Below are positions 1-50,316 of a stretch of 50,316 nt of DNA, one piece after another; positions within the stretch are counted from its first letter, which is position 1, and the number at the start of each line of letters is the position of its first letter. Made by a program: the position numbers and the translations under genes. The DNA comes from Acidobacteriota bacterium (lineage in GTDB: Bacteria > Acidobacteriota > Vicinamibacteria > Vicinamibacterales > UBA2999): assembly GCA_016190945.1 (NCBI GenBank), contig JACPPO010000025.1:1-50316 (forward strand), in the 5' to 3' direction. The notes under the pieces are model-generated. The model was not told the DNA's origin. It did not search any database and saw only the letters and a list, made by a program, of their open reading frames with translations.

Positions 1-745
1 CCCAGCTCATTGCTTCCACCATCTGGAGGGCGGCGTTGCGCTCGCCGGCCTCGCCGGCCCGGAACGCCCGGAAGCCGGGCCATCGTCTGGTGATGGCGTC
101 GCGCAGCGCGGCGATGTCCGCATCGGTGGTGCCCGGCACCAGCTTCACGTTGACGAAATTCACCTTGCCGGTGTGGCCGGTCACGCGCTGGAGCTGCGGC
201 AGGGTCATGATCACGGCGCCGTTCTCGGTGAGCGACGCGCTCTCGAACACGCCGCTGACCGTAAATGTCGCGTGTTGAATCCGGATCGGCGAGCCAGCGG
301 TCTTTCCGAGCGCGTCGGCGGCCACGGCGCCCAGAACCACCGCCGGTTCCGTGTCACCGGCCGGCAGGCGGCCCGCGATCAGACGCAAATGATCCCAGAG
401 ATACGCATTCGATTCCCAGGCAAAGATCAGGATGACGGGCACGTGCTCGATGCCGATGACGTCGCTGAGCACGCCGCTGCCCTGCGCGACGCCGGGCAGC
501 CCCCGAACGTCGTCGACGACCTCGGAGGGAAAGGGCGCCGCCACCGGGTTCAGACTGCCCGCTCGAGTGACGATGAGGTCGGTGCCGCGGGCCGTGTAGA
601 TCTGCACCCACGCCTCCTCGAATCCCCACGCGATGCTGGTGAGCGCCACGACCGCCGCGATGCCGATGGCCACGCCGCTCACCGTAAGGAGGCTGCGGGT
701 CGGACGATGCAGCAGATTTTTCACGACTATGGTGTGGAACCGCAT
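1..745 (-). CDS. MacB/FtsX-type ABC transporter permease (partial; runs off the left edge of the window)
   Basis: Manual reverse-strand translation from ATG at 745: MRFHTIVVKNLLHRPTRSLLTVSGVAIGIAAVVALTSIAWGFEEAWVQIYTARGTDLIVTRAG..., a typical N-terminal TM and MacB periplasmic core. Not in the ORF track because there is no stop inside the window. Starts 5 nt after the ATPase stop. Confidence 0.85.
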   Translation of the reverse strand, partial: MRFHTIVVKNLLHRPTRSLLTVSGVAIGIAAVVALTSIAWGFEEAWVQIYTARGTDLIVTRAGSLNPVAAPFPSEVVDDVRGLPGVAQGSGVLSDVIGIEHVPVILIFAWESNAYLWDHLRLIAGRLPAGDTEPAVVLGAVAADALGKTAGSPIRIQHATFTVSGVFESASLTENGAVIMTLPQLQRVTGHTGKVNFVNVKLVPGTTDADIAALRDAITRRWPGFRAFRAGEAGERNAALQMVEAMSW

Positions 746-750
746 GCCGC

Positions 751-1458
751 TCACAACATCGAGGAGGATCGCTCCTCCGACACAATCCGGCCGTCGAGCA
801 TGTGGAGCACGCGTGTAGCGTGGGCGGCGACTGCGTCATCGTGCGTCACGACGACGAGCGTGACGCCGCGCTCGTCGTGAACGCTCCTCAACAGCGCCAT
901 GATGCGCGCGGCGCTTGCGCTGTCGAGGTTCCCCGTTGGCTCGTCGGCCAGGACCAGCGCCGGCTCGTTCGCCAGGCTTCGCGCAACCGCCACGCGCTGT
1001 CGCTCCCCGCCGGAAAGGCTCGCCGGGCGGTGGCCAAGACGGTCGGCAAGGCCCGCGGCTTCGAGGAGCGCGCGCGCCCGGCGGCGCCGCTGCTCCACGG
1101 TCCACGGCATAGCAAACATCGGGATCTGCACGTTTTCGAGCGCCGAGAGGGTGGGCAGGAGATGAGACATCTGGAAGACGAACCCGACCGTGCGCGCGCG
1201 GAACGCGGCCAGGTCGGCGCGCGCGTTCTCGAGTGCCCCGCCCCGAAACTTCAGCTCCCCCGCACTGGGCGCGTCGAGTGTGCCGAGGATGTGCAGCAGC
1301 GTCGACTTGCCGCAGCCGCTCGGTCCCTGGATGGCGACGAATTCGCCTTCAGCGATCTTCAGATCGACGCCACGAAGCGCATGGATGCGGCCCTCGTCGT
1401 ACGTGCGCCGCAGGTCACGAGCCTTCAGGAGAACGCCATCGCGGCGATCTGACGTCAC
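751..1458 (-). CDS. ABC transporter ATP-binding protein (LolD/MacB type)
   Basis: Walker A GPSGCGKST, signature LSGGERQRVAVARSL, Walker B ALVLADEPTGNLDS. GTG start overlaps the upstream gene's TGA (GTGA). Confidence 0.92.
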   Translation of the reverse strand: MTSDRRDGVLLKARDLRRTYDEGRIHALRGVDLKIAEGEFVAIQGPSGCGKSTLLHILGTLDAPSAGELKFRGGALENARADLAAFRARTVGFVFQMSHLLPTLSALENVQIPMFAMPWTVEQRRRRARALLEAAGLADRLGHRPASLSGGERQRVAVARSLANEPALVLADEPTGNLDSASAARIMALLRSVHDERGVTLVVVTHDDAVAAHATRVLHMLDGRIVSEERSSSML

Positions 1459-3764
1459 CGGGCCGCTATTGAGCCGCCTTCGACGACGTCGAGGTGCACG
1501 AACGTGCCTATCATCGACGTGTTCATTTCCGCGACGTACACGAACGCATAGACGTTGCTGTCGCCGCGCCGGGCTGCCACGTAGCGCTGCACCTTGGGCG
1601 TCGTGATGAACAGGTCTCTGACCGAGTAGCTCCGCCCTGCACCAAAGACGCCGCTGGACCGCTTGTAGAACCACTGGCCGCAGAAATTGCCCCTGCACTC
1701 GAACAGCGTGGTGAATCCCTGCTCGGCCAGCGCCGCCGTGTAGTTGCGGAACACCTCGAGCGACGAGCGCCCCTTCGGCACGGCGTACAGGATGCGGGTC
1801 ACCGCTCCCTCGATCTTCTCGGCTTTTGCGAACACCGGCGGATCGGCCAGCCGCGGTGCCCCTCCCAATGCCGCCTGGTACTCGTCGAGCGCGCGCCGCA
1901 CGTAGTCGATGATCCGCGACCCGCGGAATCGCGTAACCAGCGGATGGTCGGCGCTTCCTTCGACGTCTCCCGGCCGCGGAGCAGCGGCGCCGGCCGGCAT
2001 CATGCCGATCTCCATCGGCCTGACCTCGACGACGTCGAGGTGCACGAACGTGCCCTTCATCGATGTATCCGTCTCGGCGACATACGCGAACGCGTAGACG
2101 TTACTGTCGCCGAGGCGGGCCGCCACGTAGCGCTGCACCTTGGGCGTCGTGATGAACAGATCCCTCACCGAGTAGCTGCGCCCGGCTCCAAACACGCCGC
2201 TGGACCGCAAGTAGAACCACTGGCCGCAGGATCCGCCGCTGCACTCGAACAGCGTCGTGAACTTCTGCTCGGCCAGCGCTGCCGTGTAGCTGCGGAACAC
2301 CTCCAGCGACGAGCGCCCCTCCGGCACGGCGTACAGGATGCGGGTGACCTTCCCTTCGAGCCGCTCGGCCTTGGCAAACACCGGCGGATCCGCCAGCCGC
2401 AGCGCGCCTCCCAGCGCCGCCGGGTACTCATCGAACTCGCTCCACACGTAGTCGATGATGCGCGAGCCCTCGAAGCGCGCAACGAGCGGGTGGTCGGCGC
2501 TCCCTTCGACGTCTTCCGGGTGCGTCGCGGGCGCGGGTAGTGGCGTCACGGGCGCAGGCGATGGCGCCGGAGGCGGGGGCGGCGTCACAGGTGGGGGCAA
2601 TGGCTGCGGAGGCGGGGGCGGCGCCGCAACGGCGATGCGCACCACGGCTTCCGCGCGCCCGCCCAGCCCGTCCTCGATCGCGTAGGTCAACGCGTCGTCT
2701 CCGGCGAATCCTGCCTCCGGCGTGTACCGTAGCGTGCCGTCGGCGCCCAGCTCGGCGCGGCCGCGCGTCGGCGGCTTCACGAGCGCCGCCGTCAGCGGGT
2801 CGCCGTCCGGGTCGCTGTCGTTGGCGGTGACGCTGACTTGCGCGGTGGTCCCTGCCTGGATGCCTGTGGTGTCGTCGACGGCCACCGGCACACCGTTCGG
2901 CGCCTTGACCACCGTCACGCGCGCGCTCGCGGTGCCCCTGTTGCCGGCGGCATCGACGGCCTCGAAGGTGACGGCCGTATCCCCGACCGGGAAGCTGGCG
3001 GGCGGATTCAGCGCGCGCGCGGCGATCGTGCCGTCGCGATTGTCGCTGGCCGTCGCGCCGGCAAGAAACGCGGCGATGTTGGGGTGCGAGACCGGCGCGC
3101 TCGTCTCGCGCGCCCGGATCTCTACGCGGACATCACCGGGCGGCGAAACCGCCGGAGCCGTGGAGTCCCGCGGAGCCGTGACCATGATGCCATCGAGACC
3201 GAGATAACTGCGATAACTGTTGTTGATGTTGTTGAGTGATGCCCCGAAGTAGCCGTTCAGGGCTGTAGCCACGATCGTGTACTCACCATCCCCGGGCACG
3301 ACGTAATTCCATGCCATCCACCCGGTGGACTCACCATTGTCGTTCGAGAGAACAATTCGTTCCCCGTTGCCGCTGCGAATAGCGATTGTGTAGGCCGCGT
3401 TGTACTGGTTCTGAGACATCGCGGCCGTACCGGAACGGAAGATCGCCCAGCCACTGATGACGGCGCCGGCCTGGGCATGGAACGTTTGGCTCAGCGTCAC
3501 CGGGGCCCTATACGCGGGCGTCGCGAGCAACGCAAGATAGCCACCCTCTTGAGGTCGATGCTCACGTTCGTGCACAAAGCTGGCAACGACGGTGACCGAG
3601 GAGCCGGCAGGACCGCCGGGCGTCCAGCCGGCAATATCGCCCGACTCGAAGCCGCCGTTACCCAGCGGCTGCTGGGCCATCGCGGGCGCGCAGACGAAGA
3701 ATGTGGTCAGCCACGCACCGCCGACGATTGCCGCCCTGAGTGTCAATGCTGCACGGTCGAACAT
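1455..3764 (-). CDS. Secreted multidomain protein: signal peptide, HYR/Ig-like and cadherin-like modules, Pro-rich linker, two tandem DUF4892-like domains
   Basis: Start MFDRAALTLRAAIVGGAWLTTFFVCAPAMAQ with AGGAGG RBS; DNSDPDGDPLTAALVKPPTRGRAELGADGTLRYTPEAGFAGDDALTYAIEDG; PPPPPQPLPPPVTPPPPPAP linker; two copies of DVEGSADHPLV...FVHLDVVE. Track ORF (to 4424) extends too far upstream. Confidence 0.85.
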   Translation of the reverse strand: MFDRAALTLRAAIVGGAWLTTFFVCAPAMAQQPLGNGGFESGDIAGWTPGGPAGSSVTVVASFVHEREHRPQEGGYLALLATPAYRAPVTLSQTFHAQAGAVISGWAIFRSGTAAMSQNQYNAAYTIAIRSGNGERIVLSNDNGESTGWMAWNYVVPGDGEYTIVATALNGYFGASLNNINNSYRSYLGLDGIMVTAPRDSTAPAVSPPGDVRVEIRARETSAPVSHPNIAAFLAGATASDNRDGTIAARALNPPASFPVGDTAVTFEAVDAAGNRGTASARVTVVKAPNGVPVAVDDTTGIQAGTTAQVSVTANDSDPDGDPLTAALVKPPTRGRAELGADGTLRYTPEAGFAGDDALTYAIEDGLGGRAEAVVRIAVAAPPPPPQPLPPPVTPPPPPAPSPAPVTPLPAPATHPEDVEGSADHPLVARFEGSRIIDYVWSEFDEYPAALGGALRLADPPVFAKAERLEGKVTRILYAVPEGRSSLEVFRSYTAALAEQKFTTLFECSGGSCGQWFYLRSSGVFGAGRSYSVRDLFITTPKVQRYVAARLGDSNVYAFAYVAETDTSMKGTFVHLDVVEVRPMEIGMMPAGAAAPRPGDVEGSADHPLVTRFRGSRIIDYVRRALDEYQAALGGAPRLADPPVFAKAEKIEGAVTRILYAVPKGRSSLEVFRNYTAALAEQGFTTLFECRGNFCGQWFYKRSSGVFGAGRSYSVRDLFITTPKVQRYVAARRGDSNVYAFVYVAEMNTSMIGTFVHLDVVEGGSIAAR
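1480..1966 (-). repeat. Second DUF4892-like unit of an intragenic tandem duplication
   Basis: Protein unit DVEGSADHPLVTRFRGSRIIDYVRRALDEYQAALGG...GTFVHLDVVE is very similar to the unit at about 2024-2513; DNA similarity is also visible. Confidence 0.85.
2024..2513 (-). repeat. First DUF4892-like unit of an intragenic tandem duplication
   Basis: DVEGSADHPLVARFEGSRIIDYVWSEFDEYPAALGG...GTFVHLDVVE. Confidence 0.85.
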
Positions 3765-3787
3765 GGTGGCCTCCTGAAGCTTCCGGT

Positions 3788-4783
3788 TCAAAAGATCTCG
3801 ACCAGCTCGACGCGCCGGTTCTTCGCCCGGCCGTCTTCCGTCCGGTTTGACGCCACCGGCGCCAGGTAGCCGACGCCGCTCGCCTGGAGCCTGGCGGCCG
3901 CGATCGTGTGCTTGGAGACGAGCGTCTGCATCACCGCCTCGGCGCGACGGCGCGACAGATCCATGTTGAAATCGAACGTCCCCTCGGTGTCCGTGTGGCC
4001 GACGATGTGCAGCCGCATCGCCGCGTTCTCCCGGAGCAGCGTGGAGATCTCCGCGATCGCGGCATCGGAGGCAGGGGTGATCGTCGCGCTGCCGGTGTCG
4101 AAGAAGATGCCGTACAGCGCGACATGTCCCGACTGGCTGATGTCCGCGGCCAGGGCGGCCGCGTTCGCCGTCACCAGGCCCGTGCCCATCGCCTTGCCCT
4201 CGACGACGTCGAGGTGGACAAACGTTCCCGTCATCGACGTGTCCGTTTCCAAAACGTACACGAAGACGTACGCGTCTCCCTCGCTGCGCGCAAGCTTCGC
4301 AGCGACGTAGCGCTCGACGTCTGGACGACCGACGAAGAGGTCTCTGACGGAATAGCTGCGGCCGACCCCGAAAAACCCGCCCGATCGCTCGTAGAAAACG
4401 CGACCGCATGCGTCGGCGCTGCACTCGAAGAGCGTCTCGAAGCGGTCTTTCGCAAGCGCGGCCGTGTAGTTGCGGAACACCTCCAGCGACGAGCGCCCCT
4501 CCGGCACGCGGTACAGGATGCGCGTGATCTTCCCCTCCAGCGCCAGCGATTTCGCGAACGCGGGTGGCGAGAAGGAGTTGCCGACGCGTTCGTCGGCCCG
4601 TCCCAACGCCGCCGTGTACTCGTCGAACTCACGCTGCACGTAGCCGATGATCACGGATCCCTCGAACCGCGTGATGATCGGGTGGTCGGCGCTGCCCGCA
4701 ACGTCCTCCTGGGCGCCGGCCGGCGGCGTTGCCACGAGAATCACTGCAGCGGCGAACCCGACAATGGAAACAGTTCCCCTCAT
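3788..4783 (-). CDS. DUF4892 domain-containing OmpA-family protein
   Basis: Signal peptide MRGTVSIVGFAAAVILVATPPAGAQ, DUF4892-like unit DVAGSADHPIITRFEGSVIIGY..., OmpA C-terminal FDTGSATITPASDAAIAEISTLL...IVGHTDTEGTFDFNMDLSRRRAEAV...GRAKNRRVELVEIF. AAAGGGGA RBS. Confidence 0.9.
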   Translation of the reverse strand: MRGTVSIVGFAAAVILVATPPAGAQEDVAGSADHPIITRFEGSVIIGYVQREFDEYTAALGRADERVGNSFSPPAFAKSLALEGKITRILYRVPEGRSSLEVFRNYTAALAKDRFETLFECSADACGRVFYERSGGFFGVGRSYSVRDLFVGRPDVERYVAAKLARSEGDAYVFVYVLETDTSMTGTFVHLDVVEGKAMGTGLVTANAAALAADISQSGHVALYGIFFDTGSATITPASDAAIAEISTLLRENAAMRLHIVGHTDTEGTFDFNMDLSRRRAEAVMQTLVSKHTIAAARLQASGVGYLAPVASNRTEDGRAKNRRVELVEIF

Positions 4784-5025
4784 GGCCGAATCCCCTTTCT
4801 GGGTCGAGCCCGGGCGCCACCGGGTCGGTCGCACCGCGCGGCATCCGCAGGTGGTTGTGAATACGTCAGGTCAAACCGCCGTCACGTACCCAAGATATTG
4901 CGTCTGGGCGACGCCTGAAACGGGCGAGGCATCTACCGTGTCTGGCGGAATTCAGATAATGCAACACCTGAGTCCTCACGCGGTGGTAATCTTTCGGTAA
5001 TTTCCGACAAATAGCGAGCACCACG

Positions 5026-5326
5026 ATGAAGCCTCCCGTGGGAGGCCGGCCCGAACGTGTCTCCTTGAATCTGACCAGACGCCCGCCTTCGGCGCGGTGC
5101 GCGCGCATCCCTTTGAGGTCAAAGGACTTCGCGGTCCTGCGGCATCTCATTACCCAGCGGGGGCAGCTCGTCACCAAGGCCGCGCTCCTTGGCGTGGCGT
5201 GGCCTGACGTCTTTGTGACCGACGCGGTCCTGAAGGTCTCCATCCGGCGACTACGGGTTCCGCGAGGGGTTCGAGACGCGCGACCTGCGCGACGCGCGGG
5301 CCCTGCTCGCAGGCGGCAGGGGGTGA
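5026..5326 (+). pseudogene. Internally deleted winged-helix transcriptional regulator (head and tail of a larger protein joined out of frame)
   Basis: Head: LRSKDFAVLRHLITQRGQLVTKAALLGVAWPDVFVTDAVLKVSIR (Trans_reg_C type). Tail in another frame from about 5246: GDYGFREGFETRDLRDARALLAGGRG*, typical of the C-terminus of large cyclase/ATPase-TPR regulators. Confidence 0.65.
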
Positions 5327-5374
5327 CCTACGACCACCGCCCCGGGCAGCAACCGCCCAGTTCTGAGCCCGAGT

Positions 5375-5581
5375 ATGGCCGAAGTGAGTGTGATTAACGA
5401 CCGAGAAGGGCAAACGCTGACCGTCTGGTCCGTCAATCCGTTCGACGAGTTCGTCTGCGAGAAGACCGGCCGGAATGTTGTCTTGGTGAAGGATCCCTCC
5501 GGCCGCGTTATTGGCGTCGAGACGCTGCACTTCTCTGTCCTCAGGCTCGACGCGGTGCTTCTGGAGACGACTGACAGTTAG
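5375..5581 (+). CDS. Small protein, possibly DUF2283-like
   Basis: 68 aa; ...VVLVKDPSGRVIGVETLHFSVLRLDAV resembles DUF2283 C-termini; weak match. Confidence 0.45.
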   Translation: MAEVSVINDREGQTLTVWSVNPFDEFVCEKTGRNVVLVKDPSGRVIGVETLHFSVLRLDAVLLETTDS

Positions 5582-5604
5582 ACCCCGGCGCTATACTGGT
5601 CTCC

Positions 5605-5784
5605 ATGTCCGGCGAAGTGCGAGTTGTACACAGCGACCCGGAAATCCTCGGCGGCACTCCGGTCTTCGTCGGCCCGCGGGTGCCCGTCAAATCCCTGTAC
5701 GACTATCTCGAAGCTGGCGATTCGCTCGACGTGTTCCTTCACAGCTTTCCTTCAGTCAACAGCGAACAGGCCGGTTCGAGGTGA
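5605..5784 (+). pseudogene. DUF433-family antitoxin-like protein, C-terminally truncated
   Basis: Manual translation MSGEVRVVHSDPEILGGTPVFVGPRVPVKSLYDYLEAGDSLDVFLHSFPSVNSEQAGSR*. Too short for the ORF track; TATACT box at 5592-5597. Confidence 0.7.
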
Positions 5785-5942
5785 GCGAGCGGACAATTGT
5801 CATTCTCAAGAGCCTGCCTGTATCGCAATGCGGCGCGTGCCGGGAATACCTGATCGCTGATCCGGTGTTCGCAAAGGTCGAGAAGCTGCTGGCCGGCGTC
5901 AACACGTCAGTCGAGTTGGAGATCATCCAGTTTGCCTCCTAG
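5781..5942 (+). pseudogene. C-terminal half of a YgiT-type zinc-finger (MqsA-like) protein
   Basis: VSERTIVILKSLPVSQCGACREYLIADPVFAKVEKLLAGVNTSVELEIIQFAS; CxxC and spacing match the C-terminal half of YgiT-type proteins; the N-terminal CxxC half is absent. Confidence 0.55.
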
Positions 5943-6200
5943 CATTCGAGCGGTCGAGATGACGCGGAGGATTCGCGATCGCCACGCGCGGCGCCTGCCG
6001 GAAAAACGCCAGAAGAGGTGATTGCCTTCTACCGCGCGGCTGGTCAGGCGGCGGTGGAAGAGGCCCGACAGCGCGTGAAGACGCACCGTCGCAGGATCGG
6101 TTGACCACTTGAAAAAAACTTGAAACTCTGTGCACGAAAAGGGCGTCTTCGCCCGAGACGGCCCAAGCGTCAGGACGAATTTCCTAAAGAAACCGACGCA

Positions 6201-6272
6201 ACCGGAGACCGCCGATTCTCGGCTGCGTTTCTCAGCCGCGGGACCGGGGTTCGAATCCCCGTACCGGTACCA
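6201..6272 (+). other. tRNA-like remnant: intact T-arm and CCA end, anticodon-stem-like hairpin, no D-arm
   Basis: CGGGG-TTCGAAT-CCCCG T-arm (6245-6261), TACCGGT+A+CCA (6262-6272), GGCTG-CGTTTCT-CAGCC hairpin (6221-6237); ACCGG (6201-6205) can pair with part of the 3' acceptor strand. Confidence 0.5.
6247..6272 (+). repeat. Left copy of a 26-nt direct repeat (att-like)
   Basis: GGGTTCGAATCCCCGTACCGGTACCA; 23/26 identical to 11973-11998. Confidence 0.75.
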
Positions 6273-6352
6273 GATTCGACTTCACCGCAGAACGTGAAAA
6301 GTGGAACGTAGGTGCGGGTGCGCTGCGGGTGCCGCGCCCCGTGGAGCCCGCG

Positions 6353-6939
6353 TTACGCCTCGCCCGTCCCTTCCCTGAGGGCACGCGCGAGCAGGTCGGC
6401 CACGCCGAGCACGGGCGCATTGACTCTTAGGTAGTCGCGATCCAGATTCTGCGCCTGGACCAGGATGATGCCGAGGATGTCGCGCCATTGACGCTCGGAT
6501 GTCTCTCCACCCTGACGGTACCAACGCAGCTTCTGCAACAGAATGTCTTCCGGCGGATGCACGTGGAGGGTTCGCCCCGGGGTGATCTCGACGGCCTGCC
6601 GCCGACGCAACTGCTGCTCGTCGAGCGGCGTACCGCCTGCAACAAATATATATCGACCTTCAGTTGTGTGGCCTGATGGATGAGGTTGGCGCTCGAACGT
6701 TCGCGAGCCGCGCGGCGGAGCGCCCCTTCATTCACATAGAAGTCCGCTGACAGGACGGACAGAAGCGCGGGCACGTCGGACTCACCGAGGGCGGCCACGA
6801 TATCGATGTCGATTGTGGATCGAGGCTCGCCGGCAATCGAGCTTGCGATTGAGCCGCCGATGGTGTGGACGATTCCGAGCGCATCGAGCGCGCGCGTCAC
6901 CGCGAGCGCCACTGCAATCGGATCGACCGGGACGCTCAC
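6353..6939 (-). pseudogene. Nucleotidyltransferase (AbiEii/DUF6036-like) with an apparent -1 frameshift at the 6644-6646 homopolymer
   Basis: Frame 1: VSVPVDPIAVALAVTRALDALGIVHTIGGSIASSIAGEPRSTIDIDIVAALGES...LIHQATQLKVDIYL; frame 2 resumes VAGGTPLDEQQLRRRQAVEITPGRTLHVHPPEDILLQKLRWYRQGGETSERQWRDILGIILVQ... One extra T would restore KVDIYFVAGGTPLDEQQL. Confidence 0.75.
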
Positions 6940-7199
6940 AGCAGGTCCGTCGCAGTGATCTCGGGGTAGGCTTGTCGAGCCAGATCGCGGCCAAGCGTGA
7001 TCAACGCCAATCGCAGAAATCGCTCGCGCGGAGACGCGTCTGGATGCCGGAGGCGGATACCGGCGAGCGCCAGGTCGTACACGGCTTGGGTGAGACCGGA
7101 CACGACCGCAGCCTTCTCGGCCGGCGACATCTGCCTCCAGCGCTCGATCTGCATGCGCTCGATCTCGGGCGACGTATCCGGGGTCAGAGGCGCCGCCAC
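6936..7199 (-). CDS. Small partner protein (Rv0078B-related antitoxin-like) of the nucleotidyltransferase
   Basis: 87 aa ...IERMQIERWRQMSPAEKAAVVSGLTQAVYDLALAGIRLRHPDASPRERFLRLALITLGRDLARQAYPEI; stop overlaps the GTG start of the nucleotidyltransferase. Confidence 0.6.
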   Translation of the reverse strand: MAAPLTPDTSPEIERMQIERWRQMSPAEKAAVVSGLTQAVYDLALAGIRLRHPDASPRERFLRLALITLGRDLARQAYPEITATDLL

Positions 7200-7318
7200 G
7201 GCGGGATTCTATAGCGACTAAGCCGCCGGGCGCTCGCCCCAGCCCGCGCTCCCACGGGAAAGCCCTTATGCCGCGGCACGCGCGTCGTGATGCCTCCATT
7301 CCGTCAGCCCGCGGATAT

Positions 7319-7335
7319 GTGAGATTGGATCTCAC
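7319..7335. promoter_or_regulatory. Operator-like perfect inverted repeat upstream of the efflux operon
   Basis: GTGAGAT-TGG-ATCTCAC, 7+3+7. Confidence 0.45.
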
Positions 7336-7459
7336 GTTAAGCAAGTCGGGAGACTCGGAGCGAAATCGCTCGTCGGCCCCCCGTCGTTCGGCTATCTTAC
7401 GGTGAGACCACGTACTCAGTGATGATTCCACGCCCGTTCGGCACGGGATCGGGAGATCG

Positions 7460-8689
7460 ATGGTGAAGCGGCGCTTGGCGATTCCCATCCTCGCGGCAGC
7501 GTTGCTCGTGCTCGGGCTGCTGGCATGGTTGCGCGCCGGAGACTCCGAGGAAGCGAGCGCCGCCGGCGAAGTCATCGTGGTTGCGCCGCGGACATTCTCG
7601 AGCACTGTGGTCGCTGTCGGCGCCGTGAAGCCGCGCATCGGATCGGAAGTGCGCGTCGGCTCCCGCATCTCCGGCCGGGTCTGGAAGCTGCGGGCGAATA
7701 TTGGCGACCGGGTCGAGCAGGGGCAGATTATCGCGGAGCTGGAAACGGCGGAGCTGGATGCGCTTATCGCCCAGCGTCGCGCCGAGCTGAAGCTCGCCGA
7801 GGCGAAGCTCGCGGCGTTCGCGACCCTTTCGCCGGAGGAGGAGGCGCGAGCCAGGGCCGACCTCATGCGCTTCGAGGCGGAGGTGACGCTCACGGCGGAG
7901 GAGCTGGCGCGGCAGCAGGCGCTGCTCGAGCGAAAGCTTGCACCGCGTGCCGTGGCCGACGCGGCGCGGGACCGGGACGCGGTGGCCAAGGCCGAGCTCG
8001 AATCGGCCCGCCGGACGCTGGAGTTGGTGCGCGCCGGACACACGGAGGGACGCAAGCAGGCTGAGGCCGACGTCGAGCGCGCCCGCGCCGCACTCGAGAG
8101 CGCCGCGGTGGACCGATCGTTCACGGTCCTGCGATCGCCAATCGCGGGCGTCATCGCGTCGGTCGCGACGCAGGAGGGCGAGACGGTCGCGGCGGGCCTG
8201 AACGCCCCAACTTTCGTCACCGTCGTCGATCTCGAACGCCTTCAGGTGAACGCGTACGTCGATGAGGTGGATATCGGCAAGATCGAGACGGGGCAGCGCG
8301 CCGCGTTCACCGTGGATGCGTTTCCCGCGCGCGACTTCCACGGTCGTGTGGCCGCCATCTATCCCACCGCGACCATTCAGGACAACGTCGTAAAGTACAT
8401 CGTGGCGCTCGACATCGACGGCGCGTACGCAGGGCTGCTTCGCCCGGAGATGACGGCCAGCGTTCGTATCGAGCTGGACGCGAGGACCGCGCTGACCGTA
8501 CCGGTCCGCGCCGTCCGCCAGGACGCCGGCCGGAGCGTGGTCGATGTGGTCAACGGCGACCGGCTCGAAGTGCGTCCCGTTCGAGTGGGTTGGCGCGACG
8601 GGCCGTGGGCGGAAGTTACCGACGGGCTCGTGGAGGGAGAGCGTATCCTGGTGAAGGTTTCCGTCACGAGCGGGGAGGAGCAACGATGA
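7460..8689 (+). CDS. Efflux periplasmic adaptor subunit (HlyD/MacA type)
   Basis: N-terminal TM, VKPRIGSEVRVGSRISGRVWKLRANIGDRVEQGQIIAELE (biotinyl-lipoyl-like), long coiled coil, LRPEMTASVRIELD. Confidence 0.9.
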   Translation: MVKRRLAIPILAAALLVLGLLAWLRAGDSEEASAAGEVIVVAPRTFSSTVVAVGAVKPRIGSEVRVGSRISGRVWKLRANIGDRVEQGQIIAELETAELDALIAQRRAELKLAEAKLAAFATLSPEEEARARADLMRFEAEVTLTAEELARQQALLERKLAPRAVADAARDRDAVAKAELESARRTLELVRAGHTEGRKQAEADVERARAALESAAVDRSFTVLRSPIAGVIASVATQEGETVAAGLNAPTFVTVVDLERLQVNAYVDEVDIGKIETGQRAAFTVDAFPARDFHGRVAAIYPTATIQDNVVKYIVALDIDGAYAGLLRPEMTASVRIELDARTALTVPVRAVRQDAGRSVVDVVNGDRLEVRPVRVGWRDGPWAEVTDGLVEGERILVKVSVTSGEEQR

Positions 8690-9918
8690 ATCGATCTCAG
8701 CGTATTGCCCGGGATGTCCTCGTCTCTTTGTCGGCGCAGCGAAGCCGTGTGCTGCTGATGATGCTCGGCCTCACGGTCGGCGTGGCCGTGCTGTCCGCGG
8801 TCATCGTCATCGGCCAGGGAACCCGCGAGCGGATCATGGGGCTCGTGGAGAAGCACGGCCTCGACATGGTGATGGTTCGTGCCGGCGGCGACGTGCAGAT
8901 CTTCGCGCCGCAGTCGGATCGAGGCCTCGCTTCGCTCGTCGAAGCCGACGCGCGCGCCGTCGAGGCCGAGGTGCCGTACGTCGACCTGGTGAGCGCCGTG
9001 CAGAACCAGCGCGGGATCAGCGTGGTGTACGAAGATCGCTCCGTGATTACGCGGGCGTTCGGCGTCGAGCCCACCTGGCTGGCGATTCGCCACCGTGATG
9101 TGGCCGAGGGCGAGTTCCTGTCGGAGTCCGACATGGCGGCGATGGCGCGCGTCGCGGTGCTCGGTGTCAAGGTGACCCGTGCGCTCTTTCCCGAGGGCGG
9201 CGCCGTGGGGCGCACCGTTCGCGTCAACAACGATCCGTACACGGTGAAGGGCGTCTTCATCGAGTTGGGCACGGACGCGGCCGGAGTCGACGACTGGGAC
9301 GATCGCATCGTCGTGCCGCTGACGACCTCGGCCAGACGGCTGTTCAACCGGCCGTACCTCGAGCAGATCGTGTTTCGCGTGACCGACGTGCGGCGTGTGC
9401 CCGAGACCGCCGAGCGCGTTCGCAACCTGCTGGCCGTGCGGCACGGCATCGGTCCCGGGCAGCCGGCTGACTTTTTCGTGCGGGAGCCCGAGGATGTCGA
9501 AGGCGCAGCGCTCGAAACCACGTCGACGCTCTCGGCCCTGCTGCTCGCCATCTCCGTCGTCGCGCTCGTCGTGGGAGGGCTGGTCATCATGAACCTGATG
9601 CTCGCGTCCGTGTCGCAACGCTCGCGCGAAATCGGCCTGCGCCGCTCGATGGGCGCGCGGGCTTCGGACATTTCGCGCCAGTTCCTCCTCGAGGCACTGT
9701 TCGTCGCGCTCGCGGGCGGCGCCGTCGGCGTCGCGGCGGGCACAGTCATCGCCGCCGCATTGGGCGCCGCCGGCATCGCCAGCAGCCGGATCACGTGGGT
9801 ACCGTTTGCGGTCGCGTTGGTCGCCTGCGCGGCGATCGGCGTGGTGTTCGGGATCCATCCGGCGCGGAACGCCGCGCGCGTGGATCCCGCGGCGTCGCTG
9901 CGCGGGCGAGCCGCCTGA
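8686..9918 (+). CDS. ABC transporter permease (MacB-like)
   Basis: MacB periplasmic core and FtsX domain (SREIGLRRSMGARASDISRQFLLEALFVALAGGAVGV); ATGA overlap with upstream gene. Confidence 0.9.
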   Translation: MNRSQRIARDVLVSLSAQRSRVLLMMLGLTVGVAVLSAVIVIGQGTRERIMGLVEKHGLDMVMVRAGGDVQIFAPQSDRGLASLVEADARAVEAEVPYVDLVSAVQNQRGISVVYEDRSVITRAFGVEPTWLAIRHRDVAEGEFLSESDMAAMARVAVLGVKVTRALFPEGGAVGRTVRVNNDPYTVKGVFIELGTDAAGVDDWDDRIVVPLTTSARRLFNRPYLEQIVFRVTDVRRVPETAERVRNLLAVRHGIGPGQPADFFVREPEDVEGAALETTSTLSALLLAISVVALVVGGLVIMNLMLASVSQRSREIGLRRSMGARASDISRQFLLEALFVALAGGAVGVAAGTVIAAALGAAGIASSRITWVPFAVALVACAAIGVVFGIHPARNAARVDPAASLRGRAA

Positions 9919-9940
9919 TCGGTCGCAGGTGGAACCAGCC

Positions 9941-10660
9941 ATGATCGAGGTGGACGGTCTGACACGACTCTATCGGAGAGGCACGCTCGAGACGCAGGTC
10001 CTCAAGGGGGTCTCCTTCCGCGTGCGGCGCGGCGAGTTCGTCGTCATCATGGGACGATCCGGGTCGGGCAAGTCGACGCTGCTCAATATCCTCGGGCTGC
10101 TGGACCGGCCCGATGGTGGACGCTACCTCCTCGATGGCGCCGACCTCTCCGGCGCGGACGACGACGCCCGCTCCGCGGCGCGAAATCGGAAGCTGGGCTT
10201 CGTCTTTCAGCAGTTCCACCTGCTGGAGCGCGCCTCGGCGCTGCGGAACGTCACGCTGCCCCTGCTCTACGCCGAGCAAGACTCCGGCGATTCCACGGAA
10301 CGAGCCGAGCGGGCGCTCCAGGCCGTGGGGCTGACCCATCGGCCGCGCCACCTGCCGAGTGAGCTGTCCGGGGGCGAGCAGCAGCGCGTTGCCATCGCGC
10401 GCGCCCTCATTAACGATCCGGCGGTGATCCTGGCGGACGAGCCCACCGGCAACCTCGACGCGCAGAATGGGCGGGAGATTCTGGAGATCTTCCGGCACCT
10501 GGTCGACGGCGGCCGCACCCTCGTGCTGGTCACGCACGACCGAGCCGTCGCGGAGCGCGGCGATCGGGTCCTGGTGCTCGACGATGGCCGGATCGTCGGC
10601 GAGGAGGCAGTCCCGACGCCCGCGGCCGGTACGCGCTCGGACGCGGCCGGGGCCGTGTGA
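9941..10660 (+). CDS. ABC transporter ATP-binding protein (MacB/LolD type)
   Basis: MGRSGSGKSTLLN, LSGGEQQRVAIARALINDPAVILADEPTGNLD. Confidence 0.93.
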   Translation: MIEVDGLTRLYRRGTLETQVLKGVSFRVRRGEFVVIMGRSGSGKSTLLNILGLLDRPDGGRYLLDGADLSGADDDARSAARNRKLGFVFQQFHLLERASALRNVTLPLLYAEQDSGDSTERAERALQAVGLTHRPRHLPSELSGGEQQRVAIARALINDPAVILADEPTGNLDAQNGREILEIFRHLVDGGRTLVLVTHDRAVAERGDRVLVLDDGRIVGEEAVPTPAAGTRSDAAGAV

Positions 10661-11904
10661 GCGCCGGGCGGCGCCGCCGGCACCGCCAGCTCGCGCGGGG
10701 CCTCGTCCTTTCGCTTCAGCTTCTGGCGGCCCACAGGCTGCGCACCGCGCTCAGCGTGTCAGGCCTTCTGGTCGGCGTGGCCGCGGTGATCGTGATGGTC
10801 GCCATCGGCGAAGGGGCGGAGCGTCGTGTGCTGGAACGCGTGCAGGGGATGGGCACCAATCTGCTCGTCGTGAGCGCCGCGCCCGCGCAGCGTGTGGTGG
10901 GGCGGCCACGGCAGGTTCCTGTCCACACGATGCTGCGTGCGGCCGACGCCGAGGCCATCGAGCGGGAGAGCACGCTTGCCGTGGCGGCCGCGCCAGCCGT
11001 CAACCGGTCGATGGTCGTGCGCTGGGAAGGAGTGAATACCACCACGATGGTGACGGGGACCACGACCCGGGGACTCGGCATCCGGAACATCTCGGCCGCC
11101 TCGGGCCGCGTCTTCGACGACGAGGACGACCACGAGCGTCGGCGCGTGGCACTCCTCGGCCCCACCGTCGTGCGGAGCCTGTTCGCCGCCGCCAATCCAG
11201 TCGGACGCGTTGTCCGGGTCGGGAACGTGCCCTTCGACGTGGTTGGCGTCACGCGGGCGCGCGGCGTCGATGCCGTCGGGGTCGACCTGGACGACATCAT
11301 GCTCGTTCCATTTGAAACGGCGACGCGCCGGTTGCTCAACATTCCGTACGTGCACACGCTGTTTATTCAGGCGCGGAGCACCGCGGATCTCGTCGCCCTC
11401 GAGCACGAGGTCCGGGAGATTCTGCACGGTCGCTATGGAGGCCGGTCGGGAATGCTCGCCCCGTTCGTCATTCAGAACCAGGCGACACTCCTGCGCACCG
11501 AGCGCGGGGCCGCGCAAGCCATGAACCAGCTCGTCGTGGGGGTCGCGCTTCTGGCGCTGCTCGCGGGCGGAATCGGCATCCTGGCCGTGATGCTGATCTC
11601 CGTGCGCGAGCGCACCCGCGAAATCGGGCTGCGCCGCGCGCTCGGCGCGAAGCGACGGGATATTCAGATCCAGTTCGTCCTCGAATCCGCCATGCTGGCG
11701 GCCGGCGGCGGGTTGGCGGGTGTGATCGCCGGGCTTGCGGCGGCCGGCGGCGCTGCTTTGCTGGGCCCCTGGGATCTGGTCATGTCCTGGCGCGCGGCCG
11801 CCCTGGGACTGGCCTGTTCGACGATCCTCGGCCTTGTCATCGGCGCGCTCCCCGCCGCGCGTGCGGCGCGGCTCGAGCCGATCGCGGCGTTGCGAGCCGA
11901 GTGA
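10657..11904 (+). CDS. ABC transporter permease (MacB-like, second permease)
   Basis: RTREIGLRRALGAKRRDIQIQFVLESAMLAAGGGLAGV; GTG start overlapping ATPase TGA. Confidence 0.9.
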   Translation: MSAGRRRRHRQLARGLVLSLQLLAAHRLRTALSVSGLLVGVAAVIVMVAIGEGAERRVLERVQGMGTNLLVVSAAPAQRVVGRPRQVPVHTMLRAADAEAIERESTLAVAAAPAVNRSMVVRWEGVNTTTMVTGTTTRGLGIRNISAASGRVFDDEDDHERRRVALLGPTVVRSLFAAANPVGRVVRVGNVPFDVVGVTRARGVDAVGVDLDDIMLVPFETATRRLLNIPYVHTLFIQARSTADLVALEHEVREILHGRYGGRSGMLAPFVIQNQATLLRTERGAAQAMNQLVVGVALLALLAGGIGILAVMLISVRERTREIGLRRALGAKRRDIQIQFVLESAMLAAGGGLAGVIAGLAAAGGAALLGPWDLVMSWRAAALGLACSTILGLVIGALPAARAARLEPIAALRAE

Positions 11905-11972
11905 TCGGCCAGCCTTCACCAGGCAGTTGAACGGTACCCGTAAACGGCGAGAGCCAAGACAGGGTTACGCAA

Positions 11973-11998
11973 GGGAGCGAATTCCCGTACCGGTACCA
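11973..11998 (+). repeat. Right copy of the 26-nt att-like direct repeat
   Basis: GGGAGCGAATTCCCGTACCGGTACCA. Confidence 0.75.
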
Positions 11999-12078
11999 CC
12001 TTCCCGCACGCCAATCTTTCAGTAATTGTGAGGCCCGAGCACCTCGCGCGGTTCACCGATTCGAAGTCTCCGGCTACC

Positions 12079-12396
12079 TCACTGCCGGCGCAGGTGTTCG
12101 CGTGCCAGCCGATCGAGCAACGCGGCGAGCGGCTCGCCGTCGAGCGTGAAGGCCGAGGCGTCGCCGGCCCAGGACAGCTTGTAGCTGCGCGACATCGCCG
12201 ACACCCAGACCTGCCGGACCGGAGCATTGGGACTGACCACGAACTTGGCGGGGGCGGGGTCTTCGAAGATGACTTGCAGGACGCCGTTCTGCAGCTCGAC
12301 CTCGAAGCCTTCCCGATCCGCGAGCGGCAGCAGGGCACGCTGCGCCTGCTCGAGCGCTCGATCGGCCTCAAGGCGGAAGTCCTGCTCGCTCAGCAT
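12079..12396 (-). CDS. cyaY: Iron donor protein CyaY (frataxin)
   Basis: MLSEQDFRLEADRALEQAQRALLPLAD...EVELQNGVLQVIFEDPAPAKFVVSPNAPVRQVWVSAMSRSYKLSW; frataxin pattern. Confidence 0.82.
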   Translation of the reverse strand: MLSEQDFRLEADRALEQAQRALLPLADREGFEVELQNGVLQVIFEDPAPAKFVVSPNAPVRQVWVSAMSRSYKLSWAGDASAFTLDGEPLAALLDRLAREHLRRQ

Positions 12397-12442
12397 GGTA
12401 TCGGGCGGGTCCGAAGAGCAGGACCCGGCTTACGTACGAACA

Positions 12443-13342
12443 TCATTCAGGACTCGTCAGGCGATCGGGCGAGGCGATGTAGGTCCTGCGCGCCCGCGCG
12501 TTCATGCCGGGCTGCTTCATGCGGACGACAAGCTTGTGCTCGCGGCCGTCGAGCGCCGCGGGCGTGAAGCCGAGCGTGTACTGGCTGTGCAGTTCCTGCG
12601 CCACGCGACTGAACGTTGGTCCCAGGTCGTCGGTCTTTTCCAACTCGAAGTATCCGCCGCCGGTCTCATCCGCGAGCCTGCGCAGCCCCCGGTCGGGCCG
12701 CGTGCGGACCTGGCGCTGGCCGTTGAAGTACTGGGACTCGAGCCCGATGGCGTAGATCATCGTCTCTTCGTCGCGCGCGCGATCGAGCACGTCGCCCATC
12801 CCGACGCGGCTGGCCGTGTCATCGCCATCCGTGAACGCGAGGACAACCTTGCGCCCCTCCACGCCCCGCAGCATGGCGATGCTTTCGTTGACCGCGTCGT
12901 AGAGCCGCGTCGGATTGCCGAACTGCAGGTCCTCGAGCGCGAAGATCAAGTCATCGCGATCGCTCGTGAACGTTCCGCTGAACTGGATCTTGTCGCTGAA
13001 CGATCCGACCTGCCCCTTGTCGGCCGGCAGCATCCGCAGGATGAACTGCTCCGCGGCCGCCTGGAGCCGATCGAGATTCGCCGTCATGCTCGCGCTGTAA
13101 TCCAACATGACGACAACCGTGAACGGCTGGACCTCGTTCTGAAAGAAGGTGATCTCCTGCGGCTTGCCGTTATCAAGGATCGTGAACTCCTCCTGCTCCA
13201 GTCCGGGAACCAGCCGGCCCTGCGCGTCAGTGACCGTGGTCACCACGGGAACGATCCGTGTGCCGGACCGAAACGTCGGCCCCTGGGCGATGGTGATGGA
13301 CGCCGCCGGAAGAACGAGCAGGGATATCAGCACCGATCGCAT
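12443..13342 (-). CDS. VWFA-related (acidobacterial, TIGR03436-like) protein
   Basis: AQGPTFRSGTRIVPVVTTVTDAQGRLVPGLEQEEFTILDNGKPQEITFF...MLDYSASM...LAFTDGDDT. Confidence 0.88.
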   Translation of the reverse strand: MRSVLISLLVLPAASITIAQGPTFRSGTRIVPVVTTVTDAQGRLVPGLEQEEFTILDNGKPQEITFFQNEVQPFTVVVMLDYSASMTANLDRLQAAAEQFILRMLPADKGQVGSFSDKIQFSGTFTSDRDDLIFALEDLQFGNPTRLYDAVNESIAMLRGVEGRKVVLAFTDGDDTASRVGMGDVLDRARDEETMIYAIGLESQYFNGQRQVRTRPDRGLRRLADETGGGYFELEKTDDLGPTFSRVAQELHSQYTLGFTPAALDGREHKLVVRMKQPGMNARARRTYIASPDRLTSPE

Positions 13343-13384
13343 ATGACCGAGCTTAGCAACGATTGTTCCGCGGAGTAAACCTGC

Positions 13385-13687
13385 TTGGCGGTAACATTTC
13401 GGGCCATGCGAGTAGCGCGCCGCATCGTTCTGAACTGTTTCCCGGCCATTCCGCTCCATGCCGCCCGGACGACGGACGTCGTGATAGACGCGTCGGGCGC
13501 GCCGGTTGCCGGCGCGGTGGTTACCGCGGGCGGTGCGCCAGCCACGACCGGCGAGGCCGGGTCGTTCGTGCTGCTGGATGGGCCAGATGGACGCGCGCAG
13601 GTGCGCGCGACGGCGCCTGGATTTGCGCCGGCGCCGAGGACCGGTCAGGATGGGCGTGCGGGTCTTCATGCCGTGAGGAGAACGTAA
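13385..13687 (+). pseudogene. Short carboxypeptidase-regulatory-like domain fragment
   Basis: VVIDASGAPVAGAVVTAGGAPATTGEAGSFVLLDGPDGRAQVRATAPGFAPA with no receptor body following. Confidence 0.45.
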
Positions 13688-13690
13688 CCA

Positions 13691-13984
13691 ATGGCCGCAA
13701 CCGTTCATGTCGTGGCGCGTTACCAGGCGAAACCGGGGAAGGAACGTGAGGTGGAGGGGGTTCTCACCGCGTTGGTTGCCCCGTCAAGGCGCGAGATCGG
13801 TTGTTACCAGTACGATCTGCTTCGAAACCCGGCCGACCCGTGCGACTTCTGCTTCGTCGAGCGATGGGGGGATGACAAGGCGGTCGATCAGCACAATGAG
13901 ACCGCGCATGTGAAGAACGCCATCGCGCAGGTGGAGGGGCTGGTGGAGATCCCTCCCGACATCCGGCGCTACTGGATTCTGTGA
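13691..13984 (+). CDS. Putative quinol monooxygenase (ABM domain)
   Basis: VHVVARYQAKPGKEREVEGVLTALVAPSRREIGCYQYDLLRNPADPCDFCFVERWGDDKAVDQHNETAH. Confidence 0.88.
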   Translation: MAATVHVVARYQAKPGKEREVEGVLTALVAPSRREIGCYQYDLLRNPADPCDFCFVERWGDDKAVDQHNETAHVKNAIAQVEGLVEIPPDIRRYWIL

Positions 13985-14023
13985 CGCAAGTGGCGTGCCT
14001 GCGGGCGGCCCGCTAGATCCCTT

Positions 14024-15079
14024 ATGATGAAGATTCTCGTGAGACTGGTTGCCACCTGCGCCATTCTGCTGGCGCTCGCGTGTTCGGCGCCCGCCCAGCA
14101 GGCGGCTGCCGGACAGAGCGGATCTGACATCGCCGCGCAGGTCGGCGACCGGGCGATTACCGTCAAGGAAGTCGACGACCGGTGGCGCCAGGCGCAGCCT
14201 GCCGAGCATGCCCAAGCGGTTCAGCAGATCTACGACGGCCGCAAGCAGACACTCGACGCGATCGTGGCAGACATGCTGATCGAGCAGGCCGCGAAAGCCA
14301 AAGGCGTCAACGCGGCGCAGTTCACGGAAGCGGAACTGGCGCGCCGCAGCAAGCCGGTGACCGACGGACAGGTTGCGGCCTTCTTCCAGGAGAACCAGGC
14401 GCAGATGCAGGGCCGCGGCATTGAGGCCATGAGCCCGGCCATCCGCCGGTATCTCGAAGAGCAGCAGCGAACTACCGCGTATCAGGCGCTGGTGGCCGAA
14501 CTGCGCAAGGCCGGACCTCCCGTTCGCCAGCTCCTCGATGCGCCGCGGTACCAGGTCGATGTGTCTCCGGACGATCCAGCGCTCGGCGCTGCCAACGCGG
14601 CCGTGACGCTCGTCGAGTTTTCTGACTTTCAGTGTCCGTTCTGTGCCCGCGTGATGCCGACGCTCAAGCGCGTGCACGGCGCGTACGGCGACCGCGTGCG
14701 CATCGTCTGGAAGGATTTCCCGCTGACCTCAATTCACCCGCAGGCTTTCAAGGCGGCCGAGGCAGGACAGTGTGCGAGGGAGCAGGGGAAGTTCTGGGAG
14801 TACCACGATCGGCTCTTTACCAACCAGCAGACGCTCGATCCGGAGTCCCTCAAGAAACACGCCGCCGAGTCAGGGCTGGACGCGGGGAAATTCAATGCCT
14901 GTCTCGACGCGGCAAAGTACGGTGAGCGGGTGCAGGAGCAGATGGGCGTGGGCGCGCGGCTCGGCGTGAGTTCGACGCCCACCGTGTTCGTCAACGGCCG
15001 GTTGGTGAGCGGCGCCCAGCCCTACGAAGTCTTCACGGCGATCATCGACGAAGAGCTGGAGCGAGCTGCGATCAAGTAG
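14024..15079 (+). CDS. DsbA-family thioredoxin-fold protein with SurA-like N-terminal region
   Basis: FSDFQCPFCARVMPTLKRV...WKDFPLTSIHPQAFKAAEAGQCAREQGKFWEYHDRLF...GVSSTPTVFVNGR; signal peptide. Confidence 0.88.
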   Translation: MMKILVRLVATCAILLALACSAPAQQAAAGQSGSDIAAQVGDRAITVKEVDDRWRQAQPAEHAQAVQQIYDGRKQTLDAIVADMLIEQAAKAKGVNAAQFTEAELARRSKPVTDGQVAAFFQENQAQMQGRGIEAMSPAIRRYLEEQQRTTAYQALVAELRKAGPPVRQLLDAPRYQVDVSPDDPALGAANAAVTLVEFSDFQCPFCARVMPTLKRVHGAYGDRVRIVWKDFPLTSIHPQAFKAAEAGQCAREQGKFWEYHDRLFTNQQTLDPESLKKHAAESGLDAGKFNACLDAAKYGERVQEQMGVGARLGVSSTPTVFVNGRLVSGAQPYEVFTAIIDEELERAAIK

Positions 15080-16043
15080 GGATCAACACGATCTTTCCGA
15101 AGGCTCCTGCTTCCATCACCGCGCCGTGCGCCTGCACGGCCTGTGCGAGCGGGAGCTCCCGTCCGATCACCGGGTTCAGCGTTCCGTTCTCAAGCCCCGC
15201 CACGAGCGCCGCATGGATGGCGCGCAGCTCCTCCGCCGTGGCACTGAACATCGTCATGCCGAGGACCGTCCCGTCCTTGCTCATGATCTTGCGCGGGTCG
15301 ATCTCGACGCGGCCGCGGTTGCCGACCACCACCACGCGTCCACCGGGAGCCAGCACCTCGAGGTCGCGATCGAGGTTGACGTTGGCGAGCATCTCGAGAA
15401 TCACGTCCACGCCACGGCTGCCCGTCAGCGGCATGATCCGGGCCATGTAGTCGGCATCGCGGTGATTGAGCACCTCGTGCGCGCCCTGTTCGCGTACCAG
15501 CGTGACGCCCTTGTCGGTGCCAGCGGTGCCAATGACGCGCAGTCCGTACGCGCGCGCGATTTGCGTCGCGGCAATGCCGACGCCGCCGCTCGCGCCATGG
15601 ATGAGGACCGTCTCGCCGGGACGCGCCTGCGCCCGGACGAAGAGCGCGCGCCACGCGGTACCGTACGGCACCCCCACGGCGGCTCCCTGCGCGAACGACA
15701 GCCGCGCGGGCAACGGATGGACCTGCGACTGGTCGCAGACCGTCCGCTCTGCATATCCGCCGTACCCGGCGGCCGTGCCGTGCGCGTAGACGCGGTCGCC
15801 GTTGTTGGCGCGCGTGACGTCGGGGCCCATTGCTTCGACGATCCCCGCGACGTCGGTACCTGGCGTGTAGGGCAGGCTGGGCTTACGCGCGTAGGCGCCG
15901 GAACGGACATAGACCTCCACCGGGTTGACACCGACGGCTCTGACGCGCACCAGGAGCTGGCCCGGCCCGGGCGACGGATTAGGCACCTCTTCGAGCTTCA
16001 TGACTTCCGCGGGTCCGAACTCACGCACGACGATGGCTTTCAT
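15072..16043 (-). CDS. NADPH:quinone reductase / zinc-binding alcohol dehydrogenase family protein
   Basis: MKAIVVREFGPAEVMKLEEVPNPSPGPGQLLVRVRAVGVNPVEVYVRSGAY...VLIHGASGGVGIAATQIAR. Confidence 0.92.
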   Translation of the reverse strand: MKAIVVREFGPAEVMKLEEVPNPSPGPGQLLVRVRAVGVNPVEVYVRSGAYARKPSLPYTPGTDVAGIVEAMGPDVTRANNGDRVYAHGTAAGYGGYAERTVCDQSQVHPLPARLSFAQGAAVGVPYGTAWRALFVRAQARPGETVLIHGASGGVGIAATQIARAYGLRVIGTAGTDKGVTLVREQGAHEVLNHRDADYMARIMPLTGSRGVDVILEMLANVNLDRDLEVLAPGGRVVVVGNRGRVEIDPRKIMSKDGTVLGMTMFSATAEELRAIHAALVAGLENGTLNPVIGRELPLAQAVQAHGAVMEAGAFGKIVLIPT

Positions 16044-16058
16044 ATGTCCTCTTGGAGA

Positions 16059-16582
16059 TCAAAGGGCCTCTCGCAGCAGTCCCGTCCCGAAGTGCGGAAT
16101 GATGAACGGCACTTCTGGAAACGCGAGGGCGAGGCGCGATACGGCGAGCGGATCGCCGAGTCGAAGGTCGAATCGACTCGGCAAGCCAAGCTTCCGGCGC
16201 ACGCCGACGGACAACATCCCGCAGTGCGCAAAGACCACGGCACCAGGGCACGACGCAGCCGCCTCGACCGCGCGCAGCGCGCGGCCGCGCCGGAGGACTC
16301 GTCACCCTGGACGCTGGCGATCATCGCCGCGCGGTGCACGTCGCTGGTACCCAGCTCCTGAACCGAGCGATCGGCCAGCGCTTCGGACGTGCCCGGATTG
16401 TCCCAGTGCAGCTCGCCGTACAGATCGTTCAGGCGGCCCTGAACGTCCGCCCCTACATCATCGTGGTGGGCCGGGCCCGTATCGTTGTAGGGACGGACCT
16501 TCAGGTCCGTCCCCGCACGCTGCCGCGCCAACGCGCCGAAAAAGGCGGTCGAAAAAAAATGGCAATGCGCGTCGTTGATCAC
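16059..16582 (-). pseudogene. Decayed amidohydrolase family gene with REP-like insertion, frameshift/deletion and 3' truncation
   Basis: VINDAHCHFFSTAFFGALARQRAG; GELHWDNPGTSEALADRSVQEL...[11 protein letters not shown]; other frame: [62 protein letters not shown]. Confidence 0.8.
16442..16514. repeat. REP-like palindromic element (two nested or adjacent hairpins)
   Basis: GGGACGGACC-TTCA-GGTCCGTCCC (16490-16513) perfect 10+4+10, plus CGTCCGCCCCTACATCATCG pairing with CGTTGTAGGGACGG. Confidence 0.7.
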
Positions 16583-16586
16583 GCGA

Positions 16587-19535
16587 TCAGAAGGTAATCC
16601 GAAATCCCACCTGTCCGACGCGCTGTTCGGGCTGTTGGAAGTCGCCGGCGTATGCCGTTGGCTGCATGAAGGAGCTGAGCGGCGCGCCCGTCGACGACAC
16701 ACGCTGTGTCGTCAGCGGCAAAGACGGGTTCTTTGCGTTGAAGAGGTTGAAGACCTCCGCGATCGCCTCCACCCGGGCCGAGCGCCATAGCGGGAAGGAC
16801 CGGCTCGTGCGGAGGTTCAACTGTGAAAACGAAGCGCGGCGGCTGCAGTTCACCGTCTCGCAGGCGCCAGCTTCTTCAAACGTAGCGGCGCCGCTCTCGT
16901 TGAGACCGGTAAACCGGTACGCCGCCCGCGTCATGTCATTCAGGTTGCCGTCGGCGTTCAGATCGCGGCCTTCGAAGGAATGTACCGGAAGCGCCGAGCG
17001 ATAGAAGAAGATCGGCGAAATCCGAAGGCCCCACGGCGCCTCCACGATGGCACTGAGGGTGACGCGGTGACGCGCATCGGTGCGCGTGGAGGGCCCATCC
17101 TGGACGGGCGCAAAGGGGGCGGTCACATCCTGCACCAGGTTCTGCACGATCTCGTCGTACGCCGTGCCGACGTCACTTGTGGCCTTTGAGAGCGTGTACG
17201 ACGTGTTCAGATCGAGCCCGCCCGACAGCCGCCGCCGCACGCCGGCGATGAGCGCGTCGTACCGGCTCCTTCCCTTGCTGAGAGCCGTGCGGAAGCCGAT
17301 CGAGTTGGGTTGGATCGGCAGGTCCCCCAGGTAGCGCCGCCCGCCCACTAATGCGTTCGGCCGGAAACGCAGGTTCAAATCGCGCCCGTCGACGCGGACG
17401 TAGTCGATTGTCAGGGCCGTCGCGGGATCCAGCTCCCGCGCCCAGCCGAAATTGGTCTGGTAGGTATATGGCTGCTCCAGGCGCGGCGAGACAACCTCGC
17501 CGGCGAGCGCGGGAATATTGGGATCGACCAGGTTTTGCGACGCGATGGTCGAGAGCGGATCCGACGCGCGAAAGAATGTGCCGTCCGGCCGGCGAATCCC
17601 CTCCGGCGCGTTCGCCACGAAAACCGGTCCGCCGCCGCCGCCGGCGTCGATGGCCGCGGTCAGGACGTTGGCGTTGGTATAGCCGAAATCCGTATGGATG
17701 CCCCATCCGCCGCGGACGACGTCACGGCCGGTGCCGTGCAGGTCGTAAACGAAACCGAGGCGGGGCTGGAGGTTGTCCTTGTCGCCCCGCAAATCCCGCC
17801 CGAAGTCCTCTAGCACCGTTCCGTTGAAGCGGCCCGCGCGGCCTGCGGCCTGCAGAACCTGGAAGTTTGGATTGCGGTCCTGATTGAAGGGGATGCCGTC
17901 GACGTAATCCCACCGCGCGCCGAGGTTGAGCGTCAAGCGGCTGCTGACGCGCCAGTCGTCCTGAAGGAACAGCGAGTACGAGTCGACCGGAATGTTCAGC
18001 TCGGTGTTGCCGCCAATGACCAGGATCGATACCACGGGGCCGTTGACGTCGTTGGCCCCCATGAAGAAGATGCCGCTGGTGCCCTGGCCGACCGACACGA
18101 ACAAATGCGGTTCATGGATCCAGTTGACGCCGACTTTCAGCCCGTGACCCAGGCCGCCAAAGCCCGTCTTCGTCCAGGAGAAGTCGTCTCGGAACTGCCA
18201 CTTTGTCTGTTCCGTCCCCTGCGGCGCGACCGGACTCGTTCCAGCGGTGACGCTGTTGGGAAACCTCAGGTGCGGGCCCGTGTCCGTCGCCGGAATCTTA
18301 TTGACGAAGTCGGAATACTGGAAGACGAGCTCGTTCAGCGTCGATCCCCCGGCGACCCAGTTGTGGTTCGCGTTGACGGAGTTATACGTGTTGCCGGTGG
18401 TCGCCCATGACGAGGGCGCCGCGCGCAGACCCGCCCCCGCCGGCTGCGAATTGGCATCGCCGGCGTACCGCAACGCGAGATAGTGTGCCGTCGACGGGCT
18501 GGTCGTGACCTTGGCGGTGAACAGGTGCTCCCGGAACGGGATGTCGTAGATGCCGTCTTCGGCGGGAAAGAGGCCGAGCGTATTCACGACCTGCCTCGTG
18601 TCCTGTTTCGTGCGCTCGTAGGCGGCGAAGAAATGCGCCTTGTTCTCCACGATCGGGCCGCCGACACTGCCACCGAACTGGTACCGCCGATAGTCCAGCT
18701 TCTCGAGGTTGTTGATGTTTTCGCTGAACGTCCGCGCGTTCAGCGCCGCATCCCGCAGCAGTGTGAACCAGCTTCCACGGACCTGGTTGGTGCCGCTCTT
18801 GGTGACGACATTCAGGACTGCGCCGCCGCGGCCGTACTCGGCGTCGAATCGCTGCGTGAGGACGTTAAATTCCTGGATCGCTTCGAGCGGGAAGAGTTGC
18901 AGCAGGCCCCCGACGGTGTCGTCGTTGTTGTCGCCGCCATCGACGAGGTAGTTGACGTTGCGTCCGTTGCCGCCGCCGATCTGCGGACTGTACTGCGTGC
19001 TTTTCGTCAGGTCGGAATGGAATCCCAGACCGACGCCAGGCACCGTCGCCGCCAGGTTGGCAAACTGCCGTCCGTTGAGGGGAAGGCTTTCGATGCGGGC
19101 CGTATCCACGATCTGGCCAACCGCGGACGAGGTCACCGGCACCAGGGTGGCTTCAGCCGTGACCGTGATCGTCTCGGCTAGCGCCGCCACCCGCAGAACG
19201 ATCTCGAGGTCCGTCGTTCGCCCGATGTTGACGACTTGGCCGCCGCGCGCGAATCGCGCGAGTCCCTGGCGCTCCGCCGCGACGTCGTACCTCCCGACGG
19301 GAAGCGCGGGCAGCCGGTAGAGACCGCTCTCGTCGCTGGTGACCTCGCGGGTGAAACCCGTGTCGGCGCTTGTCGCGGTCACGATGGCACCGGCAATGCC
19401 CGCACCCTGATCGTCGACCACGCGGCCGGCGACGCTGCCGGTTGTTTGTTGTGCCAGGGCCGGAACAGGCAGGCTGAGCGCCCACGCGAGGAGAATCCTC
19501 GTGACCTTCGTCATCAGTCTCCTCTGGAGTTTCAT
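16587..19535 (-). CDS. TonB-dependent receptor with carboxypeptidase regulatory-like (Cna-B/Oar) N-terminus
   Basis: TGSVAGRVVDDQGAGIAGAIVTATSADTGFTREVTSDESGLYRLPALPVGRYDV...LPLNGRQFANLAATVPGV...FDAEYGRGGAVLNVVTKSGTNQVRGS. Confidence 0.93.
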   Translation of the reverse strand: MKLQRRLMTKVTRILLAWALSLPVPALAQQTTGSVAGRVVDDQGAGIAGAIVTATSADTGFTREVTSDESGLYRLPALPVGRYDVAAERQGLARFARGGQVVNIGRTTDLEIVLRVAALAETITVTAEATLVPVTSSAVGQIVDTARIESLPLNGRQFANLAATVPGVGLGFHSDLTKSTQYSPQIGGGNGRNVNYLVDGGDNNDDTVGGLLQLFPLEAIQEFNVLTQRFDAEYGRGGAVLNVVTKSGTNQVRGSWFTLLRDAALNARTFSENINNLEKLDYRRYQFGGSVGGPIVENKAHFFAAYERTKQDTRQVVNTLGLFPAEDGIYDIPFREHLFTAKVTTSPSTAHYLALRYAGDANSQPAGAGLRAAPSSWATTGNTYNSVNANHNWVAGGSTLNELVFQYSDFVNKIPATDTGPHLRFPNSVTAGTSPVAPQGTEQTKWQFRDDFSWTKTGFGGLGHGLKVGVNWIHEPHLFVSVGQGTSGIFFMGANDVNGPVVSILVIGGNTELNIPVDSYSLFLQDDWRVSSRLTLNLGARWDYVDGIPFNQDRNPNFQVLQAAGRAGRFNGTVLEDFGRDLRGDKDNLQPRLGFVYDLHGTGRDVVRGGWGIHTDFGYTNANVLTAAIDAGGGGGPVFVANAPEGIRRPDGTFFRASDPLSTIASQNLVDPNIPALAGEVVSPRLEQPYTYQTNFGWARELDPATALTIDYVRVDGRDLNLRFRPNALVGGRRYLGDLPIQPNSIGFRTALSKGRSRYDALIAGVRRRLSGGLDLNTSYTLSKATSDVGTAYDEIVQNLVQDVTAPFAPVQDGPSTRTDARHRVTLSAIVEAPWGLRISPIFFYRSALPVHSFEGRDLNADGNLNDMTRAAYRFTGLNESGAATFEEAGACETVNCSRRASFSQLNLRTSRSFPLWRSARVEAIAEVFNLFNAKNPSLPLTTQRVSSTGAPLSSFMQPTAYAGDFQQPEQRVGQVGFRITF

Positions 19536-19615
19536 AATTGAAAGTAGCGTACGGCTTTACGCCGCGCCGCCCTGCGGCTATGAAACCATGTCAGTGTAGC
19601 AGGTAAGATGCCCCC

Positions 19616-19867
19616 GTGGGCTCCTTGGGATTTGGGTTTTGGGATCTGGGAGTTGCCGTGTATGTCGCAGGAGTCGCGTGGGGTCTCATCATGATCGATG
19701 CGCGGCCCGCCGCACGACTCGGCCTGGCGCTGCTGTGGCCGCTCGGCCCGCTCGCCTTTGTTCTCACGATCACGATCCTGCTGGTCGCTTCGCTCGTCGC
19801 GTACCCGGCCGTCGGGGCGGGAGTCCTGATCGCGGCCGGCGTGGCGTGGTGGGCGTTTGGGACCTAG
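19616..19867 (+). CDS. Small membrane protein
   Basis: VAVYVAGVAWGLIMIDARPAARLGLALLWPLGPLAFVLTITILLVASLVAYP; hydrophobic. N-terminal residues LGFGFWDLG are encoded by the GGGATTTGGG repeat, so the true start may be downstream. Confidence 0.55.
   Translation: MGSLGFGFWDLGVAVYVAGVAWGLIMIDARPAARLGLALLWPLGPLAFVLTITILLVASLVAYPAVGAGVLIAAGVAWWAFGT
19624..19652. repeat. (TTGGGATT)-type low-complexity repeat
   Basis: cttgggatttgggttttgggatctgggag. Confidence 0.6.
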
Positions 19868-22041
19868 TCGTTATGTGACTCGGAATAGTGCTTCAGCAGG
19901 AAATCCTGGGCGTTGAAACCGTCGGATGCGGCCTCGGGCCGTGCATAGCGGCCGGTCGAATCCAGCACCATCGCGCGATCCGTGTCGCGCAGGTACGAGG
20001 CGAGCACGACGTCGCGCAACTGCTCGACGATGTCCGGATCGCGGATCGGCATCAGCGTTTCCACGCGGCGATCGAGATTGCGCTCCATCAGGTCGGCGCT
20101 CCCGATGTACATCTCCTCGTGCCCGCCGTTCTTGAACCAGTAGATCCGCGTGTGTTCGAGGAAGCGTCCGACAATCGACCGGACGCGGATGTTGTCGCTC
20201 ACGCCGGGGACGGCCGGCCGCAGGCTGCAGATGCCGCGCACCAGCAGGTCGAGCGACACGCCCGCCTGCGAGGCCTTGTAGAGAATGCGGATCATCTGGT
20301 CGTCGGTGATCGAGTTGACCTTGATGATGATGCGCGCCTCGCGCCCGGCTCGCGCGTGCTCGGTCTCCCGCGCGATGAGCTCCGAGAGGCGCGTGCGGAG
20401 CTGGACCGGCGCGACCAGGAGGCTCCGAAACTCCTTCTGGTTCGAGTAGCCCGTCAGGTAATTGAAGATCTCCGAGACGTCGGCCACGATGTCGCGGTCC
20501 GCGGTGAAGAGCCCGAAATCGGTGTACACCTTCGCGGTTTCCGGGTTGTAGTTGCCCGTACCGGTGTGCACGTACATCTGAATGCCGTCGGGCTCCTGCC
20601 GCACCACGAGACAGAGCTTGGCGTGCGTCTTGATGTCGGGGAATCCATACACGACATGGATCCCGTGGGATTCCAGCTGCCTGGCCCAGATGATGTTGTT
20701 GCGCTCATCGAAGCGCGCCTTCAGCTCGACGAGCACCGCGACCTGCTTGCCCGCTTCCGCCGCTTCAATCAACAGATCAATGAGCGGCGAGTTCGGGCCG
20801 ATCCGGTACAGCGTCATCTTGAGGGCGACGACGTGCGGGTCCTTGACCGCGGCGCGCAGGAACCCCTCGACCGACGCGAATGACTGGTATGGATGGTGGA
20901 CGAGCTGATCCTGATACCGAAGCTGGTCGAAGATGACCTCCGGTTCCTCGTCGGCCCCCCAGAGGAAGGGCGGCGAGAACGGCGGGTCCTTCAACTCCGG
21001 CCGATGGATCTTCGTCAGCTGCATCCAGTCGCCGAAGCCGAGGCGGTCGGAGGTTCGCACGACGACGTCGTCGTCGATCCCGAAGTTCTCGACGAGGATG
21101 TTCAGCACCCGGGCAGGCATGTCGGAATCGACCTGGACCAGCGCGATGGCGCCATGCCGGAGCTGCTTCAGGCTGGTCTCAACGGTCTCGAGGAGGTCGT
21201 CGGCCTCGGCCTGCTCGATCTCAAGATCCGCGTCGCGGATGATCCGGAAGAGGTGAATGCCCTTGACCTGCGTCCCGGGGAACAGCTCGTGGATGTTCGC
21301 CCTGATGACGTCTTCCAGAAACACAAAGGTCAGTCCCTTTGACGGGCTGAGCGACTCAGGAACGGGGATGAACCGCGGGAGCACGTCGGGCACCTTGACG
21401 CGCGCGAACTTGGTGCGGCCGCCGTGCCGGACGACCACCGCGAAGTTCTTGCTCAGGTTGGAGATGAGCGGGAACGGATGGCCGGGGTCGAAGGCCAGCG
21501 GCGTCAGGACCGGACAGATTCCGCGCGAAAAGTAGCTGTTGAGGTATTCGCGCACCTGCGGCGTCCAGCCGTCCGGGTCGAGCAGCGTGATGTGCTCGGC
21601 GCCAAGAAGCGGCCGCAGCCGGTCCCAGCAGGCCGCCAGCTCCTGGAGCATTCGCAGCGCGTGGCTCCGCATCGCCTCGAGCTGCTGCTGCGTGTTGTAC
21701 CCGTCGGGCGCAACGTCCTCGATCCCTTCGCGCAGGTTCTTCTGGGTGGTCGCAATGCGAATCATGAAGAACTCGTCGAGGTTCGCGGCCGCGATCGCCA
21801 GGAACTTGACGCGTTCGAGCAGCGGGTGCGAGGCGTCGAGCGCCTGATCGAGCACACGCTGGTTGAACTCGAGCCAGCTCAGCTCGCGATTGATGTAGAG
21901 CGCCGGGTTCTTGAGATCCCCCGGATCGAGGTCCGCCGGGGCCACGATCCGAAGCACAGGCCTCGGCGCGGCCTGGTGCGCGGCTTTCCGTTGTGAGTGG
22001 CGCCGGCGTTCGGCAACGGCGGCATCGCGGGGGGAATCCAT
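19864..22041 (-). CDS. ppk1: Polyphosphate kinase 1
   Basis: NPALYINRELSWLEFNQRVLDQALD...LLERVKFLAIAAANLDEFFMIR...VHTGTGNYNPETAKVYTDFGLFT; start uncertain (track start 22182). Confidence 0.95.
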   Translation of the reverse strand: MDSPRDAAVAERRRHSQRKAAHQAAPRPVLRIVAPADLDPGDLKNPALYINRELSWLEFNQRVLDQALDASHPLLERVKFLAIAAANLDEFFMIRIATTQKNLREGIEDVAPDGYNTQQQLEAMRSHALRMLQELAACWDRLRPLLGAEHITLLDPDGWTPQVREYLNSYFSRGICPVLTPLAFDPGHPFPLISNLSKNFAVVVRHGGRTKFARVKVPDVLPRFIPVPESLSPSKGLTFVFLEDVIRANIHELFPGTQVKGIHLFRIIRDADLEIEQAEADDLLETVETSLKQLRHGAIALVQVDSDMPARVLNILVENFGIDDDVVVRTSDRLGFGDWMQLTKIHRPELKDPPFSPPFLWGADEEPEVIFDQLRYQDQLVHHPYQSFASVEGFLRAAVKDPHVVALKMTLYRIGPNSPLIDLLIEAAEAGKQVAVLVELKARFDERNNIIWARQLESHGIHVVYGFPDIKTHAKLCLVVRQEPDGIQMYVHTGTGNYNPETAKVYTDFGLFTADRDIVADVSEIFNYLTGYSNQKEFRSLLVAPVQLRTRLSELIARETEHARAGREARIIIKVNSITDDQMIRILYKASQAGVSLDLLVRGICSLRPAVPGVSDNIRVRSIVGRFLEHTRIYWFKNGGHEEMYIGSADLMERNLDRRVETLMPIRDPDIVEQLRDVVLASYLRDTDRAMVLDSTGRYARPEAASDGFNAQDFLLKHYSESHND

Positions 22042-22382
22042 AAGAGTTCGCCGGTCGAGGCCGGCCATCATAGCAGAGGCGTGTAACGGCTGGGCTAGCT
22101 CAAGCTGTCCTGACGAGCCAGTCTGAGCCATTCGCGCATCCCATCTGAAGCCCGCAGAAAGGATGCCGTACCATTCTTCCACGATTCATACTTTTCCGGG
22201 CCGCCGTCTCAAGCCGGGTCGGGTGTCCGCGCCACGGTCGAGCCGCCGGAGCCGTTTGAGGCCACCCCGAGGCGTTCGGGAACCGAGAGCGATGGCAGCC
22301 GATCCGGGCAGCCCAATACCCTTAGAAGGCTCTTGCGTTGTGGCTCCGGTTGTTCTGTGATCTGGAAACGCGGAGAACCCCT

Positions 22383-25124
22383 ATGAAGAAGCTGCTCGCC
22401 GTCGCCCTGGTCTCGACCGCCGCCGCCTTATCGCTTTCGGCCCAGCCGCAGACGGAGAGCGCGGCCCAGGGTCCGACGTTTCGAACCGGCGTCGACCTGA
22501 TTGCCGTTGACGTGGCCGTGGTCGACGGCAAGGGCAAGCCGGTCGAAGATCTCCTGCCCCCCGACTTTGTCGTGGAGATCGACGGCGAACAGCGCCGGGT
22601 CGTCTCTGCTGAGCACGTGAAGATTGACGTGGCGGCCGCGCGCAGGGAGGCGGCGGCGGATCCGTTCCAGACGCTGTACACGACCAACCTGAAACCGTCG
22701 AATGGACGCCTGATTGTCATCGCCATCGACCAGCTGGGCGTTCGGTTTGGAGCGGCGCGGTCGATCTTGGCCTCGGCCGCCAAGTTTCTCGATCTACTCA
22801 CTCCGGCCGACCGTGTGGCGTTTGTCGCCTATCCGGAGCCGGGCGTCTCGATCGGCTTTACGTCGGACCATACCCGACTGAAACTTGGGATGGAGCGGGT
22901 CGTCGGCAAACAGCAGGCGTTTTCAGGCAAGTTCAACGTCGGGCTATACGAGGCGATCGCAATCTCGGAGAAGGCGGACGGCCGGGTCTTTTCGCAGGTG
23001 GCCTCGCGCGTGTGCCCGCGCATGACTGGAATGGCGCTCGAGCAGTGCGAGCGCGAGGTGTTGGCCGAGGCCGACACGATGGTGCGGAGCGTCCGTCAGG
23101 ACACGACGGACTCGCTTCGGGGCCTTTACGACCTGCTGATAGCACTGTCAACGATCGAAGGCCCGAAGTCGCTCATCCTGCTGTCGGAAGGCCTCGTACT
23201 GGATAGCCCCAGCGATCTGGAAGGCGTCATCCGGGCCGCGGCGTTCGCGCGGGTCGCGATCAACGTGCTGCTGATGGACGTGCCCCGGGACGACATTGCG
23301 GTTGGCGTCTTGCGGCCGACCATCACCGAAGACCGTGACATGCAGGTGCGGGGCCTTGGCGATCTCGCGGGCGGCTCCCGCGGCTCGCTGTACTACATCG
23401 TCGGCACCGGCGAAACCGTTTTCGAGCGGCTCGCCGGGGAAATGCTCGCGTACTACCTGCTCGGCGTGGAGCAGGCGGCGAGCGATCGCGACGACCGGTC
23501 TCATCGGGTCGACGTCGAGGTCCGGCGGCGCAACGTCACCGTCAGGTCGCGCAGGGCGTTTGTGCTGTCGTCCCCGACGACGACCCGGCTCAATGCCGAG
23601 GAGACACTGCTCGATGCCTTGAAGTCGCCGTTCGGCGTCGCGGAAGTGCCGCTGAGGGTCACCACGTTTACGCAGAAGGACGCGGCGAGCGACAAGGCCC
23701 GCATCGTCGTCGCGGCCGAGGTCGGTCAGCCGGGCGGCGGGCCGGAGGAGTTCACCGTTGGGTACGTGCTCCTCGACAGCGAGGGCGCCGTGGTCGCCGG
23801 CTCCGTTGACAAGCGCGTGCTGTCGGTCCCGAACGGATCGGCCAACGCCCCGCGCGATTACCTCGGCGAGATTGTGGTGGAACCCGGGAACTATTCACTG
23901 CGCTTCGGGGTCGTCGACTCGTCCGGGCGCCGCGGCGGCGTGATCCGCGAAGTCAACGCCTGGAAGCTCGGGGGCGAGGAGTTTGCGCTGGGCGACCTGC
24001 TCGTCGGCGACGCCGGTACGGACGCCTCACCTCGTATACGGCCCGGCGTCGAGCCTCGCGTCCGAGGCAATCTCGGTGCATTCTTCGAGCTGTACGCCAC
24101 ATCTTCCGGCGCGTTCGACACCTCGAAGGTCAGTCTTGAGATCGCCGACGACCAGGATGCTCCCGCGCTGCTCGCTGGCCCGGCGGAGATGATCGCCGGC
24201 GCCCAGCCGACGCAGCGGATCGTTCGGGGCGTGTTATCGGTGGCGCTGTTGCCCGCGGGCCGCTACGTGGCGCGCGCGCGGATACTGCGGGCCGGAAACG
24301 TCGCGGGCGTGCTGGTGCGCCCCTTCATTCTTGATGCCCCAGCGGCGACCGCCGCGGCCGCAGCGTCTCCCTTCATCCGGGGAGCGGTCGCCAAGTTCGA
24401 TCCACGAGCTGCGATGACATCCCAGGTGGTCGGGAGTCTCCTTGACTCGGTTGAGAAGCGATTTCCGGCTGTGAAGGGCCCGCTCGTGGAAGCGAGAGCG
24501 GGACGATACGGGATTGCCGCCATCGAGGCGCTGACCGCCGGGGAGCAGGCGGCGGCGGCGTTCTTCAAGGGCCTCGACTGGTACTCCAAGGGGCAGCTCG
24601 GTCGGGCGGCGATGCAGCTCGAAGTGGCCGCGGGGCCGCGCCGCGATTTTTTTGCCGCCGCGTTCTATTTGGGTGCGACGTTCGCCGCCGCGGGCCGCGA
24701 CCGGGACGCGGCCGGCGTCTGGCAGATGGCGATTGGCAACGAACCAAGGCCCCAGCTGGCGTACACGCTCCTGGCGGATGCGAGGCTGCGCGACGGCCAG
24801 CCCACAGCGGTCGTCGACGTACTGGAGCCCGCGTACGAACGCACGCCGGGCGATGACGAGATCGCCCAGCGCCTCATGGCGGCGTACCTCATGATGGGGC
24901 GGTATGAGGAGGCGCTGCCGGTCCTCGACGGCTACTTGTCCCGCCAGCCAGCCGATGAGGCTGCGCTGTTTGCCGCCGTCTTCGCGCAGTACCAGGTCGC
25001 AACGCGCGAGCGCCTCGCGCTGTCGACCGCGGATCGGACCAAGCTCGCCCGATATGTCAGAGCGTACAACGGGCCCTACAAGGCGCTGCTCACGAAGTAT
25101 CTCGAGAGTATGCGTGGCAGGTGA
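22383..25124 (+). CDS. VWFA-related protein with C-terminal TPR-like region
   Basis: QGPTFRTGVDLIAVDVAVVDGKGKPVEDLLPPDFVVEIDGEQRRVVSAEHV; C-terminal YTLLADARLRDGQPTAVVDVLEPAYERTPGDDEIAQRLMAAYLMMGRYEEALPVLDGYLSRQPAD. Confidence 0.88.
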   Translation: MKKLLAVALVSTAAALSLSAQPQTESAAQGPTFRTGVDLIAVDVAVVDGKGKPVEDLLPPDFVVEIDGEQRRVVSAEHVKIDVAAARREAAADPFQTLYTTNLKPSNGRLIVIAIDQLGVRFGAARSILASAAKFLDLLTPADRVAFVAYPEPGVSIGFTSDHTRLKLGMERVVGKQQAFSGKFNVGLYEAIAISEKADGRVFSQVASRVCPRMTGMALEQCEREVLAEADTMVRSVRQDTTDSLRGLYDLLIALSTIEGPKSLILLSEGLVLDSPSDLEGVIRAAAFARVAINVLLMDVPRDDIAVGVLRPTITEDRDMQVRGLGDLAGGSRGSLYYIVGTGETVFERLAGEMLAYYLLGVEQAASDRDDRSHRVDVEVRRRNVTVRSRRAFVLSSPTTTRLNAEETLLDALKSPFGVAEVPLRVTTFTQKDAASDKARIVVAAEVGQPGGGPEEFTVGYVLLDSEGAVVAGSVDKRVLSVPNGSANAPRDYLGEIVVEPGNYSLRFGVVDSSGRRGGVIREVNAWKLGGEEFALGDLLVGDAGTDASPRIRPGVEPRVRGNLGAFFELYATSSGAFDTSKVSLEIADDQDAPALLAGPAEMIAGAQPTQRIVRGVLSVALLPAGRYVARARILRAGNVAGVLVRPFILDAPAATAAAAASPFIRGAVAKFDPRAAMTSQVVGSLLDSVEKRFPAVKGPLVEARAGRYGIAAIEALTAGEQAAAAFFKGLDWYSKGQLGRAAMQLEVAAGPRRDFFAAAFYLGATFAAAGRDRDAAGVWQMAIGNEPRPQLAYTLLADARLRDGQPTAVVDVLEPAYERTPGDDEIAQRLMAAYLMMGRYEEALPVLDGYLSRQPADEAALFAAVFAQYQVATRERLALSTADRTKLARYVRAYNGPYKALLTKYLESMRGR

Positions 25125-25423
25125 CCTGCCTCCACGGATGTAATTACCCGTGGTCGTGTCCGGTTCCCTTCGAGGTGCTGGCGGATCTCGTGTCGCGACT
25201 GAGCGATCTCGTGCACGCGGAGCACACCGATGTGCTGACGACGCTCGGAGGCGCGCGGGTGTACATACAACCTCTGGGCATGGATGACGCTGCGATGGGG
25301 CTCGACCTGCGGCAGGTGCACTCGGATCCGGACATCCGGCATCCGGAGCGTGAGGCCATGATGCAATTCGCGGCGCGCCACTCGGAGCTCGTGAACCCCC
25401 GCGCGCCCACGAAGTCGGGCTAG
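25121..25423 (+). CDS. Hypothetical small protein overlapping the upstream stop
   Basis: GTG start at 25121 overlapping TGA of the VWFA/TPR gene; 100 aa, no family recognised. Confidence 0.4.
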   Translation: MTCLHGCNYPWSCPVPFEVLADLVSRLSDLVHAEHTDVLTTLGGARVYIQPLGMDDAAMGLDLRQVHSDPDIRHPEREAMMQFAARHSELVNPRAPTKSG

Positions 25424-26550
25424 CGGCGGTCGAGCTGGTCGATCGTGGCGGTCGACGGGTCGCGCTGCTTCTGGAGACGCGCAGCCACTTCCTCGCCGCG
25501 CCTCATCACACGCAGCACGTTCGACCCGAGCGCCTTTCGCACGTCGGCCTCTGGCCAGCCGCGCCGGAGCAGTTCCGCGGTGAGGGCGGGGTACTTCGAG
25601 ACATCCTCGAGCCCGACTGGGACGGTTGAAATGCCGTCGAAGTCGCCGCCGATGCCGACATGGTCAGGTCCGGCGACCTTGCGGACGTGATCCATGTGGT
25701 TGGCGGCGTCGGCAAGCGTCGCCTTCCCGTCGCGGGTCAGGAAGCCAGGGACGAATGTCACCATGACGATGCCTCCGTTTCTTGGAAGAAGACGAAGAAC
25801 CTCGTCTGGCACGTTGCGGCCGTGGTCGTTCAGCGCGCGGGCATCGGAATGCGAAAAGATGACCGGCGCCTCCGACACCCGCATCACATCCTGCATCGTC
25901 TCCGGCGAAGTGTGACTGAGATCAACCATCATGCCGAGGCGGTTCATCTCGCGCACGACCTCTTCGCCAAAGCTCGACAGACCGCCCAGCTTCGGCATGT
26001 CCGTTCCCGAATCCGCCCACGGCACGTTGGTGCTGTGGGTGAGCGTCAGGTAGCGCGCGCCGGCGGCGTGAAACATTCGAAGCGCCGCCAGCGAGTTGTC
26101 GATGGAATGTCCGCCTTCCATCCCGATGAGCGACGCGATCCTGCCCGCCTTGAAGACGCGCTCAACATCTGCCGCCGTCGTCGCGAGCCCGAATGTGTTC
26201 GGATACTTCCGTACCATCCGATGGACGATGTCGATTTGTTCGAGCGTGGCGCGAATCGCGGCTGCGCCCTGGAGCGTCGCCGGGACGTAGACAGACCAGA
26301 ACTGGCCGCCGACCCCGCCTTCGCGCAGTCGGGGAATGTCGGTATGGATCTTCGGCTGCGGCATCCCGATGTCGAGTTTACCGAGGTCGCGCGCGGCGTT
26401 GTTCTCGCGCAGCGCCCACGGATAATCGTTGTGCCCGTCGATGAGCGGAACTTCCCGGTGGAGCGCTCGCGCCCGGGCGAGCAGGTCGCCGCCCTGGGCC
26501 GATACACTGGCGGCGCCTGCCAGCATCAAGAGCATCGCCACGCGTTTCAT
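25420..26550 (-). CDS. Membrane dipeptidase (renal dipeptidase, peptidase M19)
   Basis: VPLIDGHNDYPWALREN...SLIGMEGGHSIDNSLAALRMFHAAGARYLTLTHSTNVPWADS...VDLSHTSPETM...VIFSHSDARAL. Confidence 0.93.
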   Translation of the reverse strand: MKRVAMLLMLAGAASVSAQGGDLLARARALHREVPLIDGHNDYPWALRENNAARDLGKLDIGMPQPKIHTDIPRLREGGVGGQFWSVYVPATLQGAAAIRATLEQIDIVHRMVRKYPNTFGLATTAADVERVFKAGRIASLIGMEGGHSIDNSLAALRMFHAAGARYLTLTHSTNVPWADSGTDMPKLGGLSSFGEEVVREMNRLGMMVDLSHTSPETMQDVMRVSEAPVIFSHSDARALNDHGRNVPDEVLRLLPRNGGIVMVTFVPGFLTRDGKATLADAANHMDHVRKVAGPDHVGIGGDFDGISTVPVGLEDVSKYPALTAELLRRGWPEADVRKALGSNVLRVMRRGEEVAARLQKQRDPSTATIDQLDRR

Positions 26551-26620
26551 GTGACCGATCTTAGCGTCCTTTGCGCCGCGCGGATCTTGCGGTAACGTTG
26601 TCGGCAGGAGGCTCCTCTTC

Positions 26621-27829
26621 ATGCGACGCGCTGCTTTGGTGTTGTCGACCGCCCTGCTCGGGGCGGCGCTCGTTGCCGCCCAGGGACCGGCCAGGCAGGG
26701 TGGCGGCGGGTGGCGCGGCCGTGGAACTCAGATTCAGCCGGGAGAGGAATGCCCGCCAGGCACGACGCTCGTCCGGGTGGGGCAGTGCCAGGCGCCGGAG
26801 TCTCCGCCGCCCAGCATTGTCGACTACCGGCCGAAGTCGACGCTCGTCGTCGAGGAGCATCCCGTGCCCAAGGCGAAGTTTCCGGTGGTCGACATTCACA
26901 GCCACACCGGACCCACGCCGCAGACGCTCGATCGGCTCATCACGGAAATGGACGCGTTGAATATCCGCGTCCTGAACAACCTGAGCGGCGGCTCTGGCAG
27001 CGAGCTGAAGCAGCGCGTTGATTACATCCGCAGCACGAAATACGCGGACCGCTTTACGGTATTCGCCAACGGGTTGGACGGGTTCCGCGACGTGGAGGCC
27101 GGCTACGGTTGGAAGGCCGCGGCGCAGCTCGGAGCGGATGTCCGAAACGGCGCCATCGGCTTCAAGATTTTCAAGCAGACGGGCATGGACACGTTGAAGA
27201 AGGACGGGTCGCGCCTGAAGATCAACGATCCCGAGCTGGCACCCATATGGGACACGGCCGCGCGGCTGAATATCCCGGTCATCATTCACACCGGCGAGCC
27301 GGAGGAGTTCTTCCACCAGCCTGACATGCACAACGAGCGGTGGCTGGAGCTCGCCCTCTTTCCGGACCGGCGGCAGTACCTGAACAAGATTACGTTCGAG
27401 GAGCTCAACACCGAGCGTAACGATCTTTTCCGGAAGCATCCGAAGACGCGGTTCATTTCCGCGCACTTCGGATGGCACGCGAACAACCTTGGTCTCGCCG
27501 CCAAGCTGCTCGAGTCCAGCCCGAACGTGGTGCTCGAACTGGCCGCGATCCTGTACGACCTCGGACGCCAGCCGCGCGCCGCGCACGACTTTTTCGTGAA
27601 GTATCAGGATCGGGTGCTCTTCGGCAAAGACACCTACGCGCCAACGGAGTTTCCCTATTACTGGCGGGTGCTCGAGACAAAGGACGAGTACTTCGACTAC
27701 TACCGCGACTATCACGCGTTCTGGAAGCTGTACGGGATGGAGCTGCCGGATTCGGTGCTCAGGAAGCTGTATTACCAGAACGCGCTGCGCGTGACGCCCG
27801 GTCTGCCGCAGAGCGGCTGGCCGCGATAG
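26621..27829 (+). CDS. Amidohydrolase family protein (secreted)
   Basis: VVDIHSHTGPTPQTLDRLITEMDALNIRVLNNLSGGSG...VIIHTGEPEEFF...FISAHFGWHANNLGLAAKLLESSPNVVLELAA...RVLFGKDTYAP. Confidence 0.9.
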   Translation: MRRAALVLSTALLGAALVAAQGPARQGGGGWRGRGTQIQPGEECPPGTTLVRVGQCQAPESPPPSIVDYRPKSTLVVEEHPVPKAKFPVVDIHSHTGPTPQTLDRLITEMDALNIRVLNNLSGGSGSELKQRVDYIRSTKYADRFTVFANGLDGFRDVEAGYGWKAAAQLGADVRNGAIGFKIFKQTGMDTLKKDGSRLKINDPELAPIWDTAARLNIPVIIHTGEPEEFFHQPDMHNERWLELALFPDRRQYLNKITFEELNTERNDLFRKHPKTRFISAHFGWHANNLGLAAKLLESSPNVVLELAAILYDLGRQPRAAHDFFVKYQDRVLFGKDTYAPTEFPYYWRVLETKDEYFDYYRDYHAFWKLYGMELPDSVLRKLYYQNALRVTPGLPQSGWPR

Positions 27830-27830
27830 T

Positions 27831-29468
27831 TCACGCCTGCGCGAGGTGCGCGGATCCGCGCTCGCAGACAAAGCTTGCGGCGCGGGTTTCCGCCGCGGAG
27901 CGCTCCAGCACGCTCGGCACGAAATACCACTCTCCCCGCATCCGCGTCCTCGTGACGTCAATCAGTATGTAGCCGCGGCTCTCACCCTCCAGGAACTTGA
28001 GGTGCGGCAGCAGCGCACGCAGGAGTACGGAGCGCTCGCGCAGGGCAGGATCCGTGAACAGGGGAGGCGAGCTGATGGCCGGCGCGAGGAGCTCCACGGC
28101 GAGCGAGCCCTCGCCGGTGGCTCCCCGATAGCCGTTCCAGGGGTTGCGCGGCACGTCGAACGCCCACGAGCTGTGCAGATCGCCGCTGAGTATCACCACG
28201 TCCTGCACGCGCTCGGCCGCGAGGAAATCAAGAATACGGTCGCGCGGCGCCTGATATCCCTCCCACGTATCCGAGGTGAGCACCGGCCGTCCTGGCGGAA
28301 CGACGCGCGAGAACATGATCTGCTGCCCCAGCACCCGCCAGAGGGTCGCGGCACGTTGAGACGACCGGAGCTGGTTGAACAGCCAGGCTTCCTGCGTGGC
28401 GCCCAGGATGGCGCGCTTCGGATCCACCAGCGCCTCAAGATCGGTCGTCGGAACCTGCCGATCGCGCAGCGCGCGTGTGTCGAGCATGACGAGATCCGCG
28501 AGCGTGCCGAACCGGAAACTGCGGTACAGGCGGAAGCCCGGACCCGGAGATTCGCGGATCGGCATCCATTCGAGGTAGGCGCGATAGGCCGCCGCCTTGC
28601 GCGTCGCCCAGTCGCCCTCGCCCTGGTCGGGGTTGTGATTGACGGCCCCGCCCGCCCACGCGTCGTTGGCCAGCTCGTGATCGTCCCAGACGACGATAAA
28701 GGGATGCCGGCGGTGGGCTTCCTGCAGGTCGGGATCCGTGCGATAGGTGGCGTAGCGGATCCGGTAGTCGCTGAGGGTGACCGCTTCCCGCCGGGGCTCC
28801 GGGATCCGAAGCAGGCCGCTGCCTTCGCCGTATACGCCGTTCTCGAACTCGTAGATATAGTCGCCGACGTGCACGATGGCGTCGAGGTCTTCGCGGTTAG
28901 CGAGGCAGCGGTAGACGTTGAAGAACCCTGCCGGGTAGTTGGAGCAGCAGACAGAGGCGAGGCGAACGCGGTCGACGGCGCCTGCCGGCAGCGTCCTGGT
29001 TCGACCGACCGGCGACCGCTCGCCGCCTGTCTCGAAGGCGTAATAGTACGGCCGTCCCGGCCGCAGGCCTCCGGCGTCGACCTTGACGGTGAAATCGCGC
29101 TCGCCGGTCGTGCGCACCGTGCCTTGCGCGACTGCTTGCGCCAGCGCCGGATCGCGGGCGATGCGCCACCGCACATCGACGACCGGCATGGACGCGCCGC
29201 CATCGGCCGGCGTCACGCGCGTCCAGAGAATGACGCGATCGGCGAGCGGGTCGCCGCTGGCCACGCCGTGCGGAAACACCGCGGACGCGGCGCTGTCGGG
29301 CTCCTGCTCGCGCACTAGCGCCGGCCAGCCGCCTTCGCTAGGTCTGGTCGCGATGCGACCCGACAGGCCAGTACTGGCTAGGCGATCCGCAAGAGCGGAC
29401 CGCCAGGGCGAGCCAAGCGCAGCGGTCGCAGCGGCACTCCAAAGGAACTGGCGGCGCGTGAGAGACAC
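27831..29468 (-). CDS. phoD: Alkaline phosphatase D family protein (PhoD), Tat signal
   Basis: MSLTRRQFLWSAAATAALGSP; FPHGVASGDPLADRVILWTRVTP; VHVGDYIYEF; VVWDDHELANDAW; VILSGDLHSSWAFD. Confidence 0.93.
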   Translation of the reverse strand: MSLTRRQFLWSAAATAALGSPWRSALADRLASTGLSGRIATRPSEGGWPALVREQEPDSAASAVFPHGVASGDPLADRVILWTRVTPADGGASMPVVDVRWRIARDPALAQAVAQGTVRTTGERDFTVKVDAGGLRPGRPYYYAFETGGERSPVGRTRTLPAGAVDRVRLASVCCSNYPAGFFNVYRCLANREDLDAIVHVGDYIYEFENGVYGEGSGLLRIPEPRREAVTLSDYRIRYATYRTDPDLQEAHRRHPFIVVWDDHELANDAWAGGAVNHNPDQGEGDWATRKAAAYRAYLEWMPIRESPGPGFRLYRSFRFGTLADLVMLDTRALRDRQVPTTDLEALVDPKRAILGATQEAWLFNQLRSSQRAATLWRVLGQQIMFSRVVPPGRPVLTSDTWEGYQAPRDRILDFLAAERVQDVVILSGDLHSSWAFDVPRNPWNGYRGATGEGSLAVELLAPAISSPPLFTDPALRERSVLLRALLPHLKFLEGESRGYILIDVTRTRMRGEWYFVPSVLERSAAETRAASFVCERGSAHLAQA

Positions 29469-29506
29469 GGGCGCTCGATCGTATATCGATCTCGCCGGCC
29501 CGCGCT

Positions 29507-29514
29507 GCCGCAGC
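29507..29514. repeat. Left target-site duplication GCCGCAGC
   Basis: Identical to 31646-31653, abutting the TIRs. Confidence 0.85.
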
Positions 29515-29537
29515 GGTAGTGTCTCAGTTTGCCTGAG

Positions 29538-29651
29538 TCACAGGAACCGGCTGCTCAACCTCTTCCCATCATCCAGGACCAGTCGGACCGCCTGGCTGCG
29601 GAACTCCTCCTCAAATTGCCGGCGGGGGCGCCGGCGTGTCGTCTTGGGCAT
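29538..29651 (-). pseudogene. N-terminal remnant of transposase OrfA (HTH_Tnp_1, IS3/IS66-type)
   Basis: Manual translation MPKTTRRRPRRQFEEEFRSQAVRLVLDDGKRLSSRFL*; the canonical EEFxxxAVRLVLxxG start is cut short just inside the left TIR. Confidence 0.8.
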
Positions 29652-29703
29652 TCGGGTTACAATTAGTTCGATCAAGCTGCTAATATGCGCGTCTGGAGGC
29701 GAG

Positions 29704-29982
29704 GTGGCCGAGACGAAGACGAAGATTCAGGTACCGAATGTTGGCCTTGTAGATGCAGTCGAGGTCGAAATCACTGAATCCAGCGAAAGATGGACCGATG
29801 TTAAGCTCGCCGACGGAACAACTATACGTACAAAACCGGTGATTTTAACCGTGTTCAGGGTTGATGGCCATTACGACCAAGATGGCAATCCCATCTATCA
29901 GATTAAGGCCAACCAAGTGATGACCGCAACTGCGCCCGATCATTTGAAAAAGGGTGCACAGTCGTCCGACAAGACACACTGA
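29704..29982 (+). CDS. Transposon cargo gene 1: small uncharacterised protein
   Basis: VAETKTKIQVPNVGLVDAVEVEITESSERWTDVKLADGTTIRTKPVILTVFRVDGHYDQDGNPIYQIKANQVMTATAPDHLKK; GGAGGCGAG RBS, GTG start. Confidence 0.8.
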   Translation: MAETKTKIQVPNVGLVDAVEVEITESSERWTDVKLADGTTIRTKPVILTVFRVDGHYDQDGNPIYQIKANQVMTATAPDHLKKGAQSSDKTH

Positions 29983-29995
29983 AGGAACGGCGACC

Positions 29996-30466
29996 ATGCG
30001 CCAGACAGTTACCACGCACAAAGAAAGACCATCGTCAATCGTGGTGGTTCAGCAAGCCTACGACGTCTTCTTCTCTCAACAGCCGCGTGATGTCACTGCT
30101 GATTACCCAGGCGATGAGGCCATCGGTCTGATGCTCCCAGAGCTTGGAGTCCCAGTCAGCGATCCCGATGTCGAGGCGTGGATTAAGTTTCAGACTCTCT
30201 ACGCTCATTGGCAGGTAGAACGCGGCGCTATGTCATCGATCACTGAAATGGTTCTGTGTCCATCGTACCAATCCATCCTTGGGATGGGCCCGATTGCGAT
30301 CCCATTTATGCTTGCCGAACTTGAATCGAGCCTAGACGAGCCGGATCAGTGGTTCTGGGCGTTGAAAGCCATTACTGGTATCGATCCTGTTCAGGAACAG
30401 GATCGTGGAGATTTTGTCGCCATGGCCAAGGCATGGCTGCTCTGGGCGCAATCAGAGTATGCCTAG
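29996..30466 (+). CDS. Transposon cargo gene 2: uncharacterised helical protein
   Basis: MRQTVTTHKERPSSIVVVQQAYDVFF...PSYQSILGMGPIAIPFMLAELESSLDEPDQWFWALKAITGIDPVQEQDRGDFVAMAKAWLLWAQ; resembles a recurring YQxIxGMGPxAIPxxLxELE...WFWALxAITGxxPV family. Confidence 0.85.
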   Translation: MRQTVTTHKERPSSIVVVQQAYDVFFSQQPRDVTADYPGDEAIGLMLPELGVPVSDPDVEAWIKFQTLYAHWQVERGAMSSITEMVLCPSYQSILGMGPIAIPFMLAELESSLDEPDQWFWALKAITGIDPVQEQDRGDFVAMAKAWLLWAQSEYA

Positions 30467-30911
30467 TAGTTGGCCGCAACACGAACTGCCAAATCTCACC
30501 AACCAAAACTGTTCGGTCGCAAGCCCGATGACACGTCGTTACAACTGCATCGCATGGGCGGCGGGTAACGACACTCGGAACTGGTGGCCAGATCAGATGG
30601 GAGTTGGTTACTGGCCTGACGGAGTTCCGAGAGAGGTAACGACCGCAGCGTTCCTTGCCGCATACGGCACTCTTGGATTTAAGTTGAGCTTTGATGGCAG
30701 TTTGCAGCAGGGGATTCAAAAGCTTGCGCTCTACGGCAAGGGGCCAACTGGTTCTGAGGTCCCTACACACGCGGCGTTGCAAACAGCGTCAGGAGAATGG
30801 ACCAGCAAACTCGGACCATTTGAGGACATCGTGCATACGACTGCGGATGCGGTCAATGGTCCTGTTTACGGGACAGTCATTTGCTATTTGGAGCGCCCTC
30901 GGCCAGCCTGA
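30459..30911 (+). CDS. Transposon cargo gene 3: DUF7689-like protein, possible papain/NlpC-like fold
   Basis: MPSSWPQHELPNLTNQNCSVASPMTRRYNCIAWAAGNDTRNWWPDQMGVGYWPDGVPREVTTAAFLAAYGTLGF...VPTHAALQTASGEWTSKLGPFEDIVHTTADAVNGPVYGTVICYLERP; 8-nt overlap with gene 2. Confidence 0.82.
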   Translation: MPSSWPQHELPNLTNQNCSVASPMTRRYNCIAWAAGNDTRNWWPDQMGVGYWPDGVPREVTTAAFLAAYGTLGFKLSFDGSLQQGIQKLALYGKGPTGSEVPTHAALQTASGEWTSKLGPFEDIVHTTADAVNGPVYGTVICYLERPRPA

Positions 30912-31144
30912 CGCCGCTTCGAACCCCAGCGTGCTTTCGCGGCGTTCGACGCGATTTCGGTTTTTCTCTTCGCAGATAGTTTCCGGGCCCTCGCCGCGCC
31001 GCCGCGACGCCCCAATTCAACGGCGGCGGCGTTTCTGGTCCATTCGCGACCTTCAACGATCTCGCCCGTGGCGATCTTCATGACCGTCACGGCGTTCGAG
31101 ATAACATCGGCCGGGCGCTTCTGGCCCTTGGGTCCTTTCGGCAT
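30884..31144 (-). CDS. Transposon cargo gene 4: small basic protein
   Basis: MPKGPKGQKRPADVISNAVTVMKIATGEIVEGREWTRNAAAVELGRRGGAARARKLSAKRKTEIASNAAKARWG; recognisable widespread small-protein family. Confidence 0.75.
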   Translation of the reverse strand: MPKGPKGQKRPADVISNAVTVMKIATGEIVEGREWTRNAAAVELGRRGGAARARKLSAKRKTEIASNAAKARWGSKRRQAGRGRSK

Positions 31145-31181
31145 AGCTTATCGCTAAGCATCGCACGGAGATGGGCAGCCA

Positions 31182-31382
31182 ATGGCACGATACATCAGAC
31201 GGTTTGGCGAGGTCCAGTGGGAGATTATCATTCGGAGGCTGGACAGTGATTTAGACGTTCGGGCCCAAAGACCCCCGGCCGCTGAACCACAGGAGGCCCT
31301 ACCTAAACTCGCAAACGAGGAAGAATTGCTGCGCTCTATTTGTAGGCATCTTGAGAGCACCGAAGGGCCGATGAGCGACTGA
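31182..31382 (+). CDS. Transposon cargo gene 5: hypothetical
   Basis: 66 aa ORF in the low-GC interior, no family recognised. Confidence 0.4.
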   Translation: MARYIRRFGEVQWEIIIRRLDSDLDVRAQRPPAAEPQEALPKLANEEELLRSICRHLESTEGPMSD

Positions 31383-31409
31383 AACCTCTGTTAAAGAAGA
31401 GGTGACCCA

Positions 31410-31619
31410 ATGGGCGATCTTTGTGACCGCTGGCCGTACCCGTGTGATTCCGTCCCACTGCCTTTCAGTGCGCCAATTAACCTCGTAATCTTCCTCTTAT
31501 GGCTGGTGGGGTGTTACCAGCTCGTCAACGCACCACGTGAATCGCGGCTATCGGGGCCATGGATGACGCTTTTCCGTATTGGCCCTATAGTGCAACTTGG
31601 CGCATGTCTATTCAGATGA
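31410..31619 (+). CDS. Transposon cargo gene 6: small membrane protein
   Basis: GAGGTG RBS; INLVIFLLWLVGCYQLVN hydrophobic segment. Confidence 0.45.
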   Translation: MGDLCDRWPYPCDSVPLPFSAPINLVIFLLWLVGCYQLVNAPRESRLSGPWMTLFRIGPIVQLGACLFR

Positions 31620-31645
31620 CCGCGAGTTCAAACTGAGACACTACC

Positions 31646-31653
31646 GCCGCAGC
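31646..31653. repeat. Right target-site duplication GCCGCAGC
   Basis: Identical to 29507-29514. Confidence 0.85.
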
Positions 31654-31660
31654 GCGTTCC

Positions 31661-31690
31661 TTGACACGGTCCGCCCGTGAGTCCTACGCT
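31661..31690 (+). promoter_or_regulatory. Sigma70-like promoter immediately downstream of the transposon
   Basis: TTGACA - 18 nt - TACGCT, followed at 31700 by the GTG start of the next gene. Confidence 0.5.
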
Positions 31691-31699
31691 GGGTGACTG

Positions 31700-32077
31700 G
31701 TGCTGCGCTGGTTTCGCATCCACGCGTCGCGGATCGCCATCACGGCCATCGTCTCGCTGGCCGCCGTGGGCGTGTCGTCCATCTCCCCGCACGAGGACGA
31801 CTGCCACGACGCGGCGTGTTGGGCGGTGGCGGTGGAGCACGACGCCGCCGCGCATCGCTTCGACGCGCCGCCCGCGGGCACCGGCGCCCACCCGCTGCAC
31901 TGCCTCGTCTGTCACTGGGTGCGCTCCTTCCGACCGCGAACCGAGGCGAAAAGCCTGTTAACGCCGGCGGCTGAAGCCGGCACTGTCGTCCCCGTCGAGC
32001 TCTTCACGGCCGCGGCGGCTGCGCCCGCCGCGCAGCCGCCGCTGCGCTCTCCTCCTTCGTCTCCGCTCGAAGCGTAA
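31700..32077 (+). CDS. Cys/His-rich secreted protein, DUF2946-like
   Basis: EDDCHDAACWAVAVEHDAAAHRFDAPPAGTGAHPLHCLVCHWVRSFRP; upstream of metal-transport genes. Confidence 0.6.
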   Translation: MLRWFRIHASRIAITAIVSLAAVGVSSISPHEDDCHDAACWAVAVEHDAAAHRFDAPPAGTGAHPLHCLVCHWVRSFRPRTEAKSLLTPAAEAGTVVPVELFTAAAAAPAAQPPLRSPPSSPLEA

Positions 32078-32099
32078 TCACTCGGTTCACGATCACAGG

Positions 32100-32144
32100 G
32101 CGCGGCTTCACGCCGCGCGGGCGTGCGTGGCGGGGACCCCGCCA
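32100..32144. promoter_or_regulatory. Double GC-rich hairpin in the leader of the porin-like gene
   Basis: GCGCGGC-TTCAC-GCCGCGC (32100-32118) and TGGCGGGG-A-CCCCGCCA (32128-32144), both perfect. Confidence 0.5.
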
Positions 32145-32192
32145 GAGGGCCCGCCCTGCGGACAACAGTGATTCATTTTTTTGGAGACGACC

Positions 32193-33530
32193 ATGCAGGC
32201 ACGACGTTTTTCCACAGGAATGTGTGCGGTATTGATATTCGCGGCCGCCTTGTTCGGCCCGGTCACGACGGTATCGGCGCAGACGGCTGACGTGCAGGCG
32301 CTGCGTCAGGAAATTGAACAGCTCCGGAAGGAGTTCGAAGCGGTGCGGCAGCAGTACGGCCAGCGGTTGAGCGCGCTCGAGGCGCGCCTCGGCGGCGCGG
32401 CAGCGCCGGCGGCCGCGGCACCAGCGACCCGGGAGGCCGGCCAGCCCGCGACCGCGGAGGTCCCGCCCGGCGCTCTCGCCGCCGGCGGTCCGACCGGATC
32501 GCTGCCGATCTACGCCACCGCCTCTGCGGCCTCGAAGATTTTCAATCCGGACATCGGCATGATCGGGAACTTCATCAGCGCGACAGGGGAGAGCCGCGGC
32601 GGCAGTGAATCGATCGCGCCGATCCCGTTCGCGACGCTGCAGGAAAGCGAGGCGAGCTTCCAGGCGATCGTTGATCCGTACGCGCGCGCCGATTTCTTCC
32701 TCGCGATTGGGGAGGAAGGCATCGAGGTGGAAGAAGGGTATGTGTCGTTTCCGACGCTCCCTGGCGGGCTTTTCGTCAAGGCGGGTAAGTTCCGCGCCAA
32801 CATCGGTCGTTTGAACGCGTTCCACAACCACACGCTGCCGTGGATTGATCGGCCGCTCGTCATGTACAACCTGCTGGGCGGCAGCCCGCTTGACCCGGAC
32901 ACGGGGATTAAGGATGCGGGCGTGTCGGTCTCGCGCCTGATTCCGGCCGGTAAGGTGTTCTTGGAGGCCACCGGCGAAGTATTCCGAGGCGATTCCGGGA
33001 CGGTGTTCAAGTCGAGCCGCCGGTCCGACGTGAGCACTATCGGGCGCCTTCGTGCCTACGCGGACTTCACCGAAGAAGCGAACATCGAGATTGGCGGCTC
33101 GTACGCTCGCGGTCACAACGACCTGGGGAGTGGTTTCTTCACGCAGTTGTACGGCACCGATGTCGCCCTCCGCTGGCGTCCGCTCAGCCGAGCGATCTAC
33201 CGCTCGATGGCGGCGCGGACGGAGCTGTTCTGGAGCCGGCGCGAAGAGATAGCCGCCCCGCAGTCCGCCTTTGGCGGGTACGCCTCACTCGACTACCAGG
33301 TCCAGCGCCGCTGGTTCGTCGGAGGGCGATACGACTGGACCGAGCGGGCCACCAACGCCGCCATTCGGGACCGCGGAAGCTCCGCGGTCCTCACGTTCTG
33401 GCCGAGCGAATTCACCCAGCTTCGGAGTCAGTACCGCCGGACACGATACGGCGACGACGGCCGAATGGCGAACGAACTGCTGTTTCAGGCGCTTTTCACG
33501 ATCGGCGCACACGGCGCGCACCCGTTCTAG
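32193..33530 (+). CDS. Outer-membrane porin-like beta-barrel protein with N-terminal coiled coil
   Basis: Signal peptide; DVQALRQEIEQLRKEFEAVRQQYGQRLSALEARLG; FVKAGKFRANIGRLNAFHNHTLPW...; C-terminal F. Confidence 0.8.
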   Translation: MQARRFSTGMCAVLIFAAALFGPVTTVSAQTADVQALRQEIEQLRKEFEAVRQQYGQRLSALEARLGGAAAPAAAAPATREAGQPATAEVPPGALAAGGPTGSLPIYATASAASKIFNPDIGMIGNFISATGESRGGSESIAPIPFATLQESEASFQAIVDPYARADFFLAIGEEGIEVEEGYVSFPTLPGGLFVKAGKFRANIGRLNAFHNHTLPWIDRPLVMYNLLGGSPLDPDTGIKDAGVSVSRLIPAGKVFLEATGEVFRGDSGTVFKSSRRSDVSTIGRLRAYADFTEEANIEIGGSYARGHNDLGSGFFTQLYGTDVALRWRPLSRAIYRSMAARTELFWSRREEIAAPQSAFGGYASLDYQVQRRWFVGGRYDWTERATNAAIRDRGSSAVLTFWPSEFTQLRSQYRRTRYGDDGRMANELLFQALFTIGAHGAHPF

Positions 33531-33547
33531 CGTCGAGGGGAATCATC

Positions 33548-34483
33548 ATGAGTATCAGGGCATCGATCGGTGCGGCGGTCGCTGCGGCGTTCCTCGCCGG
33601 CACCCCGGTGAGCGCTCAGAGCAAGTTGAACGTCGTGACGTCGACCGAAGATCTCGCCTCGATCGCACGCGAAGTCGGCGGCGACAAAGTGGCTGTCGTG
33701 GCCCTTGCGAAGGGCTATCAGGATCCGCATTTCGTCGATGCGAAGCCGAGCTTCATTCTGACCATGAACCGTGCGGATCTCTACATTGCGGTCGGCCGTG
33801 AGCTCGAGATTGGCTGGCTGCCGCCGCTCGTGAACAGCAGCCGCAACGCCAAGATTCAGCCGGGTGCCAGGGGGTACCTCGACGCCTCGCTGACCGTCCA
33901 CATTCTCGAGATTCCAACCGGCCAGATCACCCGTGCCATGGGCGATGTGCACCCGCTTGGCAATCCCCATTACTGGCTCGAGCCAGGCAACGGCCGCCTG
34001 ATCGCTCAGGCCGTTCGCAACAAACTCAGCGAGATCTCCCCTGCCGACAACGCCCTTTTTGCGCGGCGTTACGACGATTTCGACAGGCGTCTCGCAGCGG
34101 CCGAAAAACGCTGGGATGCCGCCATGGCGCCGTACAAGGGCACGAAGCTTGTCACGTATCACCGTTCGTGGCCGAACTTCATGGATCGCTTCGGACTCCA
34201 GGTCATAGGTTACGTCGAGCCGAAGCCGGGCATTCCGCCGTCGCCATCACACACGCTCGATCTCATCGAAGAGATGAAGCGCGGCGGTATTAAGCTCATC
34301 GTCGTCGAGCCGTATTTCAGCCTGAAGACGCCCCAGGCCATCGCCAATCAGATCCCCGGCGGCAAGGTGCTCGTTCTGGCGCCGTCCGTTGGTGGTGTGA
34401 AGGAAGTGGCCGATTACATTCAGTTGTTCGAGTACAACGTCAAGCTGCTGGCCGGTGCGCTGAAGCAGGTGACGGGAAAGTAA
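33548..34483 (+). CDS. Metal ABC transporter substrate-binding protein (ZnuA/TroA type)
   Basis: NVVTSTEDLASIAREVGGDKVAVVALAKGYQDPHFVDAKPSFILTMNRADLYIAVGRELEIGWLP...GNPHYWLEPGNGRLIAQ. Confidence 0.92.
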   Translation: MSIRASIGAAVAAAFLAGTPVSAQSKLNVVTSTEDLASIAREVGGDKVAVVALAKGYQDPHFVDAKPSFILTMNRADLYIAVGRELEIGWLPPLVNSSRNAKIQPGARGYLDASLTVHILEIPTGQITRAMGDVHPLGNPHYWLEPGNGRLIAQAVRNKLSEISPADNALFARRYDDFDRRLAAAEKRWDAAMAPYKGTKLVTYHRSWPNFMDRFGLQVIGYVEPKPGIPPSPSHTLDLIEEMKRGGIKLIVVEPYFSLKTPQAIANQIPGGKVLVLAPSVGGVKEVADYIQLFEYNVKLLAGALKQVTGK

Positions 34484-34489
34484 AGCGAC

Positions 34490-35323
34490 GTGGACTGGAC
34501 GATCCTTCAGTTCCTCGCCCCTGCGATCGTCGCCAGCCTGATCATCGCCGGCATTCACGCGTATCTCGGCTTGCACGTCGTCGAGCGGGGTGTCATCTTC
34601 GTCGACCTCTCGCTCGCGCAGATCGCGTCGCTCGGGGCTGCCATTGCGGTGTGGCAGGGCTACGACGCGCACGCTCCATCTGTTTACTGGATGAGCCTGG
34701 GGTTCACGCTTATTGGTGCGGTGATCTTCGCCGTGATCAAAGGCCAGAAAGCCCGCATTCCGCAGGAAGCGATCATCGGCATTTCGTACGCGGTCGCCTC
34801 GGCGGCGGTGATTCTCACCCTCAGCAAGGCGACAGGCGAGGCGGAGCATCTTCGGGACATGCTCGTCGGCAACATCCTCTCGGTGCAGTGGTCTGAGGTG
34901 TGGTTGACCGGCGCGATCTATCTTCTAATCGGGCTCTTTCATTACGTGTTCAGGAAGCGGTTCCTCGAAATCTCCATGGACGCCCGCGCGGCGGCGGCCA
35001 GGGGCGTTTCCGTCAGGTTCTGGGACTTCCTCTTTTATGCGTCGTTCGGCTTCGTCGTCACGCGTTCGGTGGCGATCGCCGGAGTGCTGCTGGTCTTCTG
35101 TTACCTGATCGTGCCGTCGGTCGGTGGCATGCTGTTCTCCGGGCGCATCGGTCCCAGGCTGGCGATAGGGTGGGTGATGGGCGCGGTCGTCTCGATGCTC
35201 GGCATGTACTTCTCCGTCCTGTTCGATCTGCCGACCGGGGCGACGATCGTCTGCACATTTGGCCTCGTGCTTGTTCTGATGGCGGCGGTCCGGCCGCTGC
35301 TGTTACGAAAGGTTCACAACTAG
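34490..35323 (+). CDS. Metal ABC transporter permease (ZnuB type)
   Basis: GIHAYLGLHVVERGVIFVDLSLAQIASLGAAIA...FVVTRSVAIAGVLLVFCYLIVPS. Confidence 0.92.
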   Translation: MDWTILQFLAPAIVASLIIAGIHAYLGLHVVERGVIFVDLSLAQIASLGAAIAVWQGYDAHAPSVYWMSLGFTLIGAVIFAVIKGQKARIPQEAIIGISYAVASAAVILTLSKATGEAEHLRDMLVGNILSVQWSEVWLTGAIYLLIGLFHYVFRKRFLEISMDARAAAARGVSVRFWDFLFYASFGFVVTRSVAIAGVLLVFCYLIVPSVGGMLFSGRIGPRLAIGWVMGAVVSMLGMYFSVLFDLPTGATIVCTFGLVLVLMAAVRPLLLRKVHN

Positions 35324-36022
35324 GGCGCTGAGGTCGCGCGGCACCGGTGCCTCAAACTGCAAGGGCTCGCGTGTTACGGGATGCAGCAAGCTCATTCGCC
35401 ACGCGTGAAGCGCCTGCCGGGTCAGCGCCGGATGCGCCTCACCGTAAGACACGTCGCCCGCGATCGGCCACCCACGCGCGGCCAGATGCACGCGGATCTG
35501 ATGCGTGCGTCCGGTGAGCAGTTGACAGCGGACGAGCGAGTAACCGCCCGTCGTCGAGAGCACCTCGTAGTCGGTCCGGCTGGTCTGACCCGTGGCCGTT
35601 ACGACGACCCGGCGTCGGTCTTCAGCGCTCCGGGCGAGAGGCAGCGCGATTGAGCCGCGCGCCGGCGTTGGCGTGCCGCGCACGATCGCCAGGTATTGCT
35701 TGCTGACCCGGCCGGCCGCCGCGTCCCGCTGCATGCGGGCATGAACCTCCGGTCTCAGGGCCACGAGCACCAGCCCGGACGTATCTTTGTCGAGCCGTGT
35801 GACGATGCTCGGCTCGATGCCGGCGCGGCCGCGCACGTGCCAGAGCACCCCGTTGAGCAGAGTGCCGGACCAGTTCCTGTAGGTCGGGTGCACGACCATG
35901 CCGGGCGGCTTGTCGATGGCGATGAGCGAATCATCTTCGTAGACGACCGCGATCGCCAACGCTTCCGGCTCAGGCCGCGGGCGTCTGATGACGGATTGAA
36001 TCGGCGGGGCCTCTTCAGGCAT
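35303..36022 (-). CDS. RluA-family pseudouridine synthase
   Basis: VVYEDDSLIAIDKPPGMVVHPT...SIVTRLDKDTSGLVLVAL...RCQLLTGRTHQIRVHLAARGWPIAGDVSYG. Confidence 0.94.
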   Translation of the reverse strand: MPEEAPPIQSVIRRPRPEPEALAIAVVYEDDSLIAIDKPPGMVVHPTYRNWSGTLLNGVLWHVRGRAGIEPSIVTRLDKDTSGLVLVALRPEVHARMQRDAAAGRVSKQYLAIVRGTPTPARGSIALPLARSAEDRRRVVVTATGQTSRTDYEVLSTTGGYSLVRCQLLTGRTHQIRVHLAARGWPIAGDVSYGEAHPALTRQALHAWRMSLLHPVTREPLQFEAPVPRDLSALVVNLS

Positions 36023-36032
36023 TGTCTAGGGC

Positions 36033-36683
36033 ATGCCTGTTTCCAACACGCTCAAGCTTCGCCTGCCGCGCCCGGATGACGCCTTGCCCGGGCGCCCCGA
36101 CGCGATGCCGGTTCCCGCTGAGCATTTTGTCAGCGGGCACCCATTGACGCCGCCGTTTCCCGCCGGCCTGGAGCAGGCGGTCGTCGGCATGGGCTGTTTC
36201 TGGGGGGCGGAGCGGAAGTTCTGGGAGGCGCCCGGCGTCTACACAACGGCCGTGGGCTACGCTGGCGGGCAGACGCCGAACCCGACGTACAGGGAAGTCT
36301 GTTCGGGCATGACCGGGCACACGGAAGCGGTCCTCGTGGTCTTCGATCCAAGACTGACATCGTACGACGCGATGTTGAAAATCTTCTGGGAGAATCACGA
36401 CCCGACCCAGGGGATGCGCCAGGGCAATGACGTGGGCACGCAGTACCGGTCGTCGGTGTACACGTTCTCGCCGGAGCAGAAGCGTGCCGCCGAATCGTCC
36501 CGTGCCGCATTTCAGGATCGTCTCGCGGCCGCGGGCTACGGCAGGATCACCACAGAGATCGCCGACGCGCCGCCGTTCTACTACGCCGAGGATTATCATC
36601 AGCAGTACCTCGCAAAGAATCCCGCCGGTTATTGCGGCATCGGTGGCACCGGCGTCAACTGTCCCATTGGCGTCAGCGCCTGA
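36033..36683 (+). CDS. msrA: Peptide-methionine (S)-S-oxide reductase
   Basis: [52 protein letters not shown]...[15 protein letters not shown]. Confidence 0.96.
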
Positions 36684-36783
36684 ACGACCCGCTTCGTCGA
36701 AGCTCGCGTAAACGAGGCACGCGAGCGGCGGCAGGTATAATCCGCGCAATGACGGATTCATGGTGACGTTGGCGCCAAGTGGA

Positions 36784-36866
36784 AACTTTAAAGTGAGAAC
36801 TGGAGAGTAAGTTCGAAGTAGCGCGGGGTACTTTTTACTTACTTTTCACTTTCAAGTTTAAACTTG
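36784..36866. terminator. Low-complexity inverted repeat between convergent genes, overlapping the sulfurtransferase 3' end
   Basis: AAACTTTAAAGTGAGAACTGGAGAGTAAGT ... ACTTACTTTTCACTTTCAAGTTTAAACTT. Confidence 0.55.
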
Positions 36867-37710
36867 CGGCCGGCCCCGTCTCGACCGGGCGGGCCGGATC
36901 ACTTGACCATTCCGACCAGGACCCAGGATAGAGCTTCGCGCCGCTCAGGCCGGCGTGCTCCATCGCCAGGAGGTTCTGGCAGGCGCTCACGCCGGAGCCG
37001 CAGTACATCACCACCCGATCGGGCGACCGTTCGCCGAGCATCTCGGCGAACTGCCGCCGCAGCTTGTCAGGGGGCAGCATCACCCCTTCATCAGTCACGT
37101 TCCGCTTATAGAAATGATTGACGGCTCCGGGGATATGTCCCGGGGTACGGTCAAGCGGTTCGGTCTTGCCCTCGAACCGTTCAGGGCCCCTGGCATCCAC
37201 CAGCAGGACGGATGGATCGCCGAGTCGTGCCTCGACATCCTCTATACCGAGCAGGAGGTCCTTTCGCGGCCGCCCCGTGAATGTGGCCGCCTTCCGCGTC
37301 TCTTCGCCCTTGCGCACCGGCCGGCCTTCGCGAAGCCACTTCGCCCAGCCGCCGTCGAGCACTGCGGCCCCGTCGTGCCCCATGTAACGCAGCATCCACC
37401 ACATGCGGCTCGCGTACGGCCCTGCGTCCTGGTCGTACATCACCACGTGCGCGCCGGCGCCAATCCCGAGGCGGCCGAACGTCGCCTCCATCGCCGCGGA
37501 TGACGGAAGCGGATGCCGTCCCGTGGCGCTCCCGACGGGTCCCGCGAGGTCATGGGAGAGGCTGGCATACACCGCGCCCTGGATATGCGCGCTGCGGTAC
37601 TGCTCGCGTCCCCAGCGGTCATCCCTCAGGTCGTAGCGGCAGTCGACGATGACCCAAGAACCGTCGAGGTGCGGGGCTAGCGTGTCGGAGGAAATCAGCG
37701 TGCTGTACAT
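36835..37710 (-). CDS. Sulfurtransferase (two rhodanese domains, thiosulfate/3-mercaptopyruvate type)
   Basis: WVIVDCRYDL...RSAHIQGAVYASLSHDLAGPVG...GRHPLPS...VVMYCGSGVSACQNLLAMEHAGLSGAKLYPGSWSEWSSDPARPVETG. Confidence 0.94.
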   Translation of the reverse strand: MYSTLISSDTLAPHLDGSWVIVDCRYDLRDDRWGREQYRSAHIQGAVYASLSHDLAGPVGSATGRHPLPSSAAMEATFGRLGIGAGAHVVMYDQDAGPYASRMWWMLRYMGHDGAAVLDGGWAKWLREGRPVRKGEETRKAATFTGRPRKDLLLGIEDVEARLGDPSVLLVDARGPERFEGKTEPLDRTPGHIPGAVNHFYKRNVTDEGVMLPPDKLRRQFAEMLGERSPDRVVMYCGSGVSACQNLLAMEHAGLSGAKLYPGSWSEWSSDPARPVETGPAASLNLKVKSK

Positions 37711-37758
37711 CGACGTTCGGATCGTTCGGCTCGTTCGAACGGGAGCGACCCGAACGAC

Positions 37759-38634
37759 CTACGCGAATCGTTCCAGCGCGGCGATCCGTGCTTCGAGCGG
37801 GGGATGCGTGGAGAAGAAGACCATCCAGCCGCGCGTACCGTTGATCTTGAGCGTGGCGAGTGCCGGGTGCTGCGTGTCGACAAGCTCGCGGCTCGAGGCG
37901 AGTTGTCGCAGCGCCGCGAGCATCCGTTCGCGGCCAGCCAGCGTGGCGCCGCCGCGGTCGGCGCGGAATTCGCGCTGACGCGAGAACCATGCGGTGACGA
38001 GGGATCCCAGGATGCCCAGAACGATCTGCAGGACCATCACCGCCATGAAGTTCGTGCCATGGCCACTCCGCGAGTCATTCGACCGGGAGATCGCGAACGC
38101 GATGAGCCGCGCAAAGAACATCACGAACGCGTTGATCACGCCCTGCAGCAGCGTCATGGTCACCATGTCGCCGTTGCCGATGTGCGCCACCTCGTGCGCC
38201 AGGACGCCTTCCACTTCCTGCTGCCGCATCGCGCGGAGGAGGCCGCTGGACACGGCGACGAGGCTGCGGCTCTTGCTCGGACCGGTGGCAAAGGCGTTGA
38301 CTTCGGGCGACTCGTAGACGCCGACCTCCGGCATCGGCAGGTTCGCCTGCTGGGTCAGGCGCGTGACGGTGGTATGCAGCCAATCGAGCTCCGCGCGTCC
38401 CGTCTTTCCGTCGACGAGCCGCACTCCGGTGGCCCGTTTCGCAATCCAGCGCGACATTTGCAGCGAGATGAACGCGCCGCCCATGCCCCAGACGAAACAG
38501 AAGAGGGCGAGCGCCTGAATGTCGAGGCCGCCCGGGCCGACGTACCGGTCGACGCCGAGCAGGCTCAGGACGATCGACAGCGTGACGACGACCGCCAGGT
38601 TCGTCAGGAGGAACAGGAAAATTCGTTTGCCCAT
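37759..38634 (-). CDS. htpX: Protease HtpX homolog
   Basis: MGKRIFLFLLTNLAVVVTLSIVLSLLGV...VEGVLAHEVAHIGNGDMVTMTLLQGVINAFVMF...REFRADRGGA. Confidence 0.95.
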   Translation of the reverse strand: MGKRIFLFLLTNLAVVVTLSIVLSLLGVDRYVGPGGLDIQALALFCFVWGMGGAFISLQMSRWIAKRATGVRLVDGKTGRAELDWLHTTVTRLTQQANLPMPEVGVYESPEVNAFATGPSKSRSLVAVSSGLLRAMRQQEVEGVLAHEVAHIGNGDMVTMTLLQGVINAFVMFFARLIAFAISRSNDSRSGHGTNFMAVMVLQIVLGILGSLVTAWFSRQREFRADRGGATLAGRERMLAALRQLASSRELVDTQHPALATLKINGTRGWMVFFSTHPPLEARIAALERFA

Positions 38635-38768
38635 GGTCGACTCAGGATATCACGTAACAGGTTGTTCGGGGGTGTGCGATGGTTCGAGCGTGCGGTGGTG
38701 CAACGGATTGACTCCACCTTCGCACCGTCGGACGCACCGTCGCCCCCCGCACATCGCACCCTCGCGCC

Positions 38769-39980
38769 TCAGCAGCGTAGCCGCTCGGCCAGGCGATGCA
38801 GAAAGAGCCCAACGTCGGTAACCACGCCCACGGTTTGCGCCGAACCCCGATCCGCGAGCTTCGTGACGACGGCGGGATTGATGTCGACGCAGACGACGCG
38901 GACCCAGGACGGCAGCATGTTGCCGACGCCGATGCTGTGCAGCATCGACGAGAGCATCAGCACGAGTTGCACGTTCTGTGAGAGGGCCGCCGCATAGCGC
39001 TCCTGCGCGTCAACCAGGTCCATGACGGTCTCGGGGAGCGGGCCGTCGTCCCGGATGCTGCCCGCGAGCACGTAATCCACCCCCTTTTTCACACAGTGGT
39101 ACATGACGCCGGACTTCAGCACCCCGGACTCGACCGCCTGACGGATGCCGCCGGCGCGGTTGATCGTGTTGATCGCGGCCATGTGGTTGCGGTGTCCCTG
39201 CTCCACGGCGGCGCCGGTGAGGTCGATGCCGAGCGACGTGCCTGACAGCGCGAACTCGATGTCGTGAACGGCGAGCGCGTTGCCCGCCAGCACGGTGTCG
39301 ACGTAGCCGAGTCGAATCAGCTCACAGAAGTGGTCGACGCCGCCGGTGTGCACGACCACAGGTCCGGCCACCACCACGATTCGTCCGCCGCTCTGCTTCA
39401 CGTGGCGCATCATGTCGGCGATGCGTGAAACGACCCCTTCCACGCGGCGCTCGGACGAGACGTCGTTGCTCATGAATGCGAAGCCCAGCCGGTCGCGTTC
39501 GCGGAACTCGGGGGTCACACGAATGCCGTCGTGCCCGCAGACCACCGGCTCGCCAGCACGCACGTCGCGCAGCTTCCGGCAGGCGGCTCGGCCTCCGGCG
39601 GCGACGATGACCGCGTCCATGCGCTGCTGCTCGACCTCGATCCAGCGTCCGCCCAGCCGCACCTGCGTGCGATGGTTGGTTGTCGAATAGAAATCGTCCG
39701 GCACGCACCGGTCTTTTTCCGCAGGTTTCACTGTAGCGTCGCGTTCCCGCTTCGCGTGACACCCGAAAATGGTGAGCTGCTGCAGGAGCTCGTCCAGCAC
39801 CTGGGTGTCCGAGGCGTTGATCCGCATCTCGATCCGGGACGGCTCGTCGTTGGTGCGTCCGATTGTGAACGTAAGGATTTCGTACGAAGCCTTGAACTCG
39901 ATGATCTTGTCGAAGATCGCCGAGAGAAGACCCGAATCGATCAGATGCCCTTCGGCGCCGATCGTGTCGCTTGCGGCCAT
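38769..39980 (-). CDS. TIGR00300 family protein (LOR/SDH-like, archaeal-type ornithine cyclodeaminase-like)
   Basis: GHLIDSGLLSAIFDKIIEFKASYEILTFTIGRTNDEPSRIEMRI...VPDDFYSTTNHRTQVRLGGRWIEVEQQRMDAVIVAAG...VHTGGVDHFCELIRLGYVDTVLAGNALAVHDIEFALSGTSLG. Confidence 0.9.
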   Translation of the reverse strand: MAASDTIGAEGHLIDSGLLSAIFDKIIEFKASYEILTFTIGRTNDEPSRIEMRINASDTQVLDELLQQLTIFGCHAKRERDATVKPAEKDRCVPDDFYSTTNHRTQVRLGGRWIEVEQQRMDAVIVAAGGRAACRKLRDVRAGEPVVCGHDGIRVTPEFRERDRLGFAFMSNDVSSERRVEGVVSRIADMMRHVKQSGGRIVVVAGPVVVHTGGVDHFCELIRLGYVDTVLAGNALAVHDIEFALSGTSLGIDLTGAAVEQGHRNHMAAINTINRAGGIRQAVESGVLKSGVMYHCVKKGVDYVLAGSIRDDGPLPETVMDLVDAQERYAAALSQNVQLVLMLSSMLHSIGVGNMLPSWVRVVCVDINPAVVTKLADRGSAQTVGVVTDVGLFLHRLAERLRC

Positions 39981-40017
39981 AGCGCCATTCTAGTCGGAGA
40001 GGCGGGCAGGTCCCCGC

Positions 40018-40743
40018 CTAAGGCTGCGGGACGAATCGGTATCCGACACCACGAACGGTCTGCAGAAACTTCGGCGTGGCAGGGCGATCCTCGATATATC
40101 GCCGCAGCCGGACGACGAAGTTGTCGATGACGCGGGTGTCGACGCCTTCGTGCAGTCCCCACACCTCCTGCAGAATGGCGCGGCGGGAGACCGGCTGGCC
40201 CGCGTTCTTCACCAGGTAGCGAAGCAGGTCGCATTCCATCACCGTCAGGCGGTACGCCTTCTCGCGCGCGCGCACCTCCATCGCGCCGAAGTCGAGCGTT
40301 CGCCCGGCAAATTGATAGACGTCCGGCGGCGCATCGGACGCTGCGTCGGGGACGAGGGGGTCCTGCTCGTTCCAGCGGCGGCGGCGGAGGAGCCCGGCGA
40401 CACGCGCCAGCAGAATCGAGAGCTCGAACGGCTTCGGCAGGTAGTCGTCCGCGCCCGCCCCAAAGCCCCGCAGCACGTCCTCGGCACTGCCTCGCGCGGT
40501 CAGCATCAGAATCGGCACGTAGTGGCCGGCGGCGCGAAGCTCCGACGCGACCGCGAAACCGTCTTGCCCTGGAAGCATGACGTCCAGGACGATGACGTCG
40601 AACGGCCGGCGCTGCTTGAGCAGGATCGCGAGCGCCGTCTCGCCGTCGGGCGCGATAGCGGCCTCGTGGCCGTCCGCTTCCAGATTGAAGCGGAGGCCGT
40701 CGGCAATGTGCTGATCGTCTTCGACGATCAGGATACGGCTCAT
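40018..40743 (-). CDS. OmpR/PhoB-family response regulator
   Basis: RILIVEDDQHIADGLRFNLEADG...VIVLDVMLPGQDGF...winged helix VSRRAILQEVWG...DTRVIDNFVVRLRRYIEDRPATPKFLQTVRGVGYRF. Confidence 0.95.
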   Translation of the reverse strand: MSRILIVEDDQHIADGLRFNLEADGHEAAIAPDGETALAILLKQRRPFDVIVLDVMLPGQDGFAVASELRAAGHYVPILMLTARGSAEDVLRGFGAGADDYLPKPFELSILLARVAGLLRRRRWNEQDPLVPDAASDAPPDVYQFAGRTLDFGAMEVRAREKAYRLTVMECDLLRYLVKNAGQPVSRRAILQEVWGLHEGVDTRVIDNFVVRLRRYIEDRPATPKFLQTVRGVGYRFVPQP

Positions 40744-41633
40744 GAAGCGAGCCGGGGCAGCTCCAGCGTGAACGTGGCGCCGCGCCCTTCACCCTCGCTG
40801 TGTGCAAACACGCGGCCGCCGTGCGCGCGCGCGATGGAGCGGACGATGAACAGGCCGAGGCCGGTCCCCGCGACCTGCTTCAGGCTTCGCGTTCGCACAC
40901 GGTAAAAGCGCTTGAAGATGCGTTTAAGTTGCTTACGTGGAATGCCGACGCCGCGGTCCTGCACGCGCACCCATACCGTGTCAGGCGCCGGCGCCGCCAC
41001 CGAGACGGTGACACGGGGGCTCTCGCCTGAATACTTGACCGCATTATCGAGGAGATTCGTGACAACCGTTCGAAGCTCCTCGTCATCGCCGTTGACGACC
41101 AGGCGTCCGTCGTGCGCCTCGAGCGCAATGGCGCCGGCATCGAGGTGATGGCGCGCGACGGCGAGTTGCACGCACTCACGCGTCAGCGCCGCCATATCGA
41201 CGGGAGCACGCGCCACGACTCTTGGCTTCTGGCCGGACGCTCCCGCCCTGAGCACTTGCTCGACGGTGCGGTGAAGGCGGTCGGCGTCGGCCAGCATGAT
41301 GTCGTAAAACTTGCGGCGCCGGGTCTCGTCGACGTCCCGTGCCTGCAGCGTCTGCAGATACAGCCGCATCGAGGCGATGGGCGTTTTCAGCTCGTGCGTG
41401 ACCGCGTTGATGAAGGTGTCGTGATCCTCGTTGCGCTTAATCTCGAGCACGAGGAAGACGGTGTAGACGATAAGACCGGCAATGATGAGCGCAAAGGAGA
41501 TAATGCCGAGGATGAGCGGTGTGACCCGCCGGGCGTTGATGACGATCCAGCCGATGTTCAGCGACACCGCCGCCGCCACCAGGACGACGCAGAGGGCGAC
41601 GAAGAAGGCGATGGCCTTCTGGCGACGGGTCAC
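40740..41633 (-). CDS. Sensor histidine kinase (HAMP-less, two TM helices)
   Basis: FINAVTHELKTPIASMRLYLQTLQ...NLLDNAVKYSGESPRV...VQDRGVGIPRKQLKRIFKRFYR...GTGLGLFIVRSIARAHGG. Confidence 0.95.
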   Translation of the reverse strand: MTRRQKAIAFFVALCVVLVAAAVSLNIGWIVINARRVTPLILGIISFALIIAGLIVYTVFLVLEIKRNEDHDTFINAVTHELKTPIASMRLYLQTLQARDVDETRRRKFYDIMLADADRLHRTVEQVLRAGASGQKPRVVARAPVDMAALTRECVQLAVARHHLDAGAIALEAHDGRLVVNGDDEELRTVVTNLLDNAVKYSGESPRVTVSVAAPAPDTVWVRVQDRGVGIPRKQLKRIFKRFYRVRTRSLKQVAGTGLGLFIVRSIARAHGGRVFAHSEGEGRGATFTLELPRLAS

Positions 41634-41647
41634 ACCGCAAATTGTAG

Positions 41648-41710
41648 GTCAAAGGTTGAAAGGCAAAAGTCAAAGGTACGATTCGCCCTTTGACCTTTAC
41701 CTTTCGACTT
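41648..41710. terminator. (CAAAGGT)-type low-complexity inverted repeat downstream of desaturase
   Basis: GTCAAAGGTTGAAAGGCAAAAGTCAAAGG / CCTTTGACCTTTACCTTTCGACTT. Confidence 0.6.
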
Positions 41711-41720
41711 ACGGGGTCGC

Positions 41721-42620
41721 TCAGGCGACCGCTTCATCCTCCAGTGCCAGCCCGCCCCGCTCGTTCTCTTCGCGAGGCGCCGCCGGCTGCGCGATCTTGG
41801 CGACCTTGACGTCCCAGATGAGCCCGAGCGCGCGCAGCGTGCTGATCCCGATCCAGTTCATGTCCAGCTCGTACCACGCAAGCCCGTGGCGGGCTGACGT
41901 CGGATGCGCATGGTGGTTGTTGTGCCACCCCTCGCCGAAGGTCAGGAGCGCCACCCACCAGTTGTTCGTCGAATCATCACGGGTCGTGAATCGGCGCGAT
42001 CCCCAGATATGCGTGGCGGAGTTGACCAGCCACGTGGAATGCAGCCCCCCCGTCGTCCGGAAGAAGATCCCCCAGAGCACGTACGGGATGCCGCCGAGCG
42101 CGAGGAGCACGAGGCCGACAACGATGTTGGTGGTCCAGTGCCAGGTCGAGATCCACACGTGGACGCGGTCGCGCGCCAGGTCGGGGACGTAGCGCTTCAG
42201 GGCGGACGAGTCGTGGTGCAGCCCTTGACCCATCAGGATCCAGCCCATGTGCGCCCACCACGGGCCTTCGCGCGGCGTGTGCGGATCGCCTTCCTGATCG
42301 GACTTCTGATGGTGGATGCGATGCGTGGCGACCCAAAACATCGGGCCCCCCTCGAGGGCGAGTGTGCCGCACCCTGCGAGGAAATACTCAACCCAGAGAT
42401 ACGTCTTAAAGCCCCGGTGCGTCAGCAGGCGGTGGTAGCCCATGCCGATGCCGAGCGATCCGGCCACGATCCAAAGGATGACAGCGGCCAGGATCGCGCC
42501 GGCATCGATGTGGAACAGGGCGGCCACGGCCCCGACGTGAAAGCCGGTCATCGCGACCGCGGTGATCCAGTTCACCCCTCGCTGATACTTCCGTCCGTAC
42601 GTGAGCGTTTGCATCGCCAT
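41721..42620 (-). CDS. Acyl-CoA (delta-9 type) fatty acid desaturase
   Basis: GYHRLLTHRGFK, HRIHHQKSDQEGDPH, GEGWHNNHHAHPTSARHG histidine boxes. Confidence 0.93.
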   Translation of the reverse strand: MAMQTLTYGRKYQRGVNWITAVAMTGFHVGAVAALFHIDAGAILAAVILWIVAGSLGIGMGYHRLLTHRGFKTYLWVEYFLAGCGTLALEGGPMFWVATHRIHHQKSDQEGDPHTPREGPWWAHMGWILMGQGLHHDSSALKRYVPDLARDRVHVWISTWHWTTNIVVGLVLLALGGIPYVLWGIFFRTTGGLHSTWLVNSATHIWGSRRFTTRDDSTNNWWVALLTFGEGWHNNHHAHPTSARHGLAWYELDMNWIGISTLRALGLIWDVKVAKIAQPAAPREENERGGLALEDEAVA

Positions 42621-42880
42621 CGATTTCGCCGTGTCTCCAGGGATGTCGTGGGACAAGCCTTCGCACGATAACAGCTGGCGCGCGCGGGCACCGTAATAGT
42701 TCTGTAATAGGTCGCTAAGTCGTTGTGTCACCGGGCCTTGGCGGCCCGTGAGTGGCGCAATGCCGGCTGCGGCCTTGATGCCGATCTGCTGAAGCAGGCG
42801 TTCCGCGCCGCGGACTTGGTCCTCAATCACATCGCGGTCGGCGCGGATCTAGCGGAGGCCTGGTCGAAGGTGGAAGATCA

Positions 42881-42986
42881 AGTCCCAAGTCCCGAATCCC
42901 AAAGTCCGAAACACAAGTCTGAATGGCCAGGCTGTGACGTAGGATGCGAATTGGGCCTTGGGATTCGGGCTTTGGGATTCAGACAT
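42881..42986. repeat. (TTGGGATTC)-type inverted low-complexity repeat at the xth 3' end
   Basis: AGTCCCAAGTCCCGAATCCCAAAGTCCG / TTGGGCCTTGGGATTCGGGCTTTGGGATTC. Confidence 0.6.
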
Positions 42987-43728
42987 CGAAGACGGCAACC
43001 ACCGGCCCGTGGTCGCTCGTGCCTACTTCCCGCTGCACCACGCATGATGTCGCGAGGGTGGCCAGCGCCTGGGATGCAAAGACGTAATCGAGCCGCCACC
43101 CGATATTCCGCTGTTTCATATTGCGCCACGGGGCCCACCACGTGAACAGGTCGGCATTGTCCGGATCGAGCTGGCGATGCACGTCCACGAGACCCCGGCT
43201 GAGGATGCGCTCGACGAGCGCCCGTTCCTCCGGAAGCTGTCCGATCGCCCGCGGCTTTCGTTCCTTCGGGTGGACGTCCATGTCCGTCCGCGCGACGTTC
43301 AAGTCGCCGCACAGCACGAGCGGCGCTCCGGTCGCCTGGAACTCCGCGGCGTAGGCGTCGAGCGCTTCGAGGAACCGCATCTTCGCGGGAAAATCCTTGC
43401 CGCCGTTTGGCACGTAGATCGAGGCCACCGTGGCCTGCGGCAGCCGCACGGTGACGATGCGATGCTCGTAATCGAATTCAGGGTGATGAAGCACCGGCCG
43501 CTCCGGGTGCGAGGCCTTGCGCACGTGAAGGCCGACGCCCGAGTATCCTTTGCCGCCGTGCCAGTAGCACCAGTACCCCTCCAGCTCGCTCAGCCACACC
43601 GGCAACTGATCGGGCGACGCCTTGATTTCCTGCAGGCACAGCACGTCCGGCTGCTCCCGCTCGATGAACTCCTGCAGGTGTGCCTGCCGTGCGCGGATGC
43701 CGTTGACATTCCACGTGACGAGTTTCAT
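42979..43728 (-). CDS. xth: Exodeoxyribonuclease III
   Basis: MKLVTWNVNGIRARQAHLQEFIEREQPDVLCLQEIKA...LCGDLNVARTDMDVHPKERK...NIGWRLDYVFAS...SDHGPVVAVFDV. Confidence 0.95.
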   Translation of the reverse strand: MKLVTWNVNGIRARQAHLQEFIEREQPDVLCLQEIKASPDQLPVWLSELEGYWCYWHGGKGYSGVGLHVRKASHPERPVLHHPEFDYEHRIVTVRLPQATVASIYVPNGGKDFPAKMRFLEALDAYAAEFQATGAPLVLCGDLNVARTDMDVHPKERKPRAIGQLPEERALVERILSRGLVDVHRQLDPDNADLFTWWAPWRNMKQRNIGWRLDYVFASQALATLATSCVVQREVGTSDHGPVVAVFDV

Positions 43729-43747
43729 GGCGCTATCATGAGCTCCT

Positions 43748-45157
43748 ATGCTCATCGTAATGAAATTCGGCGGCTCGTCCGTCGGGTCCGCCGAACGCAT
43801 CGCGCAGGCCGCCCAGCTCGCGGTCGATACGGCCGCCAAAGGGCACCAGGTCGTCGTGGTCACCTCCGCCATGAGTAAGGTAACCGATGCGTTAATCGAC
43901 GCCGCGCGGCTGGCGTCAACCGGTCAGTGGAGTCCGGCGCTGCGACAGGAGCTCTTCGATCGCCACGAAGCGGCGGCCGACGCCCTCATCAGGAATGACC
44001 CGGCGCGTCATGCGGCCGTGCTGGACGCACTGGGCCAGCGGCTCGAGCGATTCGAGAAGCTCTGCTTCGGCCTTTCCTTGGTCCATGAACTCACGCCTCG
44101 GCTGCTCGACGCGATTTCGGGCACGGGCGAGATGCTCGCCGCACCCCTCGTGGCGGCTGCCATCGCGGCGCGCGGCCGCCCCTCAAAGGCCGTCGACGCG
44201 ACCGAGCTAATCGTGACGACCGACCAGTACGGCGGCGCGGAGCCGCTGATGGATGCCACACGAGTCAAGATGGCCGCTCGGCTGCAGCCCTCGATTGCGC
44301 GCGGGGAAATACCGGTGGTGACGGGCTTCATTGCCGCCACCGCGGACGGGGTGATGACGACGCTTGGGCGCGGCGGGTCGGATTATTCCGCATCGATTGT
44401 CGGCGCCGCGCTCGATGCCGCCGAAATCTGGATCTGGACCGATGTTGACGGCGTGATGACGGCCAACCCCTCGGAAGTCCCCGAGGCGCGCACGCTCTCG
44501 GAGATTTCCTACAGCGAGGCGTCCGAGCTGGCGTACTACGGCGCCAGAGTCCTGCACTACAAGACCATTCTTCCAGCGTTCCGGCAGCGCATCCCGGTGC
44601 GCATCCTCAACAGCTTCAACCCGGGTCATCCCGGCACGCGCGTCAGCGTCGAAGGCAACCGCGCGGCGCGAAGCGTTAAAGCCGTGACGTCGATCCGCGG
44701 CGTGATCCTCGTCGCTATCAGCGGCACCGGCATGCAGGCCATTCCGGGGATTGCGGCCAAGACGTTCGACGTGGTCGCGGCGCAACAGGCCAACGTGCTG
44801 ATGATTTCGCAGGCGTCCTCCGAAAACAACATCTGCTTCGTCCTCAGTGCTGTCGAGGCGCCCCGCGTCGTGACGGCGCTGCGGGCCGCGCTCGAGTTCG
44901 AGCTGATGCGCGGACACATCGATGAGATTGCAGCCGAACAGCAGGTCGCGATTGTCGCGGCCGTTGGAGACCGGATGAGAGGCACCCCGGGGATCGCGGC
45001 AACCGTCTTCGGCGCGCTCGGCGAGGCCGGCATCAACGTGATCGCGATCTCGCAGGGGTCGTCGGAGCGCAACATCTCGCTCGTGGTGACCGAGCGCGAC
45101 GCCGCGGGCGCCGTACGCGCCATCCATCGCGCCTTTCAACTCGACAAGGCGTCGTAG
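43748..45157 (+). CDS. Aspartate kinase (two ACT domains)
   Basis: MLIVMKFGGSSVGSAERIAQAAQLAV...TLGRGGSDYSASIVGAALDAAEIWIWTDVDGVMTANP...YYGARVLHYKTILPA...EAGINVIAISQGSSERNISLVV. Confidence 0.95.
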   Translation: MLIVMKFGGSSVGSAERIAQAAQLAVDTAAKGHQVVVVTSAMSKVTDALIDAARLASTGQWSPALRQELFDRHEAAADALIRNDPARHAAVLDALGQRLERFEKLCFGLSLVHELTPRLLDAISGTGEMLAAPLVAAAIAARGRPSKAVDATELIVTTDQYGGAEPLMDATRVKMAARLQPSIARGEIPVVTGFIAATADGVMTTLGRGGSDYSASIVGAALDAAEIWIWTDVDGVMTANPSEVPEARTLSEISYSEASELAYYGARVLHYKTILPAFRQRIPVRILNSFNPGHPGTRVSVEGNRAARSVKAVTSIRGVILVAISGTGMQAIPGIAAKTFDVVAAQQANVLMISQASSENNICFVLSAVEAPRVVTALRAALEFELMRGHIDEIAAEQQVAIVAAVGDRMRGTPGIAATVFGALGEAGINVIAISQGSSERNISLVVTERDAAGAVRAIHRAFQLDKAS

Positions 45158-45160
45158 CGC

Positions 45161-45898
45161 GTGAGCGAGGCTCTACCGACTTTGGCCGCGCGCATCAAGG
45201 GCGCGAGGCGACTCACGATTCTGACCGGTGCGGGCGTATCGGCCGCGAGCGGCGTGCCGACATTTCGCGGGCGGGATGGCCTCTGGCGCCGCTATCGCCC
45301 CGAGGATCTCGCGACACCAGACGCGTTCGCTCGCGATCCGCGGCTCGTCTGGGAGTGGTACGCGTGGCGCCGTGAGCTGATCGCCACCTGCCGGCCCAAT
45401 GCCGCGCATGACGTCATTGCCGCCTGGTCGCGCAATCCCGGCTGTCGCGTGCTGACTCAGAACGTCGATGATCTGCACCTGCAGGCGGGGACGTACGAGC
45501 TGGTGCGGATGCATGGATCAGTCTGGGAGCTGTCATGTTGGGAGCGATGCGCCCCGGGCACGACGCCCTGGCGGGATACCCGTGTGCCGATGACGAATCT
45601 TCCCCCGCGGTGTCCTCACTGCGGTTGCATCGCCCGCCCCGCCGTCGTCTGGTTCGGCGAAGCGTTGCGGGCTCAGGACGTGGACGCAGCCGTCCGGGCC
45701 ACTGCCTGCGACGTGTTCCTGACCGTCGGCACGTCCGCACTCGTCTATCCAGCGGCCGGACTTGTACACGATGCCAGGCAACAGGGCGCGTTCACAGCCG
45801 AGATCAATCTGGAAGACACGCCCGCGTCGGCCGCCGTGGAGCTCGCGCTTCACGGCAGTGCGGAACAGATTCTGCCGGCCATTGCGCGGCTGCTGTGA
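45161..45898 (+). CDS. NAD-dependent protein deacylase (SIR2 family)
   Basis: TILTGAGVSAASGVPTFRGRDGLWRRY...VLTQNVDDLHLQAGTYELVRMHGSVWELSC...CPHCG...RPAVVWFGEAL. Confidence 0.95.
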   Translation: MSEALPTLAARIKGARRLTILTGAGVSAASGVPTFRGRDGLWRRYRPEDLATPDAFARDPRLVWEWYAWRRELIATCRPNAAHDVIAAWSRNPGCRVLTQNVDDLHLQAGTYELVRMHGSVWELSCWERCAPGTTPWRDTRVPMTNLPPRCPHCGCIARPAVVWFGEALRAQDVDAAVRATACDVFLTVGTSALVYPAAGLVHDARQQGAFTAEINLEDTPASAAVELALHGSAEQILPAIARLL

Positions 45899-45924
45899 CT
45901 GCATGTCACCACACCGGCACGGCC

Positions 45925-47554
45925 TCAGTTGGTACGCTCGACGAAAGTCCTCGGTTCCAGGCGGCGTCCGCTCGGAAAGCGCCGCGCCTCGCGGCGAGTG
46001 CTCCACAGCAGCACCGGGCCGGCGAGACGAGCGATCAGCCGCGACGCGCCACCCAACTCGGCCTCGATATCGAGCCGCAGCCGCCGGATTCGCTCGCTGA
46101 CTTCGCGATTGGATTCGCGCAGGTACCGTTCCATCGCCCACAGCGCGGCCCCGCCACTCCGCAGTTGGCGCGCGTCGCACGCGACGCGCGCGCGGACGCG
46201 GCCATCGGGATCATCACGAAACCGTCGCCAGCCTTCGAACAGAGTCCGCAACAGGCGGTACAGGCTCGGGCCGTTCCGCTCGAAGTCGCGCGCGAAAGCC
46301 TGGTCCAGTAGCAGCTTCGACTGCTCGCGCGAGATGGCCGGGTGCGCGAAATTGACCTGATACTGTCCGTGGATGTCGGCCAGTTCCACATCGTCCAGTA
46401 TCCGGCCCTCCGCCGCCATCTGCCGGTACAGCGGCGTGCCCGGCACCGGCGTATAGAGCATGAACTGATGGCAGTCGGCTTCGTGGGCCACCGCATGCTC
46501 GATTTCCTCCGTGAGGTTCTCGGGCGTGTGGTGTTCGAGTCCGATGATGGTCGACGCGTGCACGCGGATGCCGTGGCGGTGGAGTTCCCGCGTGAGCGTC
46601 AGCGTGTCCGCGCCCTGAAGCTTGGTGTAGCTGGTGGCCGCCGATTCGAGCCCGATCGAGACCGACGTGATCCCGAGCTCCGCCAGCTGGCGCAGGTCGT
46701 ACTTGCGAAGAGCATTCGCCGACGAAAACACGAACATCGACCACGCCTTGCCGTGCCGCTTCATCTCATCGAGCAACTGGAGCGCGCGCCGCCTGTACAG
46801 CAGAAAGTTCTCGTCCATCATGAAGAAGGTTCGGACCCCGAGCCGGCGCTCGACCTCGCACATGACGTTGAAGAGCTCGGTTCCCGTCTCGTAGAAGTTC
46901 ATGAACCGACCCTTTCCGCCGAAGAACGCCGACGTCGTGCAGAAATTGCAGCCCACCGGACAGCCTACCGATGGAATGATGGTGGCCGCCGAGTTGTCGC
47001 CACCTCTCGGCCCGCGCAAGCCCATCACGCGGAATCCGAAGGAGGACGGAAGGGCCGGGTGCTTCACCGGCGCGTCAGTCGGTTCGCCCAGATAGTGTCG
47101 AAACCAGGCAATCCCTTCTCCTTTGACGATGTGATCGGCGTCGATCATCGTTTCGATGCCAGCTATCGCCGCCACGTGTCCGCCGACGACGATCACCGAG
47201 CTTGGCGAATGCTCCCGCACGAGCCTGCACATCTCGCGCACCTTGCCCACGTTCACCACGATTGCCGAGATGCCGACGACGTCATGGCCGCCCGAGCCGA
47301 GCTCGCGCACGAAACGCTCGCGCGTCGGGAAGTCGAGCACGGTAGTCGGCGCAGAGATGTTGTGCTGGATGAGCATGATGCCCCAGGATCGATGAAACAT
47401 CCGCAGCGAGAATGGACCCTGTGCCCGGGTGACTTGGTTGTGGTACAGCTCCATCGGGTTGATGGCCCGGCTGCCGTACTCGTCGTCTCGCGCAAACGGA
47501 CCGAACACGGAGCTGAGCAACACGCGCGCGCGCGTGCCTTTGGGATGTTGCGGC
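45925..47554 (-). CDS. B12-binding domain-containing radical SAM protein
   Basis: VVGISAIVVNVGKVREMCRLVREHSPSSVIVVGGHVAA...IIPSVGCPVGCNFCTTSAFFGGKGRFMNFYETG...SVSIGLES; start inferred as MPQHPKGTRARVLL. Confidence 0.88.
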
Positions 47555-47805
47555 ATCTGGGCATCCAATCTCGAGAGCAGCGTGCGCGATCGGCGAGAGC
47601 ACGAAACGGTGCCGTGCACGTTACGACGAGATGGCCTTTCGCGCACGCACGATCTCGAACTCGTCGACGCATTCGACGTGCCGGATCTGCGGCAGTCGCA
47701 CGCCACTCGTCTGATTTCCCGGCCAGGGGAACGCCATTGTCCAAGGGCGCGCCGACTGTGCCTAAAGCTTAACCCACATCCGACTTCCGCCGATAACACG
47801 TGCGG

Positions 47806-47983
47806 TGTGTTTCAAATCGCCACGAGGATTCCGGGACAACTGAGAACGTTGCTCATGTCGGGGTATACGGACGAGATGGTGCGCTGCGAGGTCGCCGGTG
47901 GGCGCAGGCCTTTCCTCCAGAAGAGGTTCACACCGGAGGCGCTCGCGAGGCAGGTGCGGATGGTATTGAATCCGCCGGCCTGA
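47806..47983 (+). pseudogene. C-terminal fragment of a receiver domain (hybrid histidine kinase/response regulator)
   Basis: RTLLMSGYTDEMVRCEVAGGRRPFLQKRFTPEALARQVRMVLNPPA*. Confidence 0.65.
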
Positions 47984-48098
47984 GTCGCCACTCCCAGAAC
48001 AGCGTCCGCGGCAGGAGGTACAGGCTCGGACCGGCCCCCGTTCACCCGCCTCCAGGTTCGACTGCGGCGGCGCCGGCGGCACCCAGCAGGGAGGAGCG

Positions 48099-49313
48099 TT
48101 GGACCCGACATACGACCTTATCGTGGTTGGAGGAGGAGTGGCTGGCGCGTCCAGCGCAATCGCGCTGGCGCCGGACTATCGCATACTCCTCCTAGATCGG
48201 GCAGTGTTTCCCCGCGACAAGCCTTGCGGCGAAGGGGTCATGCCGCAGGGCGTCCAAGTCCTCGCCGAACTCGGACTCCTCTCGGAGATCCTCGCCGGCG
48301 GCGGGACGGCCATCCGGGGCATGCGGTACCGCAACCGGCGAGGGGTCGTGGCCGAGGCGGACTTCCCACTTGGTCCAGGCGAGGTCGCCTTCGGCGTCGT
48401 CATGCGCCGCTACCATCTCGATCAGCTGCTTGTCCGGCGCGCGAAGTCCCTGCCGAACGTCACCGTTCGCGAGGGATTCAGGGTGACCGACGTCGTTCGA
48501 GAGGGCGATGCGGTCACGGGGGTCGCGGGGTATCCGGTGGAGGTTCCGTCCCAGCGCCTGGTGTTTCGCGCGCCGCTCACGATCGGGGCCGATGGACGGC
48601 ACTCTGTCTTTCACGGCGCGTGCCGACTCACCAAGACGTTTCTCCCGCGCAGGCGCTACGGCGTCGCGGGTCACTTGAGAGGCGTCGCCGGGATTGGTTC
48701 GTACGTCGAGGTGATCCTCCACCAGGACGGCGAGATCTACGTGGCGCCTTGCGGGGAGGATCTCAGCCTAGTCGCCCTGCTCCTTGAAGAGCGGGCGATG
48801 AAGTACTTCAAGGGGGATCTCGCCGGCCGGTACCTGGAGTTCCTGAAGAGCACCGCGGGCTTCCGGGAACGAATCGCTCGGAGCGAGATCGTCCCGCCGG
48901 TCCTTGCCGTGGGACCGCTGGGCTTCACGGTCGATCCTTGCTACCGGCCCGGCCTGTTGCTCGTCGGCGACAGCGCTGGCTTTCTTGACCCGATCACCGG
49001 GGAGGGGATGACGTTGGCGTTGAAGAGCGTCAAGGCCGCCGTGCCACTCATCAGGGAAGCGTTCGCCGCCGGCGACTTCGGTGCAGAGATCGGCCGCCGA
49101 TACGCGAAGAGGCGGCTCGAGCTCGTCGAGGACCTTTTCCGCTTCACTCGCCTGCTGCTTGCCGTCTCGCGGCACAAGTCGATCGCCGACCGGGCGATCC
49201 GCCGGATAAGCCACGACGGGCAGTTGTTCCAGAAGTTGCTCGGCATCGCCACCGGAGCCCGGCGATACCGCGACCTCTCGGTCGCCGAGAAGGTCTCGCT
49301 TCTGCTGGGATGA
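48099..49313 (+). CDS. FAD-dependent oxidoreductase (geranylgeranyl reductase/halogenase-like NAD(P)/FAD family)
   Basis: YDLIVVGGGVAGASSAIALAPDYRILLLDRAVFPRDKPCGEGVMPQGVQVLAELGL...LLVGDSAGFLDPITGEGMTLALKSVKAAV; TTG start with GGAGGAG RBS. Confidence 0.9.
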   Translation: MDPTYDLIVVGGGVAGASSAIALAPDYRILLLDRAVFPRDKPCGEGVMPQGVQVLAELGLLSEILAGGGTAIRGMRYRNRRGVVAEADFPLGPGEVAFGVVMRRYHLDQLLVRRAKSLPNVTVREGFRVTDVVREGDAVTGVAGYPVEVPSQRLVFRAPLTIGADGRHSVFHGACRLTKTFLPRRRYGVAGHLRGVAGIGSYVEVILHQDGEIYVAPCGEDLSLVALLLEERAMKYFKGDLAGRYLEFLKSTAGFRERIARSEIVPPVLAVGPLGFTVDPCYRPGLLLVGDSAGFLDPITGEGMTLALKSVKAAVPLIREAFAAGDFGAEIGRRYAKRRLELVEDLFRFTRLLLAVSRHKSIADRAIRRISHDGQLFQKLLGIATGARRYRDLSVAEKVSLLLG

Positions 49314-49340
49314 CACTGCGGCGACAAGCCTGGACATTCG

Positions 49341-50297
49341 CTACCGCCACACGCGTACGCCGGCCACGAGGCGGTGTTCGGTCACTGGCTCTCCGTCCGC
49401 GCGCCGAAGGTCGGCGGTGCCTGCGAAGGATCGCTCCCAGACGTAACCAATGTAGGGCGCGAACTTGCGACTGAACTCGTAGCGCAGCCGCAGGCCGAAT
49501 TCGACGTTGCCGACGCCAGCAGCCAGCGCGCGGTCCGATTCGGCCCTGCTGTAGACGTTGGATTCCAGACCCGGAACCAGGATCAACCGGTTCGTGAACA
49601 GCAGGTCGTAGGACGCCTTCAGCCGCGCAGACAGGCGCCCGTCGTCGCCGACGTAGCCGGTCGCTTGAAGCTCGAACCAGTAGGGACTCAAACCCACAGT
49701 ACCGAACGCGAGCCAGGTGTGCGAGCCGGGGCCGACATCCTGTCGAACCCCCAACAGCGTGCCCCAGAACGCTGAATAACCATGCCACCACAAGGCTTCG
49801 ACGCCGGTCGTCGGGTCGGTCGTACGCTCGACCGCCAGGCCCTGGGTCCGCAGCCACAGTTTGTCGATGTCACCGCCGTAGGTTCCTTGTAGGTGCCAGT
49901 TCGCGCCTTGGCCCTCGTTGCCGGACAGATACTCCAGTTCGTCAGCGAGCAGCAGGCCGACCGCAAGGCTATCGGGGTGCCCCATCCCTGGCGTGTGCTC
50001 GTAGCCACCTGAATAGGCATCAGGATCGCGCGCATCCGGTGGCGCGCCGCCGCCCTGCATGGGGCCCATTGCCATCACATCCGCCCCCTCAGCGGGCCGG
50101 GGGTTCGTCTTGACGGCGGGATCGTTGGCCGCGCCATGCTCCTGCGAACTCGCTACGCTTGCGGGCTCTTGGGCCGACACCGGTACCGACCCCAGCAATG
50201 CCACGCTGCACAGCGCGGCCAGCGTGAACCAACGATGACCGCTCCTCGTCCTCGCCGTTCTCTCCGACGACTGTTTCGATATCTGCAGCGTCTTCAT
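49341..50297 (-). CDS. copB: Copper resistance protein B (CopB/PcoB-like outer membrane protein)
   Basis: LLADELEYLSGNEGQGANWHLQGTYGGDIDKLWLRTQG...LWWHGYSAFWGTLLGVRQDVGPG...FGTVGLSPYWFELQATGYVGDDGRLSARLKASYDLLFTNRLILVPGLE...GLRLRYEFSRKFAPYIGYVWERSFG-type ending. Confidence 0.92.
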   Translation of the reverse strand: MKTLQISKQSSERTARTRSGHRWFTLAALCSVALLGSVPVSAQEPASVASSQEHGAANDPAVKTNPRPAEGADVMAMGPMQGGGAPPDARDPDAYSGGYEHTPGMGHPDSLAVGLLLADELEYLSGNEGQGANWHLQGTYGGDIDKLWLRTQGLAVERTTDPTTGVEALWWHGYSAFWGTLLGVRQDVGPGSHTWLAFGTVGLSPYWFELQATGYVGDDGRLSARLKASYDLLFTNRLILVPGLESNVYSRAESDRALAAGVGNVEFGLRLRYEFSRKFAPYIGYVWERSFAGTADLRRADGEPVTEHRLVAGVRVWR

Positions 50298-50316
50298 GCG
50301 ACCACCACCTCGCGGA

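Follow-up and report, generated by a model that had tools for sequence, protein, structure and literature searches.

Gene organization of the locus

The window, by which we mean the whole 50,316-nt stretch analysed here, makes up contig 156 in a draft assembly of 158 contigs (1.96 Mb, 78% complete); the closest named relatives that the searches gave belong to the Acidobacteriota. The analysis was based on sequence, on gene neighbourhood and, for two proteins, on structure models. Mechanical gene calling gave three co-directional genes on the plus strand: P1 (29704-29982, 92 aa), which starts with GTG after a GGAGG; P2 (29996-30466, 156 aa); and P3 (30459-30911, 150 aa). P1 and P2 are spaced by 13 nt and the reading frames of P2 and P3 share 8 nt. 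A previous sequence-only reading had listed the same three ORFs, gap and overlap, and all of them were found with exactly these coordinates. P1 belongs to a family of exchangeable head or accessory genes (alignments A4/A5), P2 is the predicted antitoxin, and P3, a member of Pfam DUF7689 (PF24738), is the predicted toxin.

The genes lie in a mobile element. On one side of it there is a PhoD-type phosphatase-like gene (27831-29468) and on the other side a metal ABC uptake-like cluster (33548-35323), both named by reading only.

The IS1-type element

The element has 2,131 bp (29515-31645) and is bordered by perfect 17-bp terminal inverted repeats (TIRs). The left TIR, GGTAGTGTCTCAGTTTG, lies at 29515-29531 on the plus strand and was recognised by an inverted-repeat search and closer reading, and the right one is its perfect inverted arm on the minus strand (31629-31645). 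Directly outside stands a perfect 8-bp target site duplication (TSD), GCCGCAGC, as a direct repeat at 29507-29514 and, identically, at 31646-31653. This is the single perfect 17-bp inverted pair with a perfect outer 8-bp direct repeat in the 50-kb window, for arms 0.2-10 kb apart. The earlier statement that the genes sit inside a transposon is hereby confirmed and sharpened to defined ends.

Besides P1, P2 and P3 the element contains the truncated start of an IS3-type OrfA (29545-29651, minus strand, 35 aa, MPKTTRRRPRRQFEEEFRSQAVRLVLDDGK...), a remnant with DNA matches in relatives and with HTH_Tnp_1 at E 0.008, below the cut-off. A convergent ORF of 86 aa (MPKGPKGQKRPADVISNAV..., 30884-31144, minus strand) follows P3, as it also does in the G317 and G028 loci, and two further plus-strand ORFs of 66 aa (31182-31382) and 69 aa (31410-31619) have no Pfam match and are of uncertain coding status. 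Transposase is absent from the element of the window, which is non-autonomous.

The 15-bp core of the TIR occurred 11 times in 59 related genomes, against 0 times for the reversed control pattern, and in two further genera it lies next to P2-P3. Genome G317, from another genus of the same family, has a complete copy (L187:12203-15480) flanked by the TSD GTCCAGGG; its cargo comprises an IS1-type transposase (DDE_Tnp_IS1 at 24.8 bits, barely over the cut-off of 24.1), a cluster-C head, P2, P3 and the convergent small gene (MPKGPKGQKRPADVI...) as in the window. In G028, a third genus, one repeat end adjoins P1-P2-P3; the second end was not found, and at that side are the contig end and an IS21-type-looking element (by eye). 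Genome G408 has the same element type with the TSD ACTCCGGT and different cargo (L191:7603-10823, G408:C167). By eye, this last element shows an IS1-type-looking transposase and a DUF3800-like cargo protein. TIRs together with a target duplication of 8-9 bp are the marks of IS1-type elements; both are present in the window, and TSD-flanked copies are present in G317 and G408. The cassette is thus carried as a passenger by an IS1-type element moving among genera of one family.

Pairing and distribution of P2 and P3

Scanning one genome per species for DUF7689 gave 413 relatives; 80 of these were retained and, together with six viral contigs, which also carry the P2-P3 pair, made up 86 loci. In all of them (86/86, viral and genome collections) a P2 homologue stands directly upstream of P3 on the same strand, and in 54 of the 75 measured loci the end of P2 runs past the start of P3 by 1-60 nt. 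The sequence-only reading had named proteins 2 and 3 as recurring neighbours and had proposed a check of neighbourhood conservation; this result bears the recurrence out. P3 sequences on the tree come from 13 phyla, with groups partly mixed in a poorly resolved tree. The small co-directional pair is kept as a unit across distant lineages, as is characteristic of type II toxin-antitoxin (TA) modules.

Distribution within the phylum is patchy: DUF7689 was carried by 16 of 396 genomes and an independent P2 profile found 14, every strong P2 match in these genomes adjoining a P3. Copies can be multiple in one genome, as in G259 with three P2-P3 pairs, and transposon-borne. Tblastn of P3 against plasmid and phage records gave no match.

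P3, a DUF7689 protein

P3 matched Pfam DUF7689 with 122.5 bits (cut-off 22.6) over domain positions 2-117 of 118, in agreement with the earlier assignment of gene 3 as DUF7689-like, and had no match in NCBIfam or PADLOC and no PDB sequence relatives. The motifs quoted before, YNC30IAWAAG, PTH104AAL and WTS116K117LG...ED123I, are present, and 79 sequences all agree at S22, Y28, N29, C30, W52, P53, K88, H104, W114, S116, K117, D123, H126, Y137 and G138.

The AlphaFold model of P3, which had been proposed as a check, is confident (pLDDT 95.1, pTM 0.89). In it C30 begins helix 30-34, H104 lies within strand 101-108 and D123 begins strand 123-126; this is the residue order of clan CA (Cys at a helix start, His in a strand, then Asp/Asn or an equivalent), with all three invariant. 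Foldseek matches of this model to the PDB were all weak (best E 0.036, TM about 0.4 or less), and the best-ranked ones are mostly papain-like: a deubiquitinase, phytochelatin synthase, two CDI toxins, which are papain-like, NlpC/P60 and USP14. In the viral library an unnamed protein was best (E 1.1e-3, TM 0.5), with NlpC/P60 lower down. Comparison of profiles with NlpC/P60 domains from relatives gave an hhalign probability of 0.25 percent, no better than unrelated controls, and since it is not significant we do not claim NlpC membership. The papain/NlpC-like Cys-His-Asp site proposed earlier is plausible, as C30, H104 and D123 are invariant and the weak fold matches are mostly papain-like, but the NlpC/P60 profile comparison did not support it. 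We hold it more likely than not that P3 is a papain-like cysteine enzyme.

A distant DUF7689-like protein (L016:1432-1995, G257:C9) shares the C, H and SKxG positions and has Fic- and Xre-looking neighbours. A search with this protein as a bridge to NlpC-like families found nothing.

DUF7689-like domains also form the C-terminal tip of two RHS proteins, in G346 and G084, which is where polymorphic toxins carry their toxic tips, and there retain C30, H104, Q108, W114, S116, K117 and G119 or close equivalents. The G084 protein (L164:2657-16978, G084:C5) has about 4,770 aa and the G346 protein (L163:3-2057, G346:C43) at least 685 aa. After the latter comes a gene that is ankyrin-repeat-like by reading, possibly for an immunity protein.

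P3 and P2 could on this ground be, instead of a TA module, the stand-alone toxin/immunity cassette of a polymorphic (RHS/CDI) system, an orphan kept for recombination onto secreted carriers. The RHS tips would agree with such an origin; so would the three weak P2-like repeats in a G378 protein, reminiscent of polyimmunity proteins, and there are known immunity proteins that consist of HEAT repeats or of ankyrin repeats (PMC3482391). However, P3 is free-standing without a carrier and has its partner upstream in 86/86 loci, the P2 core bears antitoxin heads, and the head genes are common to ParE, PIN, PemK and zeta cassettes, so we regard this origin as unlikely. The G378 protein itself (L162:2841-4109, G378:C8) has 422 aa and no DUF7689 partner, and from its sequence it looks like a polyimmunity protein or a relative of P2. 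A DUF2026 identity for it (E 3e-4, below the cut-off) led nowhere.

P2, the predicted antitoxin

P2 consists of a variable N-terminus (about residues 1-55), modelled with low confidence, and a conserved helical core of about 100 C-terminal residues. It had nothing significant in Pfam or NCBIfam and no PADLOC match, and neither a PDB sequence search nor a fold search gave relatives. The P2 of the window has no recognisable DNA-binding or regulatory domain. In P1-type loci its N-terminus often carries the motif (S)IVxxQxAYxxF, a helix in the low-confidence part of the model that could be a putative docking site for P1.

In relatives, a known antitoxin domain can stand before the same core. Two Nostoc genomes have the P2 core fused in frame behind DUF433 (E 1.7e-21 and 2.6e-22); DUF433/COG2442 has been predicted, and is catalogued, as an antitoxin family (PMC2701414; PMC4963859). 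A group of six similar sequences has a Phd/YefM-like N-terminus, for which three were scanned and one matched (E 1.7e-4, below the cut-off), and one viral contig has sigma-70 region 2 (E 1.3e-10) in frame before the core (L028:9100-9999). These fused N-termini are found in loci without recognised head genes, mostly cyanobacterial. P2 cores sharing 81-88% identity also stand behind different heads, as is usual where antitoxins swap heads. An antitoxin with a regulatory domain plus a toxin-specific region is seen in these relatives, and in the window P1 may substitute for the regulatory domain.

The toxin gene stands first in some toxin-antitoxin operons. By such an order P2 would be the toxin and P3 its neutraliser, but the antitoxin heads sit on P2, and it is P3 that has invariant residues of catalytic type and forms RHS tips; this reversal is very improbable.

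Exchangeable head genes

The sequence-only reading described a three-gene module. Its P2-P3 pair holds in all 86 loci, but gene 1 as a fixed part does not, and P1 is an exchangeable head. By simple profiles, which set the head classes, 43 of 87 loci have a head gene of its own in front of P2 (P1 family 20, TIGR04255 14, cluster C 7, FDYIKS-type 2), and about half of the 87 loci are without any of these four recognised heads.

When P1-family and TIGR04255 genes were searched independently of DUF7689, they were found to lead three-gene cassettes whose last genes encode ParE/RelE (E 2.9e-9), PIN (1.7e-11) or PemK/MazF (5.8e-19). On plasmid CP063527 a shared head leads a cassette ending in an annotated zeta toxin, and a HicA-like family, named by eye and without a Pfam match, is headed by both P1 and TIGR04255. 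DUF7689 therefore stands where toxins stand, since the same heads lead ParE/RelE, PIN, PemK/MazF and zeta cassettes. The TIGR04255 genes of acidobacterial loci (L126-L145) often head cassettes in which the middle gene varies and the last one is toxin-like. Last genes noted there were PIN, PemK, HicA-like and HEPN-looking ones. Plasmid searches found TIGR04255 in four records and FDYIKS in one unannotated record, and no record with the P1 and cluster C heads.

This position also bears on whether P3 might be a peptidase with a regulatory role and P2 its target, as with ImmA and ImmR, the module being a switch and not a toxin system. The papain-like guess for P3 would suit a switch, and so would the regulatory domains joined to the P2 core, among them sigma-70 region 2 in the viral contig, but DUF7689 fills the place of ParE, PIN, PemK or zeta in same-head cassettes and forms RHS tips, and we hold a switch to be quite improbable.

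P1 had nothing significant in Pfam, NCBIfam or PADLOC and no PDB sequence relative, and sequence searches linked it neither to a recognisable fold nor to a protein of known function. Neither P1 nor TIGR04255 had a significant Pfam or PDB sequence match to a SecB-like chaperone; the latter is labelled only 'sporadTIGR04255' in NCBIfam. Matches of two head families to AbiEi were weak (E 0.003-0.009) and are not relied on. By analogy, both a DNA-binding partner like omega and a chaperone like that of TAC systems are conceivable for P1.

A more specific form of the TA explanation, not an exclusive alternative to it, is a three-part phage-defence system like CmdTAC, in which P1 (or TIGR04255) would be a phage sensor or chaperone and infection would free P3. 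It would fit the three-part layout, the patchy distribution, heads that adjoin type I restriction-looking genes in two loci (L157, L158), a head near a multiubiquitin/ThiF cluster on a plasmid, and the N-terminal helix of P2 as a possible P1 docking site. PADLOC, however, had no match for P1-P3 and marginal ones only for related heads, and P1 is without a SecB-like or other recognisable domain. We consider this form possible though rather doubtful.

Toxin-antitoxin reading and proposed mechanism

We conclude the order head, antitoxin, toxin because of the fusions of P2, the heads shared with cassettes of known toxins and the DUF7689 tips of RHS proteins. A TA or defence function had been suggested for the mobilised and coupled pair; the same three observations strongly favour its TA side, and PADLOC found no defence family in P1-P3. 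P1-P2-P3 would be a type II-like TA cassette on a transposase-less IS1-type transposon, with DUF7689 most likely as a papain-like toxin, and we give this reading a probability of about 0.8.

The toxin P3 would most likely work as a cysteine enzyme of papain-like type, be it a peptidase, a deamidase or a transglutaminase, with an active site of C30 and H104 completed by S116/K117 or D123. The conserved C-terminal helical core of P2 would bind and block it. Because the P3 start overlaps the end of P2, translating P2 first may keep the antitoxin in excess. P1 might act in trans in the way of the fused N-terminal domains (DUF433, Phd) of cyanobacterial relatives, and could regulate the operon or stabilise the N-terminus of P2.

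Comparison with known systems

The cassette is similar to type II TA systems with modular antitoxins (Phd/YefM, DUF433/COG2442) in its small, overlapping, co-directional pair with the antitoxin first, in the swappable N-terminal regulatory domain joined to a toxin-specific C-terminal part, and in being patchy and mobile. It is different in that DUF7689 and the P2 core are not among the families named in the open papers searched, and that in P2-P3 loci an upstream gene of its own often supplies the regulatory part.

Antitoxin and toxin are likewise accompanied by a third protein in omega-epsilon-zeta, PaaR-PaaA-ParE and SecB-type TAC systems including CmdTAC. Like P1-P2-P3, omega-epsilon-zeta and PaaR-PaaA-ParE have the head gene first. 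However, none of the heads (P1 family, TIGR04255, cluster C) resembled a known regulator or SecB in our searches, and the heads here are common to unrelated toxins. PanA/NetFlax hyperpromiscuous antitoxins are comparable in that several toxins draw on one set of antitoxin-side building blocks; here the head genes are the shared parts, whereas the P2 core keeps to one toxin family.

Papain-like polymorphic toxins (Tox-PL1, Cpe1/Cpi1 and the CdiA-CT of C. rodentium) have in common with P3 the order NC...H...D in a small single-domain enzyme, the occurrence at RHS tips and an adjoining partner protein. In Tox-PL1 the motif order is NC-H-DxQ (PMC3482391), and Cpe1 demonstrates that a papain-like protease can act as an antibacterial toxin (PMC12136450). 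P3 differs from them in that it has no significant sequence or profile match and weak fold similarity, and in that its partner is upstream and bears antitoxin heads.

Significance of the cassette

Bacteria of 13 or more phyla have the P2-P3 pair, and the open literature searched gave no description of the pair, nor of a papain-like TA toxin. Neither DUF7689 nor TIGR04255 is named in the open-access literature searched. We conclude that the module is probably of a known kind, type II TA, and that its new part would be DUF7689 as an undescribed toxin family.

More tentatively, at somewhat less than an even chance, DUF7689 could be a new class of TA toxin, papain-like and disabling an essential host protein, and the interchangeable heads (P1 family, TIGR04255 and cluster C), serving many unrelated antitoxin-toxin pairs, could be a general undescribed layer of control or phage sensing.

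With this reading DUF7689, an orphan Pfam family that occurs in hundreds of species (one scan gave 413 relatives), gains a testable function. The reading also suggests a TA toxin with a fold not usual in such modules. The shared heads, TIGR04255 and the P1 family, offer a possible handle for finding further unrecognised TA cassettes.
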